Below, in pieces: positions 1 through 64,000 of a stretch of DNA of 64,000 nt (positions within the stretch are counted from its first letter, which is position 1; every line of letters starts with the position of its first letter). Position numbers and translations under genes: made by a program. This DNA comes from Flavobacteriales bacterium (GTDB taxonomy: Bacteria > Bacteroidota > Bacteroidia > UBA10329), in contig JAIOYP010000016.1 of NCBI GenBank assembly GCA_021741155.1, positions 1 to 64,000 of the forward strand, in the 5' to 3' direction. The notes beneath the pieces are model-generated. The model made no database searches and had not been told where the DNA came from. It was given only the letters and a program-made list of their open reading frames with translations.

Positions 1-2185
1 ATTTGATTCGTACCAATCGTACTTCCTGCTCGGTGTAATCGTCTTCACCTAGTTCGGCCAGCGCAGCTTCAATACTATCCGTTTCGGCTTCTTCTTGGAA
101 GTATTCATAGATGTCGTCCTGCTTGTCTTCATCCACTTCCTCGTTGATGTAATAGTCGATGTTCACCTTGGTTCCTGAACTAACGATATGCTCAATTTCG
201 GTCAAGAGGTCGTCCATGCTCAGACCTTTTGCATCAGCAATATCCTCAAGGTCGAGTTTTCTGTCGATACTTTGGATGATGTAAACCTTATTGCTCGATT
301 TGTTGACCACGGTTTTAACAACCATGTCCTGCTCGCGCTCTATCTCGTTCTCCTCTACATATTCCTGAATGAGTTCGAGGAATGGTTCTCCATATTTTTT
401 AGCTTTTCCTGCGCCAACACCCGTAATGTCGGTCAACTCGTCCATAGTAATCGGATAGCGGAACGCCATGTCTTCCAAAGATGGATCTTGGAAAATGACG
501 AAAGGAGGAAGATTCTCTTCCTTGGAAATATCCTTCCGAAGGTCTTTTAGCATTTTTAGCAATACATCGTCAGTAGAACCACCACCTTTCATCGCGCCAG
601 CTGGCATAGCATCTTCTGCTTCGGTAGCGGCTTCGTAATCATGGTCAATCGTCATCATGAATGAAGTCGGCTTGTCCAAATAAGCTTGTCCAACATCAGT
701 CAATTTTAAAAGGCCATAATTTTCAATATCCTTGGTCAAATAGCCATGAATCACGGCTTGTCTGACCATCGATTGCCAGTAGCGTTCACCTTTTTCAGCA
801 CCCTCGCCAAAGGCATCAAGCGTATCGTGCTTGTAGGATTTAATCTGAGATGAATTGGTGCCCAACATGATGTTGATGACATGTTTGGATTTGAACTTTT
901 CTTTGATGTCAACAACTGTTTGAAGGATAGCTGTCAATTCATCCTGTGCTTCTTCCTGTTTCTTAGGATGCTTGCAATTGTCGCAATGTTCGTTGCAACC
1001 TTTTGCGTCAAACTCCTCCCCAAAATAGTGTAGGATGAATTTCCTTCTGCAAACAGAAGTTTCTACATATGATACAACCTCACCTAGCAACTGCTTGCCA
1101 ATTTCTTGTTCAGAAATGGGTTTGCCTTGCATGAATTTTTCCAGTTTAGCGATGTCGTCATAACTGTAGAAAGCTAGGCAATTTCCTTCTCCACCATCGC
1201 GGCCAGCGCGTCCTGTTTCTTGATAATAACCTTCAAGACTCTTAGGGATATCGTGGTGAATAACGTACCGAACATCTGGCTTATCAATTCCCATCCCAAA
1301 GGCGATGGTAGCGCAAATTACATCCGCATCTTCCATCAAGAATGCATCTTGATGTTTGACACGTGTTGCTGCGTCCAATCCTGCATGATAAGGCAGCGCC
1401 TTGATGCCGTTTACCTGAAGCGATTCGGCCATTTCCTCTACTTTTTTACGGCTGAGGCAATAAACGATACCCGATTTTCCTTCGTGTTCTTTGATGTAGC
1501 GAATCATATCGCGCGCCACATTCTTCGATTTTGGACGAATCTCATAATAGAGGTTGTCGCGGTTGAAGGATGATTTGAACACGTTTGCCTCGTTCATTCC
1601 GAGGTTTTTTTGAATATCGCTCTGCACTTTCGGTGTAGCGGTTGCGGTCAATGCCATTACGGGCACATTCCCAATTGCCTCAATCATCGGACGCAATCTT
1701 CTGTATTCTGGACGGAAATCATGTCCCCATTCAGAAATACAATGCGCCTCATCAATAGCTACAAGCGAAATGTTGACATCCTTGAAGAAATCAATGTTCT
1801 CCTGCTTATTCAACGATTCAGGAGCTACGTATAGCAATTTGGTAATACCTGCTTTGATGTCGCTTCGCACTTGTTCTGCCTCACCCTTATTTAGAGATGA
1901 GTTGAGAAAATGTGCAATTCCTCGCTCCGAGCCGAAGCTTCGGATGGAATCCACCTGATTCTTCATTAATGCGATAAGTGGAGATACAACAATAGCGGTT
2001 CCCTCCGATAATAACGCTGGCAGCTGATAGCACAACGATTTACCACCACCAGTGGGCATGATGACGAATGTGTCATTCCCTTCGAGGACACTTTTGATAA
2101 TCTTTTCCTGTTCTCCTTTAAACTGGTTAAAGCCGAAATGCTTTTTAAGCGCTTCTTTTAAATCTGATCCAACTTCTATTTCCAT
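1..2185 (-). CDS. recQ: ATP-dependent DNA helicase RecQ (C-terminus beyond window edge)
   Basis: Superfamily-2 3'-5' DNA helicase acting in recombination and fork repair. Read on the minus strand from ATG at 2185, it stays open for 728 codons to the window edge, so the last residues are missing. The Walker A loop MPTGGGKS lies at residues 43-50 and the DEAH box (IDEAHCISEWGH) at about 144-155. The conserved GRAGRDG helicase motif follows, then the RecQ zinc-binding cysteines (CRRKF, then CNEHCDNC) near residues 375-400. A winged-helix region and an HRDC domain (about 530-610, with ITGVGAGKAKKYG) come next, then an acidic tail. The tail makes it the long RecQ form common in Bacteroidota. It is divergent from the glycosyltransferase at 2448. 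Confidence 0.95.
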   Translation of the reverse strand, partial: MEIEVGSDLKEALKKHFGFNQFKGEQEKIIKSVLEGNDTFVIMPTGGGKSLCYQLPALLSEGTAIVVSPLIALMKNQVDSIRSFGSERGIAHFLNSSLNKGEAEQVRSDIKAGITKLLYVAPESLNKQENIDFFKDVNISLVAIDEAHCISEWGHDFRPEYRRLRPMIEAIGNVPVMALTATATPKVQSDIQKNLGMNEANVFKSSFNRDNLYYEIRPKSKNVARDMIRYIKEHEGKSGIVYCLSRKKVEEMAESLQVNGIKALPYHAGLDAATRVKHQDAFLMEDADVICATIAFGMGIDKPDVRYVIHHDIPKSLEGYYQETGRAGRDGGEGNCLAFYSYDDIAKLEKFMQGKPISEQEIGKQLLGEVVSYVETSVCRRKFILHYFGEEFDAKGCNEHCDNCKHPKKQEEAQDELTAILQTVVDIKEKFKSKHVINIMLGTNSSQIKSYKHDTLDAFGEGAEKGERYWQSMVRQAVIHGYLTKDIENYGLLKLTDVGQAYLDKPTSFMMTIDHDYEAATEAEDAMPAGAMKGGGSTDDVLLKMLKDLRKDISKEENLPPFVIFQDPSLEDMAFRYPITMDELTDITGVGAGKAKKYGEPFLELIQEYVEENEIEREQDMVVKTVVNKSSNKVYIIQSIDRKLDLEDIADAKGLSMDDLLTEIEHIVSSGTKVNIDYYINEEVDEDKQDDIYEYFQEEAETDSIEAALAELGEDDYTEQEVRLVRIK

Positions 2186-2447
2186 TAATTTTTTTCCCTT
2201 GATGTCTAAAGATAGGAATTTGCGTAAAACCGCAACCCCGTATTTTCAGTTTTTATCCGAACCCACTGATTCAATCGATGAACCCCTTGTTTTTGGGGGC
2301 GCAAAAGTGAGTAATAAACTCCTTTTTCTAGCAAGATTGCTAGGCACTAACGCTTACTTTTATGATTATTGCAACGAGAACAACAATTCTGCATGCATAA
2401 TAAATCGAATCGGGGCTTAATTAGAAGATTTCAATCCCATTAATTCA

Positions 2448-3326
2448 ATGAAAGACCTTACGATTATCATTCCTGCATACAACGAAGAGGCTTCTTTGCG
2501 GGAGTTTTTACCTGAGTTGATTTCGTTTGTCAAAGCGAACGACTTGCATTTGATTGTCGTTAATGATGGGTCTAAGGACGAAACGCTATCCGTTCTTAAG
2601 AAATTTGAAGGAACAGAACGGTTTGCTTTCTACTCGCATAAAGTCAATCGAGGTTATGGTGGCGCAATTAAAACAGGAATACGAAATGCGGTAACCGAGT
2701 TCGTTATCACTATTGATGCCGATGGTCAGCACGATTTAAACGATGTGCTGGCTTTGCGCGATATGATTGGAAAGACCGATGCAGATATGATTGTTGGCAG
2801 CAGATTGGCTCATAAGGATGCATCCTTATATAGAGGTATAGGAAAAAGCCTGATTCGGTGGTTTGCCAAACTGCTTTTACCTATACATATTAATGACATC
2901 AATTCGGGAATGAAAATCTACAATACAGAGATGGCCAAGCGCTATATCCGACTTTGTCCCGATCACATGGCTTATAGCGACATAATTGCTATGGTTTTCA
3001 TTAGCAAACGTCATTTAGTGCTAGAGCAACCCATCAATATTAAACCTAGAACTGCTGGAGTAAGTACCATTAGCACGCTTACAGCCATAGAAACAGTAAA
3101 AGAGATATTGAATATTGTAATTCTGTTCAATCCAATGCGCGTGTTCTTTCCAATTGCGTTTATGAGTATTGCGTTGGCCTTGGCTTGGGGAATCCCGATT
3201 GCACTGCGTGGACGAGGAGTGAGTACGGGAGCGATGCTTGGTTTCACCACTGGACTTTTATTCTTCTTTTTAGGACTTCTTGCAGAGCAACTTTCTCAGA
3301 TTAGAAAGGCTAGCGTGGATGAATAA
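2448..3326 (+). CDS. Family 2 glycosyltransferase (polyprenyl-phosphate sugar transferase type)
   Basis: A 292-residue GT-A fold enzyme that probably transfers a sugar from a nucleotide donor to polyprenyl phosphate on the inner face of the membrane. The N-terminus has IIIPAYNEE (residues 6-14) and VVNDGSKDE (37-45). The metal-binding DADGQHD is at 90-96. Two hydrophobic segments near the C-terminus (about 225-245 and 255-275) anchor it, as in dolichyl-phosphate-mannose-synthase-like and ArnC-like proteins. The sugar and acceptor cannot be read from sequence. It is convergent with the TPR membrane protein at 3344, with only 17 nt between them and no clear terminator. Confidence 0.85.
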   Translation: MKDLTIIIPAYNEEASLREFLPELISFVKANDLHLIVVNDGSKDETLSVLKKFEGTERFAFYSHKVNRGYGGAIKTGIRNAVTEFVITIDADGQHDLNDVLALRDMIGKTDADMIVGSRLAHKDASLYRGIGKSLIRWFAKLLLPIHINDINSGMKIYNTEMAKRYIRLCPDHMAYSDIIAMVFISKRHLVLEQPINIKPRTAGVSTISTLTAIETVKEILNIVILFNPMRVFFPIAFMSIALALAWGIPIALRGRGVSTGAMLGFTTGLLFFFLGLLAEQLSQIRKASVDE

Positions 3327-3343
3327 TCTGCCCTGCTAATTCT

Positions 3344-5287
3344 CTATTTTTTCAGAAGAGACTTTCCCCAATTCAAATTGTTCTTGGCGAGTTCATAGCC
3401 CGGATTTAGCTCCAGCGCTTTTTCGCAGGCTTTAATTGCCTTTTCGGGCTCGTTCAATTCATTGTATGCACAACAGATATTGTTGTAAGCTTCAGCGTAA
3501 TCTGGCTTTAGTTCAATAGCTTTTCTGCATTCAGCAATACAATCTTCAAATCGTTTAAGTCGATAATATTCTAGACTTAGATTGAGATAATTTTCTGGCG
3601 AAGGATTGGTTGCTGCAAGAGTTTCTTTTTGTTTCAAAGCTTGATCGGCACTCACCGAAAGTCCATCTAGTAATTGCTTGGCGTTCTCGTGGCCGGGGCT
3701 CAGTCTTAGAACTTCCGTTAAGTGATAACGAGCATTGGAAACATCACCCTTTTTCATCAGCCATTGAGCATAGAAATAATGACAATCAGGGTAGCCAGCT
3801 CCCTTTTGGATGCTTTCCTCGTAATAGCGCTGTGCGAGTTCGCTGTTGCCCGAAGCGGCTTGGCAAATGGCCATATTTAAACTCAAATACGGGTGATTTC
3901 CGTATTCAGTAGAGAACGCACGAGTGTAATAATCAATCGCAGACTGGTAATCTCCAACGCGCATTTTTGCCAAACCATAGTTCATCAAGCCGCGTCCGTT
4001 GTTCGGGCTTTTAATGGTTACATCGCGCCACAGACTTTCATCGCTAGACCAAATGATGTTTCGTTGATGAGTTCCGTAAGCGTTTCCAGCTAAAATTATC
4101 AATCCTAAAATCATGGTGATAGAACGCACTGCTGAAGATTTTTCCAGTTGAGGTTTTAACAGAAGATAGAATCCCCACGATGCAGCCATGGTAAGACCCA
4201 TAAACGGATAGAACATTCGGTGGTCGTTGGTCACTTCTGCCAGCGGAATTATGCTTGAGGTTGGCACCAAAGCAACAATAAACCAAATAAGCCCGAAGGA
4301 AATTGGGCGTAACTGTTCCTTTTTTGAGCAATAAATGATGCTTGCGGCTAGAGCAATCAGAAACAACATTCCGACAATGAAACGGTAGTCTGCTAAGCTG
4401 GTAACAAGCGTCCAATCTGTATCGGCACTCAGATTAATTGGGATGAAAAATGTCCAGAAATATCGGAGAATGACAAACGGTTGAGTAATCAGGTAATTGT
4501 AAACGGATGGGCCTCCTGCAATCCACGTTTCGGGTTCCATTTGTCTGGTAAACAGAAAGGCGATGCCACAAACTACGATTACTGCAATCGATTTTTTGAA
4601 TGCGCTCCATCCATTCTTGAATGTGTTTACGGAGAGTTTGGAGAGGTCGGTTTTTTCTTCGAACAAAAGAATGTAGGCGAACAGCATTCCAACGTACATC
4701 ACCGAAGTTGGTTTGGTAAGAATTCCTACTACGATTATGGGAAGCGCCCAAAGCTTTTTCTTGCCAGTAGTATATTGATAGACAACAAGTGCAGCTACCA
4801 CCAACGCGGTTGAAATAATGTCTGACCGTGCTGATATATAATTGATGGATTCGGCATTTGCCGTGTGGAGAACGTACCATGCCACTGCAAATAATGCCAC
4901 GGCATCTGCGGCAAATTGGTCGGTCAACTTCCTGAAAACCTGTCGGAACAAGAAAAACATCATTATTCCCTGAAAGATTACCCACAAAAACGTGGAAATG
5001 TGGAAGTAAAACGGGTCCAGTTTATTTCCTGCTAAGTAATAATCCACAGCGGCAGAAAGCGTGACAATCGGGCGGTAAGACTGATTGGTAGGAAGCGAAC
5101 TTTGAGTAGCGCCATCGGTGAAATACTCTTTGAAATATTTCAGGTCTTTCACGTAACCATTGTTAACAATGGTATGACTATCGTCAAAGTGAAAACCGTT
5201 GTTAAAATGGTTCCAATAAGTGGCGGTAAATACAATCAGAAGCAGAATTGCTAGAAGTCTGATGGTAGATATTCGTTCCAATTTCAT
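3344..5287 (-). CDS. Multi-spanning membrane protein with C-terminal TPR repeats (TMTC/GT-C-like)
   Basis: This 647-residue protein has about nine or ten transmembrane segments in residues 1-420, followed by a soluble tail of tetratricopeptide repeats. The first loop (FHFDDSHTIVNN, then SYRPIVTLSAAVDYYLAG) resembles GT-C glycosyltransferases of the TMTC/O-mannosyltransferase kind, where an acidic pair in loop 1 is catalytic. The TPR tail (for example AEAYNNICCAYNELNEPEKA) includes at least four repeats and would sit on one face of the membrane. Surface protein glycosylation is possible but not proven. The ATG at 5287 starts with a positively charged segment and a hydrophobic helix. Confidence 0.75.
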   Translation of the reverse strand: MKLERISTIRLLAILLLIVFTATYWNHFNNGFHFDDSHTIVNNGYVKDLKYFKEYFTDGATQSSLPTNQSYRPIVTLSAAVDYYLAGNKLDPFYFHISTFLWVIFQGIMMFFLFRQVFRKLTDQFAADAVALFAVAWYVLHTANAESINYISARSDIISTALVVAALVVYQYTTGKKKLWALPIIVVGILTKPTSVMYVGMLFAYILLFEEKTDLSKLSVNTFKNGWSAFKKSIAVIVVCGIAFLFTRQMEPETWIAGGPSVYNYLITQPFVILRYFWTFFIPINLSADTDWTLVTSLADYRFIVGMLFLIALAASIIYCSKKEQLRPISFGLIWFIVALVPTSSIIPLAEVTNDHRMFYPFMGLTMAASWGFYLLLKPQLEKSSAVRSITMILGLIILAGNAYGTHQRNIIWSSDESLWRDVTIKSPNNGRGLMNYGLAKMRVGDYQSAIDYYTRAFSTEYGNHPYLSLNMAICQAASGNSELAQRYYEESIQKGAGYPDCHYFYAQWLMKKGDVSNARYHLTEVLRLSPGHENAKQLLDGLSVSADQALKQKETLAATNPSPENYLNLSLEYYRLKRFEDCIAECRKAIELKPDYAEAYNNICCAYNELNEPEKAIKACEKALELNPGYELAKNNLNWGKSLLKK

Positions 5288-5432
5288 TTTCCTCTTTCGT
5301 AAGGCGCGATTTCAACTCTTTGGATAATTCTGCCCCGAATATAATCGTGTCAGGCCAATCGACATGAACGGATTGGTATAAACCTGCCAATTTTAACCTT
5401 GACATCTTCGGTCAATAAACGAAACGCAACAT

Positions 5433-5440
5433 TACCTTTG
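5433..5440 (+). promoter_or_regulatory. Bacteroidota -7 promoter box of tatC
   Basis: TACCTTTG matches the TAnnTTTG box recognised by the Bacteroidota primary sigma factor. It continues as TACCTTTGCGCGCC and ends immediately before the tatC ATG at 5447, so the transcript would be nearly leaderless. No TTG -33 element stands at the usual 17-23 nt spacing. The box also supports the short tatC start over an upstream in-frame TTG. Confidence 0.6.
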
Positions 5441-5446
5441 CGCGCC

Positions 5447-6271
5447 ATGAGTAAAGAACTTCCCGAAGGTGAGGTAAGAGAAGAGGGAGAGATGTCGTTC
5501 CTAGAGCATTTGGAAGTGCTTCGGTGGCATTTGGTACGCTCGGTTTCGGCCATTTTCATTACGTCTATTGCTGCGTTCTTCGCTAAGGAATTCCTTTTCG
5601 ATACGTTGCTTCTCGGCCCCAAAAGTGGTGATTTTTGGACCTATCGCATGGCCTGCAAATATCTCGATTTGCTGTGTTTTGATGAGATGCCTTTCGACCT
5701 CATTAACATCAGTATGTCAGGTCAATTCAGTACACATATTGTAGTTTCAATTATTGCTGGATTTGTGGTGGCGTTCCCGTATGTTGTGTTTGAAATTTGG
5801 CGTTTTGTCAAGCCCGGTCTTCATAGCAACGAACGGAAATATGCCAATGGAATGGTATTTTATGTGTCATTCCTATTCATTCTTGGCGTGTTGTTCGGGT
5901 ACTACTTTATTGCACCACTTTCGGTCAACTTTTTAGGAACATATCAGGTAAGTGAGACCATTCGAAATCAGATTGATTTGAACAGTTATTTCAGCACCAT
6001 TGCAACGCTTGTTTTAGCAAGTGGAGTTGTTTTTGAATTGCCAATTCTCATTTATTTCCTCACAAAAATTGGGCTAGTGACTCCAGCTTCATTAAGACAA
6101 TATCGCAAACACGCGGTCGTTGGAATCCTGATATTGGCGGCCGTCATCACACCGCCAGATGTGTCTAGTCAAATCCTAGTATTCATTCCATTGATGTTGT
6201 TGTATGAAATAAGTATTGGAGTTTCGGCACTGGTGTTGCGAAACGAAGCCAAGGCAAATGCCGATATTTGA
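5447..6271 (+). CDS. tatC: Sec-independent protein translocase subunit TatC
   Basis: Integral membrane core of the twin-arginine translocase, which binds RR signal peptides and exports folded proteins. The product is 274 residues with six predicted membrane helices. Family signatures are MSFLEHLEVLRWHL near the N-terminus, FEIWRFVKPGL with the following ER in the first cytoplasmic loop, and ITPPD before the last helix. ATG at 5447 was chosen over an in-frame TTG 48 nt upstream because the family's N-terminal signature starts about 15 residues after it and a promoter box lies just before it. No tatA or tatB gene is in the window. Confidence 0.95.
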   Translation: MSKELPEGEVREEGEMSFLEHLEVLRWHLVRSVSAIFITSIAAFFAKEFLFDTLLLGPKSGDFWTYRMACKYLDLLCFDEMPFDLINISMSGQFSTHIVVSIIAGFVVAFPYVVFEIWRFVKPGLHSNERKYANGMVFYVSFLFILGVLFGYYFIAPLSVNFLGTYQVSETIRNQIDLNSYFSTIATLVLASGVVFELPILIYFLTKIGLVTPASLRQYRKHAVVGILILAAVITPPDVSSQILVFIPLMLLYEISIGVSALVLRNEAKANADI

Positions 6272-6298
6272 ACCGATGAGAGAAGCGCGGCCTAGTTT

Positions 6299-8902
6299 AT
6301 GACCCATTTCCGATATTTTCTGCTTGCGCTTTTCATGCTCTTTTCGAGCGTCATCCTCGCGCAGGAAAAAACCAAGGTAAAAGGAACAATTACTGATGCT
6401 CAAACGGGCGAGCCTTTGCCGTTTGTAAACGTTGCTTTTGTGGGTAAAAACGTAGGAACCACCACCGATTTCAATGGTAAATATCAAATGGACACCAAAT
6501 GGGGTTCAGATAAAGTTCAGGCCTCGTTTATGGGGTATGAGCCGATGGAGAAAACCGTTACCCAAGGAGTGAACAATACGGTTGATTTTGCACTGGAACC
6601 CAAGCAGATTAAGCTTGATGAAGTTGTTGTGAAGGCGAAAGGTCGCTACAAGAACAAGGAAAACCCTGCGGTTGAACTGATACAAAGAGTAGTTGATAAT
6701 CGAGACAAAAACCGCAAAGAAGGGTTCGATCACTATCAGTACGACAAGTACGAGAAGATGCAGCTCGACATCAACAACATCACCGAGGAATTCATGAACC
6801 GTAAGGCGTTCAAGAAGTTCGCTTTTATGTGGGAATATGTTGATACATCAACCGTAAACGGAAAACCATATTTGCCACTTTATCTCACCGAAACAAAGTC
6901 GAAAGTTTATTTGAGGAAAGAACCCAAGGCTGAGAAAGAGGTCACTTATGGATTGAAAACAGTTGGTTTTGAGGATTTCATGGATGCCGAAGGGATTGAC
7001 TATTTCATGGAGAAGATCTATCAGGATATTGACATCTACGACAATACCATCCTGTTGATGGAGAAGCAATTCAAGAGTCCGATTTCCAACATCGCTCCAG
7101 TCTCATACAAGTATTTCATCCTTGATACGATGGATATCAATGGGGTCCAATGCGTTCAGATGGCATTTCAACCAAGGAATAGCGCGGATCTTGCTTTTAG
7201 AGGAGATTTGTGGGTCGCACTCGATTCATCTTATGCGGTTAAGAAGGTGATAATGACCATCACGCGAAGCGCCAACATCAACTTTGTAAGTGCGTTGGAA
7301 ATTCAGCAGGAATTCGATTATTCGCCAGAATTGAACTGGCATTTGGTAAAAGACCAAATGACGATTGATTACAACATGCTTACTAATAGCATGGGGATGT
7401 ACGGCAAGAAAACGGTCACTTACAAGGATATTATTGTCAATCAACCTGCACCTGATTCTGTTTGGGCCGATCGCGCTCGGTATGTTATTAAGGAAGATGC
7501 CAAGACCCAAGGCGAAGAGTTTTGGGAAACCGCTCGCCATGAAGAGCTCAATAAGAACGAGCAGGGCGTGTATAACATGACCAAGGAAATGAAGGATTTG
7601 CCCGCCTTCAAACGGGCCATGAACATCCTTTTTCTTCTCATTTCTGGTTATTATGAGGTGGGTGTGGTTGATTTTGGCCCATTATACAATGCCGTCAGTC
7701 TTAACTCGGTCGAACATTGGAGGTTTCGACTTGCAGTTAAAACTAACAAGAAATTCAGTGATAAATGGAAGTTGGAAACGTATCTAGCTTACGGTCTTGA
7801 CGACCGAAAGGACAAGCGATTGAAAGGTGGCGGAGGCGTTACTTATCTGTTCAAGCAGCGGCCTTATCATCAGATTAGCGCTGAGTTTCAGAGAGATATT
7901 CAAATGCCCGGACAGGCGCTTTTGCTAGCCAGTGATGATAATATTTTCCTTTCGGCTCGAAGAGGCGTAGCCAATCTGATGATTTACTACGATTCATACA
8001 GACTGAATTATTTGAAAGAGTGGAATTTCGGTCTTGGGGTGGGAATAAATTTGGAGCACAGAAGACGCGAAGTTGCTGGTGCGTTGACTTTTGACCCTGT
8101 CAATGAAAGTCTAGCTGACCCAAAACTTGTAGCCACGAACGAGGTTGGATTGACGTTGCGTTACGCTCCAAATGTGAAATACTATGAAGGTCGATCATCG
8201 CGCGTGCCAATGCTTAATAAGTACCCAATTTTGGACATCAGTTACAACTATTCCATTCCAGGATTTTTGGATGCTGCGTATGAATATCACAAGATTGGAG
8301 TGCGCTTGTTTAAGCGGATTTACATGAGTCCAATCGGTTTTGCCGATACTCAATTTGAAGGTGGTTGGATGATTGGTCGGGTGCCGTTTCCGTTGCTATT
8401 CATTCATCGTGGAAACCAGACGTTCTTTCATGACCCAAACACGTTTAATATGATGAACTGGTTTGAGTTTGTGAGCGATAAGTACATTTCGATTGATTAT
8501 TACCATCACTTTAATGGTTTCTTTTTCAATAAGGTTCCGTTCCTTAAAAAGTTGAAATGGAGGTTGACAACGGGTGTGAAAGCAGTTTGGGGCGGTGTAT
8601 CCGTTGGTAACACTCCAGGCATGACAGAAAGTGATAATATTTTCAAATTTCCTAGCCGAAGAGTGCAAGACAAAAAAGGGAATCCAATTCTTGATCAATA
8701 CGGGAACGAGCAATATGGTCAGGTAACATTTACGTTGGAAAAAATGCCTTACGTTGAAGCTAGTATTGGGATTGAAAATATTTTCAAGGTCATTAGCGTT
8801 GATCTCGTAAAGCGCTTCACTCACTTGGATAACCCGAACGTATCGCAACTGGGTTCGGCCAAGGGTTGGGGCTTTAGGGTAAGAGCAGGAATTCGTTTCT
8901 AA
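6299..8902 (+). CDS. DUF5686 outer-membrane protein with carboxypeptidase-regulatory-like domain
   Basis: An 867-residue exported protein. Residues 1-21 are a signal peptide ending ILAQ. Residues 24-105 form a CarboxypepD_reg-like beta-sandwich ([20 protein letters not shown]), the domain that starts many SusC-like proteins. The rest matches the DUF5686 type: a central soluble region followed by alternating aromatic beta strands, ending in [10 protein letters not shown] with a terminal phenylalanine typical of outer-membrane barrels. No TonB plug domain is apparent. The stop codon overlaps the lptB start by one base, so the two are co-transcribed, which suggests an envelope role. Confidence 0.8.
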
Positions 8903-9624
8903 TGAAACTTCGTGCGGAAAATATCAAGAAGAAATACGGCAGCCGCATGGTTGTTAAAGGTGTTTCCATCGAAGTAAGTCAAGGCGAAATTGTGGGGCTT
9001 TTAGGTCCAAATGGAGCTGGAAAAACCACATCCTTCTATATGATTGTTGGACTTATTCGTCCAAACGAAGGAGCTGTTTATTTGGATGATAAGGATATTA
9101 CCAATCTTCCGATGTACAAACGCGCGCAACTTGGGATCGGCTACTTGCCACAGGAAGCTTCCGTGTTCCGAAAGTTGAGCGTGGAGGACAACATTTTGGC
9201 GGTGCTAGAAATGGTCGGAGCTTCCAAAAAAGAGCAGCACGAAAAGCTAGAATCGTTGCTTGATGAGTTCGGATTGCAGCACGTGCGCAAAAACCGTGGC
9301 GACCTTTTATCAGGAGGAGAAAGAAGAAGAACGGAAATTGCCCGTTGTCTGGCTGTGAACCCGCATTTCATACTCTTGGATGAACCGTTTGCAGGAGTTG
9401 ACCCAATTGCAGTTGAAGACATTCAGGAAATTGTTTTCAAACTCAAGCAGAAGAACATCGGTATCCTCATCACCGACCATAACGTGCACGAAACACTACG
9501 AATTACCGACCGCGCATACCTCCTCTTTGAAGGAGACATTCTTAAAGCAGGATCAGCCGAAGACCTCGCCAATGATGAGCAGGTGAGAAGGGTTTATTTG
9601 GGCCAGAATTTTGTGCTTCGCTAA
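8902..9624 (+). CDS. lptB: LPS export ABC transporter ATP-binding protein LptB
   Basis: A 240-residue ABC ATPase that powers extraction of lipopolysaccharide from the inner membrane with LptF/G. Walker A is GPNGAGKTT (residues 35-43). The signature [16 protein letters not shown], with the ERRR variant typical of LptB, Walker [14 protein letters not shown] and the H-loop ITDHNV are all present. The start overlaps the stop of the DUF5686 gene (TAATG). The 3' end overlaps the convergent glycosyltransferase gene by 4 nt. No lptF, lptG or lptC is in the window. Confidence 0.93.
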
Positions 9625-11201
9625 AGCGATTTTCGCCTGTAAACGATAGCCCATTCAGCCCCATCTTCCGTTTTCCAGACTTCTTCAAACTCTGGCATTT
9701 CGGCAGGTTTCATGTCGTAACCCAGCCCCTCATAACTCACTTGTACGATGTATCGCGAATCATCCATCGGAAAAGTAGAAGCACACGTGAAGACACTTTC
9801 TTTGGTTACATAACCAGCAGCTGGTTTTTTCAGAACCTCAACAAAGGTGAACGTGGAAGAAATACATACCGCTTGAGGTTGAGCGTTTTGCAGAAGATAA
9901 TTGACGGCCCGTTGCGTTACGTTGATGCATTCTGTATAGCGCAAATTATTTCCTTTTTTCTGGGAATCAATCCTATTTGTATGATGGTAAATCATAAAAC
10001 CAAGAAAAATGAGCAGTACGTTTTTTAGCCAAATTGTTTGTTTTAGGGCAATATGAACGCCAGCCGAAAGCGCCAACATCAACAGCGGAAAGAGAAAAAG
10101 AAAGTATCTGTCGATGAAAAAATGCGCGGAGGTGAATAAAATCATCACAAACATCAACAACAGCGTTATCGGAAAAAACAGATGATTGACCGTTTTAGCC
10201 TTTTGAAATGGCCATATCATGGAAAGACCGAATACGACCAATACGGCAGGCAATCCATATTCGAAATACCAATTTGGTAGCCAAGAACTCAATTCGTGCA
10301 ACGTGGCAAAGCTCAGTGCAAGTAGCAAGGCCGATACTCTTGCCAAAACAGGCCCACGTGTCCAACCAAGTCCAATTACAGCCAAACCAGTAGCTACAAT
10401 AAGACCCCGTTGTTGTTGCTTAAAAATAATTTCAAGGGCCGTTCCAATGTTGTCTTTCCAATGGTTCGGTTCGGTGTCAAACATGCCCATGTGCTCTGGA
10501 AACATGAACCAGCCGAATTGAATTCGCTGAATGAGAAAATAGATGAAGGCCAGCGCAATTGGCGCTGCGGTACTGAGAAGAATGATGACCCGCTTTTTTG
10601 ACCAATCGCGGTCTGCGGTAAACTGAAATAATTCTACCAGACCAATAACTCCGATGGTCAGAATTCCGGTCTCTTTGGTTAGCAGCAGGCAGATTCCAGA
10701 TAGGATAAACAGAACAATGGATCGCCTCAGATAGAACAGAATTGTCAGAATCGTGAAAAGCGCAAGCTGAACTTCAGGCAACAGAAACCCAGATTGCTCA
10801 AGAAAAATGGGCTGTATGGCAAGCAATCCTGCAGCCCAAAATCCTGTAGAACGGTTGAAAAGCTGAGTGCCAAGTGCATAAACTGCAAAAAGCAGACATA
10901 CAGATACGAAAAGACAGAAGGAATGAACCGCAATAAAGGTGGTTCCGAACAAGGTCATCCAGACCGATGCGAAAAAATGGAATAGAATCGGATGACCACG
11001 AGAAAATTCTGGGTCAACAGAATTGGGTAGCAGTCCGGGGCCATTATCGTACATATCAAAGACGGCTGGGGCATACACCCACGCCTCATCCCAGAAATAG
11101 GGATAATCTAAGAACGGTATCTTGGTTAGTATGAAAAGGGCGACAATCGCTAGAAGCGCGAAATCCCAAAAACGTAGCGATTTAAGCCAATTCCAATTCA
11201 C
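9621..11201 (-). CDS. GT-C family glycosyltransferase (PMT/ArnT-like membrane protein)
   Basis: A 526-residue polytopic membrane protein. The first periplasmic loop carries [12 protein letters not shown], the DE-type acidic motif of family 39/83 GT-C transferases that use lipid-linked sugars. A second loop has [20 protein letters not shown], also common in this group. About eleven hydrophobic segments follow, with a short soluble C-terminus. The start is GTG at 11201; the nearby ATG is out of frame. It lies downstream of pssA-purS on the same strand. Which sugar or acceptor it uses cannot be told. Confidence 0.78.
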
Positions 11202-11219
11202 ATACTAGGTTTAGGAATC

Positions 11220-11471
11220 TTAGGCTTTAGAAAGTTCAAACTCAAAACTCTCCATAATCTGGTTAGCCAGTAATTCCTTGCACGCCTTTTCTACCTTTTC
11301 TTTTGCAGAAGCCTCGTTCTCTGCCTCAACCTCCAACGAAATGTGTTTTCCAATCCGAACGTTTCCAATTTCTGGTAGTCCGAGATTCTTCATACTAGAA
11401 CTAACAGCCTTGCCCTGTGGGTCAAGTAGTTCTTTTTTGGGCATTACATCAATCTCAGCTTTGAACTTCAT
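11220..11471 (-). CDS. purS: Phosphoribosylformylglycinamidine synthase subunit PurS
   Basis: Small (83-residue) subunit of the three-part FGAM synthase (PurS-PurQ-PurL) in purine synthesis. The sequence has the family pattern: KFKAEIDVMPKKELLDPQGKA, then a glycine-rich turn, NVRIGKHISLEVEAEN, and a C-terminal helix ending NQIMESFEFEL. The ATG overlaps the end of pssA by 4 nt (ATGA), so translation is coupled. Pairing purS with a phospholipid gene is unusual, and purQ and purL are not nearby. Bacteroidota often carry one long PurL, so a stand-alone PurS here implies a split enzyme elsewhere in the genome. Confidence 0.88.
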   Translation of the reverse strand: MKFKAEIDVMPKKELLDPQGKAVSSSMKNLGLPEIGNVRIGKHISLEVEAENEASAKEKVEKACKELLANQIMESFEFELSKA

Positions 11472-12205
11472 TTTTTTGAAAGAAATAGGTTGTTGATAAT
11501 GGAAATTATGATGTACAAAGATAGGACGATAGGAATGGCAACCGGGCGTAGAATTATTAACAGAACCACGGAAATTATCAAGAATACAAATCGTGCCTCA
11601 TTTCCTTTCCATCCAAAACTCTTGAATTTCATTGCTAAAAGTGGAATGTCAGAAACCATTAATGCGGATAGACCAACGGAGGAGCTAATGATAAACGCTT
11701 GACTGGTAATTATGGATTCTAAATCCCAACTCAACTCAAACGGCATGAAGGCTATAATAAGTGGAATGGAAATAATCCAAAGCGCACTTGCTGGTGTTGG
11801 AACCCCTCGAAAGCTATCGGATTGGCGTGTATCAACATTGAATTTTGCCAATCGCAACGCGGAAAAAACAGGAATCGCAAGCGGAATAAGCAACAACGGA
11901 TTTTGAAAAAAGGCTTGAACTCCGTTCAGAGATTGAATGCCTCCCGTAAGATAGTGCAGGAGCATTAGTCCTGGAACAACACCAAACGTTACCATATCGG
12001 CCAACGAATCTAATTCTGCGCCAATGGGCGATGAAACCTTCAGCAGTCTAGCCGCAAATCCATCGAAAAAATCAAAAACGGCAGCGGCTATTACAAGGTA
12101 AGCGGTTGTAAGTGGGTCGCCCAATCCAACGGAAACAATCGCCAAGCAACCACAAAGCAGATTTAAGCAGGTGATGAAGTTTGGAACGTGTTTAATCGGA
12201 TTCAT
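11468..12205 (-). CDS. pssA: CDP-diacylglycerol-serine O-phosphatidyltransferase
   Basis: Membrane enzyme (245 residues) that makes phosphatidylserine from CDP-diacylglycerol and serine, the precursor of phosphatidylethanolamine. The CDP-alcohol phosphatidyltransferase motif is complete: DFFDGFAARLLKV followed by GAELDSLADM, giving the D-G-A-R-G-D-D pattern at about residues 45-72. The opening HVPNFITCLNLLCGCLAI is typical of PssA rather than PgsA. Six or seven membrane helices are predicted. It overlaps purS by 4 nt and is divergent from the TPR gene at 12317. A close variant of the -7 box (TACCTTCG) precedes the ATG. Confidence 0.9.
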   Translation of the reverse strand: MNPIKHVPNFITCLNLLCGCLAIVSVGLGDPLTTAYLVIAAAVFDFFDGFAARLLKVSSPIGAELDSLADMVTFGVVPGLMLLHYLTGGIQSLNGVQAFFQNPLLLIPLAIPVFSALRLAKFNVDTRQSDSFRGVPTPASALWIISIPLIIAFMPFELSWDLESIITSQAFIISSSVGLSALMVSDIPLLAMKFKSFGWKGNEARFVFLIISVVLLIILRPVAIPIVLSLYIIISIINNLFLSKK

Positions 12206-12316
12206 TTGCCGAAGGTAAGAAAGGCGTTAATATACATTTTGGGACAGTTCAGAAAAATTGAACACTAAACCTGTAACCTTTATGCTATGCGAGCATAGAA
12301 GCATTCTGAAATCGGA

Positions 12317-13279
12317 ATGAATAAGAACATCGAAAAATTAGAACGTTCTCTTGAGCAATCGGAGAATGATGCCGAACGGCTGGAGGTGCTTTTAGCCCTC
12401 TTGCTGGCGCATAAGGACGATGATTTTGTTGAAGGATGGAAGTTCGGTACAGAAGCACTTGAGCTGGCAAAATTGCTCAAGAATCGAAATTCAGTGGCAA
12501 GCGCGCACGAAGGCTTGGCCAACGTTCTGTGGAAATTGGCAGAATATTCTCAGAGTGTGGAGCATTTTGAAGAAGCTCTTGATAGGTACCTCGGTCTTGG
12601 CGACCTCTACGCAGTGGCCCGCTGCTATTGTGGAATGGGAATTATTTCAGGCACATTGCAAGAGTACCGCACCGCCTTGGAGTATTTTGAAGATGGACTT
12701 TCTGCCAGTAGGCGTGTCGATAGACATCAGCTGGCGGCAACCATTACAGGTAATATTGGGCACGTATATTTCAATTTGGGCAGGTATAAAGACGCAATGG
12801 ACTGTTTTCAGCATGGATTGGATTTCTATGAGGAAATAAACGAAACTCAAGGAGCTGCAAACATGCTTGGTGGTATGGCTGGAGTTTATGTCTATCAAGG
12901 TGAATATGATAAAGGGATGGAACTCGTTCGGAGGTCTCTGGAAATCCATAAAACAGCCAACCACCGAAGAGGAATAGCCGTTTCCATGCTGAATATTGGT
13001 AGCACTTTCCATCGTATGGGGAAATTGGACAAGGCCAAAATTGAGATGAAAGGAGCACTTAATTATTGTCGCTCCATTAACTTGAAAATGATGGAGTATG
13101 AGGTTCTCAAGAATTTGAGCGAAGTGTGTTCTGACCTGAAGCAAGAGGAGGAAGCGTCAGAGTACCTACGTTTATATATGGACGGACAGAAAGAAGAAAA
13201 GGCGATGTCGGTCAAGCGGAAGAACGAACAGTTCAAACAGCGTCAGCTGATTCGCGAAATGCAGAACGAGAAGAAATAA
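12317..13279 (+). CDS. TPR-repeat protein
   Basis: A 320-residue protein, probably cytoplasmic because no signal peptide is seen. Residues 40-260 are five or six tetratricopeptide repeats of the 40-residue type (for example QLAATITGNIGHVYFNLGRY and NMLGGMAGVYVYQGEYDKGM). Charged helices with coiled-coil character end it (KRKNEQFKQRQLI). The same layout forms the sensing part of many Bacteroidota regulators, where it is followed by a kinase, cyclase or LuxR domain. Here none follows, and the reading frame stops cleanly 25 nt before a MITE. It may be a stand-alone adaptor or a shortened regulator. Confidence 0.7.
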   Translation: MNKNIEKLERSLEQSENDAERLEVLLALLLAHKDDDFVEGWKFGTEALELAKLLKNRNSVASAHEGLANVLWKLAEYSQSVEHFEEALDRYLGLGDLYAVARCYCGMGIISGTLQEYRTALEYFEDGLSASRRVDRHQLAATITGNIGHVYFNLGRYKDAMDCFQHGLDFYEEINETQGAANMLGGMAGVYVYQGEYDKGMELVRRSLEIHKTANHRRGIAVSMLNIGSTFHRMGKLDKAKIEMKGALNYCRSINLKMMEYEVLKNLSEVCSDLKQEEEASEYLRLYMDGQKEEKAMSVKRKNEQFKQRQLIREMQNEKK

Positions 13280-13294
13280 AGGAGCGAATCAATT

Positions 13295-13304
13295 GCGATT
13301 CACC
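13295..13304. repeat. Left target-site duplication of MITE-A
   Basis: GCGATTCACC, identical to 13532-13541 in direct orientation on the other side of the element. The right copy spans the stop codon of the acyltransferase gene. Confidence 0.75.
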
Positions 13305-13531
13305 TAGGGCAAACGCATTTAACTTTTATGCTTGAGATTATTCATGCCCAAATATGAGGGACAAACATGGCATAGCCACAACTTGTTCCGACCATCGGGA
13401 GAAACACAGAATGGACACAGAAAATTTTGTCTTTCTCAGTGAAAATCTCCGTGAATTCTGTGTCTCTGTGGCTAGAAAAATGTCTCTTCATAAGGCTGAC
13501 GGTCATGTTATTTTTAAATACGTTTGCCCTA
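13305..13531. mobile_element. MITE-A: 227-bp non-autonomous element with 18-nt terminal inverted repeats
   Basis: The left end TAGGGCAAACGCATTTAA (13305-13322) and the right end TTAAATACGTTTGCCCTA (13514-13531) are inverted copies with one mismatch in 18. A perfect 10-bp direct repeat flanks them. Inside lies an imperfect palindrome with words AGCCACA on the left and TCTGTGTCTCTGTGGCTAG on the right. No coding frame with family resemblance is inside, so it depends on a transposase elsewhere. It sits between the convergent TPR and acyltransferase genes. MITE-B at 14704 has the same end sequence and the same inner palindrome word. Confidence 0.75.
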
Positions 13532-13541
13532 GCGATTCACC
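13532..13541. repeat. Right target-site duplication of MITE-A
   Basis: GCGATTCACC, a perfect 10-bp direct repeat of 13295-13304. It includes the TGA stop (minus strand) of the acyltransferase gene, so the insertion left that reading frame intact. Confidence 0.75.
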
Positions 13542-14688
13542 CTCTTTCTGTGTAAAAATTCCGCTTTAAACCTAGAATGGGTTTCTCAAAGTAATGCCAG
13601 CTAAGTGCCGCAAACGGAGCAATTATCGCGAAAGCCAATAGAGGCTTTAGGATAAGAAAGGCCCAAATATTCTCATCAAGTTCGGTAAGGAGCAGAACAC
13701 GCTGCCCAATCAGTAGTCCAATTTCATGGAAGCAAAACAATCCATAGCTGATTACTCCCAAGTAGGTTATTGTCTTCAACCGCCCGAATTTAAAAAAACT
13801 GTTGTCGCAAAAATTTTGTTCAAAAATGAAGAAGGAGAGGATTAACGCGTAGAACATCTTTTCAAGGATGAGATTCACGTAACCGGGCAAAATCTGATTG
13901 TTGAAAACGGATCCGTAAACCAACAGCGAGCAGCTAAACAGCATATAAATGCCGATTATGCTTCCTTTTTTCAGTGTTTTTAAAGTTTCAAATCCCCAAT
14001 TTCGGTTGAAGGAGATGAATGCGAAGACAGCTCCGAGGCAAATGTCTCCAAGTAAAAAGAGCGTGTGAAACCACAGATTAATATCTGTTTCAAAAAGTTT
14101 TACGGTTGTGATGGCAAACACACTAAGAAGTAATCCGAATAGCCACTTTTCATTTTTCCGGAAGATGATTAATAGAAACGGCCAGAAAATGTAAAACTGT
14201 TCTTCTACAGAAACGCTCCAGAGTACGCTGATGATGGGCGAGTGCGTCCAGCCGTGTTCTATAAGGAAGAAGTTGCCAACGAAAAGGATGAAATACCACG
14301 GGTTTCCAATCTCTTTGTAAGGTTCTCCAATAAGTTCCATTCCCAGCGGAACAAGCACAAAACCGATGAAAAGAACGAGGAAATAGAGCGGCCAAATGCG
14401 TAAAGCTCGTCTTATATAATAGAGCCACGGCTTAAACATTCCGGCATGTTGCCGCTCCTCCAAAATGACCCACGTATTGATGTAACTCGATAGCACAAAC
14501 GCAAAGCTGAATCCCGTTTTGCCAAAAATGTAAACGTAGTTTTTGACCCAACCATACACCCCAGATTGCTGAATGTAGGCACTGTCGGTATCCAAGGCGT
14601 GGCCTAAGAAAATGAACAGAAAAGCAATGAAACGCAGCGCATCTAGGTTCTTGAAGAATACTTTTTGCGCTGTTGAATGTTCGACCAT
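13537..14688 (-). CDS. Acyltransferase family 3 membrane protein (OafA/YrhL type)
   Basis: A 383-residue protein with about ten membrane helices that belongs to the acyltransferase-3 family, which moves acyl groups onto sugars of surface polysaccharides or peptidoglycan. The family start LDALRFIAFLFIFLGHALD (residues 15-33) contains the R and H expected at the active site. FILFVGNFFLIEHGW and LWSVSVEEQFYIFWPFLL follow, the latter being the SxxxEEQFY motif. No SGNH domain is attached. A MITE sits directly beyond each end of the gene. The substrate is unknown. Confidence 0.85.
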   Translation of the reverse strand: MVEHSTAQKVFFKNLDALRFIAFLFIFLGHALDTDSAYIQQSGVYGWVKNYVYIFGKTGFSFAFVLSSYINTWVILEERQHAGMFKPWLYYIRRALRIWPLYFLVLFIGFVLVPLGMELIGEPYKEIGNPWYFILFVGNFFLIEHGWTHSPIISVLWSVSVEEQFYIFWPFLLIIFRKNEKWLFGLLLSVFAITTVKLFETDINLWFHTLFLLGDICLGAVFAFISFNRNWGFETLKTLKKGSIIGIYMLFSCSLLVYGSVFNNQILPGYVNLILEKMFYALILSFFIFEQNFCDNSFFKFGRLKTITYLGVISYGLFCFHEIGLLIGQRVLLLTELDENIWAFLILKPLLAFAIIAPFAALSWHYFEKPILGLKRNFYTERG

Positions 14689-14693
14689 CGGGA

Positions 14694-14703
14694 CTAATTT
14701 ACA
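14694..14703. repeat. Left target-site duplication of MITE-B
   Basis: CTAATTTACA. It matches TCAATTTACA at 14873-14882 at 8 of 10 positions, in direct orientation. Confidence 0.55.
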
Positions 14704-14872
14704 TAGGGCAATCGGGTCTTGTTACTAAACACGTTGAAAAACATTTTTTTAGCCACAGATACACGGTTTATCACGGATTTTCACAGATAAAAAGAAGTCC
14801 ATCAGAGAAATCAGTGAAAATCCGTGTATCTGTGGCTATTTCATTTCAATTATTCAAGAGCTGATTGCTCTA
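14704..14872. mobile_element. MITE-B: 169-bp element of the same family as MITE-A
   Basis: The left end TAGGGCAATCGGGTCTTG (14704-14721) pairs with the right end (14855-14872) at 15 of 18 positions. It shares TAGGGCAA and the following CG with the ends of MITE-A. Inside are perfect 17-nt inverted arms, TAGCCACAGATACACGG (14750-14766) and CCGTGTATCTGTGGCTA (14822-14838), plus a second complementary pair CGGATTTTCAC/GTGAAAATCCG. Flanking 10-mers match 8 of 10. It fills most of the spacer upstream of the acyltransferase start at 14688. The remaining spacer to 15008 holds no gene; a 10-nt palindrome GTTCGCGAAC abuts the next ATG. Confidence 0.65.
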
Positions 14873-14882
14873 TCAATTTACA
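14873..14882. repeat. Right target-site duplication of MITE-B
   Basis: TCAATTTACA, a direct repeat of 14694-14703 with two mismatches. The duplication length, 10 bp, is the same as for MITE-A. Confidence 0.55.
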
Positions 14883-15008
14883 TCTTCGATTAATGTCGTT
14901 CAAAGCTAAGAACTACCTTCGACACAATTTTCAGATTAGGTTTCCGTTCGCGGTGTCGAAATCCGCGTGGAAAATCATTTTTGATAACTTTAAGACCTGT
15001 TCGCGAAC

Positions 15009-16121
15009 ATGACCAAAAAGCTCTTACTATTTCTCCTCATCACCAGCTCATTCCTATTTGGAACAGATGCGTTGGCACAAGCTCCAAAGTACAGTAACGA
15101 ATTTTTATCAATTGGTGTTGGAGCACGCGGTATGGGACTTGGAAACTCGCTGGTTGCTAGCGTAAATGATGTAACGGGTGGCTATTGGAATCCAGCAGCA
15201 TTGCCTTTGGCTCAGCAAAAATGGCAGGTTTCTCTTATGCACTCCGAGTATTTTGCAGGTATTGCCAAGTACGATTATGCAGCAGTTTCTGCTCCTATTG
15301 TTGATGATCACACCCAAGCTTCGTTCAGTTTTATCCGATTTGGGGTTGATGATATTCCAAATACGACACAATTGATTGATGATGAAGGCAACATCGATTA
15401 TGATAAAGTAACGGCATTTACCGCTGCAGATTATGCTTTCCTTATCAGCATCGGAAGAAGCAGTGCGAAAATCCCAGGTTTGCGTTATGGAGGAACAGTT
15501 AAGGTGGTGTACCGGCATGTAGGCAAGTTTGCACATTCATGGGGATTCGGTCTTGATGGAGGGGTGCAGTACGACTACAGGAAATGGAAATTTGGTTTGA
15601 TGGCGCGTGACGTGACCTCAACATTCAATGCTTGGAATTTTACCTTGGATGATAAGACCAAGGAGGTGTGGCTGCAAACAGGTAACGAAATTCCAAAGAA
15701 CTCTTTGGAGGTGACGCTGCCAAAATTGATTCTAGCAGCAGGAAGACGCTTCGATATCTACAAGAAATTTGGTGTTTATGCTGAGTTTAACTTCGATTTT
15801 ACGTTTGATGGAAAGCGTTCGGTGCTTATTAAAGGCGACCCAATCAGTATTGAACCACATGCTGGTATCGAGGTGTTCTATTCCGATTTCGTATTTCTCC
15901 GTTTCGGTGTAACTAACATTCAGGATTACACAGATGATGACGGCAAAAAGGTATGGACATGGCAGCCGAACGTTGGAGTTGGCGTGCGTATCAAAGATTT
16001 CTACATTGACTATGCGCTCACCGATGTAGGCAACCAATCAGTAGCCTTGTTCAGTAACGTATTTTCCTTGCGGGCAGACATTCACAAGGATATGTTTAAG
16101 AAGAAACCGAAGACCGAATGA
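15009..16121 (+). CDS. porV2: PorV/PorQ-family outer-membrane protein (PorV2-like)
   Basis: A 370-residue barrel protein with a signal peptide (residues 1-24, ending DALAQ). It has the family opening GVGARGMGLGNSLVASVNDVTGGYWNPAAL, in which a glycine-rich turn is followed by the YWNPA motif. The rest alternates strands typical of FadL-like barrels. In the T9SS, PorV shuttles cargo from the translocon to the PorU sortase. This sequence is shorter than and unlike classical PorV, and it sits directly before a C25 peptidase with a 4-nt overlap (ATGA), so PorV2 is the better name. GTTCGCGAAC lies immediately before the ATG. Confidence 0.75.
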   Translation: MTKKLLLFLLITSSFLFGTDALAQAPKYSNEFLSIGVGARGMGLGNSLVASVNDVTGGYWNPAALPLAQQKWQVSLMHSEYFAGIAKYDYAAVSAPIVDDHTQASFSFIRFGVDDIPNTTQLIDDEGNIDYDKVTAFTAADYAFLISIGRSSAKIPGLRYGGTVKVVYRHVGKFAHSWGFGLDGGVQYDYRKWKFGLMARDVTSTFNAWNFTLDDKTKEVWLQTGNEIPKNSLEVTLPKLILAAGRRFDIYKKFGVYAEFNFDFTFDGKRSVLIKGDPISIEPHAGIEVFYSDFVFLRFGVTNIQDYTDDDGKKVWTWQPNVGVGVRIKDFYIDYALTDVGNQSVALFSNVFSLRADIHKDMFKKKPKTE

Positions 16122-19100
16122 GGAAACTTTTACTGATAGCTTTCTTGCTTCAGTCTGCGTTGACCTTCGCTCAGCCTTATGGCAACGAGTGGGTCGATGC
16201 CTCTCAACCTCATTTTCAGTTCAACATACATAAAGAAGGAATTTACCGCATCAGTTATCAGGTGCTAGATAATGCGTTGGCGCAGCAAGGCTTCAACCTC
16301 AATTCCATCGACCCTCGCAACATACAGCTATTTGCCCGTGGCGAACAGCAATTTATTTACCTCGGTGGTGAGGCCGATGGTGTTTTTGACCCGAACGATT
16401 TTATTGAGTTTTATGCCCGTGGCAACGATGGCGTGTTTGATGATGGCGTCTATTTCGATAATCCGCTGAACAATGCCAATCCTTATTACAGCCTTATTAA
16501 TGATACCATCCGGTATTTTTTAACGTGGAATAACTCCACAAATAATGCAAGGATGGCATGGGAAACCGATGTCAATTTTAGTGCGTTCACGGCATCAACT
16601 TACATTATTCGTGATGAAATTAAAGAGCTTCACAACAATTATTTCTACGGACAAACCTTCAACCAGACCAATAGCACCAGTCCAATTTACGATGGTGGTG
16701 AGGGGTTTTACGGATATTATTTCGACCCCGGATTCATAGATTCCTTCTGGAACCTATCTACAGCCTACCGCTATTCTCAGGGACCTGACGCAGAGGTGGA
16801 GATAAGTGTGGTAGGCAATAGTTATGACAATAAGAACCTGCATATTCAGGGGCCATCCATCAATTTTGATGCGGTGATAGATCAGCGCAATGGCTATCGC
16901 TACAACTTCACGATTCCCACAGCTTCGCTGGATGCGAACACGTCTAATTTCACGTTTACCATAAATAATCCGGTTACCCCCGGTGGTTATCAGGCCATTG
17001 TAGGCTATGTGAAAGTGCGCTACCCACAGACGCCCAACATCAGCAATGGAACTGCTGCCAAGTTTCTGGTGGGCAACAATCCAAATTATCCGGGTCAGAA
17101 TAAAAGTCGTGTGCAGTTGGCTGGCTACGCCCAAAGCACTCCGCGTTTGTATGATTTGACAAATCATCGGATTCTTCCTGTGGGTGGTGCTCCGGGCAGT
17201 TACGAGTTTCTTGTTCCTGATAATGGAAGTTTAAAGGAGTGCTACATCACCAGCGAGGCAAGCATCAGCGCCAATGCCATCACAATTTTGAAGCCTGCCG
17301 GACCGAATGGCTCGGTCTATTTTACGGATTTCAATGCCCTCGACCCAAGCACAGACTATTTCGCCATTGGGCCGTCTTCCTTTTACAACGTGGTTCAGCA
17401 ATATGCTTCTTATCGAAACAGTTCTGGTCATAACGCCATTGGCATTGATGTGGAGGAACTTTACAATCAGTTCGGTTGGGGCATCAACAAACATCCACTC
17501 GCTATCCGCAAGTTTGCCGCGTGGGCATTAGGAAAACTAACAGCTCCCAAGCACATCTTCCTTATTGGTAAGACCGTTCGTTCCCACTCAGGAAGAACGG
17601 ATCCTGCTCTTTTTTCACAGATACTGGTGCCCACGTTCGGTTATCCGCCAAGCGATAACATGATTACTTCTTACTTAGGCACGGGCACCTACCTCGAAGA
17701 AACGGGAATTCCCATTGGTAGACTGGCTGCACAAACACCACAACAGGTGACGGAATACATGCAGAAAGTGCAGGAATATGAGGCGTTAGGAAATGAATTC
17801 TGGATGAAGCGTGGAATTCATCTCTCGGGTGGTACGGCTGGCCCTCAGTTGTTACAGATTCGTGCATTCATGGATTCATACAAATACATTTTTGAGGACA
17901 CGCTTCTTGGCGGGAACATTCAAACTTTTCAGAAGACCAGTTCGCAACTGTTCCAGTCCACGCAGGTAGATTCCATCAGAAATCTGGTAAACAACGGTGT
18001 TCAGTTCATCAACTTTATTGGACACGGTTCTTCGGTAGGGTTTGATGTAAGCATCGATTATCCTTCCCTTTTTAATAATAACAATGGTAAATACCCAGTA
18101 ATGATGGCCAATTCGTGCTACGCGGGGGATATTCACCAACCACTAGGCGTGCCTTCTTCTATTTCGGAGCAGTGGGTATTGGAGCCTCAACGAGGGGCAA
18201 TGGCTTTTCTCTCAACGGTTGGGCCAGGAAACCTATTCTATCTGAACAGCTACTGCACCAATTTCTATCACAGTCTCAGTCATTTTGAATACAACAATAC
18301 AATCGGTTGGCAGATAAAACGTGCCATTCGAGAGAATGCACAGCCGTTTAATTACGTGACACGTCTGCATAATTTGGAGTACACGCTGCATGGTGATCCC
18401 GGTATCAACATCACAAAGAGGCCAGATCCAGACCTGATGGTGAACCAGCAAAGTATTTGGTTTGAACCGCAAGAGATTACCACCGAAATGGCCACGTTTG
18501 AGATGAACATCAAGATTACCAATCTGGGTGCGGCATTCACAGACTCATTCTTTGTTCAAATCGCAAGACAGCTACCTACGGGGCAGATTGATACTACGTT
18601 GACGATTATTCATCCGCCCGTCTATTATTTGGATACCCTCACGGTCTTTGTTCCAGTCAATCTTGTAGATGGTTTGGGAATTAATAAGCTCTGTGTTTCC
18701 TTGAATGACCCCGTTAATAATAACGTTGGAGAGGTAAACTTCTCAAACAACTTCACGTGTGTAGATGTGAATGTCCTTTCTCCCGATCTCGTTCCTATTT
18801 GGCCATACAAGTTTGCCGTCATTCCCGATCAGGGACCAACCTTGAAATGCTCAACAGGTAACCCATTTGCGCCCGTCAAAACCTACCGAATTGAGTTGGA
18901 TACAACTGATTTGTTCAATAGCCCATTAAAGCAATTCACCACCATCACGCAGGGCGGAGGCGTGGTTAATTGGACTCCAAGCTTGCTGGCCAACATGCCT
19001 GATAGCACGGTCTATTTTTGGCGAGCCAGTGTTGATTCGGCCACCTATGGCTTTTACAAATGGCGCGAAACCTCGTTTCAATACATCATCGACAAATATG

Positions 19101-21163
19101 GCTGGGGACAGGCGCATTATTTTCAATACAAGGAAGACGACCATCTCAACATCATTTACAATCGTCCCGAACGTGATTGGGATTTCTATCAGACGGTAAA
19201 ACAGTTTAAACTCAACAATTTCGGAAATCCGACCACATTGGCGCAAGCGGAAGACTTCAATTATTTTGTTGACAACGGAAGGGAGGAATATATCGCTTGT
19301 CCTGGCCCTTCGGTGCAATCCTCACAATTTGCGGTGATTGTTTTGGACGCATGCTCCTTGGAGCCTTGGCGTACTCCAGGTATTGATCAGGTGACCGGGC
19401 AGTCTTTGCCCGGCAATGGCAACCATGGGCAGTTAACCAACTGTAATCCTAACCGACCAAGAGGCTGGTACACGTTTAGGGTAAACGGAGATTTGCCGGC
19501 CTTTGAAAATTTCGTCAATAATGTAATTCCAGATAGTTCCTACATCGGTATTATGAGTTGGTTGAACATTGATTTTGAAAATCTGCCACTACAATACAGA
19601 CAAGTGTTCACAAACCTTGGTGCCACGTCTATTGATACACTATCTGGTGTTCCTTACAACTTCTTTGTAAAAAAGGGAAATCCGAGTACTGCTATAGAGA
19701 CTTTCGGGACAAGCCTTACCGATCACGTTAGTCTTACAACAGTGGTAACTGGTTGCTACAACCAAGGCACCATTACCACCAAATACATTGGACCAACATC
19801 ACAATGGAAATCCTTACACGTGCGAGCTGATGCGCTGGAAAATCCAACACAAGACAGCATTGCTATCAACGTAATTGGGGTGCGTCCGAGTGGGGTAGAA
19901 GAAGTGGTGATGAGCGGAATCAACGGCACCAGTACCGATATTCTCGATCTCTATAATAGCATTGATGCAAGCGTTTATCCGCGCTTGCGTTTGAGTGCTT
20001 TCTGTGCAGATGATAGCTCGGCAAGCACACCGCCACAAATGGATCGTTGGCAGGTGCTTTTTGAAGGTGTGCCAGAAGCCGCGCTTAACCCGCATATTTC
20101 CTATTCGTTTGAGAGCGATACCCTGTATGATGGCGATTTGCTCAAATTCCACGTGGCCATTGAGAACATCAGCGAGTTTGATATGGACAGCCTCCTAGTT
20201 CATTACTGGATTGAAGATGCCGGTGGCAATCGAGCGTACTTGCCTTATCCGCGCCAAGCACCGCTTTTGGCAGGTGCGTTTTTGTACGATACCATTACAA
20301 CCAGTCCGCTGGCATTCCTTGGCGGAAACGTGTTTTGGGTGGAGGTAAACCCGCGCAGACCAGATCAATCTTTTGGCTACGACCAATTGGAGCAATACCA
20401 CTTCAATAACTTGGCGAACGTAAAATTCAGCGTGGCAGGAGATGGCGTCAATCCAATTATGGATGTGACGTTTGATGGCATTCACATCTTGGATGGCGAC
20501 ATCGTTTCGGCCAAGCCCTACATCGTTATTGAGTTGGACGATGAGAGTCAATACAGATTACTCAACGATACGTCCGATTATCAAGTATTCCTCAAAGAGC
20601 CCGAAACCGAAAACCTCAAGAGGGTTTGGTTCAAGAATTTCACCAATATGCAGTTCTATCCGGGAGAAACGCCCGACAATAAGGCGCGAATTGAGTGGGA
20701 TGCCGAATTCCAAATTGATGGCATCTACGAGCTTTGGGTGCAGGGCTACGACCAGTCGAACAATGCAGCCGGAGACCAGTATTACCGCATAAGTTTTGAG
20801 GTGATAAATGAGGCCACCATCTCCAACGTGCTCAATTACCCGAACCCATTCTCAACCGCCACGCATTTCGTATTTACCATCACAGGATCAGAACAACCCG
20901 ATTATTTCAAGATTCAGGTGATGACCATTACTGGAAAAGTTGTTCGCGAAATAACCATGGACGACCTCGGTCAGATGAACATTGGTCGCAACGTTACCCA
21001 ATATGCTTGGGATGGAAAGGATACCTACGGAGACCAGCTCGCCAATGGCGTGTATCTCTACCGCATGGTGGCCAAACTGCAAGGCGATTACATCAAACAC
21101 CGCGATAGCGGAGCCGATAAATGGATCGAAAGCGGCTTTGGTAAGATGATGCTCATCCGTTGA
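16118..21163 (+). CDS. porU2: C25 (gingipain-type) cysteine peptidase, PorU2-like T9SS sortase
   Basis: A 1681-residue exported protein. Residues 1-18 are a signal peptide. The peptidase C25 domain spans about 430-770, with catalytic His636 in NFIGHGSS and Cys667 in MMANSCYAGD, a spacing close to that of gingipains. The phrase GAMAFLSTVGPG follows. Several beta-sandwich regions come next. A C-terminal domain begins NYPNPFSTATHFVF and includes AWDGKDTYGDQLANGVYLYR, which is FlgD/T9SS sorting-domain-like. PorU removes sorting domains and attaches cargo to the surface. This copy is longer than classical PorU, and its pairing with a PorV-like gene supports a parallel or specialised role. The active-site pair is intact. 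Confidence 0.78.
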   Translation: MRKLLLIAFLLQSALTFAQPYGNEWVDASQPHFQFNIHKEGIYRISYQVLDNALAQQGFNLNSIDPRNIQLFARGEQQFIYLGGEADGVFDPNDFIEFYARGNDGVFDDGVYFDNPLNNANPYYSLINDTIRYFLTWNNSTNNARMAWETDVNFSAFTASTYIIRDEIKELHNNYFYGQTFNQTNSTSPIYDGGEGFYGYYFDPGFIDSFWNLSTAYRYSQGPDAEVEISVVGNSYDNKNLHIQGPSINFDAVIDQRNGYRYNFTIPTASLDANTSNFTFTINNPVTPGGYQAIVGYVKVRYPQTPNISNGTAAKFLVGNNPNYPGQNKSRVQLAGYAQSTPRLYDLTNHRILPVGGAPGSYEFLVPDNGSLKECYITSEASISANAITILKPAGPNGSVYFTDFNALDPSTDYFAIGPSSFYNVVQQYASYRNSSGHNAIGIDVEELYNQFGWGINKHPLAIRKFAAWALGKLTAPKHIFLIGKTVRSHSGRTDPALFSQILVPTFGYPPSDNMITSYLGTGTYLEETGIPIGRLAAQTPQQVTEYMQKVQEYEALGNEFWMKRGIHLSGGTAGPQLLQIRAFMDSYKYIFEDTLLGGNIQTFQKTSSQLFQSTQVDSIRNLVNNGVQFINFIGHGSSVGFDVSIDYPSLFNNNNGKYPVMMANSCYAGDIHQPLGVPSSISEQWVLEPQRGAMAFLSTVGPGNLFYLNSYCTNFYHSLSHFEYNNTIGWQIKRAIRENAQPFNYVTRLHNLEYTLHGDPGINITKRPDPDLMVNQQSIWFEPQEITTEMATFEMNIKITNLGAAFTDSFFVQIARQLPTGQIDTTLTIIHPPVYYLDTLTVFVPVNLVDGLGINKLCVSLNDPVNNNVGEVNFSNNFTCVDVNVLSPDLVPIWPYKFAVIPDQGPTLKCSTGNPFAPVKTYRIELDTTDLFNSPLKQFTTITQGGGVVNWTPSLLANMPDSTVYFWRASVDSATYGFYKWRETSFQYIIDKYGWGQAHYFQYKEDDHLNIIYNRPERDWDFYQTVKQFKLNNFGNPTTLAQAEDFNYFVDNGREEYIACPGPSVQSSQFAVIVLDACSLEPWRTPGIDQVTGQSLPGNGNHGQLTNCNPNRPRGWYTFRVNGDLPAFENFVNNVIPDSSYIGIMSWLNIDFENLPLQYRQVFTNLGATSIDTLSGVPYNFFVKKGNPSTAIETFGTSLTDHVSLTTVVTGCYNQGTITTKYIGPTSQWKSLHVRADALENPTQDSIAINVIGVRPSGVEEVVMSGINGTSTDILDLYNSIDASVYPRLRLSAFCADDSSASTPPQMDRWQVLFEGVPEAALNPHISYSFESDTLYDGDLLKFHVAIENISEFDMDSLLVHYWIEDAGGNRAYLPYPRQAPLLAGAFLYDTITTSPLAFLGGNVFWVEVNPRRPDQSFGYDQLEQYHFNNLANVKFSVAGDGVNPIMDVTFDGIHILDGDIVSAKPYIVIELDDESQYRLLNDTSDYQVFLKEPETENLKRVWFKNFTNMQFYPGETPDNKARIEWDAEFQIDGIYELWVQGYDQSNNAAGDQYYRISFEVINEATISNVLNYPNPFSTATHFVFTITGSEQPDYFKIQVMTITGKVVREITMDDLGQMNIGRNVTQYAWDGKDTYGDQLANGVYLYRMVAKLQGDYIKHRDSGADKWIESGFGKMMLIR

Positions 21164-21402
21164 TTCGCTCGCGCGAGCTTATAGCTCGTGTGGAATATGG
21201 ATGACCGTCCACGGTCAGGTAGAAATTACCAATCCTCAGTGTCTTTCAACGGTCGGTCTGTTGCCTTCACCAGTTGGTTCGTTGTTGTAAACGAATGGTC
21301 CGTTGCTGTACCGCCAGTATCGATTGCTTTAGTGTCAGCATCAATTGCTTTGGACCAGCCTTCATTTTTCCATTTTTCTTTTTTCCTCTTCTTCTCAAAA
21401 CA
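21164..21402. other. Spacer before lpdA with degenerate repeats, no gene
   Basis: The spacer begins with a perfect 12-nt palindrome GCTCGCGCGAGC (21167-21178). It goes on with near-repeated words, such as ATCGATTGCTTT and ATCAATTGCTTT about 23 nt apart and several GGTC/GTTG words. It is open in the lpdA frame, but the translation has no family resemblance. Confidence 0.5.
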
Positions 21403-21410
21403 TACCTTTG
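21403..21410 (+). promoter_or_regulatory. Bacteroidota -7 promoter box of lpdA
   Basis: TACCTTTG matches TAnnTTTG and continues as TACCTTTGCGCCCG, as at tatC and hpt. It lies 23 nt before the lpdA ATG. No TTG is seen at the usual -33 distance. Confidence 0.6.
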
Positions 21411-21433
21411 CGCCCGTTCAAAAAGAAAGAATA

Positions 21434-22837
21434 ATGGCAAAGTATGATGTAACGATTATCGGTTCGGGCCCAGGAGGCTATGTAGGTGCAATTAGATGTG
21501 CGCAATTGGGCATGAAGGTGGCCATTATCGAAAAGTATCCAACTTTAGGTGGAACCTGTCTCAATGTGGGTTGCATTCCCTCAAAAGCGCTGCTCGATTC
21601 TTCAGAACATTATCACAATGCCGTTCACACATTCAAAGAGCACGGAATTGATATTCCCGCACCAAAAGTGAACATCAAACAAATGATTGCCCGCAAGGGA
21701 GATGTGGTAAAATCTAACGTGGATGGCATCGCTTTTCTGATGAAAAAGAACAAGATTGATGTGTACGAAGGCGTTGGAAGTTTTGAATCCAAGAACAAAA
21801 TCAAGGTTACCAAGGCTGATGGCAGTTCTGAAGTGCTTGATACCGATAAGGTGATTATTGCAACAGGCTCAAAACCATCTTCGCTACCCTTTATTACGAT
21901 TGATAAAAAACGAGTGATTACTTCAACCGAAGCGTTGAATATGACCGAAGTTCCAAAGCACCTAATTGTCGTGGGTGGAGGTGTCATTGGCCTAGAGTTA
22001 GGTTCGGTTTATGCCCGTTTGGGAGCTGAGGTTTCCGTGGTAGAATACATGGATGGCATCATTCCAACCATGGATAAAACCTTGGGTAAGGAATTACTAA
22101 AAGTGTTGAAAAAAGAAGGCGTGAAATTCTACCTAAGCCACAAGGTCAAAGCCGTATCAGCAAAAGGAAAAACGGTAACGCTTAAGGCTGATGATGCCAA
22201 AGGAAATGAGGTTACGCTTGAAGGAGATTATTGCCTTGTTGCCGTAGGTCGTAAAGCTTACACCGATGGTCTTAGTTTAGATAAAGCAGGACTCACTACA
22301 GACGATAGAGGTCGAGTGGAGGTAGATGCACATCTGCAAACAAAAGTGGCAGGCATTTACGCCATTGGCGATGTAATTAAAGGTGCCATGCTCGCGCACA
22401 AAGCGGAGGAAGAAGGCATTTTTGTGGCGGAGGTAATGGCAGGGCAAAAGCCCCATGTCGATTATAATCTCATTCCAGGTGTAGTTTATACATGGCCAGA
22501 AGTAGCCGCTGTCGGACAAACAGAAGAGCAACTGAAAGAAGCAGGAGTGGAGTACAAAGTGGGTTCATTCCCAATGCGTGCTTTGGGTCGTTCGCGCGCT
22601 AGCATGGATTTAGATGGATTGGTTAAAGTGTTGGCAGATAAGAACACGGATGAGATTCTTGGAGTACACATGATTGGTGCTCGTGCTGCGGATATGATTG
22701 CAGAAGCAGTTGTGGCCATGGAGTTCCGAGCTTCGGCAGAGGACGTGTCGCGTATTTCACACGCACATCCAACCTACACCGAAGCCATTAAAGAAGCGTG
22801 TTTGGCCGCTACGGACAACCGTTCGATTCATATGTAA
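21434..22837 (+). CDS. lpdA: Dihydrolipoyl dehydrogenase
   Basis: FAD-dependent E3 subunit (467 residues) that reoxidises lipoyl groups of pyruvate and 2-oxoglutarate dehydrogenase complexes with NAD+. The FAD-binding GSGPGG is at residues 10-15. The redox disulfide GGTCLNVGCIPSK uses Cys42 and Cys47. The NAD-binding GGGVIGLELGSV and the second FAD motif AIGDV are present, and the C-terminal catalytic HAHPTYTEAIKEA closes the protein. The start at 21434 matches the family; the open frame runs 82 codons further upstream through a spacer and the promoter box. No E1 or E2 genes are adjacent. Confidence 0.95.
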   Translation: MAKYDVTIIGSGPGGYVGAIRCAQLGMKVAIIEKYPTLGGTCLNVGCIPSKALLDSSEHYHNAVHTFKEHGIDIPAPKVNIKQMIARKGDVVKSNVDGIAFLMKKNKIDVYEGVGSFESKNKIKVTKADGSSEVLDTDKVIIATGSKPSSLPFITIDKKRVITSTEALNMTEVPKHLIVVGGGVIGLELGSVYARLGAEVSVVEYMDGIIPTMDKTLGKELLKVLKKEGVKFYLSHKVKAVSAKGKTVTLKADDAKGNEVTLEGDYCLVAVGRKAYTDGLSLDKAGLTTDDRGRVEVDAHLQTKVAGIYAIGDVIKGAMLAHKAEEEGIFVAEVMAGQKPHVDYNLIPGVVYTWPEVAAVGQTEEQLKEAGVEYKVGSFPMRALGRSRASMDLDGLVKVLADKNTDEILGVHMIGARAADMIAEAVVAMEFRASAEDVSRISHAHPTYTEAIKEACLAATDNRSIHM

Positions 22838-22867
22838 TCGCAACAATCAAATCAGAAACGTGTTCCA

Positions 22868-23884
22868 ATGTCCATGAAGCCAGAAATAGGAGTTCTCCTC
22901 ATGAATGTCGGAACGCCCGACTCTCCCAGAGTCAGTGACGTTCGAAAATACCTTTCTGAGTTTCTAAACGACCCTCGGGTTATTGATATACCGTGGTTGT
23001 CAAGGAAGATATTGGTCAATGCCATTATTGTTCCGTTTCGTGCACCCAAGTCTGCTAAAATCTATCAGCAAATGTGGACCGATGAAGGTTCGCCCTTGCT
23101 GATTCATTCAGAGAATTTTAAACAAGCTCTTCAAGCCGATTTGGGAGCAAAGTATCAGGTTGAGATTGCGATGCGCTATCAATCTCCTTCGGTTACCGAA
23201 GGTTTGGAGAAGATTCGCAAGAACAACCCCAAGAAGATTATTGTGGTGCCGATGTATCCGCAGTATGCGTCTTCATCTACAGGAACATGTATTGAGGAAG
23301 TGATGCGCATCAGTTCAAAATGGTGGGCTATTCCAGAAATGGTGTTCGTCAACCAGTTCTACGACCTACAAGGATATATTGATGGATTCGTAAAACGTGG
23401 AAAGCAGTTCGATTTAGATTCGTACGACCACATCATATTCAGCTATCACGGACTGCCCGTTCGTCAATTGGATAAAATTTATGATGAAGGGCTGTGCTCA
23501 GATCACGATTGTGAAAATGGCGTTCTCCATGATAATCAGTTTTGCTACAAGGCTACCTGCTATGAATCTACCAAACGTATTGCAGCAGGTCTCGGACTTT
23601 CTGAAGACCGTTACACGGTTTCCTTTCAATCTCGTTTAGATGATAAATGGATTAAGCCGTATTCAGACAAAGTAGTAGCCGAAAAAGGAAAGGAAGGAGC
23701 CAAACGTTTGCTCATCTTCTCACCAGCCTTTGTTGCCGATTGCCTCGAAACCCTCATTGAAATTGGTCACGAGTATGATGAGATATTCAAAGAGAACGGT
23801 GGCGAAAAAGTTGATCTAGTCCCCAGCTTGAATGCTGATGCCGATTGGGTGCTTTCAATGGCCAAACACATTCGCGCCAAATAA
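22868..23884 (+). CDS. hemH: Ferrochelatase
   Basis: Inserts ferrous iron into protoporphyrin IX to make haem (338 residues, the usual length). The N-terminal GVLLMNVGTPDSP, MRYQSPS, the catalytic SYHGLPVRQ (histidine near residue 195) and FQSRLDDKWIKP are all recognisable, as is the glutamate-containing FSPAFVADCLETLIEI. Between the active-site histidine and that region is a four-cysteine stretch spaced C-x4-C-x10-C-x4-C, which could hold a metal or an iron-sulfur cluster. It follows lpdA by 30 nt on the same strand, but no functional link is evident. Confidence 0.95.
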   Translation: MSMKPEIGVLLMNVGTPDSPRVSDVRKYLSEFLNDPRVIDIPWLSRKILVNAIIVPFRAPKSAKIYQQMWTDEGSPLLIHSENFKQALQADLGAKYQVEIAMRYQSPSVTEGLEKIRKNNPKKIIVVPMYPQYASSSTGTCIEEVMRISSKWWAIPEMVFVNQFYDLQGYIDGFVKRGKQFDLDSYDHIIFSYHGLPVRQLDKIYDEGLCSDHDCENGVLHDNQFCYKATCYESTKRIAAGLGLSEDRYTVSFQSRLDDKWIKPYSDKVVAEKGKEGAKRLLIFSPAFVADCLETLIEIGHEYDEIFKENGGEKVDLVPSLNADADWVLSMAKHIRAK

Positions 23885-23995
23885 AAACAACCCTGATTTC
23901 GTTCCGATAGCTCATTAGAAATTATCCTTTGCGATGAACATCTCTGTGTATCTCGCTTACTCATAGTTCCTCTGTGTAATCAAGAAAATCAGTGC

Positions 23996-24028
23996 AAAAA
24001 AAAGGGAGAACCTTAGTCCTCCCTTTCC
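23996..24028 (-). terminator. Rho-independent terminator of the T9SS cargo gene
   Basis: On the minus strand AAAGGGAG (from 24026) pairs with CTCCCTTT (to 24001) across a 10-nt loop and is followed by a run of eight T. It lies about 20 nt beyond the stop at 24049. The adjoining stretch 23930-23985 contains CTGTGTATCTC and CTCTGTGTAAT words related to the MITE core. Confidence 0.75.
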
Positions 24029-24048
24029 AATCTTTTTCAAGCAATATC

Positions 24049-25812
24049 TTAGTGAAGCATTACGCGCTTACTGAAATTTCTTTGTGCATTTGATAGGTTG
24101 ATGATGTAGATTCCACGGGCGAGACCGCCAGCAGGGAGTCTCACCTTATTCATGCCATCTACTCCAACTCCAGAAAAATCAAGTGTTCTTCTGCCACTGG
24201 CATCATAAAGAAAAATGGTGAACTTTTCATTGTCGGCTGCAGTGAACTCAACCACAATGTCGGTTTGATCTACGTCATATGCATTTACAAAATTGAAGTC
24301 GTTACCATCGGTGCCGCAGGTAACTGCAATAATCTCTGAATACTCAGACTTTCCAGTGAAATCCGTGTTTTTTAGACGGTAGTATGATGTTCCACCGTAA
24401 GGAAGATTGTCAATTGCATTGTAAGTGATTGATTGGTTGCTGTTTCCGGCACCTTCAATTACATCAACCACTTCGAAATCTGTACCGTTGTTGCTTCGCT
24501 CAACAGTGAAGAAATCGTTGTTTGTCTCCGTCCAAGTAGTCCATTTCAACTCGATAGAGCCATCACCGCACTCACCTGCAAAACGTACAAGCTCAATTGG
24601 GAGTGGATCACTATTGTCAACAAGTGTCCATACTGGGTATGCATCTTCCAGCCAAGTAGTTGCATCAAGTCCAAGCGTCATGGTTAGTCGGTTATTAGTA
24701 GGGTCGTTTGTAAAAACAGGACCATCACTATACATCCAGTCTCCCCATTTATTCTGATCGTGATTGTATCGTTGAGGCGTTATTTTAGCAGGTGTAATAT
24801 GGTTAGATCCAAGTCTTTCATTAGGGGCGTAATTGAAAGTGTATCGAACTTTAGGCCGTGTTAGTGTCCCATACTCTGGGTCGTCACCTCCAGTTCCTTC
24901 TGCTAAACCATTGCCTCCAATCCCCATATTCTCATCATCAATTATCCAATACCTGTCAACAACCCAAAAATGGCTAGCCTGACTATAGTCGTCAGTTAAG
25001 TGATTTACCGTGAAAGGAAGGTTGTTCCAAACAAGTGGCGCAGTTGTGTAGTCGTTGATGTCTGTACCAGCTGCTCCCCCTAGAAAACCGTTGTATTCAT
25101 TCGTGCCATAAGTGGCAAAAGTTTTGTAAGCGCTTGGGGCAGTACCTGCTGTAACCACATCATAAGTAAATGGAATGGATATAGGGGTAACACCAGCAGT
25201 TCCAAACGGAACAGTGAAAGCATTTGGAGCAGGGCTTATTCCCATTTTCCAGCGTACTACACCATATCCACCAGCCAACCGACCAGTTTCGGAAATAACA
25301 AATCCTGTTGATGCTGGATCGAAAGCGGTGTTGTAAACGCCATTCTCAACAGTAAGTCTGTGTTTGTTCAGTTCTAAACTTTGGCCTGTAAGAGTAATAG
25401 TGCCATGAGTTGTTGCTCCAGTCGCCAAACTAGTTCCCGTAAGACTCTTTCTTCCTGTACCGTTAATAGTAAGGTTGTAAAAGTGTGTCTCTTCAGTTCC
25501 ACCAATAGTTTGAGCACTATTGCCATCAAGCCTAACAGTTCCTGCTGAAGGAGTAGTGCCAAAAACACCGTTACCGTTGGCATCAGAATTAGACCAATTA
25601 CCATCAACATCCATTGTTCCAGCATTGGCAATTTGACCACCTGTCAAATTGGTAAATCCACCATTATCAACAACTAGAAAGGTATTAGCAGTAATGTTAA
25701 TCTTAGCGCCATTATTCACAAGGCCCTGTGCAATTGAGGCCGTTGAGCCACAAAACACAAGTGCAAATCCAATTAGAAAGTGCTTTGCGGGAGAGTAAAA
25801 TCTTGTCATCAT
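24049..25812 (-). CDS. T9SS-secreted surface protein, function unknown
   Basis: A 587-residue exported protein with a signal peptide at residues 1-28 (FLIGFALVFCGSTASIAQG). Residues 30-160 repeat short Asn/Gly/Thr-rich strands (VNNGAKINITANTFLVVDN), suggesting a beta-helix or adhesin-like fold. A middle region carries Tyr/Trp-rich segments. A fibronectin-like region (ELKWTTWTETNNDFFTVERS) precedes a type A T9SS sorting domain (about 505-587: FLYDASGRRTLDFSG, then ARGIYIINLSNAQRNFSKRVM). It is therefore cargo for the type IX system. No enzymatic motif is visible. It has its own terminator and is divergent from pabB. Confidence 0.75.
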   Translation of the reverse strand: MMTRFYSPAKHFLIGFALVFCGSTASIAQGLVNNGAKINITANTFLVVDNGGFTNLTGGQIANAGTMDVDGNWSNSDANGNGVFGTTPSAGTVRLDGNSAQTIGGTEETHFYNLTINGTGRKSLTGTSLATGATTHGTITLTGQSLELNKHRLTVENGVYNTAFDPASTGFVISETGRLAGGYGVVRWKMGISPAPNAFTVPFGTAGVTPISIPFTYDVVTAGTAPSAYKTFATYGTNEYNGFLGGAAGTDINDYTTAPLVWNNLPFTVNHLTDDYSQASHFWVVDRYWIIDDENMGIGGNGLAEGTGGDDPEYGTLTRPKVRYTFNYAPNERLGSNHITPAKITPQRYNHDQNKWGDWMYSDGPVFTNDPTNNRLTMTLGLDATTWLEDAYPVWTLVDNSDPLPIELVRFAGECGDGSIELKWTTWTETNNDFFTVERSNNGTDFEVVDVIEGAGNSNQSITYNAIDNLPYGGTSYYRLKNTDFTGKSEYSEIIAVTCGTDGNDFNFVNAYDVDQTDIVVEFTAADNEKFTIFLYDASGRRTLDFSGVGVDGMNKVRLPAGGLARGIYIINLSNAQRNFSKRVMLH

Positions 25813-25906
25813 TTGTTGAATTCTAGTGTGATATTCAGGTCAATTTTCAGTCAATTCTGAATTTTGAACTATAAAGCTATTCTTTTGCTTTGGATTAGGA
25901 TGTAAA

Positions 25907-25922
25907 AAATGTTGCAACATTT
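25907..25922. promoter_or_regulatory. Perfect 16-nt palindrome between divergent genes
   Basis: AAATGTTGCAACATTT, a perfect inverted repeat in the 200-nt spacer between the T9SS cargo gene (minus) and pabB (plus). The size and position suit a dimeric regulator site for one or both genes. No regulator gene is adjacent. Confidence 0.4.
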
Positions 25923-26012
25923 AACTTTCAACTTGTCCTCTTTGCAGAGATTAGAGATTTTTGAACGAATATTAATGATTACAAGTTCTACCGTTAGTCG
26001 AGAAGTGTTGCT

Positions 26013-27284
26013 ATGAGTTGGAAAGATAGAAGAAGTATTTTGAACTTGACTACTCATCAGATGGAAGAGTGGGTTGGGTCGGCTTCGTGCGTGGTTCAGA
26101 TAAGTGCGCTATCCACTGAGATGGGAATTTTACCCACTCCAACTATTAAGTTTTCGACCGTTGTTGGGATAGGGATTAAAGATGAAATTATTGGAACCAG
26201 AGTAGAAGATTTGAATAAACTTCGGCTATGGTTGTCTGAAAAGAGCGACATGGTTCTAGGTTATTTTTCTTACGATTTGAAGAATCTCCTTGAGAATTTG
26301 GAATCAATAAATTCCGATAGGATGGCGTTTCCGTTGTTTCATTTTTTCGTTCCGAGAATGATCTGTTTTGTTGATGGCGATGAGGCGGAATGCTATTATC
26401 ATGGAGAAATCCCTGATTGTTTTGATTCGCAGGATTCTGCCATATCCAGAAAGATTGGTGACTCTAAACCTCAGCCACAAAAATCAGAATACGTAGAAAA
26501 AGTGAAGGAACTTCAAAAGCATATTCAACTTGGGGATATTTATGAGGTCAACTATTGCATTGAACACGGATTTGAGGAAACCGTGGTTGACCCTTATGGG
26601 TTGTATAAAGAATTGCAGGAAGTTTCTCCTGCTCCATTTTCGTGTTATGTTGCTGATAATGGCAAGTATTTAATGAGTTCCAGTCCAGAAAGGTTTATGA
26701 AGAAATCTGGCAATACATTGGTTTCACAACCAATGAAAGGAACGAACAGGAAAACAGCCGACAACGAAGTTCAGAAGGCCTTATTAAGAAGTGATTTGAA
26801 GGAAGTTGCAGAAAATGTGATGATAACTGACCTTGTGAGAAATGATTTGTCAAAGAGTGCCAAGAACGGTAGCGTGAGAGTGGATGAATTATGTGGAGTT
26901 TATGAATTTGAGCACGTAAACCAGATGATTTCTACCGTTTCTGCAGAATTGAGAGATGATGTTCATCCTTTGGATGCTATTCTCAATGCGTTTCCAATGG
27001 GCTCAATGACAGGAGCCCCTAAGATTAGGGCGATGGAGTTGATTGATGAATACGAAGACTTTTCACGTGGACTGTATTCTGGTGCGGTTGGGTATTTCAC
27101 ACCAGACCTTGATTTTGATTTCAACGTGATAATTCGGAGCATACTATATAATGAAGAAAAGAAGGTTGTGACGTTCCCAACTGGAAGTGCCATCACCATC
27201 AATTCCGATCCTGAAAAGGAATACGATGAATGCATGTTGAAGGCAGAAGCCATGCGAAAAGTGCTATTGAATCATGCAAAGTAA
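26013..27284 (+). CDS. pabB: Aminodeoxychorismate synthase component I (chorismate-binding family)
   Basis: Converts chorismate with ammonia into 4-amino-4-deoxychorismate for folate synthesis (423 residues). The chorismate-binding core spans about residues 160-420: EVNYCIEHGFE, LMSSSPERF, QPMKGTNRK, ITDLVRNDLSK, HVNQMISTVSAEL, the FPMGSMTGAPK signature and SGAVGYF. The lysine in MKGT is the residue that separates PabB from anthranilate synthase. The N-terminal half is divergent and shorter than in the Escherichia coli protein. The gene overlaps tilS by 11 nt. No pabA or pabC is nearby. Confidence 0.88.
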   Translation: MSWKDRRSILNLTTHQMEEWVGSASCVVQISALSTEMGILPTPTIKFSTVVGIGIKDEIIGTRVEDLNKLRLWLSEKSDMVLGYFSYDLKNLLENLESINSDRMAFPLFHFFVPRMICFVDGDEAECYYHGEIPDCFDSQDSAISRKIGDSKPQPQKSEYVEKVKELQKHIQLGDIYEVNYCIEHGFEETVVDPYGLYKELQEVSPAPFSCYVADNGKYLMSSSPERFMKKSGNTLVSQPMKGTNRKTADNEVQKALLRSDLKEVAENVMITDLVRNDLSKSAKNGSVRVDELCGVYEFEHVNQMISTVSAELRDDVHPLDAILNAFPMGSMTGAPKIRAMELIDEYEDFSRGLYSGAVGYFTPDLDFDFNVIIRSILYNEEKKVVTFPTGSAITINSDPEKEYDECMLKAEAMRKVLLNHAK

Positions 27285-28557
27285 ATTTCTCCATTCTATG
27301 GATTTGTTTGGGTACTCAGGTTCAAACAATCGGATTTTGGTTGCGGTAAGCGGAGGTGCAGATTCCATGGTATTGGCCTCGCTGATGCATGAAAATGGGT
27401 TTCAGATTGCTGTGGCGCATTGTAATTATCAGCTGCGGGGAGCCGATTCTGACGTAGACGAAAAACTGATAAAAGATTGGTGTGCCGAACGCCAGATTCA
27501 GTTCTATTCAAAACAAGTGCAAACTCAAAAGTTGGTTAATGAAACCAATGATTCTATCCAAATGGTGGCTAGGAAAGCGCGCTATGAGTTTTTTGATGAA
27601 TTGATGAAAGAATACGATTACGCAATCACCGCCCTAGCTCACAATCTGGATGATAGAATTGAATCACTCCTTATTAATGTATTACGTGGAACAGGTTTTC
27701 GAGGGCTGCAAGGAATGCCATCTCAGCGGAAAGGAATTATTCGTCCGTTGAGTGGAATTAGCAAGGATGAAATTAGAGCCTACGCCAAGGAAAATGGAAT
27801 TTCTTATAGAAATGATGCATCAAATACGGAGACGTATTATTTAAGGAATTGGGTGCGTTTGCGTCTGATTCCGATGCTCAATCAATTCGATTCTGAATCG
27901 CTTTCTAAACTCCAGAAATTGACAGAACGAGCTGAAAAAGAGGTTCCAAAATATGAGAAATGGGTTGAGGTACAACTGTCTGAAGTCACCTCAGAGAATG
28001 GCTTATCCATTGAAAGAATTCAGAAGAGCGAGGCACTATTTACGCTTCTAAAGGAATTTTTAAAACCGAAAGGATTTTCGTCTGACCAGATTTTTGAGGT
28101 TTTGGATATTTTGAATTCTGAATCAGGGAAAGAAGTGGTTTCTGAAACGCATCGTGTAATCAAAGACCGAAATCAACTATTGGTTTCCGAGAAGGAATCA
28201 TCCGAAAGTAAATCAGTCTTACACTTTGAAATAATTGAAAGAAGTGACCTGAAATCGTTGCGTCAGCCTCAAAATGTGGCGTTGGTTGATGCGAATCTTG
28301 TCAATCTAAACGAAGATAAACTCGTGCTAAGAAAGTGGAAGAAGGGAGACCGGTTTCAGCCTCTTGGAATGAAAAGTTGGAAAAAGTTAAGCGACTTTTT
28401 TATCGATGAAAAACTTTCCATAATTGAGAAGGAGCAGCTTTGGCTTTTAACTTATCAGAATGAAATTGTTTGGGTGGTTGGACATCGAATTGATGATCGA
28501 TTCAAGGTTTCTGCAAAGACGGAGAAAGTATTGAAGATCAGTCTCATATTGCCTTAG
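27274..28557 (+). CDS. tilS: tRNA(Ile)-lysidine synthetase TilS
   Basis: ATP-dependent enzyme that modifies the wobble cytidine of tRNA-Ile (CAU) to lysidine, so that AUA is read. Length 427 residues. The N-type ATP pyrophosphatase loop SGGADS is at residues 26-31, followed by AHCNYQLRG, then ALAHNLDDRIESLLINVLRGTG and RPL. The C-terminal TilS domain (KWKKGDRFQPLGMKSWKKLSDFF) is present. Its start lies 11 nt inside pabB, so the two are translationally coupled, an arrangement seen in other Bacteroidota as far as I recall. Confidence 0.93.
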   Translation: MQSKFLHSMDLFGYSGSNNRILVAVSGGADSMVLASLMHENGFQIAVAHCNYQLRGADSDVDEKLIKDWCAERQIQFYSKQVQTQKLVNETNDSIQMVARKARYEFFDELMKEYDYAITALAHNLDDRIESLLINVLRGTGFRGLQGMPSQRKGIIRPLSGISKDEIRAYAKENGISYRNDASNTETYYLRNWVRLRLIPMLNQFDSESLSKLQKLTERAEKEVPKYEKWVEVQLSEVTSENGLSIERIQKSEALFTLLKEFLKPKGFSSDQIFEVLDILNSESGKEVVSETHRVIKDRNQLLVSEKESSESKSVLHFEIIERSDLKSLRQPQNVALVDANLVNLNEDKLVLRKWKKGDRFQPLGMKSWKKLSDFFIDEKLSIIEKEQLWLLTYQNEIVWVVGHRIDDRFKVSAKTEKVLKISLILP

Positions 28558-28640
28558 TTTCTCTAGACAAAAGAGGGGAATAGGTACAAAATATGCTATA
28601 TATGGAATGTATTGTACTTAATTGGGAAATTAATCTAATT

Positions 28641-28663
28641 AATTGATATAAAACATATCAATT
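28641..28663. promoter_or_regulatory. Inverted-repeat operator candidate before the HTH gene
   Basis: AATTGATAT and ATATCAATT form perfect 9-nt arms around a 5-nt spacer. The repeat lies 16 nt upstream of a TAGTTTTG -7 box (28680-28687) and overlaps the place of the -33 element. The HTH protein encoded just downstream is the obvious candidate to bind it. Confidence 0.5.
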
Positions 28664-28679
28664 ATTGGTTTTCATTTTC

Positions 28680-28687
28680 TAGTTTTG
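28680..28687 (+). promoter_or_regulatory. Bacteroidota -7 box of the small HTH gene
   Basis: TAGTTTTG fits TAnnTTTG and lies 27 nt before the ATG at 28715. It overlaps the upstream in-frame TTG, which argues that TTG is not the start. Confidence 0.5.
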
Positions 28688-28714
28688 TCATATCGGATAA
28701 AACATTTGGAACTA

Positions 28715-29065
28715 ATGCATCAAGGGAAAAAGTTAAAACAGCTTATTAAAAATCGGGACTTTTCGTTTTCGCAAGTTTCTAGAAAACTAAACCATGGAAG
28801 CAAGAATACTATCCATAATTGGTTTGATAGGGAAAGTTTGTCCATCGATATGTTTCAGCAATTGACCAAAGTATTCCCAAACATCATGGATGAGTTTCCA
28901 GATGTTGATTGGAAACCACTTTCGCCATCAATCAAGTTGGAAAAAGAAGCTGTTGCTACACAAGACTGGAGAGAAAAGTATTTTCAATTGTTTGAAGATT
29001 ATCGACTTCTCTCGAAAAAATATACAGACCTGTTAGAGGAAAAAGTAAAGATTTCATCCTTTTAG
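28715..29065 (+). CDS. Small helix-turn-helix protein, likely transcriptional regulator
   Basis: A 116-residue protein. The N-terminal half (GKKLKQLIKNRDFSFSQVSR, then SKNTIHNWFDRESLSIDMF) fits an XRE-like helix-turn-helix in which a serine-rich recognition helix precedes NWF. The C-terminal half is a charged helix (WREKYFQLFEDYRLLSKKY) likely to form a coiled coil or dimer. ATG at 28715 is preferred to an in-frame TTG at 28685. A perfect inverted repeat upstream suggests autoregulation. It has its own promoter and a strong terminator. Its targets are unknown. Confidence 0.65.
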   Translation: MHQGKKLKQLIKNRDFSFSQVSRKLNHGSKNTIHNWFDRESLSIDMFQQLTKVFPNIMDEFPDVDWKPLSPSIKLEKEAVATQDWREKYFQLFEDYRLLSKKYTDLLEEKVKISSF

Positions 29066-29077
29066 TCGATTTAAAAT

Positions 29078-29112
29078 AAAACCCCGCTAGGCGATTCGCC
29101 TGGCGGGGTTTT
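29078..29112. terminator. Strong bidirectional rho-independent terminator
   Basis: AAAACCCCGC pairs with GCGGGGTTTT, and inside it AGGCGA pairs with TCGCCT, making a nearly unbroken stem closed by a single unpaired base. A-rich and T-rich flanks allow it to work in both directions, ending the HTH gene (plus) and the beta-oxidation operon (minus). Confidence 0.88.
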
Positions 29113-29138
29113 ATTCTAATCAGAATTCCTTTAGAAAG

Positions 29139-29160
29139 GAGACGTGATAAATCGCGTCTC
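29139..29160. repeat. Short hairpin repeat at the 3' end of the acyl-CoA dehydrogenase gene
   Basis: GAGACGTGAT and ATCGCGTCTC form 10-nt arms with one G-T wobble and a 2-nt loop. On the minus strand it begins at the TAG stop of the dehydrogenase. It lacks a T-run, so it is not a simple terminator. Confidence 0.6.
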
Positions 29161-30950
29161 TACCAAGGATATTTGTTCTCGTCAATAATCACTTTCGCGA
29201 TTCTTCTACGTGCATCTTTAGAATTGTAGATGTCAGTTTTCGTGAATCGTTTTAGGCCAAGAACCATCATTTTCAACTCATCGCCTTCAGCAAAAGAAGA
29301 AATGGCGTCTTTACCCCATTTTGCCATGTTGTCGGCAGTATCGGTAATGTAAACCCGTACCATGTCAATTTGAGTAGATGCAGCAGCTTCGCCTTGTACA
29401 CTTGCTATTTTCTCAGCACGTAGCAATGCAGATTCTGCGGTGTAGATGGCGATAAGCATATCAGCAATGTTCATCAACACTTCTTGCTCTTTTGCTAAGC
29501 TCATGGCCAATTTCTGAACGGCAGCACCAGCAACCATCAAAGCCGCTTTTTTGAAGTTCACCAAATAGGCTTTTTCCTTGCCAAAAAGTGAATTATCAGC
29601 TTCTCCGAATTCTGGAATGCTCATCAATTCGCCAGCAACTTTTTGTGCAGGTCCCATCAGGTCCATTTCGCCTTTCAAACCTTTTTGCAACAGCATGTTT
29701 ACTGTCAACATTCGGTTGATTTCGTTTGTTCCTTCAAAGATTCGGTTGATACGAGCATCTCTGTAAGCACGCTCAACAGGTGCTTCGGCACTAAAGCCCA
29801 TTCCACCGTAAATCTGAACGGCTTCATCCACAACGTAATCGATCATTTCTGAACCAAAAACTTTCAAGATGGCACATTCAACTGCGTATGACTCAACGCC
29901 TTTAAGTTTTGCTTTTTCAGGAGCCATTCCTCCAGCAATAAAGCTGTCTATGCAGTTTTCAATATCCTGACCCGCTCGGTAAGTGGCAGATTCGGTAACC
30001 CATGTAAGGATTGCTTGTTGTGCCAATTTGTGCTGAATAGCGCCATACTTTGAAATTGGACGACCAAACTGCTCGCGCTCGTTGGCGTAGTTCACAGATT
30101 GGGTAGTTGCTTGCTTTCCTCCACCTATTCCAGCAGCGCCCAATTTGATACGACCAATGTTCAAAATGTTCACCGCAATCTTGAATCCGTTTTCTCTTGT
30201 GGAAAGCAAATTCTCAACAGGAACTTTCACATTATTGAAGAAAACCTGACGTGTAGAAGAACCTTTGATACCGAGTTTTTTCTCCTCAGCGTTCAAGGTC
30301 AATCCTTCCAAATTTCCATCAACAATAAATGCAGAAAGATTCTTGTCATCATCAATTTTGGCAAAAACGGTGAATACATCTGCAAAACCTGCATTTGTAA
30401 TCCACATTTTTTGTCCGTTGAGGATGTAGTGTTTTCCATCTTCTGAAAGAACAGCTTTTGTTTTTCCTGAGTTGGCATCAGATCCTGAACTTGGCTCGGT
30501 CAAAGCGTAAGCAGCTTTCAACTCTCCTGAAGCCAAACCTGGCAGGTAACGAGCATGCTGATCAGCATTTCCGTAGTACTGAATTGGTAATGTTCCGATT
30601 CCTGTATGAGCTGAAATAGCCACCGAAAAAGAGTGTCCAGAACCAGTTGCTTCGGCTACCAAGCAGCTTGTGTTGAAGCTTGCGCCCATTCCACCAAATT
30701 CCTCAGGAACGGTGATTGCCAACAAACCAAGCTCACCCGCTTTGTCCATCAAGCCTTTCATTAGACCTTCTTCCATTGAATCGATTCGATCCAAGTTTGG
30801 AGTTACTTCTTGCGCGATGAAATCTTTGCACGTCTGTGCAATCATCAATTGCTCTTCTGTCCATTCTTCTGGAGTGAATACGTCTTGAAACTGTGTTTCT
30901 CTAATCAGCCACTCTCCACCTTGTAGAGCCTTTTTTTCTGCTGTTTCCAT
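29160..30950 (-). CDS. Acyl-CoA dehydrogenase (long form, VLCAD/FadE-like)
   Basis: A 596-residue FAD enzyme catalysing the first step of fatty-acid beta-oxidation. The N-terminal and middle ACAD domains (AYALTEPSSGSDANSG, KMWITNAGFADVF) and the C-terminal helical domain (NEREQFGRPISKYGAIQHKL) are present. The sequence RIFEGTNEINRM holds the glutamate at the usual catalytic-base position, and about 180 further residues follow, as in the very-long-chain type. It is the last gene of the operon MarR - FadN-like - MORN protein - thiolase - ACAD. The order FadN, FadA, FadE matches the Bacillus fadNAE operon. Confidence 0.92.
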   Translation of the reverse strand: METAEKKALQGGEWLIRETQFQDVFTPEEWTEEQLMIAQTCKDFIAQEVTPNLDRIDSMEEGLMKGLMDKAGELGLLAITVPEEFGGMGASFNTSCLVAEATGSGHSFSVAISAHTGIGTLPIQYYGNADQHARYLPGLASGELKAAYALTEPSSGSDANSGKTKAVLSEDGKHYILNGQKMWITNAGFADVFTVFAKIDDDKNLSAFIVDGNLEGLTLNAEEKKLGIKGSSTRQVFFNNVKVPVENLLSTRENGFKIAVNILNIGRIKLGAAGIGGGKQATTQSVNYANEREQFGRPISKYGAIQHKLAQQAILTWVTESATYRAGQDIENCIDSFIAGGMAPEKAKLKGVESYAVECAILKVFGSEMIDYVVDEAVQIYGGMGFSAEAPVERAYRDARINRIFEGTNEINRMLTVNMLLQKGLKGEMDLMGPAQKVAGELMSIPEFGEADNSLFGKEKAYLVNFKKAALMVAGAAVQKLAMSLAKEQEVLMNIADMLIAIYTAESALLRAEKIASVQGEAAASTQIDMVRVYITDTADNMAKWGKDAISSFAEGDELKMMVLGLKRFTKTDIYNSKDARRRIAKVIIDENKYPW

Positions 30951-31028
30951 TATTTAAGTGATTAAGGATTATTGTTTTAAGGATTTCTGGTGCTAGGAGC
31001 TAACTCCTCACAGCTAAAACCTCATTTA

Positions 31029-32204
31029 TTACATCATTTCGAAGATTCCAGCAGCGCCCTGACCAGTTCCCACACACATGGTTACCATTCCGTATTTGCC
31101 GCCAGTTTTCTTCAATTCGTTCATTACTTGTACAGTCAATTTTCCGCCAGTACAACCAAGTGGATGACCAAGTGCAATTGCTCCACCGTTCACGTTCACT
31201 TTAGAATCATCCAATCCAAGTGTACGAACAACAGCCAACGACTGAGAAGCAAATGCTTCGTTCAACTCGATGATGTCTAGGTCAGATTGTTTCAAACCAG
31301 CTTGCTTCAATGCAGCAGGAATAGCAGTAATAGGACCAGCACCCATTTCGCGTGGCTCCAATCCTGTTACTGCGTACGACACTACTCTCGCAATTGGTTG
31401 AACACCTAGTTCCTTCAATTTCTTCTCAGAAACTACCATCACAAAGGCAGCACCATCTGAAGTTTGAGAAGAGTTACCAGCGGTTACAGAACCTCCAGTT
31501 TTGAAAACTGGTCGCAGATTGGAAAGAGCTTCTAATGATGTTCCTTTTCGTGGACCTTCATCTGTGTCTACAATGAAAGAACGCTCTTGTCGCTTCTCGC
31601 TTGCATCCAAGTAAACTTCGTTGATTTTAATTGGAACGATATCATCTTTGAATCTTCCGCTTGCAATAGCAGCCAAAGCTCTATCGTGCGAACGAACGGA
31701 GAAAATATCTTGATCCTCACGGCTGATGTTGTACTTCTCAGCAACTTCTTCAGCTGTCAATCCCATTCCCCAATACCAATCTGAATGATGCTTTGCAACT
31801 TCATAGTTTGGAGTAACAGTCCATCCGCCAAAAGGCATTGGGCTCATGCTTTCAACTCCGCCTGCAATAATGCAATCGGCCATTCCAGCATTAATTTTTG
31901 CTGCTGCCATAGCAATGGTTTCCAAACCTGAAGAACAATATCTGTTCACGGTAACTCCAGGAACTTTCACGGTGTCCAATCCCATCAAAGAGATCATTCT
32001 ACCGATGTTAAGTCCGAGTTCTGCTTCAGGTGTTGCACAACCAGCAATTACATCGTCAATTGTGTCTTTATCTAAATTGGGTACAGATGCCACCAAATGT
32101 TTGATGACTTCAGCAGCAATATCATCAGGGCGAGAGAATCTGAAAACTCCTCTTGGTGCCTTTCCGATGGCTGATCTGTATCCTGCAACTATATATGCGT
32201 CCAT
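31029..32204 (-). CDS. fadA: Acetyl-CoA C-acyltransferase (thiolase)
   Basis: Cleaves 3-ketoacyl-CoA with CoA to acetyl-CoA and a shortened acyl-CoA (391 residues, standard length). The nucleophile Cys90 is in NRYCSSGLETIA, His347 in GGAIALGHPLGCTGG and the second catalytic Cys377 in MCVGTGQGAAGIFE. The short spacer before the ACAD gene contains degenerate GCTAGGAGC/AACTCC words. It lies between a MORN-repeat gene and ACAD in the beta-oxidation operon and is very likely the degradative, not biosynthetic, thiolase. Confidence 0.94.
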   Translation of the reverse strand: MDAYIVAGYRSAIGKAPRGVFRFSRPDDIAAEVIKHLVASVPNLDKDTIDDVIAGCATPEAELGLNIGRMISLMGLDTVKVPGVTVNRYCSSGLETIAMAAAKINAGMADCIIAGGVESMSPMPFGGWTVTPNYEVAKHHSDWYWGMGLTAEEVAEKYNISREDQDIFSVRSHDRALAAIASGRFKDDIVPIKINEVYLDASEKRQERSFIVDTDEGPRKGTSLEALSNLRPVFKTGGSVTAGNSSQTSDGAAFVMVVSEKKLKELGVQPIARVVSYAVTGLEPREMGAGPITAIPAALKQAGLKQSDLDIIELNEAFASQSLAVVRTLGLDDSKVNVNGGAIALGHPLGCTGGKLTVQVMNELKKTGGKYGMVTMCVGTGQGAAGIFEMM

Positions 32205-32205
32205 T

Positions 32206-32793
32206 TTATTTAATGTTTATCGTTTGATTCTTTTGTTCTTCTTGTCTTTTTAGCTCCTCAATCGAAACTCCATCCTTGGCAATTAGTGTGTCATTCTTAT
32301 AGGTAAAAACTCCGCTGAGGTCTCCGAAAGTGTTGTAGAATTTCCAATCTCCTTCCTTTTTTCCGCGTTCGTAATTTCCCTCTGAGCTGACCTCGCCCGT
32401 ATTGTGATAGTACTTGACCCAGTAACCAGTACGCTTGTTCCTGTCATACTCGCCCTCCATTTTGGTGGTGCCTGTGTAAAAGAACTTCTTGTACGGTCCG
32501 TGTTTTTTGCCATCGAAATACTCTGCCTGTTCCATAAGTTCACCCGTGTGAGGGTAGTAACGTGTGGAAGTTCCGTGCTTTTTGTCGTTCTGATATTCGA
32601 TTTCGGCAATAAGCAGGAACGATGCAGAATAGAGTTTCCAAAGTCCTTGCTTGCGGTCAAATTCATCCTTGACGTTTCTGTGCTTGTCCTTCCGAGGGGC
32701 AAACTTGGGTCGGCTTGAAGACTGACCGAAGAGCACCAACGGAACTGCGAACAACAGAAATATGAGAATGAATTTGACACGTAGCTTAGACAT
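32206..32793 (-). CDS. Exported MORN-repeat (YwqK-like) protein
   Basis: A 195-residue protein with a signal peptide (KFILIFLLFAVPLVLFGQ). Five or so MORN-type repeats follow in residues 45-180, each near G-x-W/Y-x-x-Y, such as KKHGPYKKFFYTGTTKMEGEY and RTGYWVKYYHNTGEVSSEGNY. These match the YwqK family, whose members are sometimes called antitoxins but whose role in Bacteroidota is not established. ATG at 32793 is used instead of an in-frame TTG at 32814 because it gives a standard signal peptide. It is embedded in the beta-oxidation operon, one base from the thiolase gene, though it has no known part in that pathway. Confidence 0.75.
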   Translation of the reverse strand: MSKLRVKFILIFLLFAVPLVLFGQSSSRPKFAPRKDKHRNVKDEFDRKQGLWKLYSASFLLIAEIEYQNDKKHGTSTRYYPHTGELMEQAEYFDGKKHGPYKKFFYTGTTKMEGEYDRNKRTGYWVKYYHNTGEVSSEGNYERGKKEGDWKFYNTFGDLSGVFTYKNDTLIAKDGVSIEELKRQEEQKNQTINIK

Positions 32794-32823
32794 TTGTTTC
32801 CCTTGATTGAGCAAAGGAAAGGA

Positions 32824-35220
32824 TCAGTTTCTTAAAGGTCTTCCTGTTGTTACCAGACTCTGCATCCTTTCCATCGACTTTTTGGTCATGGCCAATTTTA
32901 GGAATGCTTGTCTCTCCAACTTTAACAGATATTGTTCTGAAACTTCTGTTGCTGCCGAAAGGTCGCCTCCTGCCAAAACGTAACCGAACTCTTCAGAAAT
33001 AATTCTGTCGTGTTCAGAAATGTACTTGGCGCTTTCCATGCTCCTTGCACCTGCAACGAAAATCCCTAGGCCTTTCTTGCCTAGAACCTTAATATCTGTT
33101 CTTTCAACCGGTTGAGAATAACCTTGCTCATGCAATTCAAGAACCGCACGTTTTGCTCTCGCAATTCGTCTTTCTGAACTCACACAAACTTCATCAATTC
33201 CCTTACGGAAGATGCCCAATTCGAATGCTTCTTCTGCTGATGTGGCAACTTTCGCCATTCCAACAGTTAGGAAACGCTCTCTCAACGCTGGAAGCTCCAA
33301 GTTGTCTTTTTGGAAATCGTCTGAAGCCCTCAAAGCCATTTCTTTCGATCCGGCTCCAGCAGGAATAACTCCCGCTCCAAACTCAACCAATCCGATGTAG
33401 GTTTCTGCTGCCGCGATAACTTTATCTGAGTGTAGGCAGATTTCGCAACCGCCACCCAAAGCCATTCCGTGAGGAGCAGAAACTACTGGAATTGACGAGT
33501 AACGAATTCTCATTACCGTGTCTTGGAAAGCTTTTACAGCCATATCCAATTCCTCCACTTCCTGCTGTGCAGCAAGCATGAAAATCATTCCCAAATTTGC
33601 TCCGGCAGAGAAGTTCTCGCCATTGTTGGCAATCACGATTCCTTTCCATTTCGCTTCGCCTTCGGCAAGGTCAATGGCCTTGTTAATTCCTTGAAGAATT
33701 TCACTTCCGATGGTGTTCATCTTCGTGTGGAACTCTAGGTTCAAAACGCCATCGCCAATATCGAAAATGGTTGCTCCGCTGTTACTCCAAACTACATTGG
33801 TTTCGCGAAGGTTGTCCAAGATGATAAGGTCTTCCGTTCCAGGAACGACTTTGTAAGATTTAGATGGAATGTCGTAGTACAATTGCTTTCCTTCTTTCAC
33901 AGCATAGAAAGTAGCACAACCAGCAGCAAGCATGTCGTAAACCCACTGAGCAGGTTTCTTTCCAGCAGCTTCCATCAGTTTTGCAGTTTCTGCAACTCCC
34001 AACGCATCCCAAGTTGTGAATGGCCCCAACTGCCAGCCAAAACCAGCGCCAAGCGCATCATCAATCTTATATAGGTCATCCGTAATCTCAGGAATTCTGT
34101 TCGAAACGTATTGGAACAATCCGTAGAACGCTTTTCTGTAGAATTCGCCTGCTTTGTCTGTTCCACCAGCAAGAATTTTCATTCGAGCTTTCAAGTTGTC
34201 TTCTGCTTTTGCAGCTTTCAACGTTGGAAAGTCAACTCTAGCAGCTTCCTGATATTCCATTGTTTTCAGGTTCAACTCAAGAATATCTCTTCCAACTTTC
34301 TTGAAGAAACCTTGTCCTGACTTAGAACCCAACCAACCTTTCTCGGTCATTTTAGAGATGTAGCTTGGCATCTCGAAAGTTGCTCTTGCTTCATCATCTG
34401 GGCAATTGGCTTTCAATCCGCCAGCAACAAGTACCAGCGTATCCAATCCAACTACATCACAGGTTCTGAACGTTGCAGACTTGGCACGACCCAAAAGTGG
34501 ACCAGTCATCTTATCAACTTCAGTTACTGTAAGGTCCATTTCTTCCACCAAGTGGAAAAGTGCTTGAATGCTCGCAACACCAACACGGTTAGCGATAAAT
34601 GCAGGTGTATCCTTACAAAGAACCATGGTCTTTCCGAGGAAACGATCACCGTAATCCATCAAGAAATCAACTACAGATTGATCCGTTTTTGGAGTTGGAA
34701 TAATCTCCAACAATTTCAAATAACGTGGTGGGTTAAAGAAGTGTGTTCCACAGAAATGCTTCTGGAAATCTTCGCTTCTTCCTTCCAACATTTGATGAAT
34801 TGGAATACCTGATGTGTTTGAAGTAATCAAGGTTCCGGGCTTGCGGAATTTCTCAACCTGCTCAAATACTTGCTTCTTGATGTCCAAACGCTCAATTACA
34901 ACTTCGATGGTCCAATCGCAATCAGCGATTTTCGCCAAGTCATCCGTAAAGTTTCCCGTTTTGATACGGTTCGCATACGACTTCTTGTAAAGCGGATTTG
35001 GGTTCGATTTGATGGCAAATGCCAATGCATCGTTTACAATTCTGTTTCTAACCGCAGGGTGATCTGTAGTAAGACCCTTTGCTGCTTCTGCAGCATTTGG
35101 CTCTCTTGGTACGATGTCGAGCAAAAGCACTTCTACTCCCACATTCGCAAAATGGCACGCAATCCGCGAGCCCATTACTCCAGAACCAAGTACTGCTACT
35201 TTTTTAATAGTTCTCTTCAT
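32824..35220 (-). CDS. 3-hydroxyacyl-CoA dehydrogenase / enoyl-CoA hydratase (FadN-like)
   Basis: A 798-residue bifunctional beta-oxidation enzyme with domains in the FadN order: the NAD-binding 3-hydroxyacyl-CoA dehydrogenase first (VAVLGSGVMGSRIACHFANV, residues 8-27), its C-terminal domains next (GTHFFNPPRYLKLLEIIPT, DTPAFIANRVGV), and the crotonase fold last (GENFSAGANLGMIF, then PHGMALGGGCEICLHSD). This is the reverse of Escherichia coli FadB. The crotonase part has the oxyanion-hole glycines. It is the first enzyme gene after the MarR regulator. Confidence 0.93.
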   Translation of the reverse strand: MKRTIKKVAVLGSGVMGSRIACHFANVGVEVLLLDIVPREPNAAEAAKGLTTDHPAVRNRIVNDALAFAIKSNPNPLYKKSYANRIKTGNFTDDLAKIADCDWTIEVVIERLDIKKQVFEQVEKFRKPGTLITSNTSGIPIHQMLEGRSEDFQKHFCGTHFFNPPRYLKLLEIIPTPKTDQSVVDFLMDYGDRFLGKTMVLCKDTPAFIANRVGVASIQALFHLVEEMDLTVTEVDKMTGPLLGRAKSATFRTCDVVGLDTLVLVAGGLKANCPDDEARATFEMPSYISKMTEKGWLGSKSGQGFFKKVGRDILELNLKTMEYQEAARVDFPTLKAAKAEDNLKARMKILAGGTDKAGEFYRKAFYGLFQYVSNRIPEITDDLYKIDDALGAGFGWQLGPFTTWDALGVAETAKLMEAAGKKPAQWVYDMLAAGCATFYAVKEGKQLYYDIPSKSYKVVPGTEDLIILDNLRETNVVWSNSGATIFDIGDGVLNLEFHTKMNTIGSEILQGINKAIDLAEGEAKWKGIVIANNGENFSAGANLGMIFMLAAQQEVEELDMAVKAFQDTVMRIRYSSIPVVSAPHGMALGGGCEICLHSDKVIAAAETYIGLVEFGAGVIPAGAGSKEMALRASDDFQKDNLELPALRERFLTVGMAKVATSAEEAFELGIFRKGIDEVCVSSERRIARAKRAVLELHEQGYSQPVERTDIKVLGKKGLGIFVAGARSMESAKYISEHDRIISEEFGYVLAGGDLSAATEVSEQYLLKLERQAFLKLAMTKKSMERMQSLVTTGRPLRN

Positions 35221-35289
35221 TTGTTTTTAGTGATTAGTGAAAAGCTACCAGCGACCAGTTTGGCTGCTGGAACTCCTCATTATTAATTT
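35221..35289. other. Spacer between the MarR and FadN-like genes with degenerate words
   Basis: The stretch holds repeated short words (TAGTGATTAGTGAAAAGC, CCAGCGACCAGT) and, running into the MarR 3' end, TTAATTTTTAATTCTCAATT. No terminator is seen, so read-through from the regulator into the operon is possible. Confidence 0.4.
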
Positions 35290-35778
35290 TTAATTCTCAA
35301 TTTTTAATTGATTGACGTTTACTTTATCATATATCGACTTCTTGTCGATGATTTCATTAATGGTATTGGCCACTTCGAAAAACACATCTAACTTCTCAGG
35401 TGGAACAAGAGTTCTTACGGCTTTGTTGAAAGCGACAACTCCAATCTTGGCTAATTCGCGCTTCTTTTTTCCTTCTTCGGTGAGGAAAATGCGCATCACG
35501 CGGCCATCAGTCGGGTCAGATCTCCGTTCCAAATAACCCTTGTCTTCCATGGTTTTTAGCATGCGAGTCAAGCTGCGAGGCTCCATTCCCAATGCTGGTG
35601 CAATCTTGGTTGCTGGCGTTCCATTCTCCACGTCAATGTTCAAAAGAACAAATCCGGAAGCAGCGCTCACATCATGCTGCGCCCCCGTGGTGTTGTACAA
35701 TCGGGAAATGGCATGCCATGTGGTTTTTGTGGTAAAACACACGCTTTCCTCAGGTCTTAGATGCCGTTTTTCAGCCAT
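35290..35778 (-). CDS. MarR-family transcriptional regulator of the beta-oxidation operon
   Basis: A 162-residue winged-helix repressor. The HTH and wing read ATKIAPALGMEPRSLTRMLK then KGYLERRSDPTDGRVMRIFLT, which contains the DxRxxR-type wing seen in MarR proteins. ATG at 35778 is chosen over an in-frame upstream codon at 35811 because the longer form would run through an operator. Two near-identical palindromes lie at 35800-35813 and 35830-35843, within 65 nt of the start. The position ahead of fadN, fadA and fadE homologues implies control by an acyl-CoA or fatty acid. The ligand is inferred only. Confidence 0.88.
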   Translation of the reverse strand: MAEKRHLRPEESVCFTTKTTWHAISRLYNTTGAQHDVSAASGFVLLNIDVENGTPATKIAPALGMEPRSLTRMLKTMEDKGYLERRSDPTDGRVMRIFLTEEGKKKRELAKIGVVAFNKAVRTLVPPEKLDVFFEVANTINEIIDKKSIYDKVNVNQLKIEN

Positions 35779-35799
35779 GGAGTGCGAATGTATAAAATA

Positions 35800-35813
35800 G
35801 TATGCGTGCATAC
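35800..35813. promoter_or_regulatory. MarR operator copy 1
   Basis: GTATGCGTGCATAC, palindromic apart from the centre. It is 22 nt upstream of the MarR start on the minus strand and 30 nt centre-to-centre from copy 2, three helical turns, so two dimers could bind the same face of the DNA. Confidence 0.65.
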
Positions 35814-35829
35814 CAAATGTTTGAAACTA

Positions 35830-35843
35830 TTATGCATGCATAC
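35830..35843. promoter_or_regulatory. MarR operator copy 2
   Basis: TTATGCATGCATAC, differing from copy 1 at two positions, with the core ATGCATGCAT. Together with copy 1 it brackets the likely promoter of the MarR gene. Confidence 0.65.
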
Positions 35844-36064
35844 GTTTTTTGGAAGACAAATATGAGATGGAGCTAGTTTGTGTGGTTTGAGCCGTTTCGT
35901 TTAACTTCTCTTGGTGTGTTTTGGATGCTGCTGACTTTTGATTTGTGTTCACGAATGATAAATGTCATCTCGCAACGAATGTCAAATACGTAAATAGTCG
36001 TACGGTGTATTCATAATAGCTCGTGATATTTGACTCATTAACTAACCCTTTAAATAATTAACAA

Positions 36065-36241
36065 ATGAAAAAGTACTTTTTTCTTTTAGTGGCCGCAGTT
36101 GGCATGATGACAATGACATCATGCACAAAGAACTGTTGTAAACTCTTGACTGTAAGTGTTTGTGAAGGTGATGAGCCATCTGGAACAACTTGGGAGGATT
36201 ACAAAGAGACTTTGGATAATTCAGGTTACAATTGCGATTAA
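36065..36241 (+). CDS. Small lipoprotein (58 residues), function unknown
   Basis: Reads MKKYFFLLVAAVGMMTMTSC followed by 38 residues rich in cysteine and acidic side chains (CTKNCCKLLTVSVCEGDE). The basic start, hydrophobic core and MTSC lipobox indicate a lipoprotein with the acyl cysteine at residue 20, leaving a mature peptide of 39 residues with five more or less clustered cysteines besides it. A rho-independent terminator follows directly, so it is a real single-gene unit. It is next to a thioredoxin-fold membrane protein, which may be relevant to its cysteines. No family recognised. Confidence 0.75.
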   Translation: MKKYFFLLVAAVGMMTMTSCTKNCCKLLTVSVCEGDEPSGTTWEDYKETLDNSGYNCD

Positions 36242-36262
36242 GTTCGGTTAATTGAATTTTGG

Positions 36263-36296
36263 AAAGCCTGCTGTGTAAACGGCAGGCTTTTCATTT
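36263..36296 (+). terminator. Rho-independent terminator of the small lipoprotein gene
   Basis: AAAGCCTGC pairs with GCAGGCTTT across a 10-nt loop, followed by a T-rich tract. It starts 22 nt after the lipoprotein stop codon. Confidence 0.85.
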
Positions 36297-36332
36297 TCTA
36301 TACATTGCGTTAAGTAATTGAAGTTGTGTTTT

Positions 36333-37031
36333 ATGAAATCCGTAAGAATTGTAGTCGCCCTATTATTGGTTGTTTGTCTTGGCTTCATCACGTTCAAATC
36401 AGACTATTTAATTCAGCTCGGAATAGCCAGCCTGAACTTTGGGTGGATGACCAGTTATCTTTTTCCGAAAGTGCTGGTTTTAGCTTTTGCATCTGTTTTG
36501 ATTGCCATTGTTTGGCCAATAATTCGTTTGTCTGGCGGACACAGATTTTTGATTGGTTTGGTGATTTTAGGCTTGAGTGTGGGTGGTTATCTCATCATTA
36601 ATCCACCTTATATAGAGTGGACGAAAACAGGAACGGATTTGAAGGACGAAACGTCTGGAATTCCTATCGAAGAATATTTTAACCAAAACTGGGCAGATTT
36701 TGATGGTGTTGTTTGCCTTGCACTTCCGGGATGTCCTCATTGTGAAGTTGCGATTTCGAGATTATCTCTAGTAAAGAAGCGCGTTCCTGAATTGGATGTG
36801 CTCGTTTTTGTGTTTACTGAGGATTTGTCTAGAGTTGGTTCGTTTCAAAAGAAAACGGGTGTTGATGAACTTCCGTTCGTCATGGTTCCTGACCCAGCAA
36901 CTTCCAGCGTTCTTTGCCAAGGCTCATTCCCTGGGTTTTTGTATTTCAAAAACGGAAAAATCGTTCACCGCTGGTTCAATTCTGAATTCGGGTATCCTGC
37001 TTTAGATTGGGTGGAGGCTGGGTTGAATTGA
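36333..37031 (+). CDS. Membrane-anchored thioredoxin-fold protein with CPHC motif
   Basis: A 232-residue protein with three membrane helices in residues 4-95 (VVALLLVVCLGFITF, VLVLAFASVLIAIVWPII, FLIGLVILGLSVGGYLI), then a soluble thioredoxin-like domain. The redox motif is ALPGCPHCEVA, a CxxC site of the DsbA type, and the cis-proline region ELPFVMVPDP is present. It probably exchanges disulfides in the periplasm. ATG at 36333 is preferred over an in-frame TTG 15 nt upstream. It sits just after the terminator of the cysteine-rich lipoprotein gene. Confidence 0.72.
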   Translation: MKSVRIVVALLLVVCLGFITFKSDYLIQLGIASLNFGWMTSYLFPKVLVLAFASVLIAIVWPIIRLSGGHRFLIGLVILGLSVGGYLIINPPYIEWTKTGTDLKDETSGIPIEEYFNQNWADFDGVVCLALPGCPHCEVAISRLSLVKKRVPELDVLVFVFTEDLSRVGSFQKKTGVDELPFVMVPDPATSSVLCQGSFPGFLYFKNGKIVHRWFNSEFGYPALDWVEAGLN

Positions 37032-37043
37032 ATTTCAATTGCC

Positions 37044-37075
37044 TTGTGATTTAAGCGGAGCTTACTTTAGCTTTG
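37044..37075 (+). promoter_or_regulatory. Complete Bacteroidota promoter of the Fic gene
   Basis: TTG (37044-37046), a 21-nt spacer and TAGCTTTG (37068-37075) fit the TTG-N17-23-TAnnTTTG consensus. The ATG of the Fic gene is at 37083. Confidence 0.7.
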
Positions 37076-37082
37076 TTTCGTC

Positions 37083-38444
37083 ATGTCAATTCCGGAAAAG
37101 CTAAATCACATCAATAAACTCCAAGCTAAAATTCTAGCTGCTGGAGAATATGATAGTGAGATAAAAAAGCGCATCAATTACAGGTTTCGTCTCGATTGGA
37201 ACTACCATTCCAATTCAATGGAGGGAAACACGCTAACCAAGGAGGAAACGCGTAGTGTGATGATTGGCAACCTGACCGTTGGTGGGAAACCGTACAAGGA
37301 TGTGGCTGAGATGCGAGGTCATGATGACGTGGTGCAAGAAATTCTCAAGGTTGGCAAGGGTGAAGTTCGACTTTCTGAAAAACGAGTGAAGGAAATTCAT
37401 CGTTCCATCATGTTTGAGGAAGATTCAGAAAAACGGTTTGGCATTGGTGAATGGAAATCAAAGGACAATTACGTTCTGAATTATAAGGGCGAACGGTTCG
37501 ATTTCAAGTCACATACGGAGGTTGCTGACGAAATGCACAGTCTATTGAATTTCCTCAACGCTAAAATTGACCGACTTGAAACAGGAAAAGAAGACCTACA
37601 CCCGTTGCTTACTGCGGCCAAGTTTCATCTTTGGTTTGTTTCCATCCATCCTTTTTATGATGGCAATGGAAGGACAGCAAGATTGCTGACCAACCTGTTT
37701 CTGATTTCGCAAGGATTTCCTCCAATCATCATTAAAACTGATGAGAAGGAAAAGTATAACCGCTACTTAGCTGATGTTCAGGCGTATGGAGGCTCCCCAG
37801 ATTTGTTTGATGAATTCCTTGCCGATTTGCTTATCCGTTCGCAGCAGTTGGTATTGGACGCGATTGATGGTAAGAGTATTGAAGAGGCAGAGGATATTGA
37901 TAAGGAGATTGATTTGTTTAAAAAGGGGTTTGAGGAAAGGCCTGTTACAAAACCAGTAGTTAAATCAGCGGTCCTGATTGCGGTAATCTATTTAGATTAT
38001 CTTACTCAGATGTTTGAATTGTTTGAGTCAAAGCATCGAGCAATTTCTGACCTTTTTTCTACATCCAAATACAGTGTCGCTATCAATGGTTTTGAAATTG
38101 CAGACTTGCAGGCGCTAAAAAAAGTGATGTTGAATGTCCAATCGTATAAACCCGTTGATATTCAAAAGCGTCAAAATGAACTTGGTGTTTGGGAGGTTGA
38201 AATCAATACGATATCGATAAATGTTAGGCATGTATCCTTTACGAGGGGCGGACAGAACCATTTTGATGTTGAGAGTTGCTTGGCAATTCACTTTGATAAG
38301 TTTGACTTCAAGATTAATAATGATTTCTATGAAGAGGTTCGCCTCTATGTTGATACTCCATTACACACTGAAATCAACCTCATGGTCTCGGAAATGATGC
38401 GAGGTGTGATGGAAGAGATTAAGAAGAAATCGGCAACGGTGTGA
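37083..38444 (+). CDS. Fic-domain protein (probable AMP transferase) with N-terminal inhibitory motif
   Basis: A 453-residue protein. The Fic core motif HPFYDGNGRTARLL begins at His189, and all catalytic and phosphate-binding residues are present, so AMP transfer from ATP to a protein hydroxyl is expected. Residues 43-48 (SNSMEG) match the inhibitory (S/T)xxxE(G/N) helix, here on the N-terminal side, making it a class II Fic protein kept in check by Glu47. The C-terminal 180 residues are of unknown fold and may bind a target. It has its own promoter. No separate antitoxin gene is adjacent, as expected for class II. Confidence 0.9.
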   Translation: MSIPEKLNHINKLQAKILAAGEYDSEIKKRINYRFRLDWNYHSNSMEGNTLTKEETRSVMIGNLTVGGKPYKDVAEMRGHDDVVQEILKVGKGEVRLSEKRVKEIHRSIMFEEDSEKRFGIGEWKSKDNYVLNYKGERFDFKSHTEVADEMHSLLNFLNAKIDRLETGKEDLHPLLTAAKFHLWFVSIHPFYDGNGRTARLLTNLFLISQGFPPIIIKTDEKEKYNRYLADVQAYGGSPDLFDEFLADLLIRSQQLVLDAIDGKSIEEAEDIDKEIDLFKKGFEERPVTKPVVKSAVLIAVIYLDYLTQMFELFESKHRAISDLFSTSKYSVAINGFEIADLQALKKVMLNVQSYKPVDIQKRQNELGVWEVEINTISINVRHVSFTRGGQNHFDVESCLAIHFDKFDFKINNDFYEEVRLYVDTPLHTEINLMVSEMMRGVMEEIKKKSATV

Positions 38445-38465
38445 ACTGATCCACTCTTTAACTGA

Positions 38466-41450
38466 TTACGCCACCAACGCCCCATCCGCCACTCTCGTAT
38501 TCGGAATTTCAATATTGATGTTTGGAATGCGCTCCACGTAATTTGTTTCCAAGCTGATGTGTCCAAATTCCTCCGTCACTTTTCCGCGTAGTCTGTAAAT
38601 GCCTGGCCCGCGGAACGGATAGCGCGTGGCCACATTTGGAAACTGAACACTATTGATCCATTGTCCTTCGAGGTCGATGAGATTTCCGAAGGTCATGTAC
38701 TGCCCATTGCTGGTGTGTGTGCCTCTGATGTGAACACGATAACCGATTATTTCCACCGTTTCGTTCACTCGTTGATGGATTTCTGAAGCGGTTGTGGTGG
38801 GCAATCCTGTTCTGTCAATGAGGTCAAAAGGCGAAATGGTGACAGGAAAGCCCAACAGTTCCATTTCATCATAAGCGTTCTCCAGTTCGTGATACCAGAG
38901 TTCGGGTAGCTTGAATTCCTTCACTTCGGCATCAAAAAGCTTCTTCACAGGCCGTGAGATTTTAGTGTGTCCCAACAGAAAATGCGCATCCCAAAGCAGT
39001 GCTTTCTTATCCAAACCAGTAAATCGCAAGGCGCCAATTCGGATGAGAATGCGCAATTGTTCCAACGAAACGGGAGTTCGTTTTACGAGATCGCGCAGGT
39101 CGATGAAAGCACCATTTTCCTGACGTTCCTTGATGAGTTCTTTCAGCATGTCGTGCTCCAGCCCATTCACCATTCCAAGCCCGACATAAATGTCTTTTCC
39201 GAAGATGGTTGCTCCGCCATTACTGCGGTTTACGCAGGGCAAATTGATGTTGCCTCCGTGCAGTTTGGCTTCGTGGAGGTAGAGCTCACGCGAGTAAAAA
39301 CCGCCACCATTGTTCACCGTGGCCACCATATATTCCAGTGGATAATAGGCCTTGAGGAACAGCGCCTGAAAACTCTCCACCGCATAACTGGCAGAGTGGC
39401 CTTTTGCAAAGGCGAAATTCCCAAAACTCATGATCTGTTCCCAGATTTTCTGAATGGTTTCCTGCGCATGACCTTTCGCAATGCAATTATTGAAAAACTG
39501 GTCTTTGATCTTCCCGAATTCGTTGCGCTCACGGAATTTCCACGACATGCCTCTGCGCAGCACATCGGCCTCTTCCAAGGTTAATCCTGCAAACATGTGC
39601 GCCACTTTCAGCACATCTTCTTGATAGACCATTACGCCAAATGTGTCGTGCAGAATGGCGTACATCTCGGGTAGTTCGGCTTCGGCTGCTTTGCGTCTTT
39701 TCTCATCCTGAAAGCGGAGAATATATTCACGCATCATCCCGCTTTTAGAAACACCTGGACGAATGATGGAACTGGCCGCCACCAAACGGTTGTAATCCTC
39801 GGCTTTCAGCTTCGTAAGCAACATTCGCATAGCGGGAGATTCTACATAAAAAGCACCAACGGTCTTGCCATGTTTCAATAGCTTTTTGATGGCCGCATCT
39901 TCCTTGAAACGCGGAATGTCGTGCACATCAACATCCACTCCTTGGTTCGTTTTGATGATGGAAATGCTGTCCTTGATCTTACCCAATCCGCGCTGACCGA
40001 GAATATCGAATTTGTGCAATCCTACATCTTCCGCCACGTGCATATCAAACTGTGTGGTCTGAAAACCTTTAGGCGGCAAAAACGTGGCACTATAGGAATG
40101 AATATCCAGTTCTGGAATGAGAATTCCGCTAGAATGAACCGTAGTGTGATTCGGAAAACCCTGAATTCGGAAGCCGTATTTCAATACCAGTTTTGAGAGA
40201 TGGTCGAGTGAGTTCACATCCAAGTAGCGGCTGTTGAGTCGGTCAATTTCTTCGGCAGGAAGTCCGAGCACTTTTCCCAATTCTCGGTTCACGGAACGGT
40301 CTCTGAAAGTGGAGTAGGAGCCTTGCAGCGCAGCTTTTGGAAAACGTTCAAAAATGTAGCGCGTCACATCTTCGCGGTCGCGCCACGAGAAATCAATATC
40401 AAAATCAGGTGGATTTTTCCGTGATGGATTGATGAAGCGCTCGAAGTAAAGGTCAAGCTCAATCGGATCCACATCGGTGATACCTATTATATAGGCCACC
40501 ATGCTGTTGGCGCCACTGCCGCGCCCAATATGGAAATAACCCTTGTGCTTGGCGTATTGCACAATATTGTGGTTGATGAGAAAGTAGCTGAAGAATTTCT
40601 TCTGTTCAATGATGTCCAACTCCTTTTTCAATCGCTCGAAAACAACCTGATTAGCGTTCGGATAACGGTATTTCAGATTGTCTTTGCAAAGTTGTTCCAG
40701 CCTTTCTTTATCCTCCTGAAACGAACCCAAAAAATGATGTTGATTATTGGAAACGGCATAATTCCCGAACTCAAAATTGACCTTACAGTCTTCTAAAAGT
40801 CGTTCGGTGTTTTCAATGATGTGTGGGAATTCTGTAAACGCATCGCGCAGCATATCGCAACTCCAGAATGTGTCTTTTTCGGTGGCTTGTTCTTCAATTG
40901 GTAATCTGCTCAGTAGGCAATTGTTGTCTATAGAGCGTAGTAGTCGATGCGTGTTGAAATCACTCTTTCCACGGAAACTCATCGGTTGCAGCACGACCAA
41001 TTTGTCTTTCAAATTTGCGAACGGAGAAAGCTGCAATCGCATCAATTCCGTTGGGCGAATGCCAATGAATTCGTTCTCTTTCAACTTGCGTTTTGGAGCA
41101 TTTGCTAACGGATAAATGACGTAAGCGTGAGAGAATTCAGGTGCTTCATCCAAAAGCTTTTCTCCAAACATCAACTGCTGAGAAAGATGCTTGTTAATTT
41201 TCTTGTAGCCTTCATTATTCCGCGCTAGTGCCACATACTTGGTTTGCGTTCCTTGTTTGAAATCAACTCCAACAACGGGATGAATGTCAAACTCACGCGC
41301 TTGCCGCAGAAAATCAAGACACGCTGCCGAGCTGTTTACATCAGTCAACGCCACAGATTTCGCGCCCGCCCGAACTGCAATTTCCAGTAGTTGCGTGGGG
41401 CTTACCGTTCCGTAATGGAAGCTGTAATATGTGTGGCAGTTGGTAACCAT
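38466..41450 (-). CDS. dnaE: DNA polymerase III alpha subunit, short accessory form (DnaE-like)
   Basis: A 994-residue C-family polymerase, shorter than replicative DnaE (about 1150-1450). The PHP domain opens NCHTYYSFHYGTVSP, where the usual two-histidine metal motif is reduced to one. The palm has HIGRGSGAN (about 308-315), and NPPDFDIDF (about 346-354) provides the catalytic aspartates. EADVLRRGMSWK and FAKGHSASYA follow, with an OB-fold-like segment near the C-terminus. Such short copies usually act in lesion bypass beside a Y-family polymerase or ImuB, but none is adjacent. ATG at 41450 is used because the family starts there. Confidence 0.88.
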   Translation of the reverse strand: MVTNCHTYYSFHYGTVSPTQLLEIAVRAGAKSVALTDVNSSAACLDFLRQAREFDIHPVVGVDFKQGTQTKYVALARNNEGYKKINKHLSQQLMFGEKLLDEAPEFSHAYVIYPLANAPKRKLKENEFIGIRPTELMRLQLSPFANLKDKLVVLQPMSFRGKSDFNTHRLLRSIDNNCLLSRLPIEEQATEKDTFWSCDMLRDAFTEFPHIIENTERLLEDCKVNFEFGNYAVSNNQHHFLGSFQEDKERLEQLCKDNLKYRYPNANQVVFERLKKELDIIEQKKFFSYFLINHNIVQYAKHKGYFHIGRGSGANSMVAYIIGITDVDPIELDLYFERFINPSRKNPPDFDIDFSWRDREDVTRYIFERFPKAALQGSYSTFRDRSVNRELGKVLGLPAEEIDRLNSRYLDVNSLDHLSKLVLKYGFRIQGFPNHTTVHSSGILIPELDIHSYSATFLPPKGFQTTQFDMHVAEDVGLHKFDILGQRGLGKIKDSISIIKTNQGVDVDVHDIPRFKEDAAIKKLLKHGKTVGAFYVESPAMRMLLTKLKAEDYNRLVAASSIIRPGVSKSGMMREYILRFQDEKRRKAAEAELPEMYAILHDTFGVMVYQEDVLKVAHMFAGLTLEEADVLRRGMSWKFRERNEFGKIKDQFFNNCIAKGHAQETIQKIWEQIMSFGNFAFAKGHSASYAVESFQALFLKAYYPLEYMVATVNNGGGFYSRELYLHEAKLHGGNINLPCVNRSNGGATIFGKDIYVGLGMVNGLEHDMLKELIKERQENGAFIDLRDLVKRTPVSLEQLRILIRIGALRFTGLDKKALLWDAHFLLGHTKISRPVKKLFDAEVKEFKLPELWYHELENAYDEMELLGFPVTISPFDLIDRTGLPTTTASEIHQRVNETVEIIGYRVHIRGTHTSNGQYMTFGNLIDLEGQWINSVQFPNVATRYPFRGPGIYRLRGKVTEEFGHISLETNYVERIPNINIEIPNTRVADGALVA

Positions 41451-41454
41451 GAGG

Positions 41455-41545
41455 GCACATTTTAAGGTCGATAGTCCACAGTCCATGGTCAACAGTCCAC
41501 GGCCTCACATCTGTGGTCTATGGACTGAACACTACAGTCTATAAT
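41455..41545. repeat. Degenerate AGTCCA/GGTC word repeat upstream of dnaE-like gene
   Basis: Words ATAGTCCACAGTCC, ATGGTCAACAGTCC, ACGGCC, GTGGTCTATGGACTG and ACAGTCTAT follow one another with a period of roughly 7-8 nt and can also fold back (CAGTCCAT with ATGGACTG). The remaining spacer to 41706 holds a TTTCAGT/ACTGAAA hairpin and no gene. Confidence 0.55.
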
Positions 41546-41706
41546 ATCGACATTATTAAGTTTATAAAATAGTCTATTGTTTGATTGAAAGGTGCAGGAA
41601 GCAGATAAATTGATATTTCAATCATTGGTTTCAGTCTTCAGCCAAACCAGTTGCGGCTTTCACTGAAATCACCGTTATTTGTATTTGTTTAGAATCTGTC
41701 TAAATA

Positions 41707-42342
41707 ATGAAAGAGATACGTGTAGGAATAGCTGATGCCCATTTCGTAGTACGAGAAGGATTGAAGTATGTATTCTCGCACGATAAGCAGATTAAAGTTG
41801 CAGGAGAATGCTCGGATGGAAAAGATATTCCGAAGCTGCTGAAAGAGAATTTGGATCTTCTCATTTTTGATTACGACCATGCTGATTACATCTCATTCGA
41901 AGACCTTCAAAAGGTATTCAGAGTAGCGCCAGAGACCAACGTATTAGTGATTTCTGCTCACACGGATGCTGCAACCATCAATCGCATCATCCGACAACCA
42001 ATCAGAGGTCTTCTATCAAAGGAATGTAGCGAAGCTGAAATTTTGGATGCTGTGCGCGAAACTTCTAAGGGGCATAAATTCTTTTGCAACAGAATCTTGG
42101 ACGTGGTAAGCGAATCGAAAAAAGACGGTGTCACACACGATTGTTCTCCAACATCTTTATCCAATCGGGAGATTGAAGTAATCGAATACATAGCGCAAGG
42201 ACTTACTGCTGCGCAGGTGGCCGAGAAAATGTGCCTATCAGCCCACACCATCAGCACCCATCGCAAGAATATCTTTAAGAAACTGAAGGTAAACTCAACT
42301 ACCGAGTTGGTTCGTTTTGCGTTGAAGGCAGCGCTTATCTAG
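41707..42342 (+). CDS. NarL/FixJ-type response regulator
   Basis: A 211-residue two-domain regulator. The receiver (1-125) has Asp10, the phospho-acceptor candidate Asp55 (LLIFDYDHADY), a serine in VLVISAH and the conserved lysine in GLLSKECS. The second residue of the acidic pair is alanine (ADAH rather than DDH), so magnesium binding may be weak. The LuxR-type HTH (LSNREIEVIEYIAQGLTAAQ, then HTISTHRKNIFKKL) is intact. No sensor kinase is adjacent, so it is an orphan. The spacer carries a TTTAGA/TCTAAA inverted repeat immediately before the ATG. Confidence 0.88.
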   Translation: MKEIRVGIADAHFVVREGLKYVFSHDKQIKVAGECSDGKDIPKLLKENLDLLIFDYDHADYISFEDLQKVFRVAPETNVLVISAHTDAATINRIIRQPIRGLLSKECSEAEILDAVRETSKGHKFFCNRILDVVSESKKDGVTHDCSPTSLSNREIEVIEYIAQGLTAAQVAEKMCLSAHTISTHRKNIFKKLKVNSTTELVRFALKAALI

Positions 42343-42468
42343 GTCCATTCCTCTTCAAAAGTGCTATGGCATCTGTCATGGTACAGAAATCTGCTTTATT
42401 TAGAACAACTGTGTCAATCCGGCCGTTGGATTCTATATTTACCATCACAACAAATTGACATTTATCAA

Positions 42469-43995
42469 ATGGGCATTGCAAAGTTTCTAGAAAAGAAAAT
42501 CATCAAACATTTACCTTCTGTGGCGCGCGCTGTTCAGCGCAGCATGAATGACGAAAAGAAGATTGACCTCGTTATGAACGAGATGCGGAACGACCCAGCC
42601 ATGGTCAATTCGCTTTTCCCTTATCGCGACAAGTATGCTGTGAACAGCAAAATGCCCGAAAAGTCGATGACTAAGGAGGAAGTGATGAAGCAGATTAAGG
42701 AAATGCACGCGGAAGAAAGCAAGCCGTGGAAGGGTGGAAAAATCTCTGGTTCGTTCTATCATGGCGATCAGGACCATTACGATTTCTTGAACGAGGCATT
42801 TGCCTACTACTCGCAAGTGAATTCCATTCAAAGAGATGTGTGTCCTTCGCTTACCAAATATGAGGGAGAGATCATTGCCATGACGCTTGATATTTTCAAT
42901 GGTGATGCAGTGAATAAGCGCGACCCACAGCAGAAAGCGTGTGGTTCGCTTACCACAGGTGGTACAGACAGTATCTTTCAATCTGTATACGCTCACCGCG
43001 AATGGGGCGTTGACCAAAAGAACATCTCTCAACCTGAGATTGTCATTGCGTTTTCGGCACATCCTGCATTCTTCAAAGCTGCGCAATACCTGAATATGAA
43101 AGCGATTACGGCAAAACTTGACAAAAATTTTCAGGTAGATGTTGCCGATATGGAAAGCAAGATTACATCAAACACCGTGATGATAGTAGGTTCGGCCGGT
43201 AATTACGGTCACGGCATTATCGACCCAATTGATAGGCTCTCTGATCTTGCTCTCAAGCACAAAATTGGCCTACACGTAGATGGCTGCCTCGGTGGTTTTA
43301 TTCTTGCTTGGGCACAACCATTGGGCTTTGAATGTCCAGTATTTGACTTCCGATTGCCGGGTGTAACGGCCATTTCTGCGGATACCCACAAGTATGGATA
43401 CGCACTCAAAGGCACCTCAACTGTGCTGTTTAGCAATGAAGCACTGAGGCGCTATCAGTATTATGGACAACTAGACTTTCCAGGTGGGATATACATTACG
43501 CCAGGCTTTAATGGTAGTAAATCGGGTGGAATGTTTGCTGCCACTTGGGCTGCCATGATGCACTACGGGAAGGAAGGTTATATGAACCGAGCCAAGAAGA
43601 TATTTGACGTTAATCTTCGATTGAAAAACGTGGTTCGCGGCATTCCTGAGTTGAAATTGTTTGGAGATTCGCTCTTCATCACGGCAGTTGGTTCCGACCA
43701 GTTCAATATCTATCACGTAAATGATTCCTTGAAAGCAAATGGTTGGCGGATGAACGGACAGCAGTATCCTGATGGGTTTCATTTCTGCGTCACCGGACCG
43801 CAGATTACCAATCCTAGCATCGTTGAGGATTTTGATAGAGACTTAAGGGCAGCTGTGGCTTATGCCAAGGAGCAGAAAGGCGACCCGAAATCGGCAGCTA
43901 TGTATGGTGGAGCAGGGAAGGAGATTGATCCATCCATGTATATGCCAATGCTTACGGCCTACACGGATGTGACGCAAAGCACCTATCCTTTTTAG
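42469..43995 (+). CDS. PLP-dependent lyase of the sphingosine-1-phosphate lyase / group II decarboxylase family
   Basis: A 508-residue fold-type I PLP enzyme. The lysine that binds PLP is Lys308 in SADTHKYGYALKG, a phrase characteristic of sphingosine-1-phosphate lyases. CGSLTTGGTDSIFQSVYAHR contains the phosphate-binding loop and GLHVDGCLGGFILAW the PLP-pyridine aspartate. GGIYITPGFNGSKSGG also fits the family. The likely reaction is cleavage of a phosphorylated long-chain base to an aldehyde and phosphoethanolamine. The protein lacks an obvious membrane helix, unlike the eukaryotic enzyme. ATG at 42469 is used; the frame opens 108 nt earlier without family similarity. An FGGY kinase follows. 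Confidence 0.78.
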   Translation: MGIAKFLEKKIIKHLPSVARAVQRSMNDEKKIDLVMNEMRNDPAMVNSLFPYRDKYAVNSKMPEKSMTKEEVMKQIKEMHAEESKPWKGGKISGSFYHGDQDHYDFLNEAFAYYSQVNSIQRDVCPSLTKYEGEIIAMTLDIFNGDAVNKRDPQQKACGSLTTGGTDSIFQSVYAHREWGVDQKNISQPEIVIAFSAHPAFFKAAQYLNMKAITAKLDKNFQVDVADMESKITSNTVMIVGSAGNYGHGIIDPIDRLSDLALKHKIGLHVDGCLGGFILAWAQPLGFECPVFDFRLPGVTAISADTHKYGYALKGTSTVLFSNEALRRYQYYGQLDFPGGIYITPGFNGSKSGGMFAATWAAMMHYGKEGYMNRAKKIFDVNLRLKNVVRGIPELKLFGDSLFITAVGSDQFNIYHVNDSLKANGWRMNGQQYPDGFHFCVTGPQITNPSIVEDFDRDLRAAVAYAKEQKGDPKSAAMYGGAGKEIDPSMYMPMLTAYTDVTQSTYPF

Positions 43996-44075
43996 TTGCG
44001 AGTTATGCGTTGCGAGTTGCGAGTTACAAGCTACGAGTTGCAAGATTCTAATTCCTAATACCTAACTCCTAAATC
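43996..44075. repeat. Degenerate (TTGCGAG)n repeat spacer
   Basis: TTGCGAGTTATGCG, TTGCGAGTTGCGAG, TTACAAGC, TACGAGTTGCAAG and then CTAATTCCTAATACC and TAACTCCTAA fill the 80 nt between the lyase and the kinase genes. The period is about 7-8 nt. No promoter or terminator is recognised. Confidence 0.6.
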
Positions 44076-45656
44076 ATGTCCAATTCAAAATGTGTTTTGT
44101 CCATAGACCTCGGTTCTAGCGGACCAAAGATTTCCGTTGTAGATGAGCATGGCGAAATTCTAGCCTCACGTTCAGGAACAGTTGAAACCATTTATATAGA
44201 GGGCGGCAGAGGTGTGGAGCAAGATGCCAACCAATGGTGGACGCAAATTCTGCAACTTTCCAAAGAGGTTATTGATGAATCTGGAACTGCTAATCGCATT
44301 GTTGCCATTGGAAACTGTGCGCAGTATTTTAGTTCTGTTCCAGTAGATAAGGACGGAAACCCGACCCACAATTGCATTATGTGGGAAGACCTGCGAGCTG
44401 GCAAGCATGTAAGCAAGAAGATGGGAGGATTCCCTGAAATTGAGGGCTACAATGTTCTTAAACTGGTTCGTTGGCTATCTTCTGTTGGAATACCTCCTGT
44501 GGTTTGGGGTGTTGGTGCTTCGTGCCACATGCTGTTTCTAAAAAACGAAAAGCCTGAAGTTTGGGAAAAGACCTACAAGGTTTTGGAGCCTTCAGACTAC
44601 ATCAGCATGAAGCTTACGGGTAAGTTTCAGACCAACGAGAACACGGGGTTTACCTATGCCATGATTAAGAAAGCGGCTTGGAGTAAAGGAAATTACGATA
44701 AGGGCTTGATTAATTCGTTTGGTCTCGACACCAAACGGTATCCAGAAATTCTACCTGTGGGAGCTGACCTCGGAAGCCCAACCAAGGAAGTAATTAAGCA
44801 CCTCGGTATTTCTGAAAACGTGAAGGTGTTTGGTGGAATGCAAGACACAACCGCTTGCATGCTTGGTGGCGGAGGAGTTGATGATTTGGATATGGTGATT
44901 GAGATTGGCACCACGCTTAATACGGGTGTGGTTCTGAGTACCCGAACCTTCGATATTCTGAATGCCATTTACTCCGTTAGCAGCCCTGTTCCCAATAAGT
45001 TTATCATGGTGGGCGAGGCTGGAGCAGGAGCAAAGGCGCTTAACTATTTGCTTGAAGGATTTTTTAGGGTAGCCGATTCGCTTTCGCATATCAATGCAGA
45101 AACGGACGAACACTATGCTAAAATTGCGGACGATATGGCTGCCCAATCGCCCGTTGGCTGTAATGGTGTCATTTTTCTGCCATGGATTTTCGGAGCTACT
45201 TTCCCCGAACCAGATGGCAACATGCGTGGAGGTTTTATCAATCTCAATCCAGAAAATTCTCGGAACGACATGATACGGGCGGTGTTCGAATCGTATGCCA
45301 TGAATTTTAAATGGATGCTCGAACTCAAAGAAAAGAACCTGAAAGGCAAGGTGAAGAAGGTCAATTTTACGGGTGGAGGTGCCCTATGGGAAACATCGGC
45401 CCAGATTTGTGCAGATGCATTGAAAATTCCCGTTCATGTGATGGACCAACCCCGACAGGCAAACACAAAAGGAATCGCTTCTGTGTGTTTCAATAATCTG
45501 GGTATTGTATCCTACGAGCAGATGAAATCCAAGCTAAAAGTGAAGAAGGTTTTCACGCCTCAATCAGAAAACTTTGCCTACTACGACAAGCAGTTGACCA
45601 TCTACAAGAAACTGTTTAAGAAGATGCGGCCTATTTATGCTTTACTGAATCAGTAG
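44076..45656 (+). CDS. FGGY-family carbohydrate kinase
   Basis: A 526-residue ATP-dependent sugar or polyol kinase. The phosphate-1 loop LSIDLGSSGPKISVVD (residues 6-21), the substrate-loop phrase MWEDLRAGKHV, LEPSDYISMKLTG, the metal-site GGMQDTTACMLGG and the adenosine motif NFTGGGALWETSAQICADAL are present. The sequence is closest in pattern to xylulokinase-like members, but the substrate cannot be assigned. It follows the sphingosine-phosphate-lyase-like gene on the same strand with an 80-nt repeat spacer, so the two may be transcribed together. Confidence 0.88.
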   Translation: MSNSKCVLSIDLGSSGPKISVVDEHGEILASRSGTVETIYIEGGRGVEQDANQWWTQILQLSKEVIDESGTANRIVAIGNCAQYFSSVPVDKDGNPTHNCIMWEDLRAGKHVSKKMGGFPEIEGYNVLKLVRWLSSVGIPPVVWGVGASCHMLFLKNEKPEVWEKTYKVLEPSDYISMKLTGKFQTNENTGFTYAMIKKAAWSKGNYDKGLINSFGLDTKRYPEILPVGADLGSPTKEVIKHLGISENVKVFGGMQDTTACMLGGGGVDDLDMVIEIGTTLNTGVVLSTRTFDILNAIYSVSSPVPNKFIMVGEAGAGAKALNYLLEGFFRVADSLSHINAETDEHYAKIADDMAAQSPVGCNGVIFLPWIFGATFPEPDGNMRGGFINLNPENSRNDMIRAVFESYAMNFKWMLELKEKNLKGKVKKVNFTGGGALWETSAQICADALKIPVHVMDQPRQANTKGIASVCFNNLGIVSYEQMKSKLKVKKVFTPQSENFAYYDKQLTIYKKLFKKMRPIYALLNQ

Positions 45657-45765
45657 GGGCGTATCTAAACCAACCACCTGCTAGGTTTAAAACACTTCGC
45701 TGGTCTTGAGAAAATTTACTTCTGAGCATTACGTTATATCATTTTGTGCTCAGAAATTTGCTTTG
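45657..45765. other. Gene-free stretch with an inverted repeat
   Basis: TTCTGAGCA (45720-45728) and TGCTCAGAA (45747-45755) form perfect 9-nt arms around an 18-nt AT-rich loop. There is no T-run, so it is not a classic terminator. It lies about 65 nt after the kinase stop and leads into the 42-nt tandem array. Confidence 0.5.
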
Positions 45766-45960
45766 CTGCTATGTGTCACGCCATACGACAGCAAATCATC
45801 TTCTTTGGAGCAATATGTCATGCCTTACGATAGCAAATGATCTTCTTCGCTGACATGTGGCGTGACGTATGACGGCAAATGATCTTCTTCGCTGTCATGT
45901 GGCTTGACATATGACGGCAAATGACTTTTTGATTCCTTGTGGTGTGACATATCATATCCG
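45766..45960. repeat. 42-nt degenerate tandem repeat, four full units and a partial fifth
   Basis: Units start at 45766, 45808, 45850 and 45892, each exactly 42 nt, with a broken fifth from 45934. Conserved parts are GCAAATGATCTTCTTCG near the unit end and ATGTGGCGTGACGTATGAC in the middle, the latter more variable. Because 42 is a multiple of three the minus strand stays open and would read RHMSSHMTAKKIIC-like repeats, but there is no family match or clear start, so I treat it as non-coding. Confidence 0.75.
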
Positions 45961-46032
45961 CTAAACCATCCTGCGAAACTATGTGGGGTTGAAACAAAAA
46001 ATTCATGTCCGTATGTGTCTCAAAATTTCCAG

Positions 46033-46141
46033 ACCAATTACAAATCGGACTTGAAAAGGCTATGGAATACACTGATTTTCCGAAGATAAAAAAACAAACC
46101 CATCAGGGAAATTCGTGGAAATCAGTGTATTGTGTGGCTAA
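46033..46141. repeat. Third, degenerate copy of the MITE inner palindrome
   Basis: ATACACTGATTTTCC (left) pairs with GGAAATCAGTGTAT (right), ending GTGTGGCTA. The central CCATCAG-GGAAAT word matches MITE-B (CCATCAGAGAAATCAGTG). The left flank ACAAATCGGACTTG resembles the MITE-B end CAATCGGGTCTTG, but no clean terminal repeats or target duplication remain. The rest to 46394 contains no gene that I can support. Confidence 0.5.
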
Positions 46142-46394
46142 TAGCATGCTCCTATTGCATTTCTCAAAACTGAACATTTGCGGAAAGTGTCTGAAATGCG
46201 CTGAACAAAATTTCTTAAACGTTCAGGTGAGGCGAAATGAGAATCGGTTCCTTGATGATTTCTTGATATCGGTAGATGAGAGTGAGTTTAAGGAATGCAC
46301 GAGCCAATTTGTCACCTCCAATTCTCCCGATGACGTGCGTTTAACTTCTCGCGGAACGCATATCCACGAATCCTGAGTCTAGCTCCACGCCTCC

Positions 46395-47675
46395 TCACAA
46401 ATAAAACGCCCCCATCAACTTCTCCAAATAATTGGCCCATCCCCAATTGGGACCGTCCCACATGCCGTGGTAGAGGTCAGACATTCGGATGTTTACGAAC
46501 ATGGCTATGATGGCGAAGGTTGCCACTCCAATCTGTAGCCACTTAGGCGAAGTTTGAAGCCGTTTGATGGCAAACGCAGCAGGAACCGCCAACAGCGGTA
46601 GAAAATCCACAAAGCAGCGGTGACCATACGCCCCACCGAACCACCATGCCCACCAACTGCCAAAAACGTAGGTGGCAGCCGTCAGCAAAATGGCAGGAAG
46701 TGCCCAGCCCGTTGCTTTCTCCTTTAGCATCACACCAATTCCCACAAGGCCAAGGGCAGCCAAGGGAGAATAAACCAACCAGCCGTTTTGCGGACTGAGC
46801 AGCACGTGTAGCATCTTGGGACGGTTCCAATAAACGAAGCCCTCGTCTCCGTACGAATAGAAGATGAAATTTCCTGTGATGTGTTTCCAATAGGCCAATT
46901 GTGGCGCAAAAAGCACCAGCATGGCCGCGATAAACGCAAGCCACCATCGGAAGTCGGTGATAAAAGCCCAAACCCGTTTCGGTAAATCAGAAAGGTTGGC
47001 GCCCCAAAGTAGGGGGATAAGTAGGGCGATGGCGTTTGTGGGGCGAATAAGGACAATCAACGCCAAGGGCACGGCCGTGAGGAGGTTCCATTTCAAACTA
47101 GGCGATTGCGACCTTCTGTGCGAAGCGTAAAGCAGCACCGAAAAGAGGAAGAATGAATACACGTGCGACATGCCCGCTTCGCGGAATGTGTAGTAAAACA
47201 GGTTGTTGCCAAGCAAGATGCCGAGCGGAATGAGCCACGTGATGGTTTTTCCGAATTTGAGTTCGGAGAGCAGCCGCGAAAGCAGCCAAAGTCCGATGAG
47301 CATATAGGCGATGGCGGCAAGCAAAATGCTCCAGATGTAGGGCAGCGAACGGCCATCGCGTTCGAATCCGAACAGCGGAGCAACGGCATGAGCCACCAAA
47401 AAGAACGGGCTTTCGAGCAGCGCCACGCCATAGGTGTACTTGGTAAAAGTGCGCGGGCCATTCTCCGTTTCGTAGATGCCACAGCCGTTGATGAACGGCA
47501 CATTTTCAAAACCACCATGAATGAAAACTGCCGGCAGGTAGATGTAATATCCTTCCTGATCGGACCAGATTACCCCATTAATCTTCTTTCCCGAATGGAA
47601 ATAGTTCGTCACGAAAATGCAGGCGATAAACACCAGCACCCATTTGAATAGCTTTACATTAAACCGTTCACTCAT
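46395..47675 (-). CDS. Polytopic membrane protein, GT-C-like, function unknown
   Basis: A 426-residue protein with about ten hydrophobic segments. The first external loop (GVIWSDQEGYYIYLPAVFIHG) has an acidic cluster of the kind that serves as the catalytic site in GT-C glycosyltransferases, but I do not recognise a named family. ATG at 47675 gives a normal signal-anchor; an in-frame upstream codon at 47684 is less likely. It overlaps the end of the next upstream gene by 8 nt and is the last of three overlapping genes (GT2, 749-residue membrane protein, this one). Confidence 0.62.
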   Translation of the reverse strand: MSERFNVKLFKWVLVFIACIFVTNYFHSGKKINGVIWSDQEGYYIYLPAVFIHGGFENVPFINGCGIYETENGPRTFTKYTYGVALLESPFFLVAHAVAPLFGFERDGRSLPYIWSILLAAIAYMLIGLWLLSRLLSELKFGKTITWLIPLGILLGNNLFYYTFREAGMSHVYSFFLFSVLLYASHRRSQSPSLKWNLLTAVPLALIVLIRPTNAIALLIPLLWGANLSDLPKRVWAFITDFRWWLAFIAAMLVLFAPQLAYWKHITGNFIFYSYGDEGFVYWNRPKMLHVLLSPQNGWLVYSPLAALGLVGIGVMLKEKATGWALPAILLTAATYVFGSWWAWWFGGAYGHRCFVDFLPLLAVPAAFAIKRLQTSPKWLQIGVATFAIIAMFVNIRMSDLYHGMWDGPNWGWANYLEKLMGAFYL

Positions 47676-49917
47676 CCTTGGCAATCGGAATGTTGTTCAA
47701 GAAGGTTCGGTCGCCTTCGCGGTGATAAATTTCTACTCCAGCTTTCCGCAGTTGAATGCGGCTTATCACTCCATACCGCGACTGGATTTTGTATTGATGG
47801 CGCTTACCGGATTCGACTTTCAAGGTGTCTGAAACGAAGAGCCAACCATCAAGCAAGTTGGCGCTGTTGCCAATGCCGCTGCTGAAAATACGTTCTCCAT
47901 CAATGGAATAAGAGCGAGTTGGAATGAGCTCCGCGTTTGGATCAACCAATACCCAATAGCTCAGAATGCGGTCTTGAGAATCATTGAAAACGGTGTCTAG
48001 GAAATGATTCCCTTGCTGCATGGAGTAACTTGCTTCGCCCCAAAGCGTGGAGGTGCTAGCTTCAAATTCAACAGGATTGGAATACAAACCATCCGCAGCC
48101 ACAACCACCGAATCGGGCACCATTCTGAACTGCTTGTAAATGGCTTTGATGTCAGAAATGGAGATGGAATACAAGCGATAATCAGCATTCTGAAAAACCT
48201 CTTGCGCATGCGAAATCAAGCGTTGTTCTTCTTCCGAAAGGGCTTCATTTGAACGGAGAAGGAGCAGTTTTTTGTTCGGGTTCATCTCATCCAAAATTGG
48301 TCGTGGGAATAAAGGATGACTCACGAGTTGCGCGCTTTTCTCGGTCACGCTCAAGGAAGTGCGCGACATGGTGCCGCCAACAATTGGCAAGCCAGAAGAG
48401 AACGAAGCTTTCATGGAGTGGAGGAGCGACCACGGACCGCTTTCGAGGCCAATCTTCTCCGAACCAACAAGCATGAACGGCAGCGGCATAATGGCTTGAT
48501 GTTCCTCCACTGCAACGCCAGCCGATTTCCATTGAGAAACGTAATGGTCTGAGAAGGCTTCGGCTGCATAGCGGTTCATCATTTGCGCCTTATGGAACTT
48601 GATATTCACAATCGCATCCAGCATCCACACAAAAGCGCAAAGCCCGATGATAAGCGAAATGTGGTAGGTGTATTTGCCACCACCAACCGACCTGAAATGG
48701 CGGAAAAGCACGTAAAGATGATAGACCGTCCAAACCGAGAAAACGTAGTAGAAAATCCACGCCACCCTGCCCAGCGAACGGAATTGCTTGAGCGGTGCAA
48801 TGAAATCAGACAGCCAATTAAGTCCAAGCGTGTGGAACAGCCCCATGGCAAACAGCAAGGTGATGATTCCCGGAATGAAAGCCGCTTTCAATGGCTGAGG
48901 CAAAACAGGATGAGTGACCACTTTCCACTTGCGTTTTGCTGAGCGTCTCACCAAAGCAAATACAGAAGCAAAAGCCGTAAACGAAGCCACCATTCCGATG
49001 TAGGCGTGTCCTTCCCAATTACCCGGAATAAAAATGCGGAAGAAATAGGAATTGAATAGACTTCGGAACGGATCCACAACCGGCACAAACACACTTTGGA
49101 AGGTGGTCATGTAACTGAAAATCCCCGTGGGGTTTGTCGGTCGGTCGGTAATCGGATCCACTCCTTTCTGATACGCAATGAAGAGAACTAACGGCACCAA
49201 AAGCGTAAACGCACGAGCTGCCAACTGCTCCACTTCTTTAAATCGGAACTTCTTTATCAGTAGTTCCCAGCCCAAAATGGCGCCAAGGAAAATCACGAAA
49301 ATGAAAAGGTAGTAGGGGTGGAGGAACCCGAAAAGCAGTACGATGCACGAAGCAATCAAGGCAAGCATCCACGGCCAATTTGTTCGGGCAAATCCTGCAA
49401 TGAGCAACCACGCCATCGGCACAAAAAAGGTGTAGCCCAAGGCGTAATGGCCTATGAACCGCGCCACTTGCGGACTCAAAAACGCAATCATCAACGAGAA
49501 TGGAACCGCAAACCACGGATTCACATAATTCCAAACTAACAGCCGATGAATACACCAGCCCGAAACCACCAAACTGCCCATCATCAGCAGGTTTATAATG
49601 CCAATAATCTTCGTGCCGTTGTTTACATCTGGCTCAACAAACCATGAGAGAATTTTGGTCAAAAGCGGCTGACCGTCCGCAAAAATCAAATGATCGCCAT
49701 ACGGATAAAGCATCCCATTAAACCACATGCCTTCGCCATGAATAACCTGATAAGCCACCGCGAAATAATTCTTCAATCCATCACCCTCAGCTCCGAAAAG
49801 GTACTCGCCAGGATGCAGCATTACCTCACCAAAAAATCGGAAACAGACCAAAACGGCCAGCAGCACAACCGTAAGCGCAGAAAAGAAAACGTGTTTATCG
49901 AAACGCACTATCGCCAA
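47668..49917 (-). CDS. Large polytopic membrane protein, possible GT-C glycosyltransferase
   Basis: A 749-residue protein. Residues 10-480 hold about eleven hydrophobic segments; the last 250 residues are soluble and probably periplasmic. The first loop reads EYLFGAEGDGLKNYFAVAYQ followed by YPYGDHLIFADGQP, with acidic residues placed as in GT-C enzymes that act on lipid-linked sugars. No enzyme class can be named. Its start overlaps the GT2 gene by 10 nt and its end overlaps the downstream membrane gene, so the three form one translationally coupled unit. Confidence 0.62.
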   Translation of the reverse strand: MAIVRFDKHVFFSALTVVLLAVLVCFRFFGEVMLHPGEYLFGAEGDGLKNYFAVAYQVIHGEGMWFNGMLYPYGDHLIFADGQPLLTKILSWFVEPDVNNGTKIIGIINLLMMGSLVVSGWCIHRLLVWNYVNPWFAVPFSLMIAFLSPQVARFIGHYALGYTFFVPMAWLLIAGFARTNWPWMLALIASCIVLLFGFLHPYYLFIFVIFLGAILGWELLIKKFRFKEVEQLAARAFTLLVPLVLFIAYQKGVDPITDRPTNPTGIFSYMTTFQSVFVPVVDPFRSLFNSYFFRIFIPGNWEGHAYIGMVASFTAFASVFALVRRSAKRKWKVVTHPVLPQPLKAAFIPGIITLLFAMGLFHTLGLNWLSDFIAPLKQFRSLGRVAWIFYYVFSVWTVYHLYVLFRHFRSVGGGKYTYHISLIIGLCAFVWMLDAIVNIKFHKAQMMNRYAAEAFSDHYVSQWKSAGVAVEEHQAIMPLPFMLVGSEKIGLESGPWSLLHSMKASFSSGLPIVGGTMSRTSLSVTEKSAQLVSHPLFPRPILDEMNPNKKLLLLRSNEALSEEEQRLISHAQEVFQNADYRLYSISISDIKAIYKQFRMVPDSVVVAADGLYSNPVEFEASTSTLWGEASYSMQQGNHFLDTVFNDSQDRILSYWVLVDPNAELIPTRSYSIDGERIFSSGIGNSANLLDGWLFVSDTLKVESGKRHQYKIQSRYGVISRIQLRKAGVEIYHREGDRTFLNNIPIAKDE

Positions 49918-50624
49918 ATAAGAAGTCGAATGAAATTATGTAATTCTTTCAGCAGCACCGTGGCGCTAGGCGAAGGCAGAATGATGTCTGGCTTCAGTCG
50001 CACGTCAATCGCCAATAGGCGCAAACCCGCTTTCGAAGCCTTCTGAATAAACTCCAAATCAAACAGATAGCGGTTCACCTGTGTTCGCAAAAACACCTCA
50101 CGTCCAGCTGCATTCATTCCCTTCAAACCGCCCTGCGTGTCCTTTATTTTCAGTCCAAAAAGCAAACCGTTCAGCCAACGCAGCGATTTCGATAATATTC
50201 TACGAAACCCCGAAAGCGAATCGTAATACGAATCACCACGGCTTGCCACCACCACGTCACAATCGTTCTGCGCCAGCACCTCATAAAACCGAATCATCGA
50301 CTCCTCCACGTACGGAATATCCACATCCGTATAAATCTGCAGCTCGGCCTCGCTCGATTGAATACCCATCCGAACCGCATAGCCTTTGCCCATATTCTTC
50401 GGATACTCAAGCACTTTAAACTCAGGCGTTTCTCGCGTCAGTTTCGCCACAATTTCGTCCGAAACTCCGCTCAGCGAACCATCATTTACCAGAATCACCG
50501 AACCCAAAGCACCTGCCGGAAGCCCACGTTTCACCCTCAGAATTCCTTCCGAAAGAACCTGTTCCCATCCATTTCGCGGATTGAAACAAGGAATAATAAT
50601 GTCAACGGTTTTTACAACGCTCAT
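49908..50624 (-). CDS. Family 2 glycosyltransferase (dolichyl-phosphate glucosyltransferase-like)
   Basis: A 238-residue GT-A enzyme. It starts SVVKTVDIIIPCFNPRNGWE and has VILVNDGSLSG, then YPKNMGKGYAVRMGIQ, and the metal-binding TDVDIPY near residue 105. KDTQGGLKGM and the final FDLEFIQKA region are typical of polyprenyl-phosphate glucosyltransferases. It would provide a lipid-linked sugar for the two membrane proteins encoded downstream with overlapping ends. ATG at 50624 is chosen; the frame extends 30 nt upstream, into a GATGCATC palindrome. A C-terminal membrane anchor is not evident. Confidence 0.8.
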   Translation of the reverse strand: MSVVKTVDIIIPCFNPRNGWEQVLSEGILRVKRGLPAGALGSVILVNDGSLSGVSDEIVAKLTRETPEFKVLEYPKNMGKGYAVRMGIQSSEAELQIYTDVDIPYVEESMIRFYEVLAQNDCDVVVASRGDSYYDSLSGFRRILSKSLRWLNGLLFGLKIKDTQGGLKGMNAAGREVFLRTQVNRYLFDLEFIQKASKAGLRLLAIDVRLKPDIILPSPSATVLLKELHNFIRLLIWR

Positions 50625-50641
50625 CGGCTTGGCGAAAGTAG

Positions 50642-50661
50642 GGGTTCGATGCATCGAACCC
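50642..50661. repeat. GATGCATC palindrome, copy 1
   Basis: GGGTTCGATGCATCGAACCC is a perfect 20-nt palindrome 18 nt upstream of the GT2 start codon. It is followed by CTAAC. Two more copies with the same core lie at 57908 and 57942. Confidence 0.75.
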
Positions 50662-50669
50662 TAACCCAT

Positions 50670-50880
50670 GGGCGCATCAAATCCTTGTTTTTTGGGTTTG
50701 GGCGTGCCCGCGCAGCAGACCGTTTGAGCGTAGCCTAAACCCAGTATCGCGCGGTCGGGTCGTCCGCTATATCTTTTCTTTCCCTGCCGTTGCCTGAGCC
50801 AAGTCGAAGGCATTGAAGAGGGAAAGAAAAGGATGCCGCTTCCACCCCTCACGCAAGCCCGCAGCAGAGGTTGGTGTTAA
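50670..50880. repeat. Structured intergenic element with long hairpin
   Basis: CTTTTCTTTCCCT (50773-50785) and AGGGAAAGAAAAG (50819-50831) are perfect 13-nt inverted arms. Inside them TGCCT (50791) pairs with AGGCA (50808) around GAGCCAAGTCGA. The flanks are G+C rich (GGGCGTGCCC, CGCGCGGTCGGGTCG and GATGCCGCTTCCACCCCTCA). No gene is supported here. The layout suggests a mobile or structured-RNA repeat, not a terminator, because no T-run follows the stem. Confidence 0.55.
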
Positions 50881-50883
50881 ACC

Positions 50884-51492
50884 TTAAAGTTCCACTTCCG
50901 CGATGGCGCTAACGAGGTAAATTCTGCCCGTTCCAACCAACTCACAGCGGAAACGCTTGCGCAGTTTTACGCCTTTAATAAACCGCTTACTTCCTAATTG
51001 GAACTCCTCATTTTCGGGAACATCTTCCAGTAAAACCTTGTGACTTGGGTCGTCATAGCTTTTTAGAAGCCGCATTAAATCCAGATCACGCACCGTAGCC
51101 GATTTCGGGCTTTTCATGTGAATCCGAAGCTGTTTCAGAATATCATCAGGAAATACATCCTCTCTCAAAAAGGGCAGCATCTCTTCCTGAAATGCCATTT
51201 TCCACTCCTTCCCGTGCGGATTTACTTTTCTACCGTGGCGCTCCCAATTGGTTAAATGCGCCATTTCGTGAACAAACGTTATTAGAAAAGCAAATTGATT
51301 CAACGTGCCATTTACCGAAATGCGGTGACCTTGATTTCCAAATGGATGGCGGTAATCGCCAGCTTTGGTTTTTCGATCACGTGTAATAGTTAGGTGGCAC
51401 CGCGATTTTACAATCTTCTCCGCCAACGGAACTTCCGTTCCAGCAGGCACAAACGGCCGTATTGCATTCCTAATTCGCTCTTCGCGGTCCAT
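50884..51492 (-). CDS. SprT-like zinc metallopeptidase-domain protein
   Basis: A 202-residue protein with the HExxH zinc site FVHEMAHLTNWERHG (His75, Glu76, His79) and a further histidine in NPHGKEWK (His93) as the third ligand, as in the SprT/Spartan fold. It lacks the C-terminal zinc ribbon cysteines found in many SprT proteins. A cytoplasmic role in protein or DNA-protein crosslink clearance is possible but not established for bacterial members. Its start lies 3 nt beyond the feoB stop on the same strand, so it is likely co-transcribed with the iron genes. Confidence 0.82.
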   Translation of the reverse strand: MDREERIRNAIRPFVPAGTEVPLAEKIVKSRCHLTITRDRKTKAGDYRHPFGNQGHRISVNGTLNQFAFLITFVHEMAHLTNWERHGRKVNPHGKEWKMAFQEEMLPFLREDVFPDDILKQLRIHMKSPKSATVRDLDLMRLLKSYDDPSHKVLLEDVPENEEFQLGSKRFIKGVKLRKRFRCELVGTGRIYLVSAIAEVEL

Positions 51493-51495
51493 CCG

Positions 51496-53391
51496 CTAAA
51501 GTAAAGCTGCCAAATTGTAAACCGCAAGGCTTGTAACGTAAGCCAATCCCGTCATCATCACTAATTGAATAAGCGGCCATTTCCAAGTTCCCGTTTCGGT
51601 TTTTACAACCGCCAGCGTGCTCATGCATTGCATGGCAAACGCATAAAAAACCAATAGCGATAGCCCAAACGGAAGATCGTAAAGCGGTTTTCCTGTTTTC
51701 GGATTCACCTGTGCTTGCATCTTGTCGCGAATAGAAGAAACGTCTTCATCCGAAGAACCCACGCTGTAAATTGTAGCCATTGTTCCCACAAAAACCTCGC
51801 GTGCCGCAAAAGAAGTAATCAGCGCAATGCCAATTTTCCAATCGTAGCCTAGCGGTTCAATCACGGGAGTAATCGATTTTCCCAAAATTCCGATGTAGGA
51901 GTTTTCGAGCAGCTCGGCATTCTTTTCGTGTTCTGCTTGTTCGGTATCAATTTCCGCATATTTGGCTTCAATCGCTTCAAACTTCGCAGGCGGACCGTAA
52001 GAAGCGCCAAGCCAAAGCAGAATCGAAACAAACACGATAATTTTTCCAGCACTGGTCACAAATTGGGTCACTTTGCGGGTAATTTCCAATAGCACATTCG
52101 AAACTTTCGGAAGTCGGTAATCGGGCAATTCCATGATGAAGTGACCTTCTTCCGTTGATTTAATGGTTTTGTTCAGCACAAAAGCAGCACCCAAGGCAGT
52201 CACAATTCCAAGCAAATACATGAACAGCAACGCCAATCCTTGAAATCCTGCTGGAATCACCATCGCAATCAGCAGTGCATAAACAGGCAATCGTGCGGCA
52301 CACGCCATAAAAGGCGTGACCATAATCGTTAACAAACGTTCCTTTTTATTGGAGATAGTTCTAGCGGCAAGAATGGCTGGAACGGCACAGGCAACGCCAC
52401 CAATCAACGGAACAATGGAACGCCCCTGCAAACCGAATTTTCGTAACCAGCCATCAGCAATAAAACTAACACGTGCCATGTATCCGGTTTCTTCCAAAAG
52501 GGTAACAAACAAGAACAGAAATGCAATCTGCGGAATGAAAATGACCACGCCACCCAATCCTGCCCAAATGCCCTCAACAAAAAGCCTAGTTAAGAATGAA
52601 TCAGGAAGAACATTCGAGAAAAACACGCCTGCATGACTGAAGAGCGTTTCAATCACCTCCATCGGATAAGCAGACCATGAATAAATGCTCTGAAACATCA
52701 ACGCCAGCAGTGCAACGAAAATGACAGGCCCGAAAATGGGATGGGTCAGTGCGTCATCAAGCTTTTTCGTCACCTCATGAGCGGTTACTGCTCCATGACC
52801 ATTCGCCTTTTCGAGAATGGTTTTAATAATGTGGTGCTTTTCAATCTTGGTGTCCCATTCAACTTTAGAAGGTTGCATGGAATGCTCGGCAATGGCTGTT
52901 TTCAGTTCTTCCAGGCCCTTTCCTTCTCGCGCATTGGTTTTCACCACTGGAACATTCAAGGTTTCGGAAAGAATAGAAAGGTCAAGTCGCGAAGTGAGGC
53001 GCTGAAGCTGATCGGCCATGTTCAGTACCAGAATGGCTGGAATTTTCTTCTCCAACACTTGCAGTGCCAAATACAGACTCGTCTTAAGATGCGAGGCATC
53101 CACCACAATCAAAATGAGTTCTGGATGGTCGGGATTGTTGGGGTCGAGGACAGCATTCGCAGCCACTTCTTCATCCATCGATCGTGGTTGTAAACTGTAC
53201 GTTCCAGGAAGATCTACGAGGTGAATTTTTTGTCCATCAAGCGTAAACTGACCTGATTTTTTCTCAACCGTTATCCCTGGGAAATTCCCAACTTTTTGAT
53301 GTAATCCTGTAAGCTTATTGAAAATGGAGGTTTTGCCGCTATTCGGATTGCCAATTAAGGCGACTTTCAGTGTCTCTTTCCCTTCCTTCAT
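51496..53391 (-). CDS. feoB: Ferrous iron transport protein B
   Basis: Fe(II) transporter of 631 residues. The G domain has GNPNSGKT (residues 14-21), the switch threonine in GITVEKK, DLPG and LNMAD. The membrane part has both gate repeats, GVACAVPAI and CAARLPVY, each with the conserved cysteine or proline. Bacteroidota FeoB is often 650-720 residues, so this one is a little short. ATG at 53391 is preferred; the open frame runs 64 codons further, over feoA in another frame. feoA precedes it by 19 nt and a small lipoprotein gene lies further upstream. Confidence 0.95.
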   Translation of the reverse strand: MKEGKETLKVALIGNPNSGKTSIFNKLTGLHQKVGNFPGITVEKKSGQFTLDGQKIHLVDLPGTYSLQPRSMDEEVAANAVLDPNNPDHPELILIVVDASHLKTSLYLALQVLEKKIPAILVLNMADQLQRLTSRLDLSILSETLNVPVVKTNAREGKGLEELKTAIAEHSMQPSKVEWDTKIEKHHIIKTILEKANGHGAVTAHEVTKKLDDALTHPIFGPVIFVALLALMFQSIYSWSAYPMEVIETLFSHAGVFFSNVLPDSFLTRLFVEGIWAGLGGVVIFIPQIAFLFLFVTLLEETGYMARVSFIADGWLRKFGLQGRSIVPLIGGVACAVPAILAARTISNKKERLLTIMVTPFMACAARLPVYALLIAMVIPAGFQGLALLFMYLLGIVTALGAAFVLNKTIKSTEEGHFIMELPDYRLPKVSNVLLEITRKVTQFVTSAGKIIVFVSILLWLGASYGPPAKFEAIEAKYAEIDTEQAEHEKNAELLENSYIGILGKSITPVIEPLGYDWKIGIALITSFAAREVFVGTMATIYSVGSSDEDVSSIRDKMQAQVNPKTGKPLYDLPFGLSLLVFYAFAMQCMSTLAVVKTETGTWKWPLIQLVMMTGLAYVTSLAVYNLAALL

Positions 53392-53410
53392 CCGTAAAAT
53401 CAATGGATGT

Positions 53411-53638
53411 TCAGATTGACTCTGTCTGTACGAGAATGGTTGATGCTTCGGATATTCTGAGGCAGAGCACGTGGTCTGAAACCCGAATGGCAATTGGCCC
53501 GCCCATAGGTGCAATGCGTTCAACGCAAAGGCGTTCGCCTGCAACCACCCCTCTTTCGGCCAAATGCATCGCCAACCGTGCATCCGAAAAAGATGATACG
53601 ATTGCTTGTTGCCCGAGTACGAGGTCTTTTGCTGTCAT
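53411..53638 (-). CDS. feoA: Ferrous iron transport protein A
   Basis: SH3-like cytosolic partner of FeoB, 75 residues. It has MHLAERGVVAGERLCVERIAP and the closing strand IAIRVSDHVLCLRISEAS, the usual FeoA pattern (Lx-x-RG-hydrophobic-xxG then HLRxxEA; here LCLRISEA). It lies 19 nt before feoB and 72 nt after the lipoprotein gene, all on the minus strand. Confidence 0.9.
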   Translation of the reverse strand: MTAKDLVLGQQAIVSSFSDARLAMHLAERGVVAGERLCVERIAPMGGPIAIRVSDHVLCLRISEASTILVQTESI

Positions 53639-53710
53639 TTTATTAAGAATGATTCTAAACAGAGGCCGAAAGTACGGACTAATCGTGCGGACTTAGACAG
53701 ACGAAACTGC

Positions 53711-53866
53711 TTATACCCTAATTAGGGTAGTGGCGGTTTGATGGGTAGCATTGCTTTCAACCTCACCGAAAGTTGGGCAATCGCAGCCTTTGCCACGTCT
53801 TCGGCTGGAGCATGCACTCAAAAACAGAACAACTAATAGGGCTATAAGTAGGTGATGTCGTTTCAT
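53711..53866 (-). CDS. Small lipoprotein at the head of the feo operon (51 residues)
   Basis: Reads MKRHHLLIALLVVLFLSACS then SRRRGKGCDCPTFGEVES and a short tail to residue 51. Residues 1-19 form a lipoprotein signal with lipobox LSAC and an acyl cysteine at 19. The mature part is only 33 residues and contains an arginine-rich stretch and CDCPTF, which could bind a metal. A TACTTTTG promoter box sits 7 nt before the ATG, and the next gene is feoA on the same strand. A role in iron uptake is inferred from position only. It is too short for common gene-finding cut-offs. Confidence 0.72.
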   Translation of the reverse strand: MKRHHLLIALLVVLFLSACSSRRRGKGCDCPTFGEVESNATHQTATTLIRV

Positions 53867-53872
53867 TGGGCT

Positions 53873-53880
53873 CAAAAGTA
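53873..53880 (-). promoter_or_regulatory. Bacteroidota -7 box of the lipoprotein-feoA-feoB unit
   Basis: On the minus strand TACTTTTG fits TAnnTTTG, with its last base 6 nt before the lipoprotein ATG. No Fur-box-like palindrome is recognised near it. Confidence 0.6.
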
Positions 53881-53885
53881 AGTCA

Positions 53886-53992
53886 TGTTAAGCTCAAAAA
53901 AAGGGGGCGAAGGACAAGGGGCGAAGGATGGTTTGGTCTCTCGTCCCTTTTTTCAAGGCTTTTGTCCCTTGTCTCTTGCCCCTTGTCCCTCA
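53886..53992. repeat. Purine/pyrimidine fold-back spacer before mlaE
   Basis: GGGGGCGAAGGACAAGGGGC and GAAGG (left) are loosely complementary to TTGTCCCTTGTCTCTTGCCC and CTTGTCCCTC (right), giving a long imperfect hairpin around GGTTTGGTCTCTCG. The right arm repeats CCCTTGTC/CTTG words. The mlaE frame is open through it but without family similarity. Confidence 0.5.
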
Positions 53993-54040
53993 ATGATATT
54001 TTCCCGTGAACGCAGAATGGCTAATTTTAGCCGCAACTAC

Positions 54041-54781
54041 ATGAGCATATTCTTTCACATAGGGCGGTACATTCTTTGGATGGGTCGGGTATTTAAACGA
54101 CCTGAAAAGCAAAGCATTTTTAGGCAGCGAATTTTTGAAGAAATTCAGAACGTTGGCTATGCCTCAATTGGCCTAGTGGCTCTTGTCAGTATTTTCATGG
54201 GAGCTGTTCTAACCATTCAATTGGCCTACAATATATCAAGCCCACTCATTCCAATTTACACGGTTGGTTTGGGAGTTCGAGATTCGTTGATTTTGGAGTT
54301 TTCTCCCACCATCATCAGTATTATTTTGGCTGGTAAAGTAGGGTCTAGCATTGCCGGAGAAATAGGAACCATGCGCGTTACCGACCAGATTGATGCGTTG
54401 GATATCATGGGAGTGAATTCGACAGGTTATTTGGTTGGTCCAAAGATGATTGCAGCCATCATCTGCAATCCATTTATCGTTATTATGAGCATTGCACTTG
54501 GAATATTTGGAGGCTACATGGCTGGAATTCTGACAGGAGAAGTTTCGGGTACCGATTATATCTATGGCATTCAATATTGGTTTCAGCCGTTTTATATCAC
54601 CTATGCATTGATTAAAACGGTTGTGTTTGCAGCCATCATTACTACAGTTCCTGCTTATTTCGGTTACCACGCATCGGGCGGTGCGTTGGAAGTTGGTCGT
54701 GCAAGTACTGTTTCGGTGGTTTACAGCATTGTAATTATCCTCACATTTAATCTCATTTTAACTCAAATGCTGTTGCAATGA
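54041..54781 (+). CDS. mlaE: MlaE/YrbE-type ABC transporter permease
   Basis: Inner-membrane permease of the Mla phospholipid transport system between the inner and outer membranes (246 residues from the ATG at 54041; ATG at 54017 is an alternative). Five or six hydrophobic segments are seen. Family marks are ALVSIFMGAVLTIQLAY, the acidic LILEFSPTIISIILAGKVGS, EIGTMRVTDQIDALDIMGVN and the end of GYHASGGALEVGRASTVSVV. mlaF follows after 127 nt. MlaD is not in the window, which is often the case when the MCE gene is elsewhere. Confidence 0.9.
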   Translation: MSIFFHIGRYILWMGRVFKRPEKQSIFRQRIFEEIQNVGYASIGLVALVSIFMGAVLTIQLAYNISSPLIPIYTVGLGVRDSLILEFSPTIISIILAGKVGSSIAGEIGTMRVTDQIDALDIMGVNSTGYLVGPKMIAAIICNPFIVIMSIALGIFGGYMAGILTGEVSGTDYIYGIQYWFQPFYITYALIKTVVFAAIITTVPAYFGYHASGGALEVGRASTVSVVYSIVIILTFNLILTQMLLQ

Positions 54782-54784
54782 TTC

Positions 54785-54905
54785 GAATATTAGATTTTAG
54801 ATTTCGGATTTTAGATTGCAGTGTGCACTCCTTGCTTCTAAAAACTAACTCCTTTCGTATTTCAGATTTCGAGTTTCGGATTTCATCTTTCCAGTTTCAT
54901 CTTTT
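54785..54905. repeat. Degenerate ATTTCGGATTTTAG repeat spacer
   Basis: TTAGATTTTAGATTTCGG, ATTTTAGATTGCAG, then CTTCTAAAAACTAACTCC, ATTTCAGATTTCGAG, TTTCGGATTTCATC and TTTCCAGTTTCATC fill the spacer between mlaE and mlaF with a period of about 7-8 nt. No regulatory site is identified. Confidence 0.6.
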
Positions 54906-54908
54906 CAA

Positions 54909-55667
54909 ATGATTGAAGTAAAGGGGCTGAATAAGAGTTTTGGCGATCATCATGTTCTCAAAAACATTGATGCTCAGTTTCACAAAGGACAGGTGAACAT
55001 CATCATTGGTCAAAGTGGTTCGGGAAAAACAGTTCTCACCAAGTGTATGGTTGGCTTGCATGATGTCGATTCTGGTACAATTGAATATGATGGACAGGAT
55101 TTCGCGTCCATGACATTCAACCAAAAAAAGACGATTCGAAAAGATATCGGAATGCTTTTCCAGGCGGGTGCGCTGTTCGATTCCATGACGGTGGAAGACA
55201 ATATCATGTTTCCGCTTTCTATGTTCACTGATCAAACGTTGAAGGAAAGAAAGGCGCGAGCCCAATTTTGTTTGGACCGTGTAAATCTCACAACTGCTGG
55301 TAAGTTATATCCATCTGAGTTAAGCGGTGGAATGAAAAAACGGGTTGCCATTGCACGCGCCATTTCGGTTAGGCCAAAATATCTTTTTTGCGATGAACCA
55401 AACTCCGGTCTTGACCCTAAAACGGGTCTTGTAATCGATGAGCTTATCAAGGATATTACCGAAGAATTTGACATTACAACCATCGTAATTACCCACGATA
55501 TGAACTCGGTGATTGAGATTGGTGAGAACATCCAATTCATTTATGAAGGAGAAAAATGGTGGGAAGGTTCCAAGGAGGAAATCCTCCGCACCCAAAATCA
55601 GGAAGTGATTGATTTCGTTTACGCTTCTAAGTTTATGAAGAAGGTAAGGGCAGATTTGGCGAAATAA
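54909..55667 (+). CDS. mlaF: MlaF-type ABC transporter ATP-binding protein
   Basis: A 252-residue ABC ATPase partner of the MlaE permease. Walker A is GQSGSGKT (residues 34-41), the signature LSGGMKKRVAIARAI, Walker B YLFCDEPNSGLDP and the H-loop VITHDMNS are present. FDSMTVEDNIMFPL is typical of the Mla/Ttg2A group. A strong terminator follows the stop. Confidence 0.92.
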   Translation: MIEVKGLNKSFGDHHVLKNIDAQFHKGQVNIIIGQSGSGKTVLTKCMVGLHDVDSGTIEYDGQDFASMTFNQKKTIRKDIGMLFQAGALFDSMTVEDNIMFPLSMFTDQTLKERKARAQFCLDRVNLTTAGKLYPSELSGGMKKRVAIARAISVRPKYLFCDEPNSGLDPKTGLVIDELIKDITEEFDITTIVITHDMNSVIEIGENIQFIYEGEKWWEGSKEEILRTQNQEVIDFVYASKFMKKVRADLAK

Positions 55668-55691
55668 TACTCTAAGTATCAATCTAAAAAC

Positions 55692-55731
55692 AAAGGGCGA
55701 CCCTGCAATTGCAGAGCCGCCCTTTTTCATT
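55692..55731. terminator. Bidirectional rho-independent terminator
   Basis: AAAGGGCG (55692-55699) pairs with CGCCCTTT (55718-55725), and the loop contains the palindrome CTGCAATTGCAG. A- and T-runs flank it. It separates mlaF (plus) from the T9SS cargo gene (minus). Confidence 0.82.
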
Positions 55732-55749
55732 CTTCGTTTTTCCTAAAAC

Positions 55750-56835
55750 TTATTTCAAGATCTCCATTTTCTTAGCAAGTCTCTTTCCATCTGCTTCAAT
55801 AGCGTAGATGTAAGAACCAGCAGCCAATGTTCCTGCAGGAACATTTACGTTGTAAGTTCCGCTTGCTTTAGCTCCTTGAGAGGCAGAGTAAGCAACTTGT
55901 CCGTTAAGCGTGTAGATGCTAACAGTTACGTTCTTAACAGCAGTTTCAACTCCGTACTGGATAGTAACGTTGTTGCTAGTCAAAGCAGGATTTGGGAATG
56001 TTGTCATTTTAACACCATCGAAGAAACCTTGCTCTTCAATTCCAACTCCGCTTTCTGTTACAATCGCAAAAATAGCGAGGTCAGCTGCAAGACCTAAAGC
56101 AGAAGATGCAATCCACGTTGGGGCTACTGCCACTCCAAGAATTGCTTGACGATACCAAGAGTATGTGCCGTCTTCACTGCTTGTTCCTTGCGCCTCATTT
56201 ACGATAGCAACAGTATCCACTGCAACTCCATAAAGACCCTCAATATCAACAACTAGAGCGATGTCTGAGTTAACGTAAACTGGCGCGCTAAAGTCAACAA
56301 ATGTTGAAACAATAAGGTTGCCAGCTGGGCCCTGAACATTAGCAAACGGAAGTGCAACAGTGGCCAATTGAGTTCCAGGTCCAACTCCATCTGCTGATTG
56401 AGATGTAGGTGTGGAAATAGAAATATCATTAGCCAATTGATGAAGACTCACATTCAAATTTGCAGGAGAAGTATTAACGCCTTCTTTAACGCCAAACCAA
56501 ATCATTGCACCAGTTACATTGTACGGATCATTTACAATAAAGCCTCGGCCGAGACCTGAATTGATTACAGTAAGTGGAAACGTTTGTCCTCCCTGCGTGA
56601 TGCTCGTGTCAAGAAGGGAACTCCCGAAAATGTATCCACTTCCACCAAGGTCGTAAGTAGTTTGAATTGAGTTGCTGAAACCTGCCAATCCGAGCGTGTC
56701 TTCGCCAGCGGCTGCAACTGAGGCTGGTGAATTAACCTCAAATTTTGAAGCAATTCCTTGTGGGAAAATTGCCTGCTGTGCTGTTGCAGCAAAGCCAGTG
56801 AGGGCAAAAAACATTGAAACGTAGATTTTTTTCAT
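55750..56835 (-). CDS. T9SS-secreted protein of unknown function
   Basis: A 361-residue exported protein. Residues 1-20 are a signal peptide (KKIYVSMFFALTGFAATAQQ). The body (about 25-280) is rich in Gly, Ala and Val strands with no enzyme motif. The end is a type A T9SS sorting domain: MTTFPNPALTSNNVTIQYG, then VSIYTLNGQVAYSAS, and AAGSYIYAIEADGKRLAKKM. It would be exported and anchored or released by the type IX system. It ends at the shared terminator with mlaF and lies downstream of obg, with its own start at 56835. Confidence 0.75.
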   Translation of the reverse strand: MKKIYVSMFFALTGFAATAQQAIFPQGIASKFEVNSPASVAAAGEDTLGLAGFSNSIQTTYDLGGSGYIFGSSLLDTSITQGGQTFPLTVINSGLGRGFIVNDPYNVTGAMIWFGVKEGVNTSPANLNVSLHQLANDISISTPTSQSADGVGPGTQLATVALPFANVQGPAGNLIVSTFVDFSAPVYVNSDIALVVDIEGLYGVAVDTVAIVNEAQGTSSEDGTYSWYRQAILGVAVAPTWIASSALGLAADLAIFAIVTESGVGIEEQGFFDGVKMTTFPNPALTSNNVTIQYGVETAVKNVTVSIYTLNGQVAYSASQGAKASGTYNVNVPAGTLAAGSYIYAIEADGKRLAKKMEILK

Positions 56836-56909
56836 GATAAAGTGATTAAGGATTTAATGAGCCGTGAAAATAATTATTCTAGCATCAGAATGTCTCAAGA
56901 AGACAAATT

Positions 56910-57899
56910 TTAACTCTGCATTTTATTCCAAAGCAAATCTTTCAGTTCCTGAATGCCTTTCTGACTAACAGACGAAATGTAAACAACCGGTATATCAACC
57001 TTAACCGAAGCTTTCAATTCTGCTTCAAGTTCTTCGTCTAACATATCGCATTTTGTCACGGCCAAAACCCGCTCCTTATCAAGTAATTCAGGATTGTACT
57101 GCGTGATTTCGTTGAGAAGAATCTCGTATTCCTTATTGATGTCATCCGCATCAGCCGGAACCATAAATAGTAGAATTGAGTTCCTCTCTATATGACGGAG
57201 GAAGCGAAGTCCAAGACCTTTTCCTTCGTGTGCGCCTTCAATAATTCCGGGAATATCGGCCATTACGAACGACTTGTTTCCACGATGATCCACGATTCCA
57301 AGATTTGGAACCAACGTTGTGAACGGATAGTTTGCAATCTCTGGCCTAGCTGCCGAAACAACCGAAAGCAAGGTTGATTTTCCAGCATTTGGAAATCCAA
57401 CTAAACCGACATCAGCCAGCACTTTCAGTTCAAGAATTTTCCACTCTTCCTTTCCTGGCTCGCCTGGCTGGGCATAACGTGGAGTTTGATTTGTAGGAGA
57501 TTTAAAATGGGTGTTTCCATAACCACCTTTTCCGCCTTCGGTAAGAATTACACGCTGTCCGTCTTCAGTAATTTCAAACAGAATTTCTTCCGTTTCGCCA
57601 TCTTTCACCACAGTTCCCAACGGAACTTGGATAATCTGATCTTTTCCTTGAGCACCTGTTGATTCAGATTTGCCACCGCCTTTACCTTCGCTAGCAATAA
57701 TGTGCTTCATGTAGCGAAGATGGAGCAACGTCCAAAGCTGTACGTTTCCCTCAATAATTACATGACCACCTCTACCGCCATCGCCACCATCAGGCCCGCC
57801 TTCGGTAATGGCACGCGAACGGAACAAGTGCTTTGATCCCGCACCGCCTTTTCCGCTGCGGCAACAAATCTTAACGTGGTCTATAAAGTTGGTTTTCAT
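56910..57899 (-). CDS. obgE: GTPase ObgE/CgtA
   Basis: Ribosome-associated GTPase involved in 50S assembly and stress control (329 residues). The N-terminal Obg fold has [13 protein letters not shown] and [14 protein letters not shown], and the glycine-rich loops continue to about residue 155. The G domain has [18 protein letters not shown] and the TKCD and SSVSQKG boxes. ATG at 57899 is used; the longer frame enters a GATGCATC palindrome. The C-terminal variable domain is short or absent. adk and hpt lie upstream on the same strand. Confidence 0.94.
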
Positions 57900-57907
57900 T
57901 GTTGTTG

Positions 57908-57927
57908 GGGTTTGATGCATCAAACCC
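57908..57927. repeat. GATGCATC palindrome, copy 2
   Basis: GGGTTTGATGCATCAAACCC, a perfect 20-nt palindrome followed by TTAC. It lies 8 nt upstream of the obg start codon (minus strand). Confidence 0.75.
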
Positions 57928-57941
57928 TTACTGATTTCGTT

Positions 57942-57963
57942 AGGGCTTGATGCATCAAGCCCT
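57942..57963. repeat. GATGCATC palindrome, copy 3
   Basis: A perfect 22-nt palindrome with core GCTTGATGCATCAAGC, followed by TAC. A half-copy ATCAAACCCTTAC follows at 57967. Copies 2 and 3 are 34 nt apart centre to centre and occupy most of the adk-obg spacer. Confidence 0.75.
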
Positions 57964-57978
57964 TACATCAAACCCTTA

Positions 57979-58548
57979 CTATCCTTTATCTACAGCACTA
58001 CAGATGCGGCCAAAAATCTCATCAATAGAACCAATTCCATCTACTAATCTGAGTTTTTCTTGTGCATTGTAGAAATCTGCAACAGGTGCCGTTTGCTTGT
58101 TGTAATTGGCAATTCTGTTTTTGATAATCTCAGGATCGGCATCATCTGCACGACCAGAAACTTCGGCTCGTTTTAGCAGACGTGTTTTCAATTCCTCTTC
58201 AGGAACATCAAGTGCAATCATTAGCGAAATTGAATCTCCTTTTTCTTCAAGAAAACTGTCCAATGCTTTAGCCTGAGCATTTGTTCTTGGAAAACCATCA
58301 TAAATCACACCTTTTGCGTTTGGGTGTTTCAAGACTTCATTTTCCAATATTTTGATGGTCACATCATCAGGAACTAGGTCTCCTTTATCAGAATAACTCT
58401 TGGCCAATTTGGCAAGATCTGAGTTTGGGTCTAACGCACGAAACACGTCTCCAGTAGAAATATGCACCAAGCCATAGTGGCTTATCAACTTCTCCGATTG
58501 TGTTCCTTTTCCAGCTCCTGGAGGGCCGAACAATACTAAATTCAACAT
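57979..58548 (-). CDS. adk: Adenylate kinase
   Basis: Interconverts ATP + AMP and 2 ADP (189 residues, the short form without the long LID domain, usual in Bacteroidota). P-loop FGPPGAGKGTQ (residues 7-17), YDGFPRTNAQAKALD and LKTRLLKRAEVSGRADDADPEIIKNR are present. It begins 3 nt after the hpt stop, so the two are co-transcribed. The spacer to obg contains two palindromes. Confidence 0.96.
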   Translation of the reverse strand: MLNLVLFGPPGAGKGTQSEKLISHYGLVHISTGDVFRALDPNSDLAKLAKSYSDKGDLVPDDVTIKILENEVLKHPNAKGVIYDGFPRTNAQAKALDSFLEEKGDSISLMIALDVPEEELKTRLLKRAEVSGRADDADPEIIKNRIANYNKQTAPVADFYNAQEKLRLVDGIGSIDEIFGRICSAVDKG

Positions 58549-58551
58549 GGT

Positions 58552-59097
58552 TTAAGTGTTTGGTCTAATCTGGTAAATTGATGGGAGATTGCGTCCAAGA
58601 CCATCATAGTCTAGCCCGTAACCTACCACAAATCTGTCTGGTATTTCAACGCCTATAAAGTCAACCAAGTAGTTGCCTTTAAATGCGTCTGGTTTGAATA
58701 AAAGCGTGCAAATGCTCACAGAATTTGCCCCAGCATCTTTCATTTGCTGTTTAATCTCGCCCATGGTATTTCCTGTGTCAACGATGTCTTCCAAAAGGAT
58801 GATGTCTCTACCGGATACGTTTGTTCCAATCGGCATCATTTCTTTCACTTCGCCCGTGCTAGCGGTTCCGCGATAAGAGCTTACTCGCAAAAAACTGATT
58901 TCGCATTCAACGTTCACCTTCTTAATAAGGTCTGATGCAAACATGAAAGCACCATTCAGTATCACCACAAAAAGTGGGGATTTTCCGGCATACTTTTCAT
59001 TAATCTTGATTGAAACCTCATCCACAATCTTCCCTATCTCAGTTTCTGAGAGGTAAGGCATGAATTCTAAATCGTGAAGTTTTATTGTGTCGGCCAT
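58552..59097 (-). CDS. hpt: Hypoxanthine phosphoribosyltransferase
   Basis: Purine salvage enzyme that turns hypoxanthine or guanine into IMP or GMP with PRPP (181 residues). The PRPP loop IILLEDIVDTGNTM, the early LFVVILNGAFMFASDLIKKV, DFIGVEIPDRFVVGYGLDY and the C-terminal segment fit the family. ATG at 59097 is chosen over an in-frame TTG at 59112 because the TTG falls inside the promoter box region. It opens the hpt-adk-obg group. Confidence 0.94.
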   Translation of the reverse strand: MADTIKLHDLEFMPYLSETEIGKIVDEVSIKINEKYAGKSPLFVVILNGAFMFASDLIKKVNVECEISFLRVSSYRGTASTGEVKEMMPIGTNVSGRDIILLEDIVDTGNTMGEIKQQMKDAGANSVSICTLLFKPDAFKGNYLVDFIGVEIPDRFVVGYGLDYDGLGRNLPSIYQIRPNT

Positions 59098-59109
59098 GAA
59101 TGAGGCGCG

Positions 59110-59117
59110 CAAAGGTA
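59110..59117 (-). promoter_or_regulatory. Bacteroidota -7 box of hpt
   Basis: On the minus strand TACCTTTG, extending as TACCTTTGCGCGCC, identical over 14 nt to the tatC box. The ATG lies 12 nt downstream of the TTTG. Confidence 0.62.
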
Positions 59118-59154
59118 GTCAGCAATCTTCAATAGTCTAAATCCATGGAACAGC

Positions 59155-59162
59155 TACTTTTG
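59155..59162 (+). promoter_or_regulatory. Bacteroidota -7 box of purK
   Basis: TACTTTTG, extending as TACTTTTGCGGC. The purK ATG is only 4 nt further, so the transcript is probably leaderless or nearly so. Confidence 0.6.
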
Positions 59163-59166
59163 CGGC

Positions 59167-60303
59167 ATGAGTTATAGACCAAAAACCAAGCTCGGGATTC
59201 TTGGAGGTGGCCAGTTGGGCCGCATGCTCATTCAGGAAACCATCAATTTGGATGTTGATGTTCATGTTTTGGACCCCGACCCAGATGCTCCGTGCAGAGA
59301 TATTGCTCACGCGTATACCAACGGCAGTTTCAAAGATTACGACACTGTTTTAGCATTTGGAAAAGCAATGGACGTGCTTACCATTGAGATTGAACATGTA
59401 AATGTGGATGCGTTGGAAGTGTTGGAAAAGCAGGGCGTAAAGGTTTATCCGCAGCCGAATGTTATTCGATTGATACAGGATAAAGGCGCGCAGAAAGAGT
59501 TTTATGCTGAGCATGGGATTCCGACTTCAGATTACCGATTGATTGGTGAGAATGAAGCAAAGGATCACACTGATTTCTTTCCCGTTTTTCAGAAGTTGAG
59601 AACGGGCGGATATGATGGAAAAGGTGTTCAATCCTTGAAATCTGCCGCTGATATTTCTAAGGCATTTTCTGAACCTTCCGTTCTTGAAAAGGCGGTGGAT
59701 TTGGAGAAAGAATTGTCTGTAATTGTAGCTAGAAACACATCTGGTGAGGTGAAAACTTTCCCAACTGTTGAGTTGGAATTCAACCCAGTTGCCAATTTGG
59801 TGGAGTTTCTATTCAGTCCAGCAAACGTGAGTGATGAAGTGGAGAAAATCTCTCAAGAAATTGCAAAAACGATTGCCGAGAAACTGGAAATCGTTGGTCT
59901 TTTGGCTGTGGAACTGTTCCTTGATAAACAAGGAAACGTGTTGGTGAATGAGATTGCTCCGCGACCACATAATAGCGGACATCAGAGTATTGAAGGCAAC
60001 TACACTTCTCAATTCATGCAGCACGTAAGAGCCATTCTCAATATTAGTCTTGGAAACACGGAAATTGTGAAGCCGTCTGTGATGGTAAATGTTTTGGGTG
60101 AAGATGGGTTTTCTGGCGAAGCCAAATACGAAGGTTTGGAAGAGATTCTTGCTATGAAAGGCGTGAATGTGCACCTTTACGGAAAGCGGTTTACGAAGCC
60201 GTTCCGAAAAATGGGTCATGTGACTGTGATTGCGGAAACAATGGAAGAAGCGAAAAGTACCGCGCTTTTGGTGAAAGACAGACTGAGAGTGATAAGTTTA
60301 TAG
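59167..60303 (+). CDS. purK: 5-(carboxyamino)imidazole ribonucleotide synthase
   Basis: ATP-grasp enzyme that carboxylates aminoimidazole ribonucleotide with bicarbonate in purine synthesis (378 residues). It opens LGILGGGQLGRMLIQE, with HVLDPDPDAPCRDIAH. The ATP-grasp core has RTGGYDGKGVQSLK, LEKELSVIVARN and the final NEIAPRPHNSGHQSIEG with the metal ligands. It is followed by purE, the next enzyme, after a spacer of 89 nt. Confidence 0.95.
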   Translation: MSYRPKTKLGILGGGQLGRMLIQETINLDVDVHVLDPDPDAPCRDIAHAYTNGSFKDYDTVLAFGKAMDVLTIEIEHVNVDALEVLEKQGVKVYPQPNVIRLIQDKGAQKEFYAEHGIPTSDYRLIGENEAKDHTDFFPVFQKLRTGGYDGKGVQSLKSAADISKAFSEPSVLEKAVDLEKELSVIVARNTSGEVKTFPTVELEFNPVANLVEFLFSPANVSDEVEKISQEIAKTIAEKLEIVGLLAVELFLDKQGNVLVNEIAPRPHNSGHQSIEGNYTSQFMQHVRAILNISLGNTEIVKPSVMVNVLGEDGFSGEAKYEGLEEILAMKGVNVHLYGKRFTKPFRKMGHVTVIAETMEEAKSTALLVKDRLRVISL

Positions 60304-60356
60304 AGTTGATAAAGTTGATACACACCATTCCCATGACCTCCAACTGAAAGGGAATT

Positions 60357-60373
60357 CTCCCCTTTTGGGGGAG
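60357..60373. repeat. G/C-rich hairpin between purK and purE
   Basis: CTCCCC and GGGGAG form a 6-nt stem around TTTTG, then GTTAGAGGGGGC. There is no T-run after it, so it is not a clear terminator. purE starts 19 nt later. Confidence 0.45.
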
Positions 60374-60392
60374 TTAGAGGGGGCAGATAAAA

Positions 60393-60893
60393 ATGAGCAA
60401 AGCACAAGTTGGTATAATCATGGGTAGCAGTTCTGATCTGAAAGTGATGAAAGATGCTGCCGATGTTCTGAAAGAACTCGGAATTGAATTCGAAATGACG
60501 GTTGTTTCTGCTCATCGAACTCCAGAACTCATGTTCGAATACGCCAAAGGTGCTGCCAACCGTGGACTAAAAGTGATTATCGCTGGAGCGGGTGGGGCAG
60601 CCCATCTTCCCGGAATGGTGGCCTCACTGACGGCACTTCCTGTTATCGGTGTTCCTGTCAAAAGTTCAAATTCACTTGATGGATGGGATAGCATCCTGTC
60701 CATTCTTCAAATGCCGAATGGCGTTCCTGTTGCAACTGTTGCGCTCAATGCTGCCAAGAATGCAGGCATACTTGCCGTTCAAATTATCGGTTCTTCAGAT
60801 AAGGCTGTTCTTCAACGAATGATTGAGTACAAAGAAGGGATGAAGGCTAAAGTGATGGATAGCAAGGATGAAGTGGAAGGATATTCTTCGTAA
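60393..60893 (+). CDS. purE: 5-(carboxyamino)imidazole ribonucleotide mutase
   Basis: Rearranges N5-CAIR to CAIR, the step after PurK (166 residues, class I length). The signature [18 protein letters not shown] and [14 protein letters not shown], the catalytic [11 protein letters not shown] and [22 protein letters not shown] are intact. The pairing with purK on the same strand supports a common transcript. Confidence 0.96.
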
Positions 60894-60899
60894 AGTGTA

Positions 60900-60929
60900 T
60901 TGACACATCAACAGTGCTGATTATATTTG
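60900..60929 (+). promoter_or_regulatory. Complete Bacteroidota promoter of the toxin-antitoxin pair
   Basis: TTG (60900-60902), a 19-nt spacer and TATATTTG (60922-60929) fit TTG-N17-23-TAnnTTTG. The antitoxin ATG is 22 nt downstream. Its own promoter implies independent regulation from purKE. Confidence 0.72.
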
Positions 60930-60951
60930 TATTTCATAAATATGATTTGCA

Positions 60952-61197
60952 ATGGCAACTTTCACAACAACACTTCCAAACGATCTTCTTGACCTTCTCT
61001 CACAGAAGGCCGCAGAATATCATATTGCCAAAAACAAACTGATAGAAAAAGCACTTCGTGTTTATCTTGATGAACTGAAAAAGGCGGAATACATAAAGTC
61101 GTACAAGCGGGCGGCAAAAGATCCCGACACACTTCTTATTGCTGAAGAAGGCATGGCTGACTATTTCCGACAATTGAATGAACTGGATAACGAATGA
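60952..61197 (+). CDS. Antitoxin-like DNA-binding protein (ribbon-helix-helix type)
   Basis: An 81-residue protein. The start (ATFTTTLPNDLLDLLSQKAA) fits the beta strand and first helix of a ribbon-helix-helix, and KNKLIEKALRVYLDELKK is the second helix. The acidic C-terminus (AEEGMADYFRQLNELDNE) would bind and block the toxin. Its last codons overlap the toxin gene by 4 nt (ATGA), the usual antitoxin-first arrangement. It presumably represses its own promoter. Confidence 0.82.
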   Translation: MATFTTTLPNDLLDLLSQKAAEYHIAKNKLIEKALRVYLDELKKAEYIKSYKRAAKDPDTLLIAEEGMADYFRQLNELDNE

Positions 61198-61526
61198 AAC
61201 AATCGGAAATCTGGCGAGCCTATCTAGACCCCATTGTTGGTAGCGAGCAAGGTGGGTTACGACCAGTAGTCATTATTAGTGGAAACATTTTAAATGTCCA
61301 TTTGAATGTTCTCATCGTATGTCCACTTACTTCGAAAGTTAAAAATTATGAGGGTCACGTTGTACTTGAGCCAAATTCAGAAAATGGACTGAGTGTACCT
61401 TCAGAGATTCTGAATTTTCATGTACGTTCCATTTCCAAAGAGCGATTGGTGAAAAAGATTGGAAACATCTCTAAGGAGGAATTGGAGCAGACAAAAAAAG
61501 GTTTGAACGAAATTCTAACATACTAG
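61194..61526 (+). CDS. MazF/PemK-family toxin (mRNA interferase)
   Basis: A 110-residue protein of the PemK/MazF fold. Family marks are the start SEIWRAYLDPIVGSEQGGLRPVVII, where GSEQGGLRPV holds the active arginine, LIVCPLTSKV in the second strand with the conserved Thr-Ser, and a C-terminal helix (KEELEQTKKGL). It would cleave mRNA at short sites when released from the antitoxin encoded just upstream. The pair has a promoter of its own. Confidence 0.88.
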   Translation: MKQSEIWRAYLDPIVGSEQGGLRPVVIISGNILNVHLNVLIVCPLTSKVKNYEGHVVLEPNSENGLSVPSEILNFHVRSISKERLVKKIGNISKEELEQTKKGLNEILTY

Positions 61527-61599
61527 TCGCCATTTGCTGGTCGCTATTAGCTTCTTGAATAAACCAATAGTTGTAAATTCGGCAGTGTCAACTTGCTGC

Positions 61600-62433
61600 A
61601 TGAATAGACTTTTACTCTCTACTTTCTTTCTTGTTTTCTGCGTAAAGGCAAATGGCCAAACAAGCGATTTTCCTATCGGAGCACGTTCGGCTGGAATGGC
61701 AAACGCTAGCGTGGCACTGACTGATATTTGGGCCGTTCATCACAATCAGGCAGCTTTGGTCGGGCTGGAACAGGCAGGAGTGGCAGCCTACTACGAAAAC
61801 CGATTTCTGCTTTCAAACTTGAATCTTCAAGGTGTAACTGCCGTGCTTCCAACCCCAAAAGTGGGCGTTTTTGGTATTAGCTATGCACGATTCGGAAACA
61901 AACTCTATAACCAAAGCCGCTACGGATTAGCGTATGGTAAGAAGCTTTGGAAATTCCTCTCGGTCGGTTTGCAGTTGAGTTATTTGAACACAACTATTGC
62001 TGAGAATTATGGTAGTCGCCACAGTTTCATTGCTGAAATAGGATTGCTCTCACAGGTGACACCAAAATTGAGAATTGGTTTTCACGCCTTCAATCTTACG
62101 CGAACGAAGTTGGCGGATGGTTATGACGAGCGCGTTCCAATGAATTTCCGTTTGGGCGGTCAATATGATTTCTCTAAGAAGGTAAAAGTGGCAGTAGAAG
62201 CCGAAAAAGACCTTGAACTTCCTGCCGTTTTCAAAATGGGAATCGAATACTTCCCCGCAGATATATTCGCCATACGGGTTGGGGTTGGAACGGCTCCATT
62301 TCATGCTGATTTCGGACTTGGATTGCGATTGAAATTCCTTCACTTCGATATTGCAGGTTCTATTCATCCCGTACTTGGATTCTCGCCTAAAGCTTCTCTT
62401 TCTTATCAGTTCAATGTATTTACCAAGAAGTGA
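61600..62433 (+). CDS. PorV/PorQ-like outer-membrane protein
   Basis: A 278-residue exported protein. Residues 1-19 are a signal peptide (LSTFFLVFCVKANGQ). The start of the mature part, FPIGARSAGMANASVALTDI, followed by WAVHHNQAAL, is the same fold opening as PorV/PorQ and FadL-like barrels, in a shorter version. ATG at 61600 gives a proper signal peptide; the frame extends 66 nt upstream. The stop overlaps the following helix-hairpin-helix gene by 4 nt (GTGA), so the two are coupled. A link to T9SS is possible but not shown. Confidence 0.68.
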   Translation: MNRLLLSTFFLVFCVKANGQTSDFPIGARSAGMANASVALTDIWAVHHNQAALVGLEQAGVAAYYENRFLLSNLNLQGVTAVLPTPKVGVFGISYARFGNKLYNQSRYGLAYGKKLWKFLSVGLQLSYLNTTIAENYGSRHSFIAEIGLLSQVTPKLRIGFHAFNLTRTKLADGYDERVPMNFRLGGQYDFSKKVKVAVEAEKDLELPAVFKMGIEYFPADIFAIRVGVGTAPFHADFGLGLRLKFLHFDIAGSIHPVLGFSPKASLSYQFNVFTKK

Positions 62434-64000
62434 GAATTGTACCGAAATATAGTCTCACTGTGATGCTCCTTTTCGGGAGCATTTTTGCCTGTGCTCAGGA
62501 GGAGGCAGACCAAGAAAATCTTATTCAGAAGAAGATTGAAACCATTGCTGAGCAAATGGGAGAAAGTGATGAAAACGTGGATTTCAACACGCTTCTGGAT
62601 GATTTGATGTACTTCTCGGAGCATCCGATAAACATCAATAATACCACTGTGAATGAGCTGGAGCAGTTGCCGATGTTGGACGATATTGCCATTGCAAATT
62701 TGCTGGCACACATTAGTGCAAATGGAAAGCTTCTCAATATATACGAGTTGCAAGCGGTCAATGGCTTTACAATTTCTTTAATTCATCAGATAGAACCATT
62801 TATCAAGGTTTCTGATAATCCAGACGCCACTTCTTTTTCCTTCAAGGAAATGATGAAAGAGGGCACGCACGAACTGGTTTTGCGCTATCAGCAGGTGCTC
62901 AATCCTCAAGTAGGATATTCTGAGATAGAAGATAGTGCGCTGGCCGCCAGTCCCAATAGCCGTTATTTGGGTGATCCTCAGAAATATTACGCACGTTATC
63001 GCTTCAAGTATTCCAATAAAATCAGTTGGGGATTGACCATGGAAAAGGACCCTGGAGAGCAGTTTTTTAAAGGCACAATGAAGCAAGGCTTCGATTTCTA
63101 TTCAGGCCACCTTTTCGTTTCCAATATGGGCGTTTTGAAAGCCGCTGCATTAGGCGATTTCCAAGCCCAATTCGGTCAGGGATTAGTTTTTTGGAGTGGA
63201 TTAGCTTTCGGAAAATCCTCCGATGGAGTAAGCATAAAACGCAATGCGCAAGGACTAAAACCATACACATCTGTAGATGAAAATCGCTTTCTTCGGGGTG
63301 GAGGAACTACGCTGCGATTCGGCAAGTTCGAAGTCACCGCTTTCGGTTCTTATAAATTGATGGATGCGAATGTTTCCACAGCCACCGACACACTCACGGA
63401 GCAAGAAGAGTCTATCAGCTCCATTTTTAGTAGTGGTTTTCATCGCACGCCAGGCGAGTTGCAAGATCGCCAATCAATTTCCGAAGCCGTTTATGGCGGA
63501 AACGTGAGCTACAAAAGCAGAAGACTTTCAATCGGAGTTACTGCCGTTGGGTATCAATATTCAAAGAGATTGAATCGTGGCGATGATTTATACAACATTC
63601 ACGAATTTTCTGGAAAGCAGAACAGCAACTACGGCTTAGACTACAGCTACATCTGGAAGAATTTTCACTTTTTCGGAGAATTTGCCTTGAGTCAGAATCT
63701 TGGTTTCGCCACCACAAATGGCGTGTTTATGACGATTGACCCACGGGTTACTATCACGGCAATGGTGCGCCATCTGCAACCGAAATATCAGGCCCTATAT
63801 GCCAATGCAGTCACCGAAAATTCGCGCATGAACAATGAAACTGGCTATTACCTCGGTTTCAACATCAACCCATTTAAAAACTGGTTTCTCAACGGATACT
63901 TCGACATTTTTAGATTTCCATGGCTGCGTTATCAGGTCAATGGCCCGTCTTTCGGTTACGAAACCATCGGTCAGCTCATCTACAGACCATCAAAAACCCT
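62430..64000 (+). CDS. Helix-hairpin-helix domain protein with outer-membrane barrel (3' end beyond window)
   Basis: Starts at GTG 62430 and is open for 523 codons to the window edge. The signal peptide is MRIVPKYSLTVMLLFGSIFA followed by CAQ. Residues about 65-110 form a ComEA-like helix-hairpin-helix (NNTTVNELEQLPMLDD, then LLNIYELQAVNGF). The rest alternates strands with many aromatic residues, as in an outer-membrane barrel. The start overlaps the upstream stop as GTGA. This combination of an HhH and a barrel is recurrent in Bacteroidota but has no established role. No ATG candidate gives an equally good signal peptide. Confidence 0.75.
   Translation, partial: MRIVPKYSLTVMLLFGSIFACAQEEADQENLIQKKIETIAEQMGESDENVDFNTLLDDLMYFSEHPININNTTVNELEQLPMLDDIAIANLLAHISANGKLLNIYELQAVNGFTISLIHQIEPFIKVSDNPDATSFSFKEMMKEGTHELVLRYQQVLNPQVGYSEIEDSALAASPNSRYLGDPQKYYARYRFKYSNKISWGLTMEKDPGEQFFKGTMKQGFDFYSGHLFVSNMGVLKAAALGDFQAQFGQGLVFWSGLAFGKSSDGVSIKRNAQGLKPYTSVDENRFLRGGGTTLRFGKFEVTAFGSYKLMDANVSTATDTLTEQEESISSIFSSGFHRTPGELQDRQSISEAVYGGNVSYKSRRLSIGVTAVGYQYSKRLNRGDDLYNIHEFSGKQNSNYGLDYSYIWKNFHFFGEFALSQNLGFATTNGVFMTIDPRVTITAMVRHLQPKYQALYANAVTENSRMNNETGYYLGFNINPFKNWFLNGYFDIFRFPWLRYQVNGPSFGYETIGQLIYRPSKT

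Follow-up and report, generated by a model that had tools for sequence, protein, structure and literature searches.

An ISAs1-type MITE, apparently orphaned in its host genome, between two convergent genes of a Flavobacteriales bacterium

The 64-kb stretch of DNA analysed here (the window), which belongs to the genome of a Flavobacteriales bacterium (G000), contains a non-coding mobile element of 227 bp located between two convergent genes. Its classification as an ISAs1-type MITE, an element of a real but ordinary kind, is well supported. Judging from sequence comparisons, we consider it very probable that this MITE was inserted between the convergent genes by an ISAs1-type transposase provided in trans. 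An orphan MITE is thereby tied to a precise transposase family via its ends, the length of its target duplication and complete partner elements, and the YAGGGCAAACGCAT end combined with a 10-bp duplication offers a reusable signature for ISAs1 elements and MITEs in the Bacteroidota and beyond. The less understood part of the element is its inner palindrome, a sequence found in abundance and in more than one context. Coordinates are compiled in Table 1.

Table 1. Features of the element and its junction, and related elements in the same genome. Positions without a contig prefix refer to the window.
Feature	Position	Strand	Remark
Tetratricopeptide-like gene, left neighbour	12317..13279	+	320 aa; named by eye; convergent with right neighbour
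Terminator-like hairpin	13283..13304	-	overlaps left TSD copy; weak consensus match, may be chance
Left TSD copy GCGATTCACC	13295..13304		10-bp direct repeat
Left TIR TAGGGCAAACGCATTTAA	13305..13322	+	same ends found on ISAs1 insertion sequences
Left MITE arm CTTTTATGCT...CAAATATGAGGGACAA	13323..13372		common to sibling copies (alignment)
Inner palindrome TAGCCACA...TGTGGCTA	13373..13474		102 bp; CCACAGA class; inverted relative to C40, C37a, C9 and C36
Micro-insert ACTTGTTCCGACCATCGGGAG	13381..13401		~21 nt; in left arm of palindrome; recurrent motif (copy comparison)
Right MITE arm	13475..13513		common to sibling copies (alignment)
Right TIR	13514..13531	-	17/18 relative to left TIR
Right TSD copy	13532..13541		contains acyltransferase TGA stop (13537-13539)
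Acyltransferase-like membrane protein gene, right neighbour	13537..14688	-	383 aa; name from first-pass annotation; intact
Full-length sibling C37a	C37:44992-45204
Full-length sibling C37b	C37:70344-
Full-length sibling C40	C40:18370-
Full-length sibling C36	C36:66429-
Full-length sibling C9	C9:16898-
Full-length sibling C65	C65:36830-
Member of second MITE-like family, L123	C39:80183
Member of second MITE-like family, L125	C39:46532
Member of second MITE-like family, L129	C16:91779

The first-pass annotation had described terminal inverted repeats (TIRs) of 18 nt, with 17 matching positions, and a perfect 10-bp target duplication (TSD). Both descriptions turned out to be exact: GCGATTCACC is identical at all ten positions on the two flanks, and the TIRs extend to 19 nt at 95% identity if the additional base 13304/13532 is counted. 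Sites matching the TIR with at most three mismatches occur only twice in the window, at the two ends of the element, and none of 100 shuffled sequences contained two such matches. The sole open reading frame in the ORF list (71 aa) exits through the right end, an Rfam search of the element region produced no match, and the element codes for nothing convincing. The characteristics of a MITE are all present, namely a length of 227 bp, TIRs, a TSD, multiple copies, empty sites in four congeners and a transposase-free interior.

At least seven clear full-length copies, including the one in the window, were recovered from the host genome with the 227-bp query, plus several degenerate ones. Truncated or degenerate copies reside on C57, C50, C16 and C18, and the element at C8:27609- is shorter and differs in its interior. 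Flank repeats matching at 9 or 10 of 10 positions are present in six of the seven clear full-length copies. They are perfect (10/10) in C37a (CGAATGGTCG), C65 (GAAAAAGGAG) and C37b (TAGGTCTGGC) and match at 9/10 in both C36 and C40; copy C9 has no TSD at its flanks. Among siblings the arms are related and the TSDs differ. Three further copies, with TSDs of 9-10/10, are present in congener G007, so that a search for these ends with 10-bp duplications, as proposed initially, succeeded both in the own genome and in a congener. Siblings with TSDs of their own, empty sites in congeners and complete insertion sequences sharing the ends all bear out the earlier description of a MITE with a 10-bp TSD.

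Copies C40 and C37a are 96.7% identical and occupy different targets, which points to fairly late mobility of the family in this lineage. Among its siblings, the window copy is closest to C37b (77% identity in the alignment, 81% in the local match). Taken together, these values suggest that the family moved at several times and that the window copy falls outside the youngest burst. The term 'recent' originally applied to the transposition can thus be kept only in part: the perfect TSD suits a fairly young insertion, but with a nearest sibling that is only ~77-81% identical and with distant congeners the insertion date is bounded loosely.

Neither of the convergent genes is broken by the element because the duplicated bases preserve the stop codon of the acyltransferase gene, which indeed lies within the right TSD copy as claimed previously. 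The acyltransferase shows 79-80% identity in congeners G002, G004, G006 and G008. All four retain the adjoining tetratricopeptide-like gene (48-68% identity) and the convergent order. Their stop-to-stop gap amounts to a few bases as compared to 257 in the window; by coordinate arithmetic, removal of the element and one TSD copy leaves 20 bases. The proposed comparison with an empty site was therefore borne out as far as the lack of an insert at the junction of the four congeners is concerned, whereas a single GCGATTCACC was not seen there. The congener spacers are too diverged for GCGATTCACC, and hence the empty site rests on synteny rather than on a base-by-base match. One terminator-like match was found versus 0.5 expected, which does not suffice to place the insertion within a terminator. 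We see no indication of a beneficial role for the element.

The ends of the window element also bound complete insertion sequences of 1.1-1.25 kb in other genomes, which encode ISAs1-family transposases. By a pattern search for the ends among relatives we found a 1244-bp element (L064/L091) with the identical end type and a 366-aa ORF in G038, a genome of the same class. Its transposase matches the NCBIfam ISAs1 profile NF033564 (E=1.4e-111) as well as the Pfam domains DDE_Tnp_1 and DDE_Tnp_1_assoc. The same profile recognises the transposases of L268 (1201 bp; E=1.6e-115; 9-bp TSD) and L197 (1247 bp; E=3.5e-86; TSD AAAAAATAAC, 10/10), and L092 and L281 have an ISAs1 transposase match by tblastn. 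No TSD is visible at L064, and the transposase frames of L092 and L197 are interrupted. Shared with the TIR are at least 16 of its first 17 bases in L064 and L197, 15 of 17 in L092 and the first 14 in L268. A scan of species genomes with YAGGGCAAACGCATTTAA revealed at least 118 stretches, of which single unpaired matches may be chance, in Bacteroidota, Desulfobacterota, Riflebacteria, Cyanobacteria and further groups; of the loci examined, L064/L091, L092, L197, L268 and L281 are complete ISAs1 elements with paired ends. The suggestion to look for an insertion sequence with the same terminal repeats thus led to complete ISAs1 elements in other genomes. Because these elements carry ISAs1 transposases, the initial guess of an ISAs1- or IS4-like parent was right with respect to ISAs1, whereas IS4 is not needed. 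We obtained no support for an origin of the MITE from one of the known insertion sequences by mere loss of internal sequence, since the shared sequence hardly exceeds the TIR (~24 nt at most).

The 10-bp length of the duplication is characteristic of this class of ends. Among 68 distinct TIR-paired elements, 25 are flanked by an exact repeat of 10 bp and four by one of 9 bp; none has an exact repeat of any other length between 5 and 14 bp. When flanks were re-paired randomly, 10-bp matches occurred only at the rate expected from self-pairing. No clear target-sequence preference is discernible among the 25 TSDs.

Protein and profile searches detected no ISAs1 transposase in the host genome, window included, in agreement with the earlier statement that the window contains no transposase for the element. 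For this reason the MITE family looks orphan in its host. Among the congeners, one diverged and incomplete ISAs1 transposase is present, in G005 only. Given that the assembly consists of 69 contigs and is 94.7% complete, an ISAs1 copy could be missing from the data. End matches are contig-internal in the own genome, and many of those in G038 are close to contig ends, as one would expect where multicopy insertion sequences remain unassembled. We infer that the genome truly lacks the partner and that the MITE owes its mobility to an ISAs1 element which was present only for a time.

In our model, a DDE transposase of the ISAs1 type, provided in trans, would recognise the YAGGGCAAACGCAT ends and join the element to a 10-bp staggered cut, the fill-in of which would create the 10-bp duplication. 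The transposase would stem from an ISAs1 element that has since been lost from, or is unassembled in, the host genome. Inside the MITE a second, independent repeat, the CCACAGA...TCTGTGG palindrome, is carried along. Subgroups of IS4 likewise produce duplications of ~10 bp. An element of the IS4 type or of another DDE family with coincidentally similar ends would therefore account for the duplication length, and yet it is very improbable: all profile-scanned transposases of complete insertion sequences with these ends are of the ISAs1 family, the others match it by tblastn, and the only TIR pairs more than 1 kb apart without an ISAs1 match, L196 and L263, have no TSD. We dismissed the L196 pair (Nostoc) as a chance occurrence, as it lacks a TSD and encloses a non-transposase gene.

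Even less probable is that the region represents a structured sequence of the host, for instance a REP-like palindrome or a terminator active in both directions, next to which the direct repeat is coincidental. The location between convergent genes, a centre that consists of a genome-wide palindrome and strong folding (z = -5.1 for RNA, z = -4.5 for DNA) are compatible with this idea, but the folding is unremarkable since any element with long nested inverted repeats folds in this way. Moreover, the combination of TIR and TSD is found again at unrelated sites, where the 10-bp duplications differ, and congeners have the same junction without the element. A question within the ISAs1-type interpretation, and not a separate identity, is whether the MITE is now a fossil of a family immobile in this lineage, its perfect TSD having survived by chance. 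The host genome without transposase, the modest identity of the window copy to its nearest sibling and the degenerate state of several copies are consistent with such a view, which is nonetheless the less favoured one because the window copy retains its TSD (10/10) and TIRs (17/18), and the nearly identical copies C40 and C37a are found at different targets.

As an ISAs1-type MITE, the element resembles the insertion sequences of the ISAs1 family (NF033564) in its (C/T)AGGGCAAACGCAT... ends and the 10-bp target duplication. It differs from them by having no transposase gene, by its size (227 bp versus ~1.15-1.25 kb) and by sharing little sequence beyond the TIR. MITEPye1 is a prokaryotic MITE thought to be moved in trans by IS1182-family insertion sequences (PMC11578231). 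The two elements have in common that they are short, non-coding, multicopy, strongly folding and mostly intergenic, with TIRs and TSDs; the transposase family is different, however, and the partner insertion sequence was not found in the host genome here. In Anabaena sp. 90, type II MITEs exist in a genome without any insertion sequence with matching ends (PMC3542288), which parallels the situation in G000 except that the matching family has been identified in other genomes. A literature search yielded no description of the TIR word or the inner-palindrome words; its sole match was a paper on the Bacteroides fragilis capsule.

The inner palindrome belongs to a class of CCACAGA...TCTGTGG palindromes of ~75-100 bp with internal CACAGA units spaced ~8-11 nt apart and often flanked by ACAT...ATGT. 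Pattern matches per strand number 56 in the own genome, 41 in congener G008 and 0-5 in the other congeners, with none for the reversed pattern as control. Free-standing examples in G000 include C26:9977, C69:26507, C32:16597, C67:106008 and others (L130-L141). The palindrome is independent of the MITE, as G008 has palindromes in abundance and no match to the MITE ends. In the MITEs of G007 there is a CACAAAGG palindrome that looks related. With respect to the arms, the core marker GGACACAGAAAATTTT has one orientation in the window copy and C37b and the opposite one in C40, C37a, C9 and C36, a split between two sub-lineages that reflects one inversion in the history of the family, or replacement.

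The same inner palindrome is apparently carried by a second family of MITE-like elements, which have CTTTCCCCAAA ends (near CGCAWCTTTCCCCAAA). Because the palindrome thus occurs alone, in the ISAs1-end MITE and apparently in this second family, and is inverted between copies, one may speculate that it is a distinct mobile or selected hairpin which hitch-hikes on DDE elements, with the MITE as its carrier. We regard this as rather unlikely; if true, the palindrome would have spread by a mechanism not yet described. Smaller motifs were also noted: ACTTGTCCCGAnnnTCGGGAG is located within the palindrome of the window copy, C36 and C65, and alone at the target site of C37a (L005), and several inner-palindrome copies (L014, L016, L017, L129) contain an inserted short palindrome of the CCTGCCTGCCGGCAGGCAGG type.

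Like REP/RAYT palindromes, the CCACAGA palindrome is a hairpin that occurs in many copies between genes. Unlike those, it was absent from the inspected flank stretches of the single Y1/RAYT-like gene (on C13) of the own genome. These stretches carry a different palindrome, AGACGTCCTGCGGAAGTCTT, and we therefore discarded the possibility that the resident RAYT has the inner palindrome as its REP. The gene itself (L293; C13:108084-108299) is flanked by a AGACGTCCTGCGGAAGTCTTGCGCGAG palindrome, and palindromes similar to AGACGTCCTGCGGAAGTCTTGCGCGAG adjoin Y1 genes in G007 and G008.
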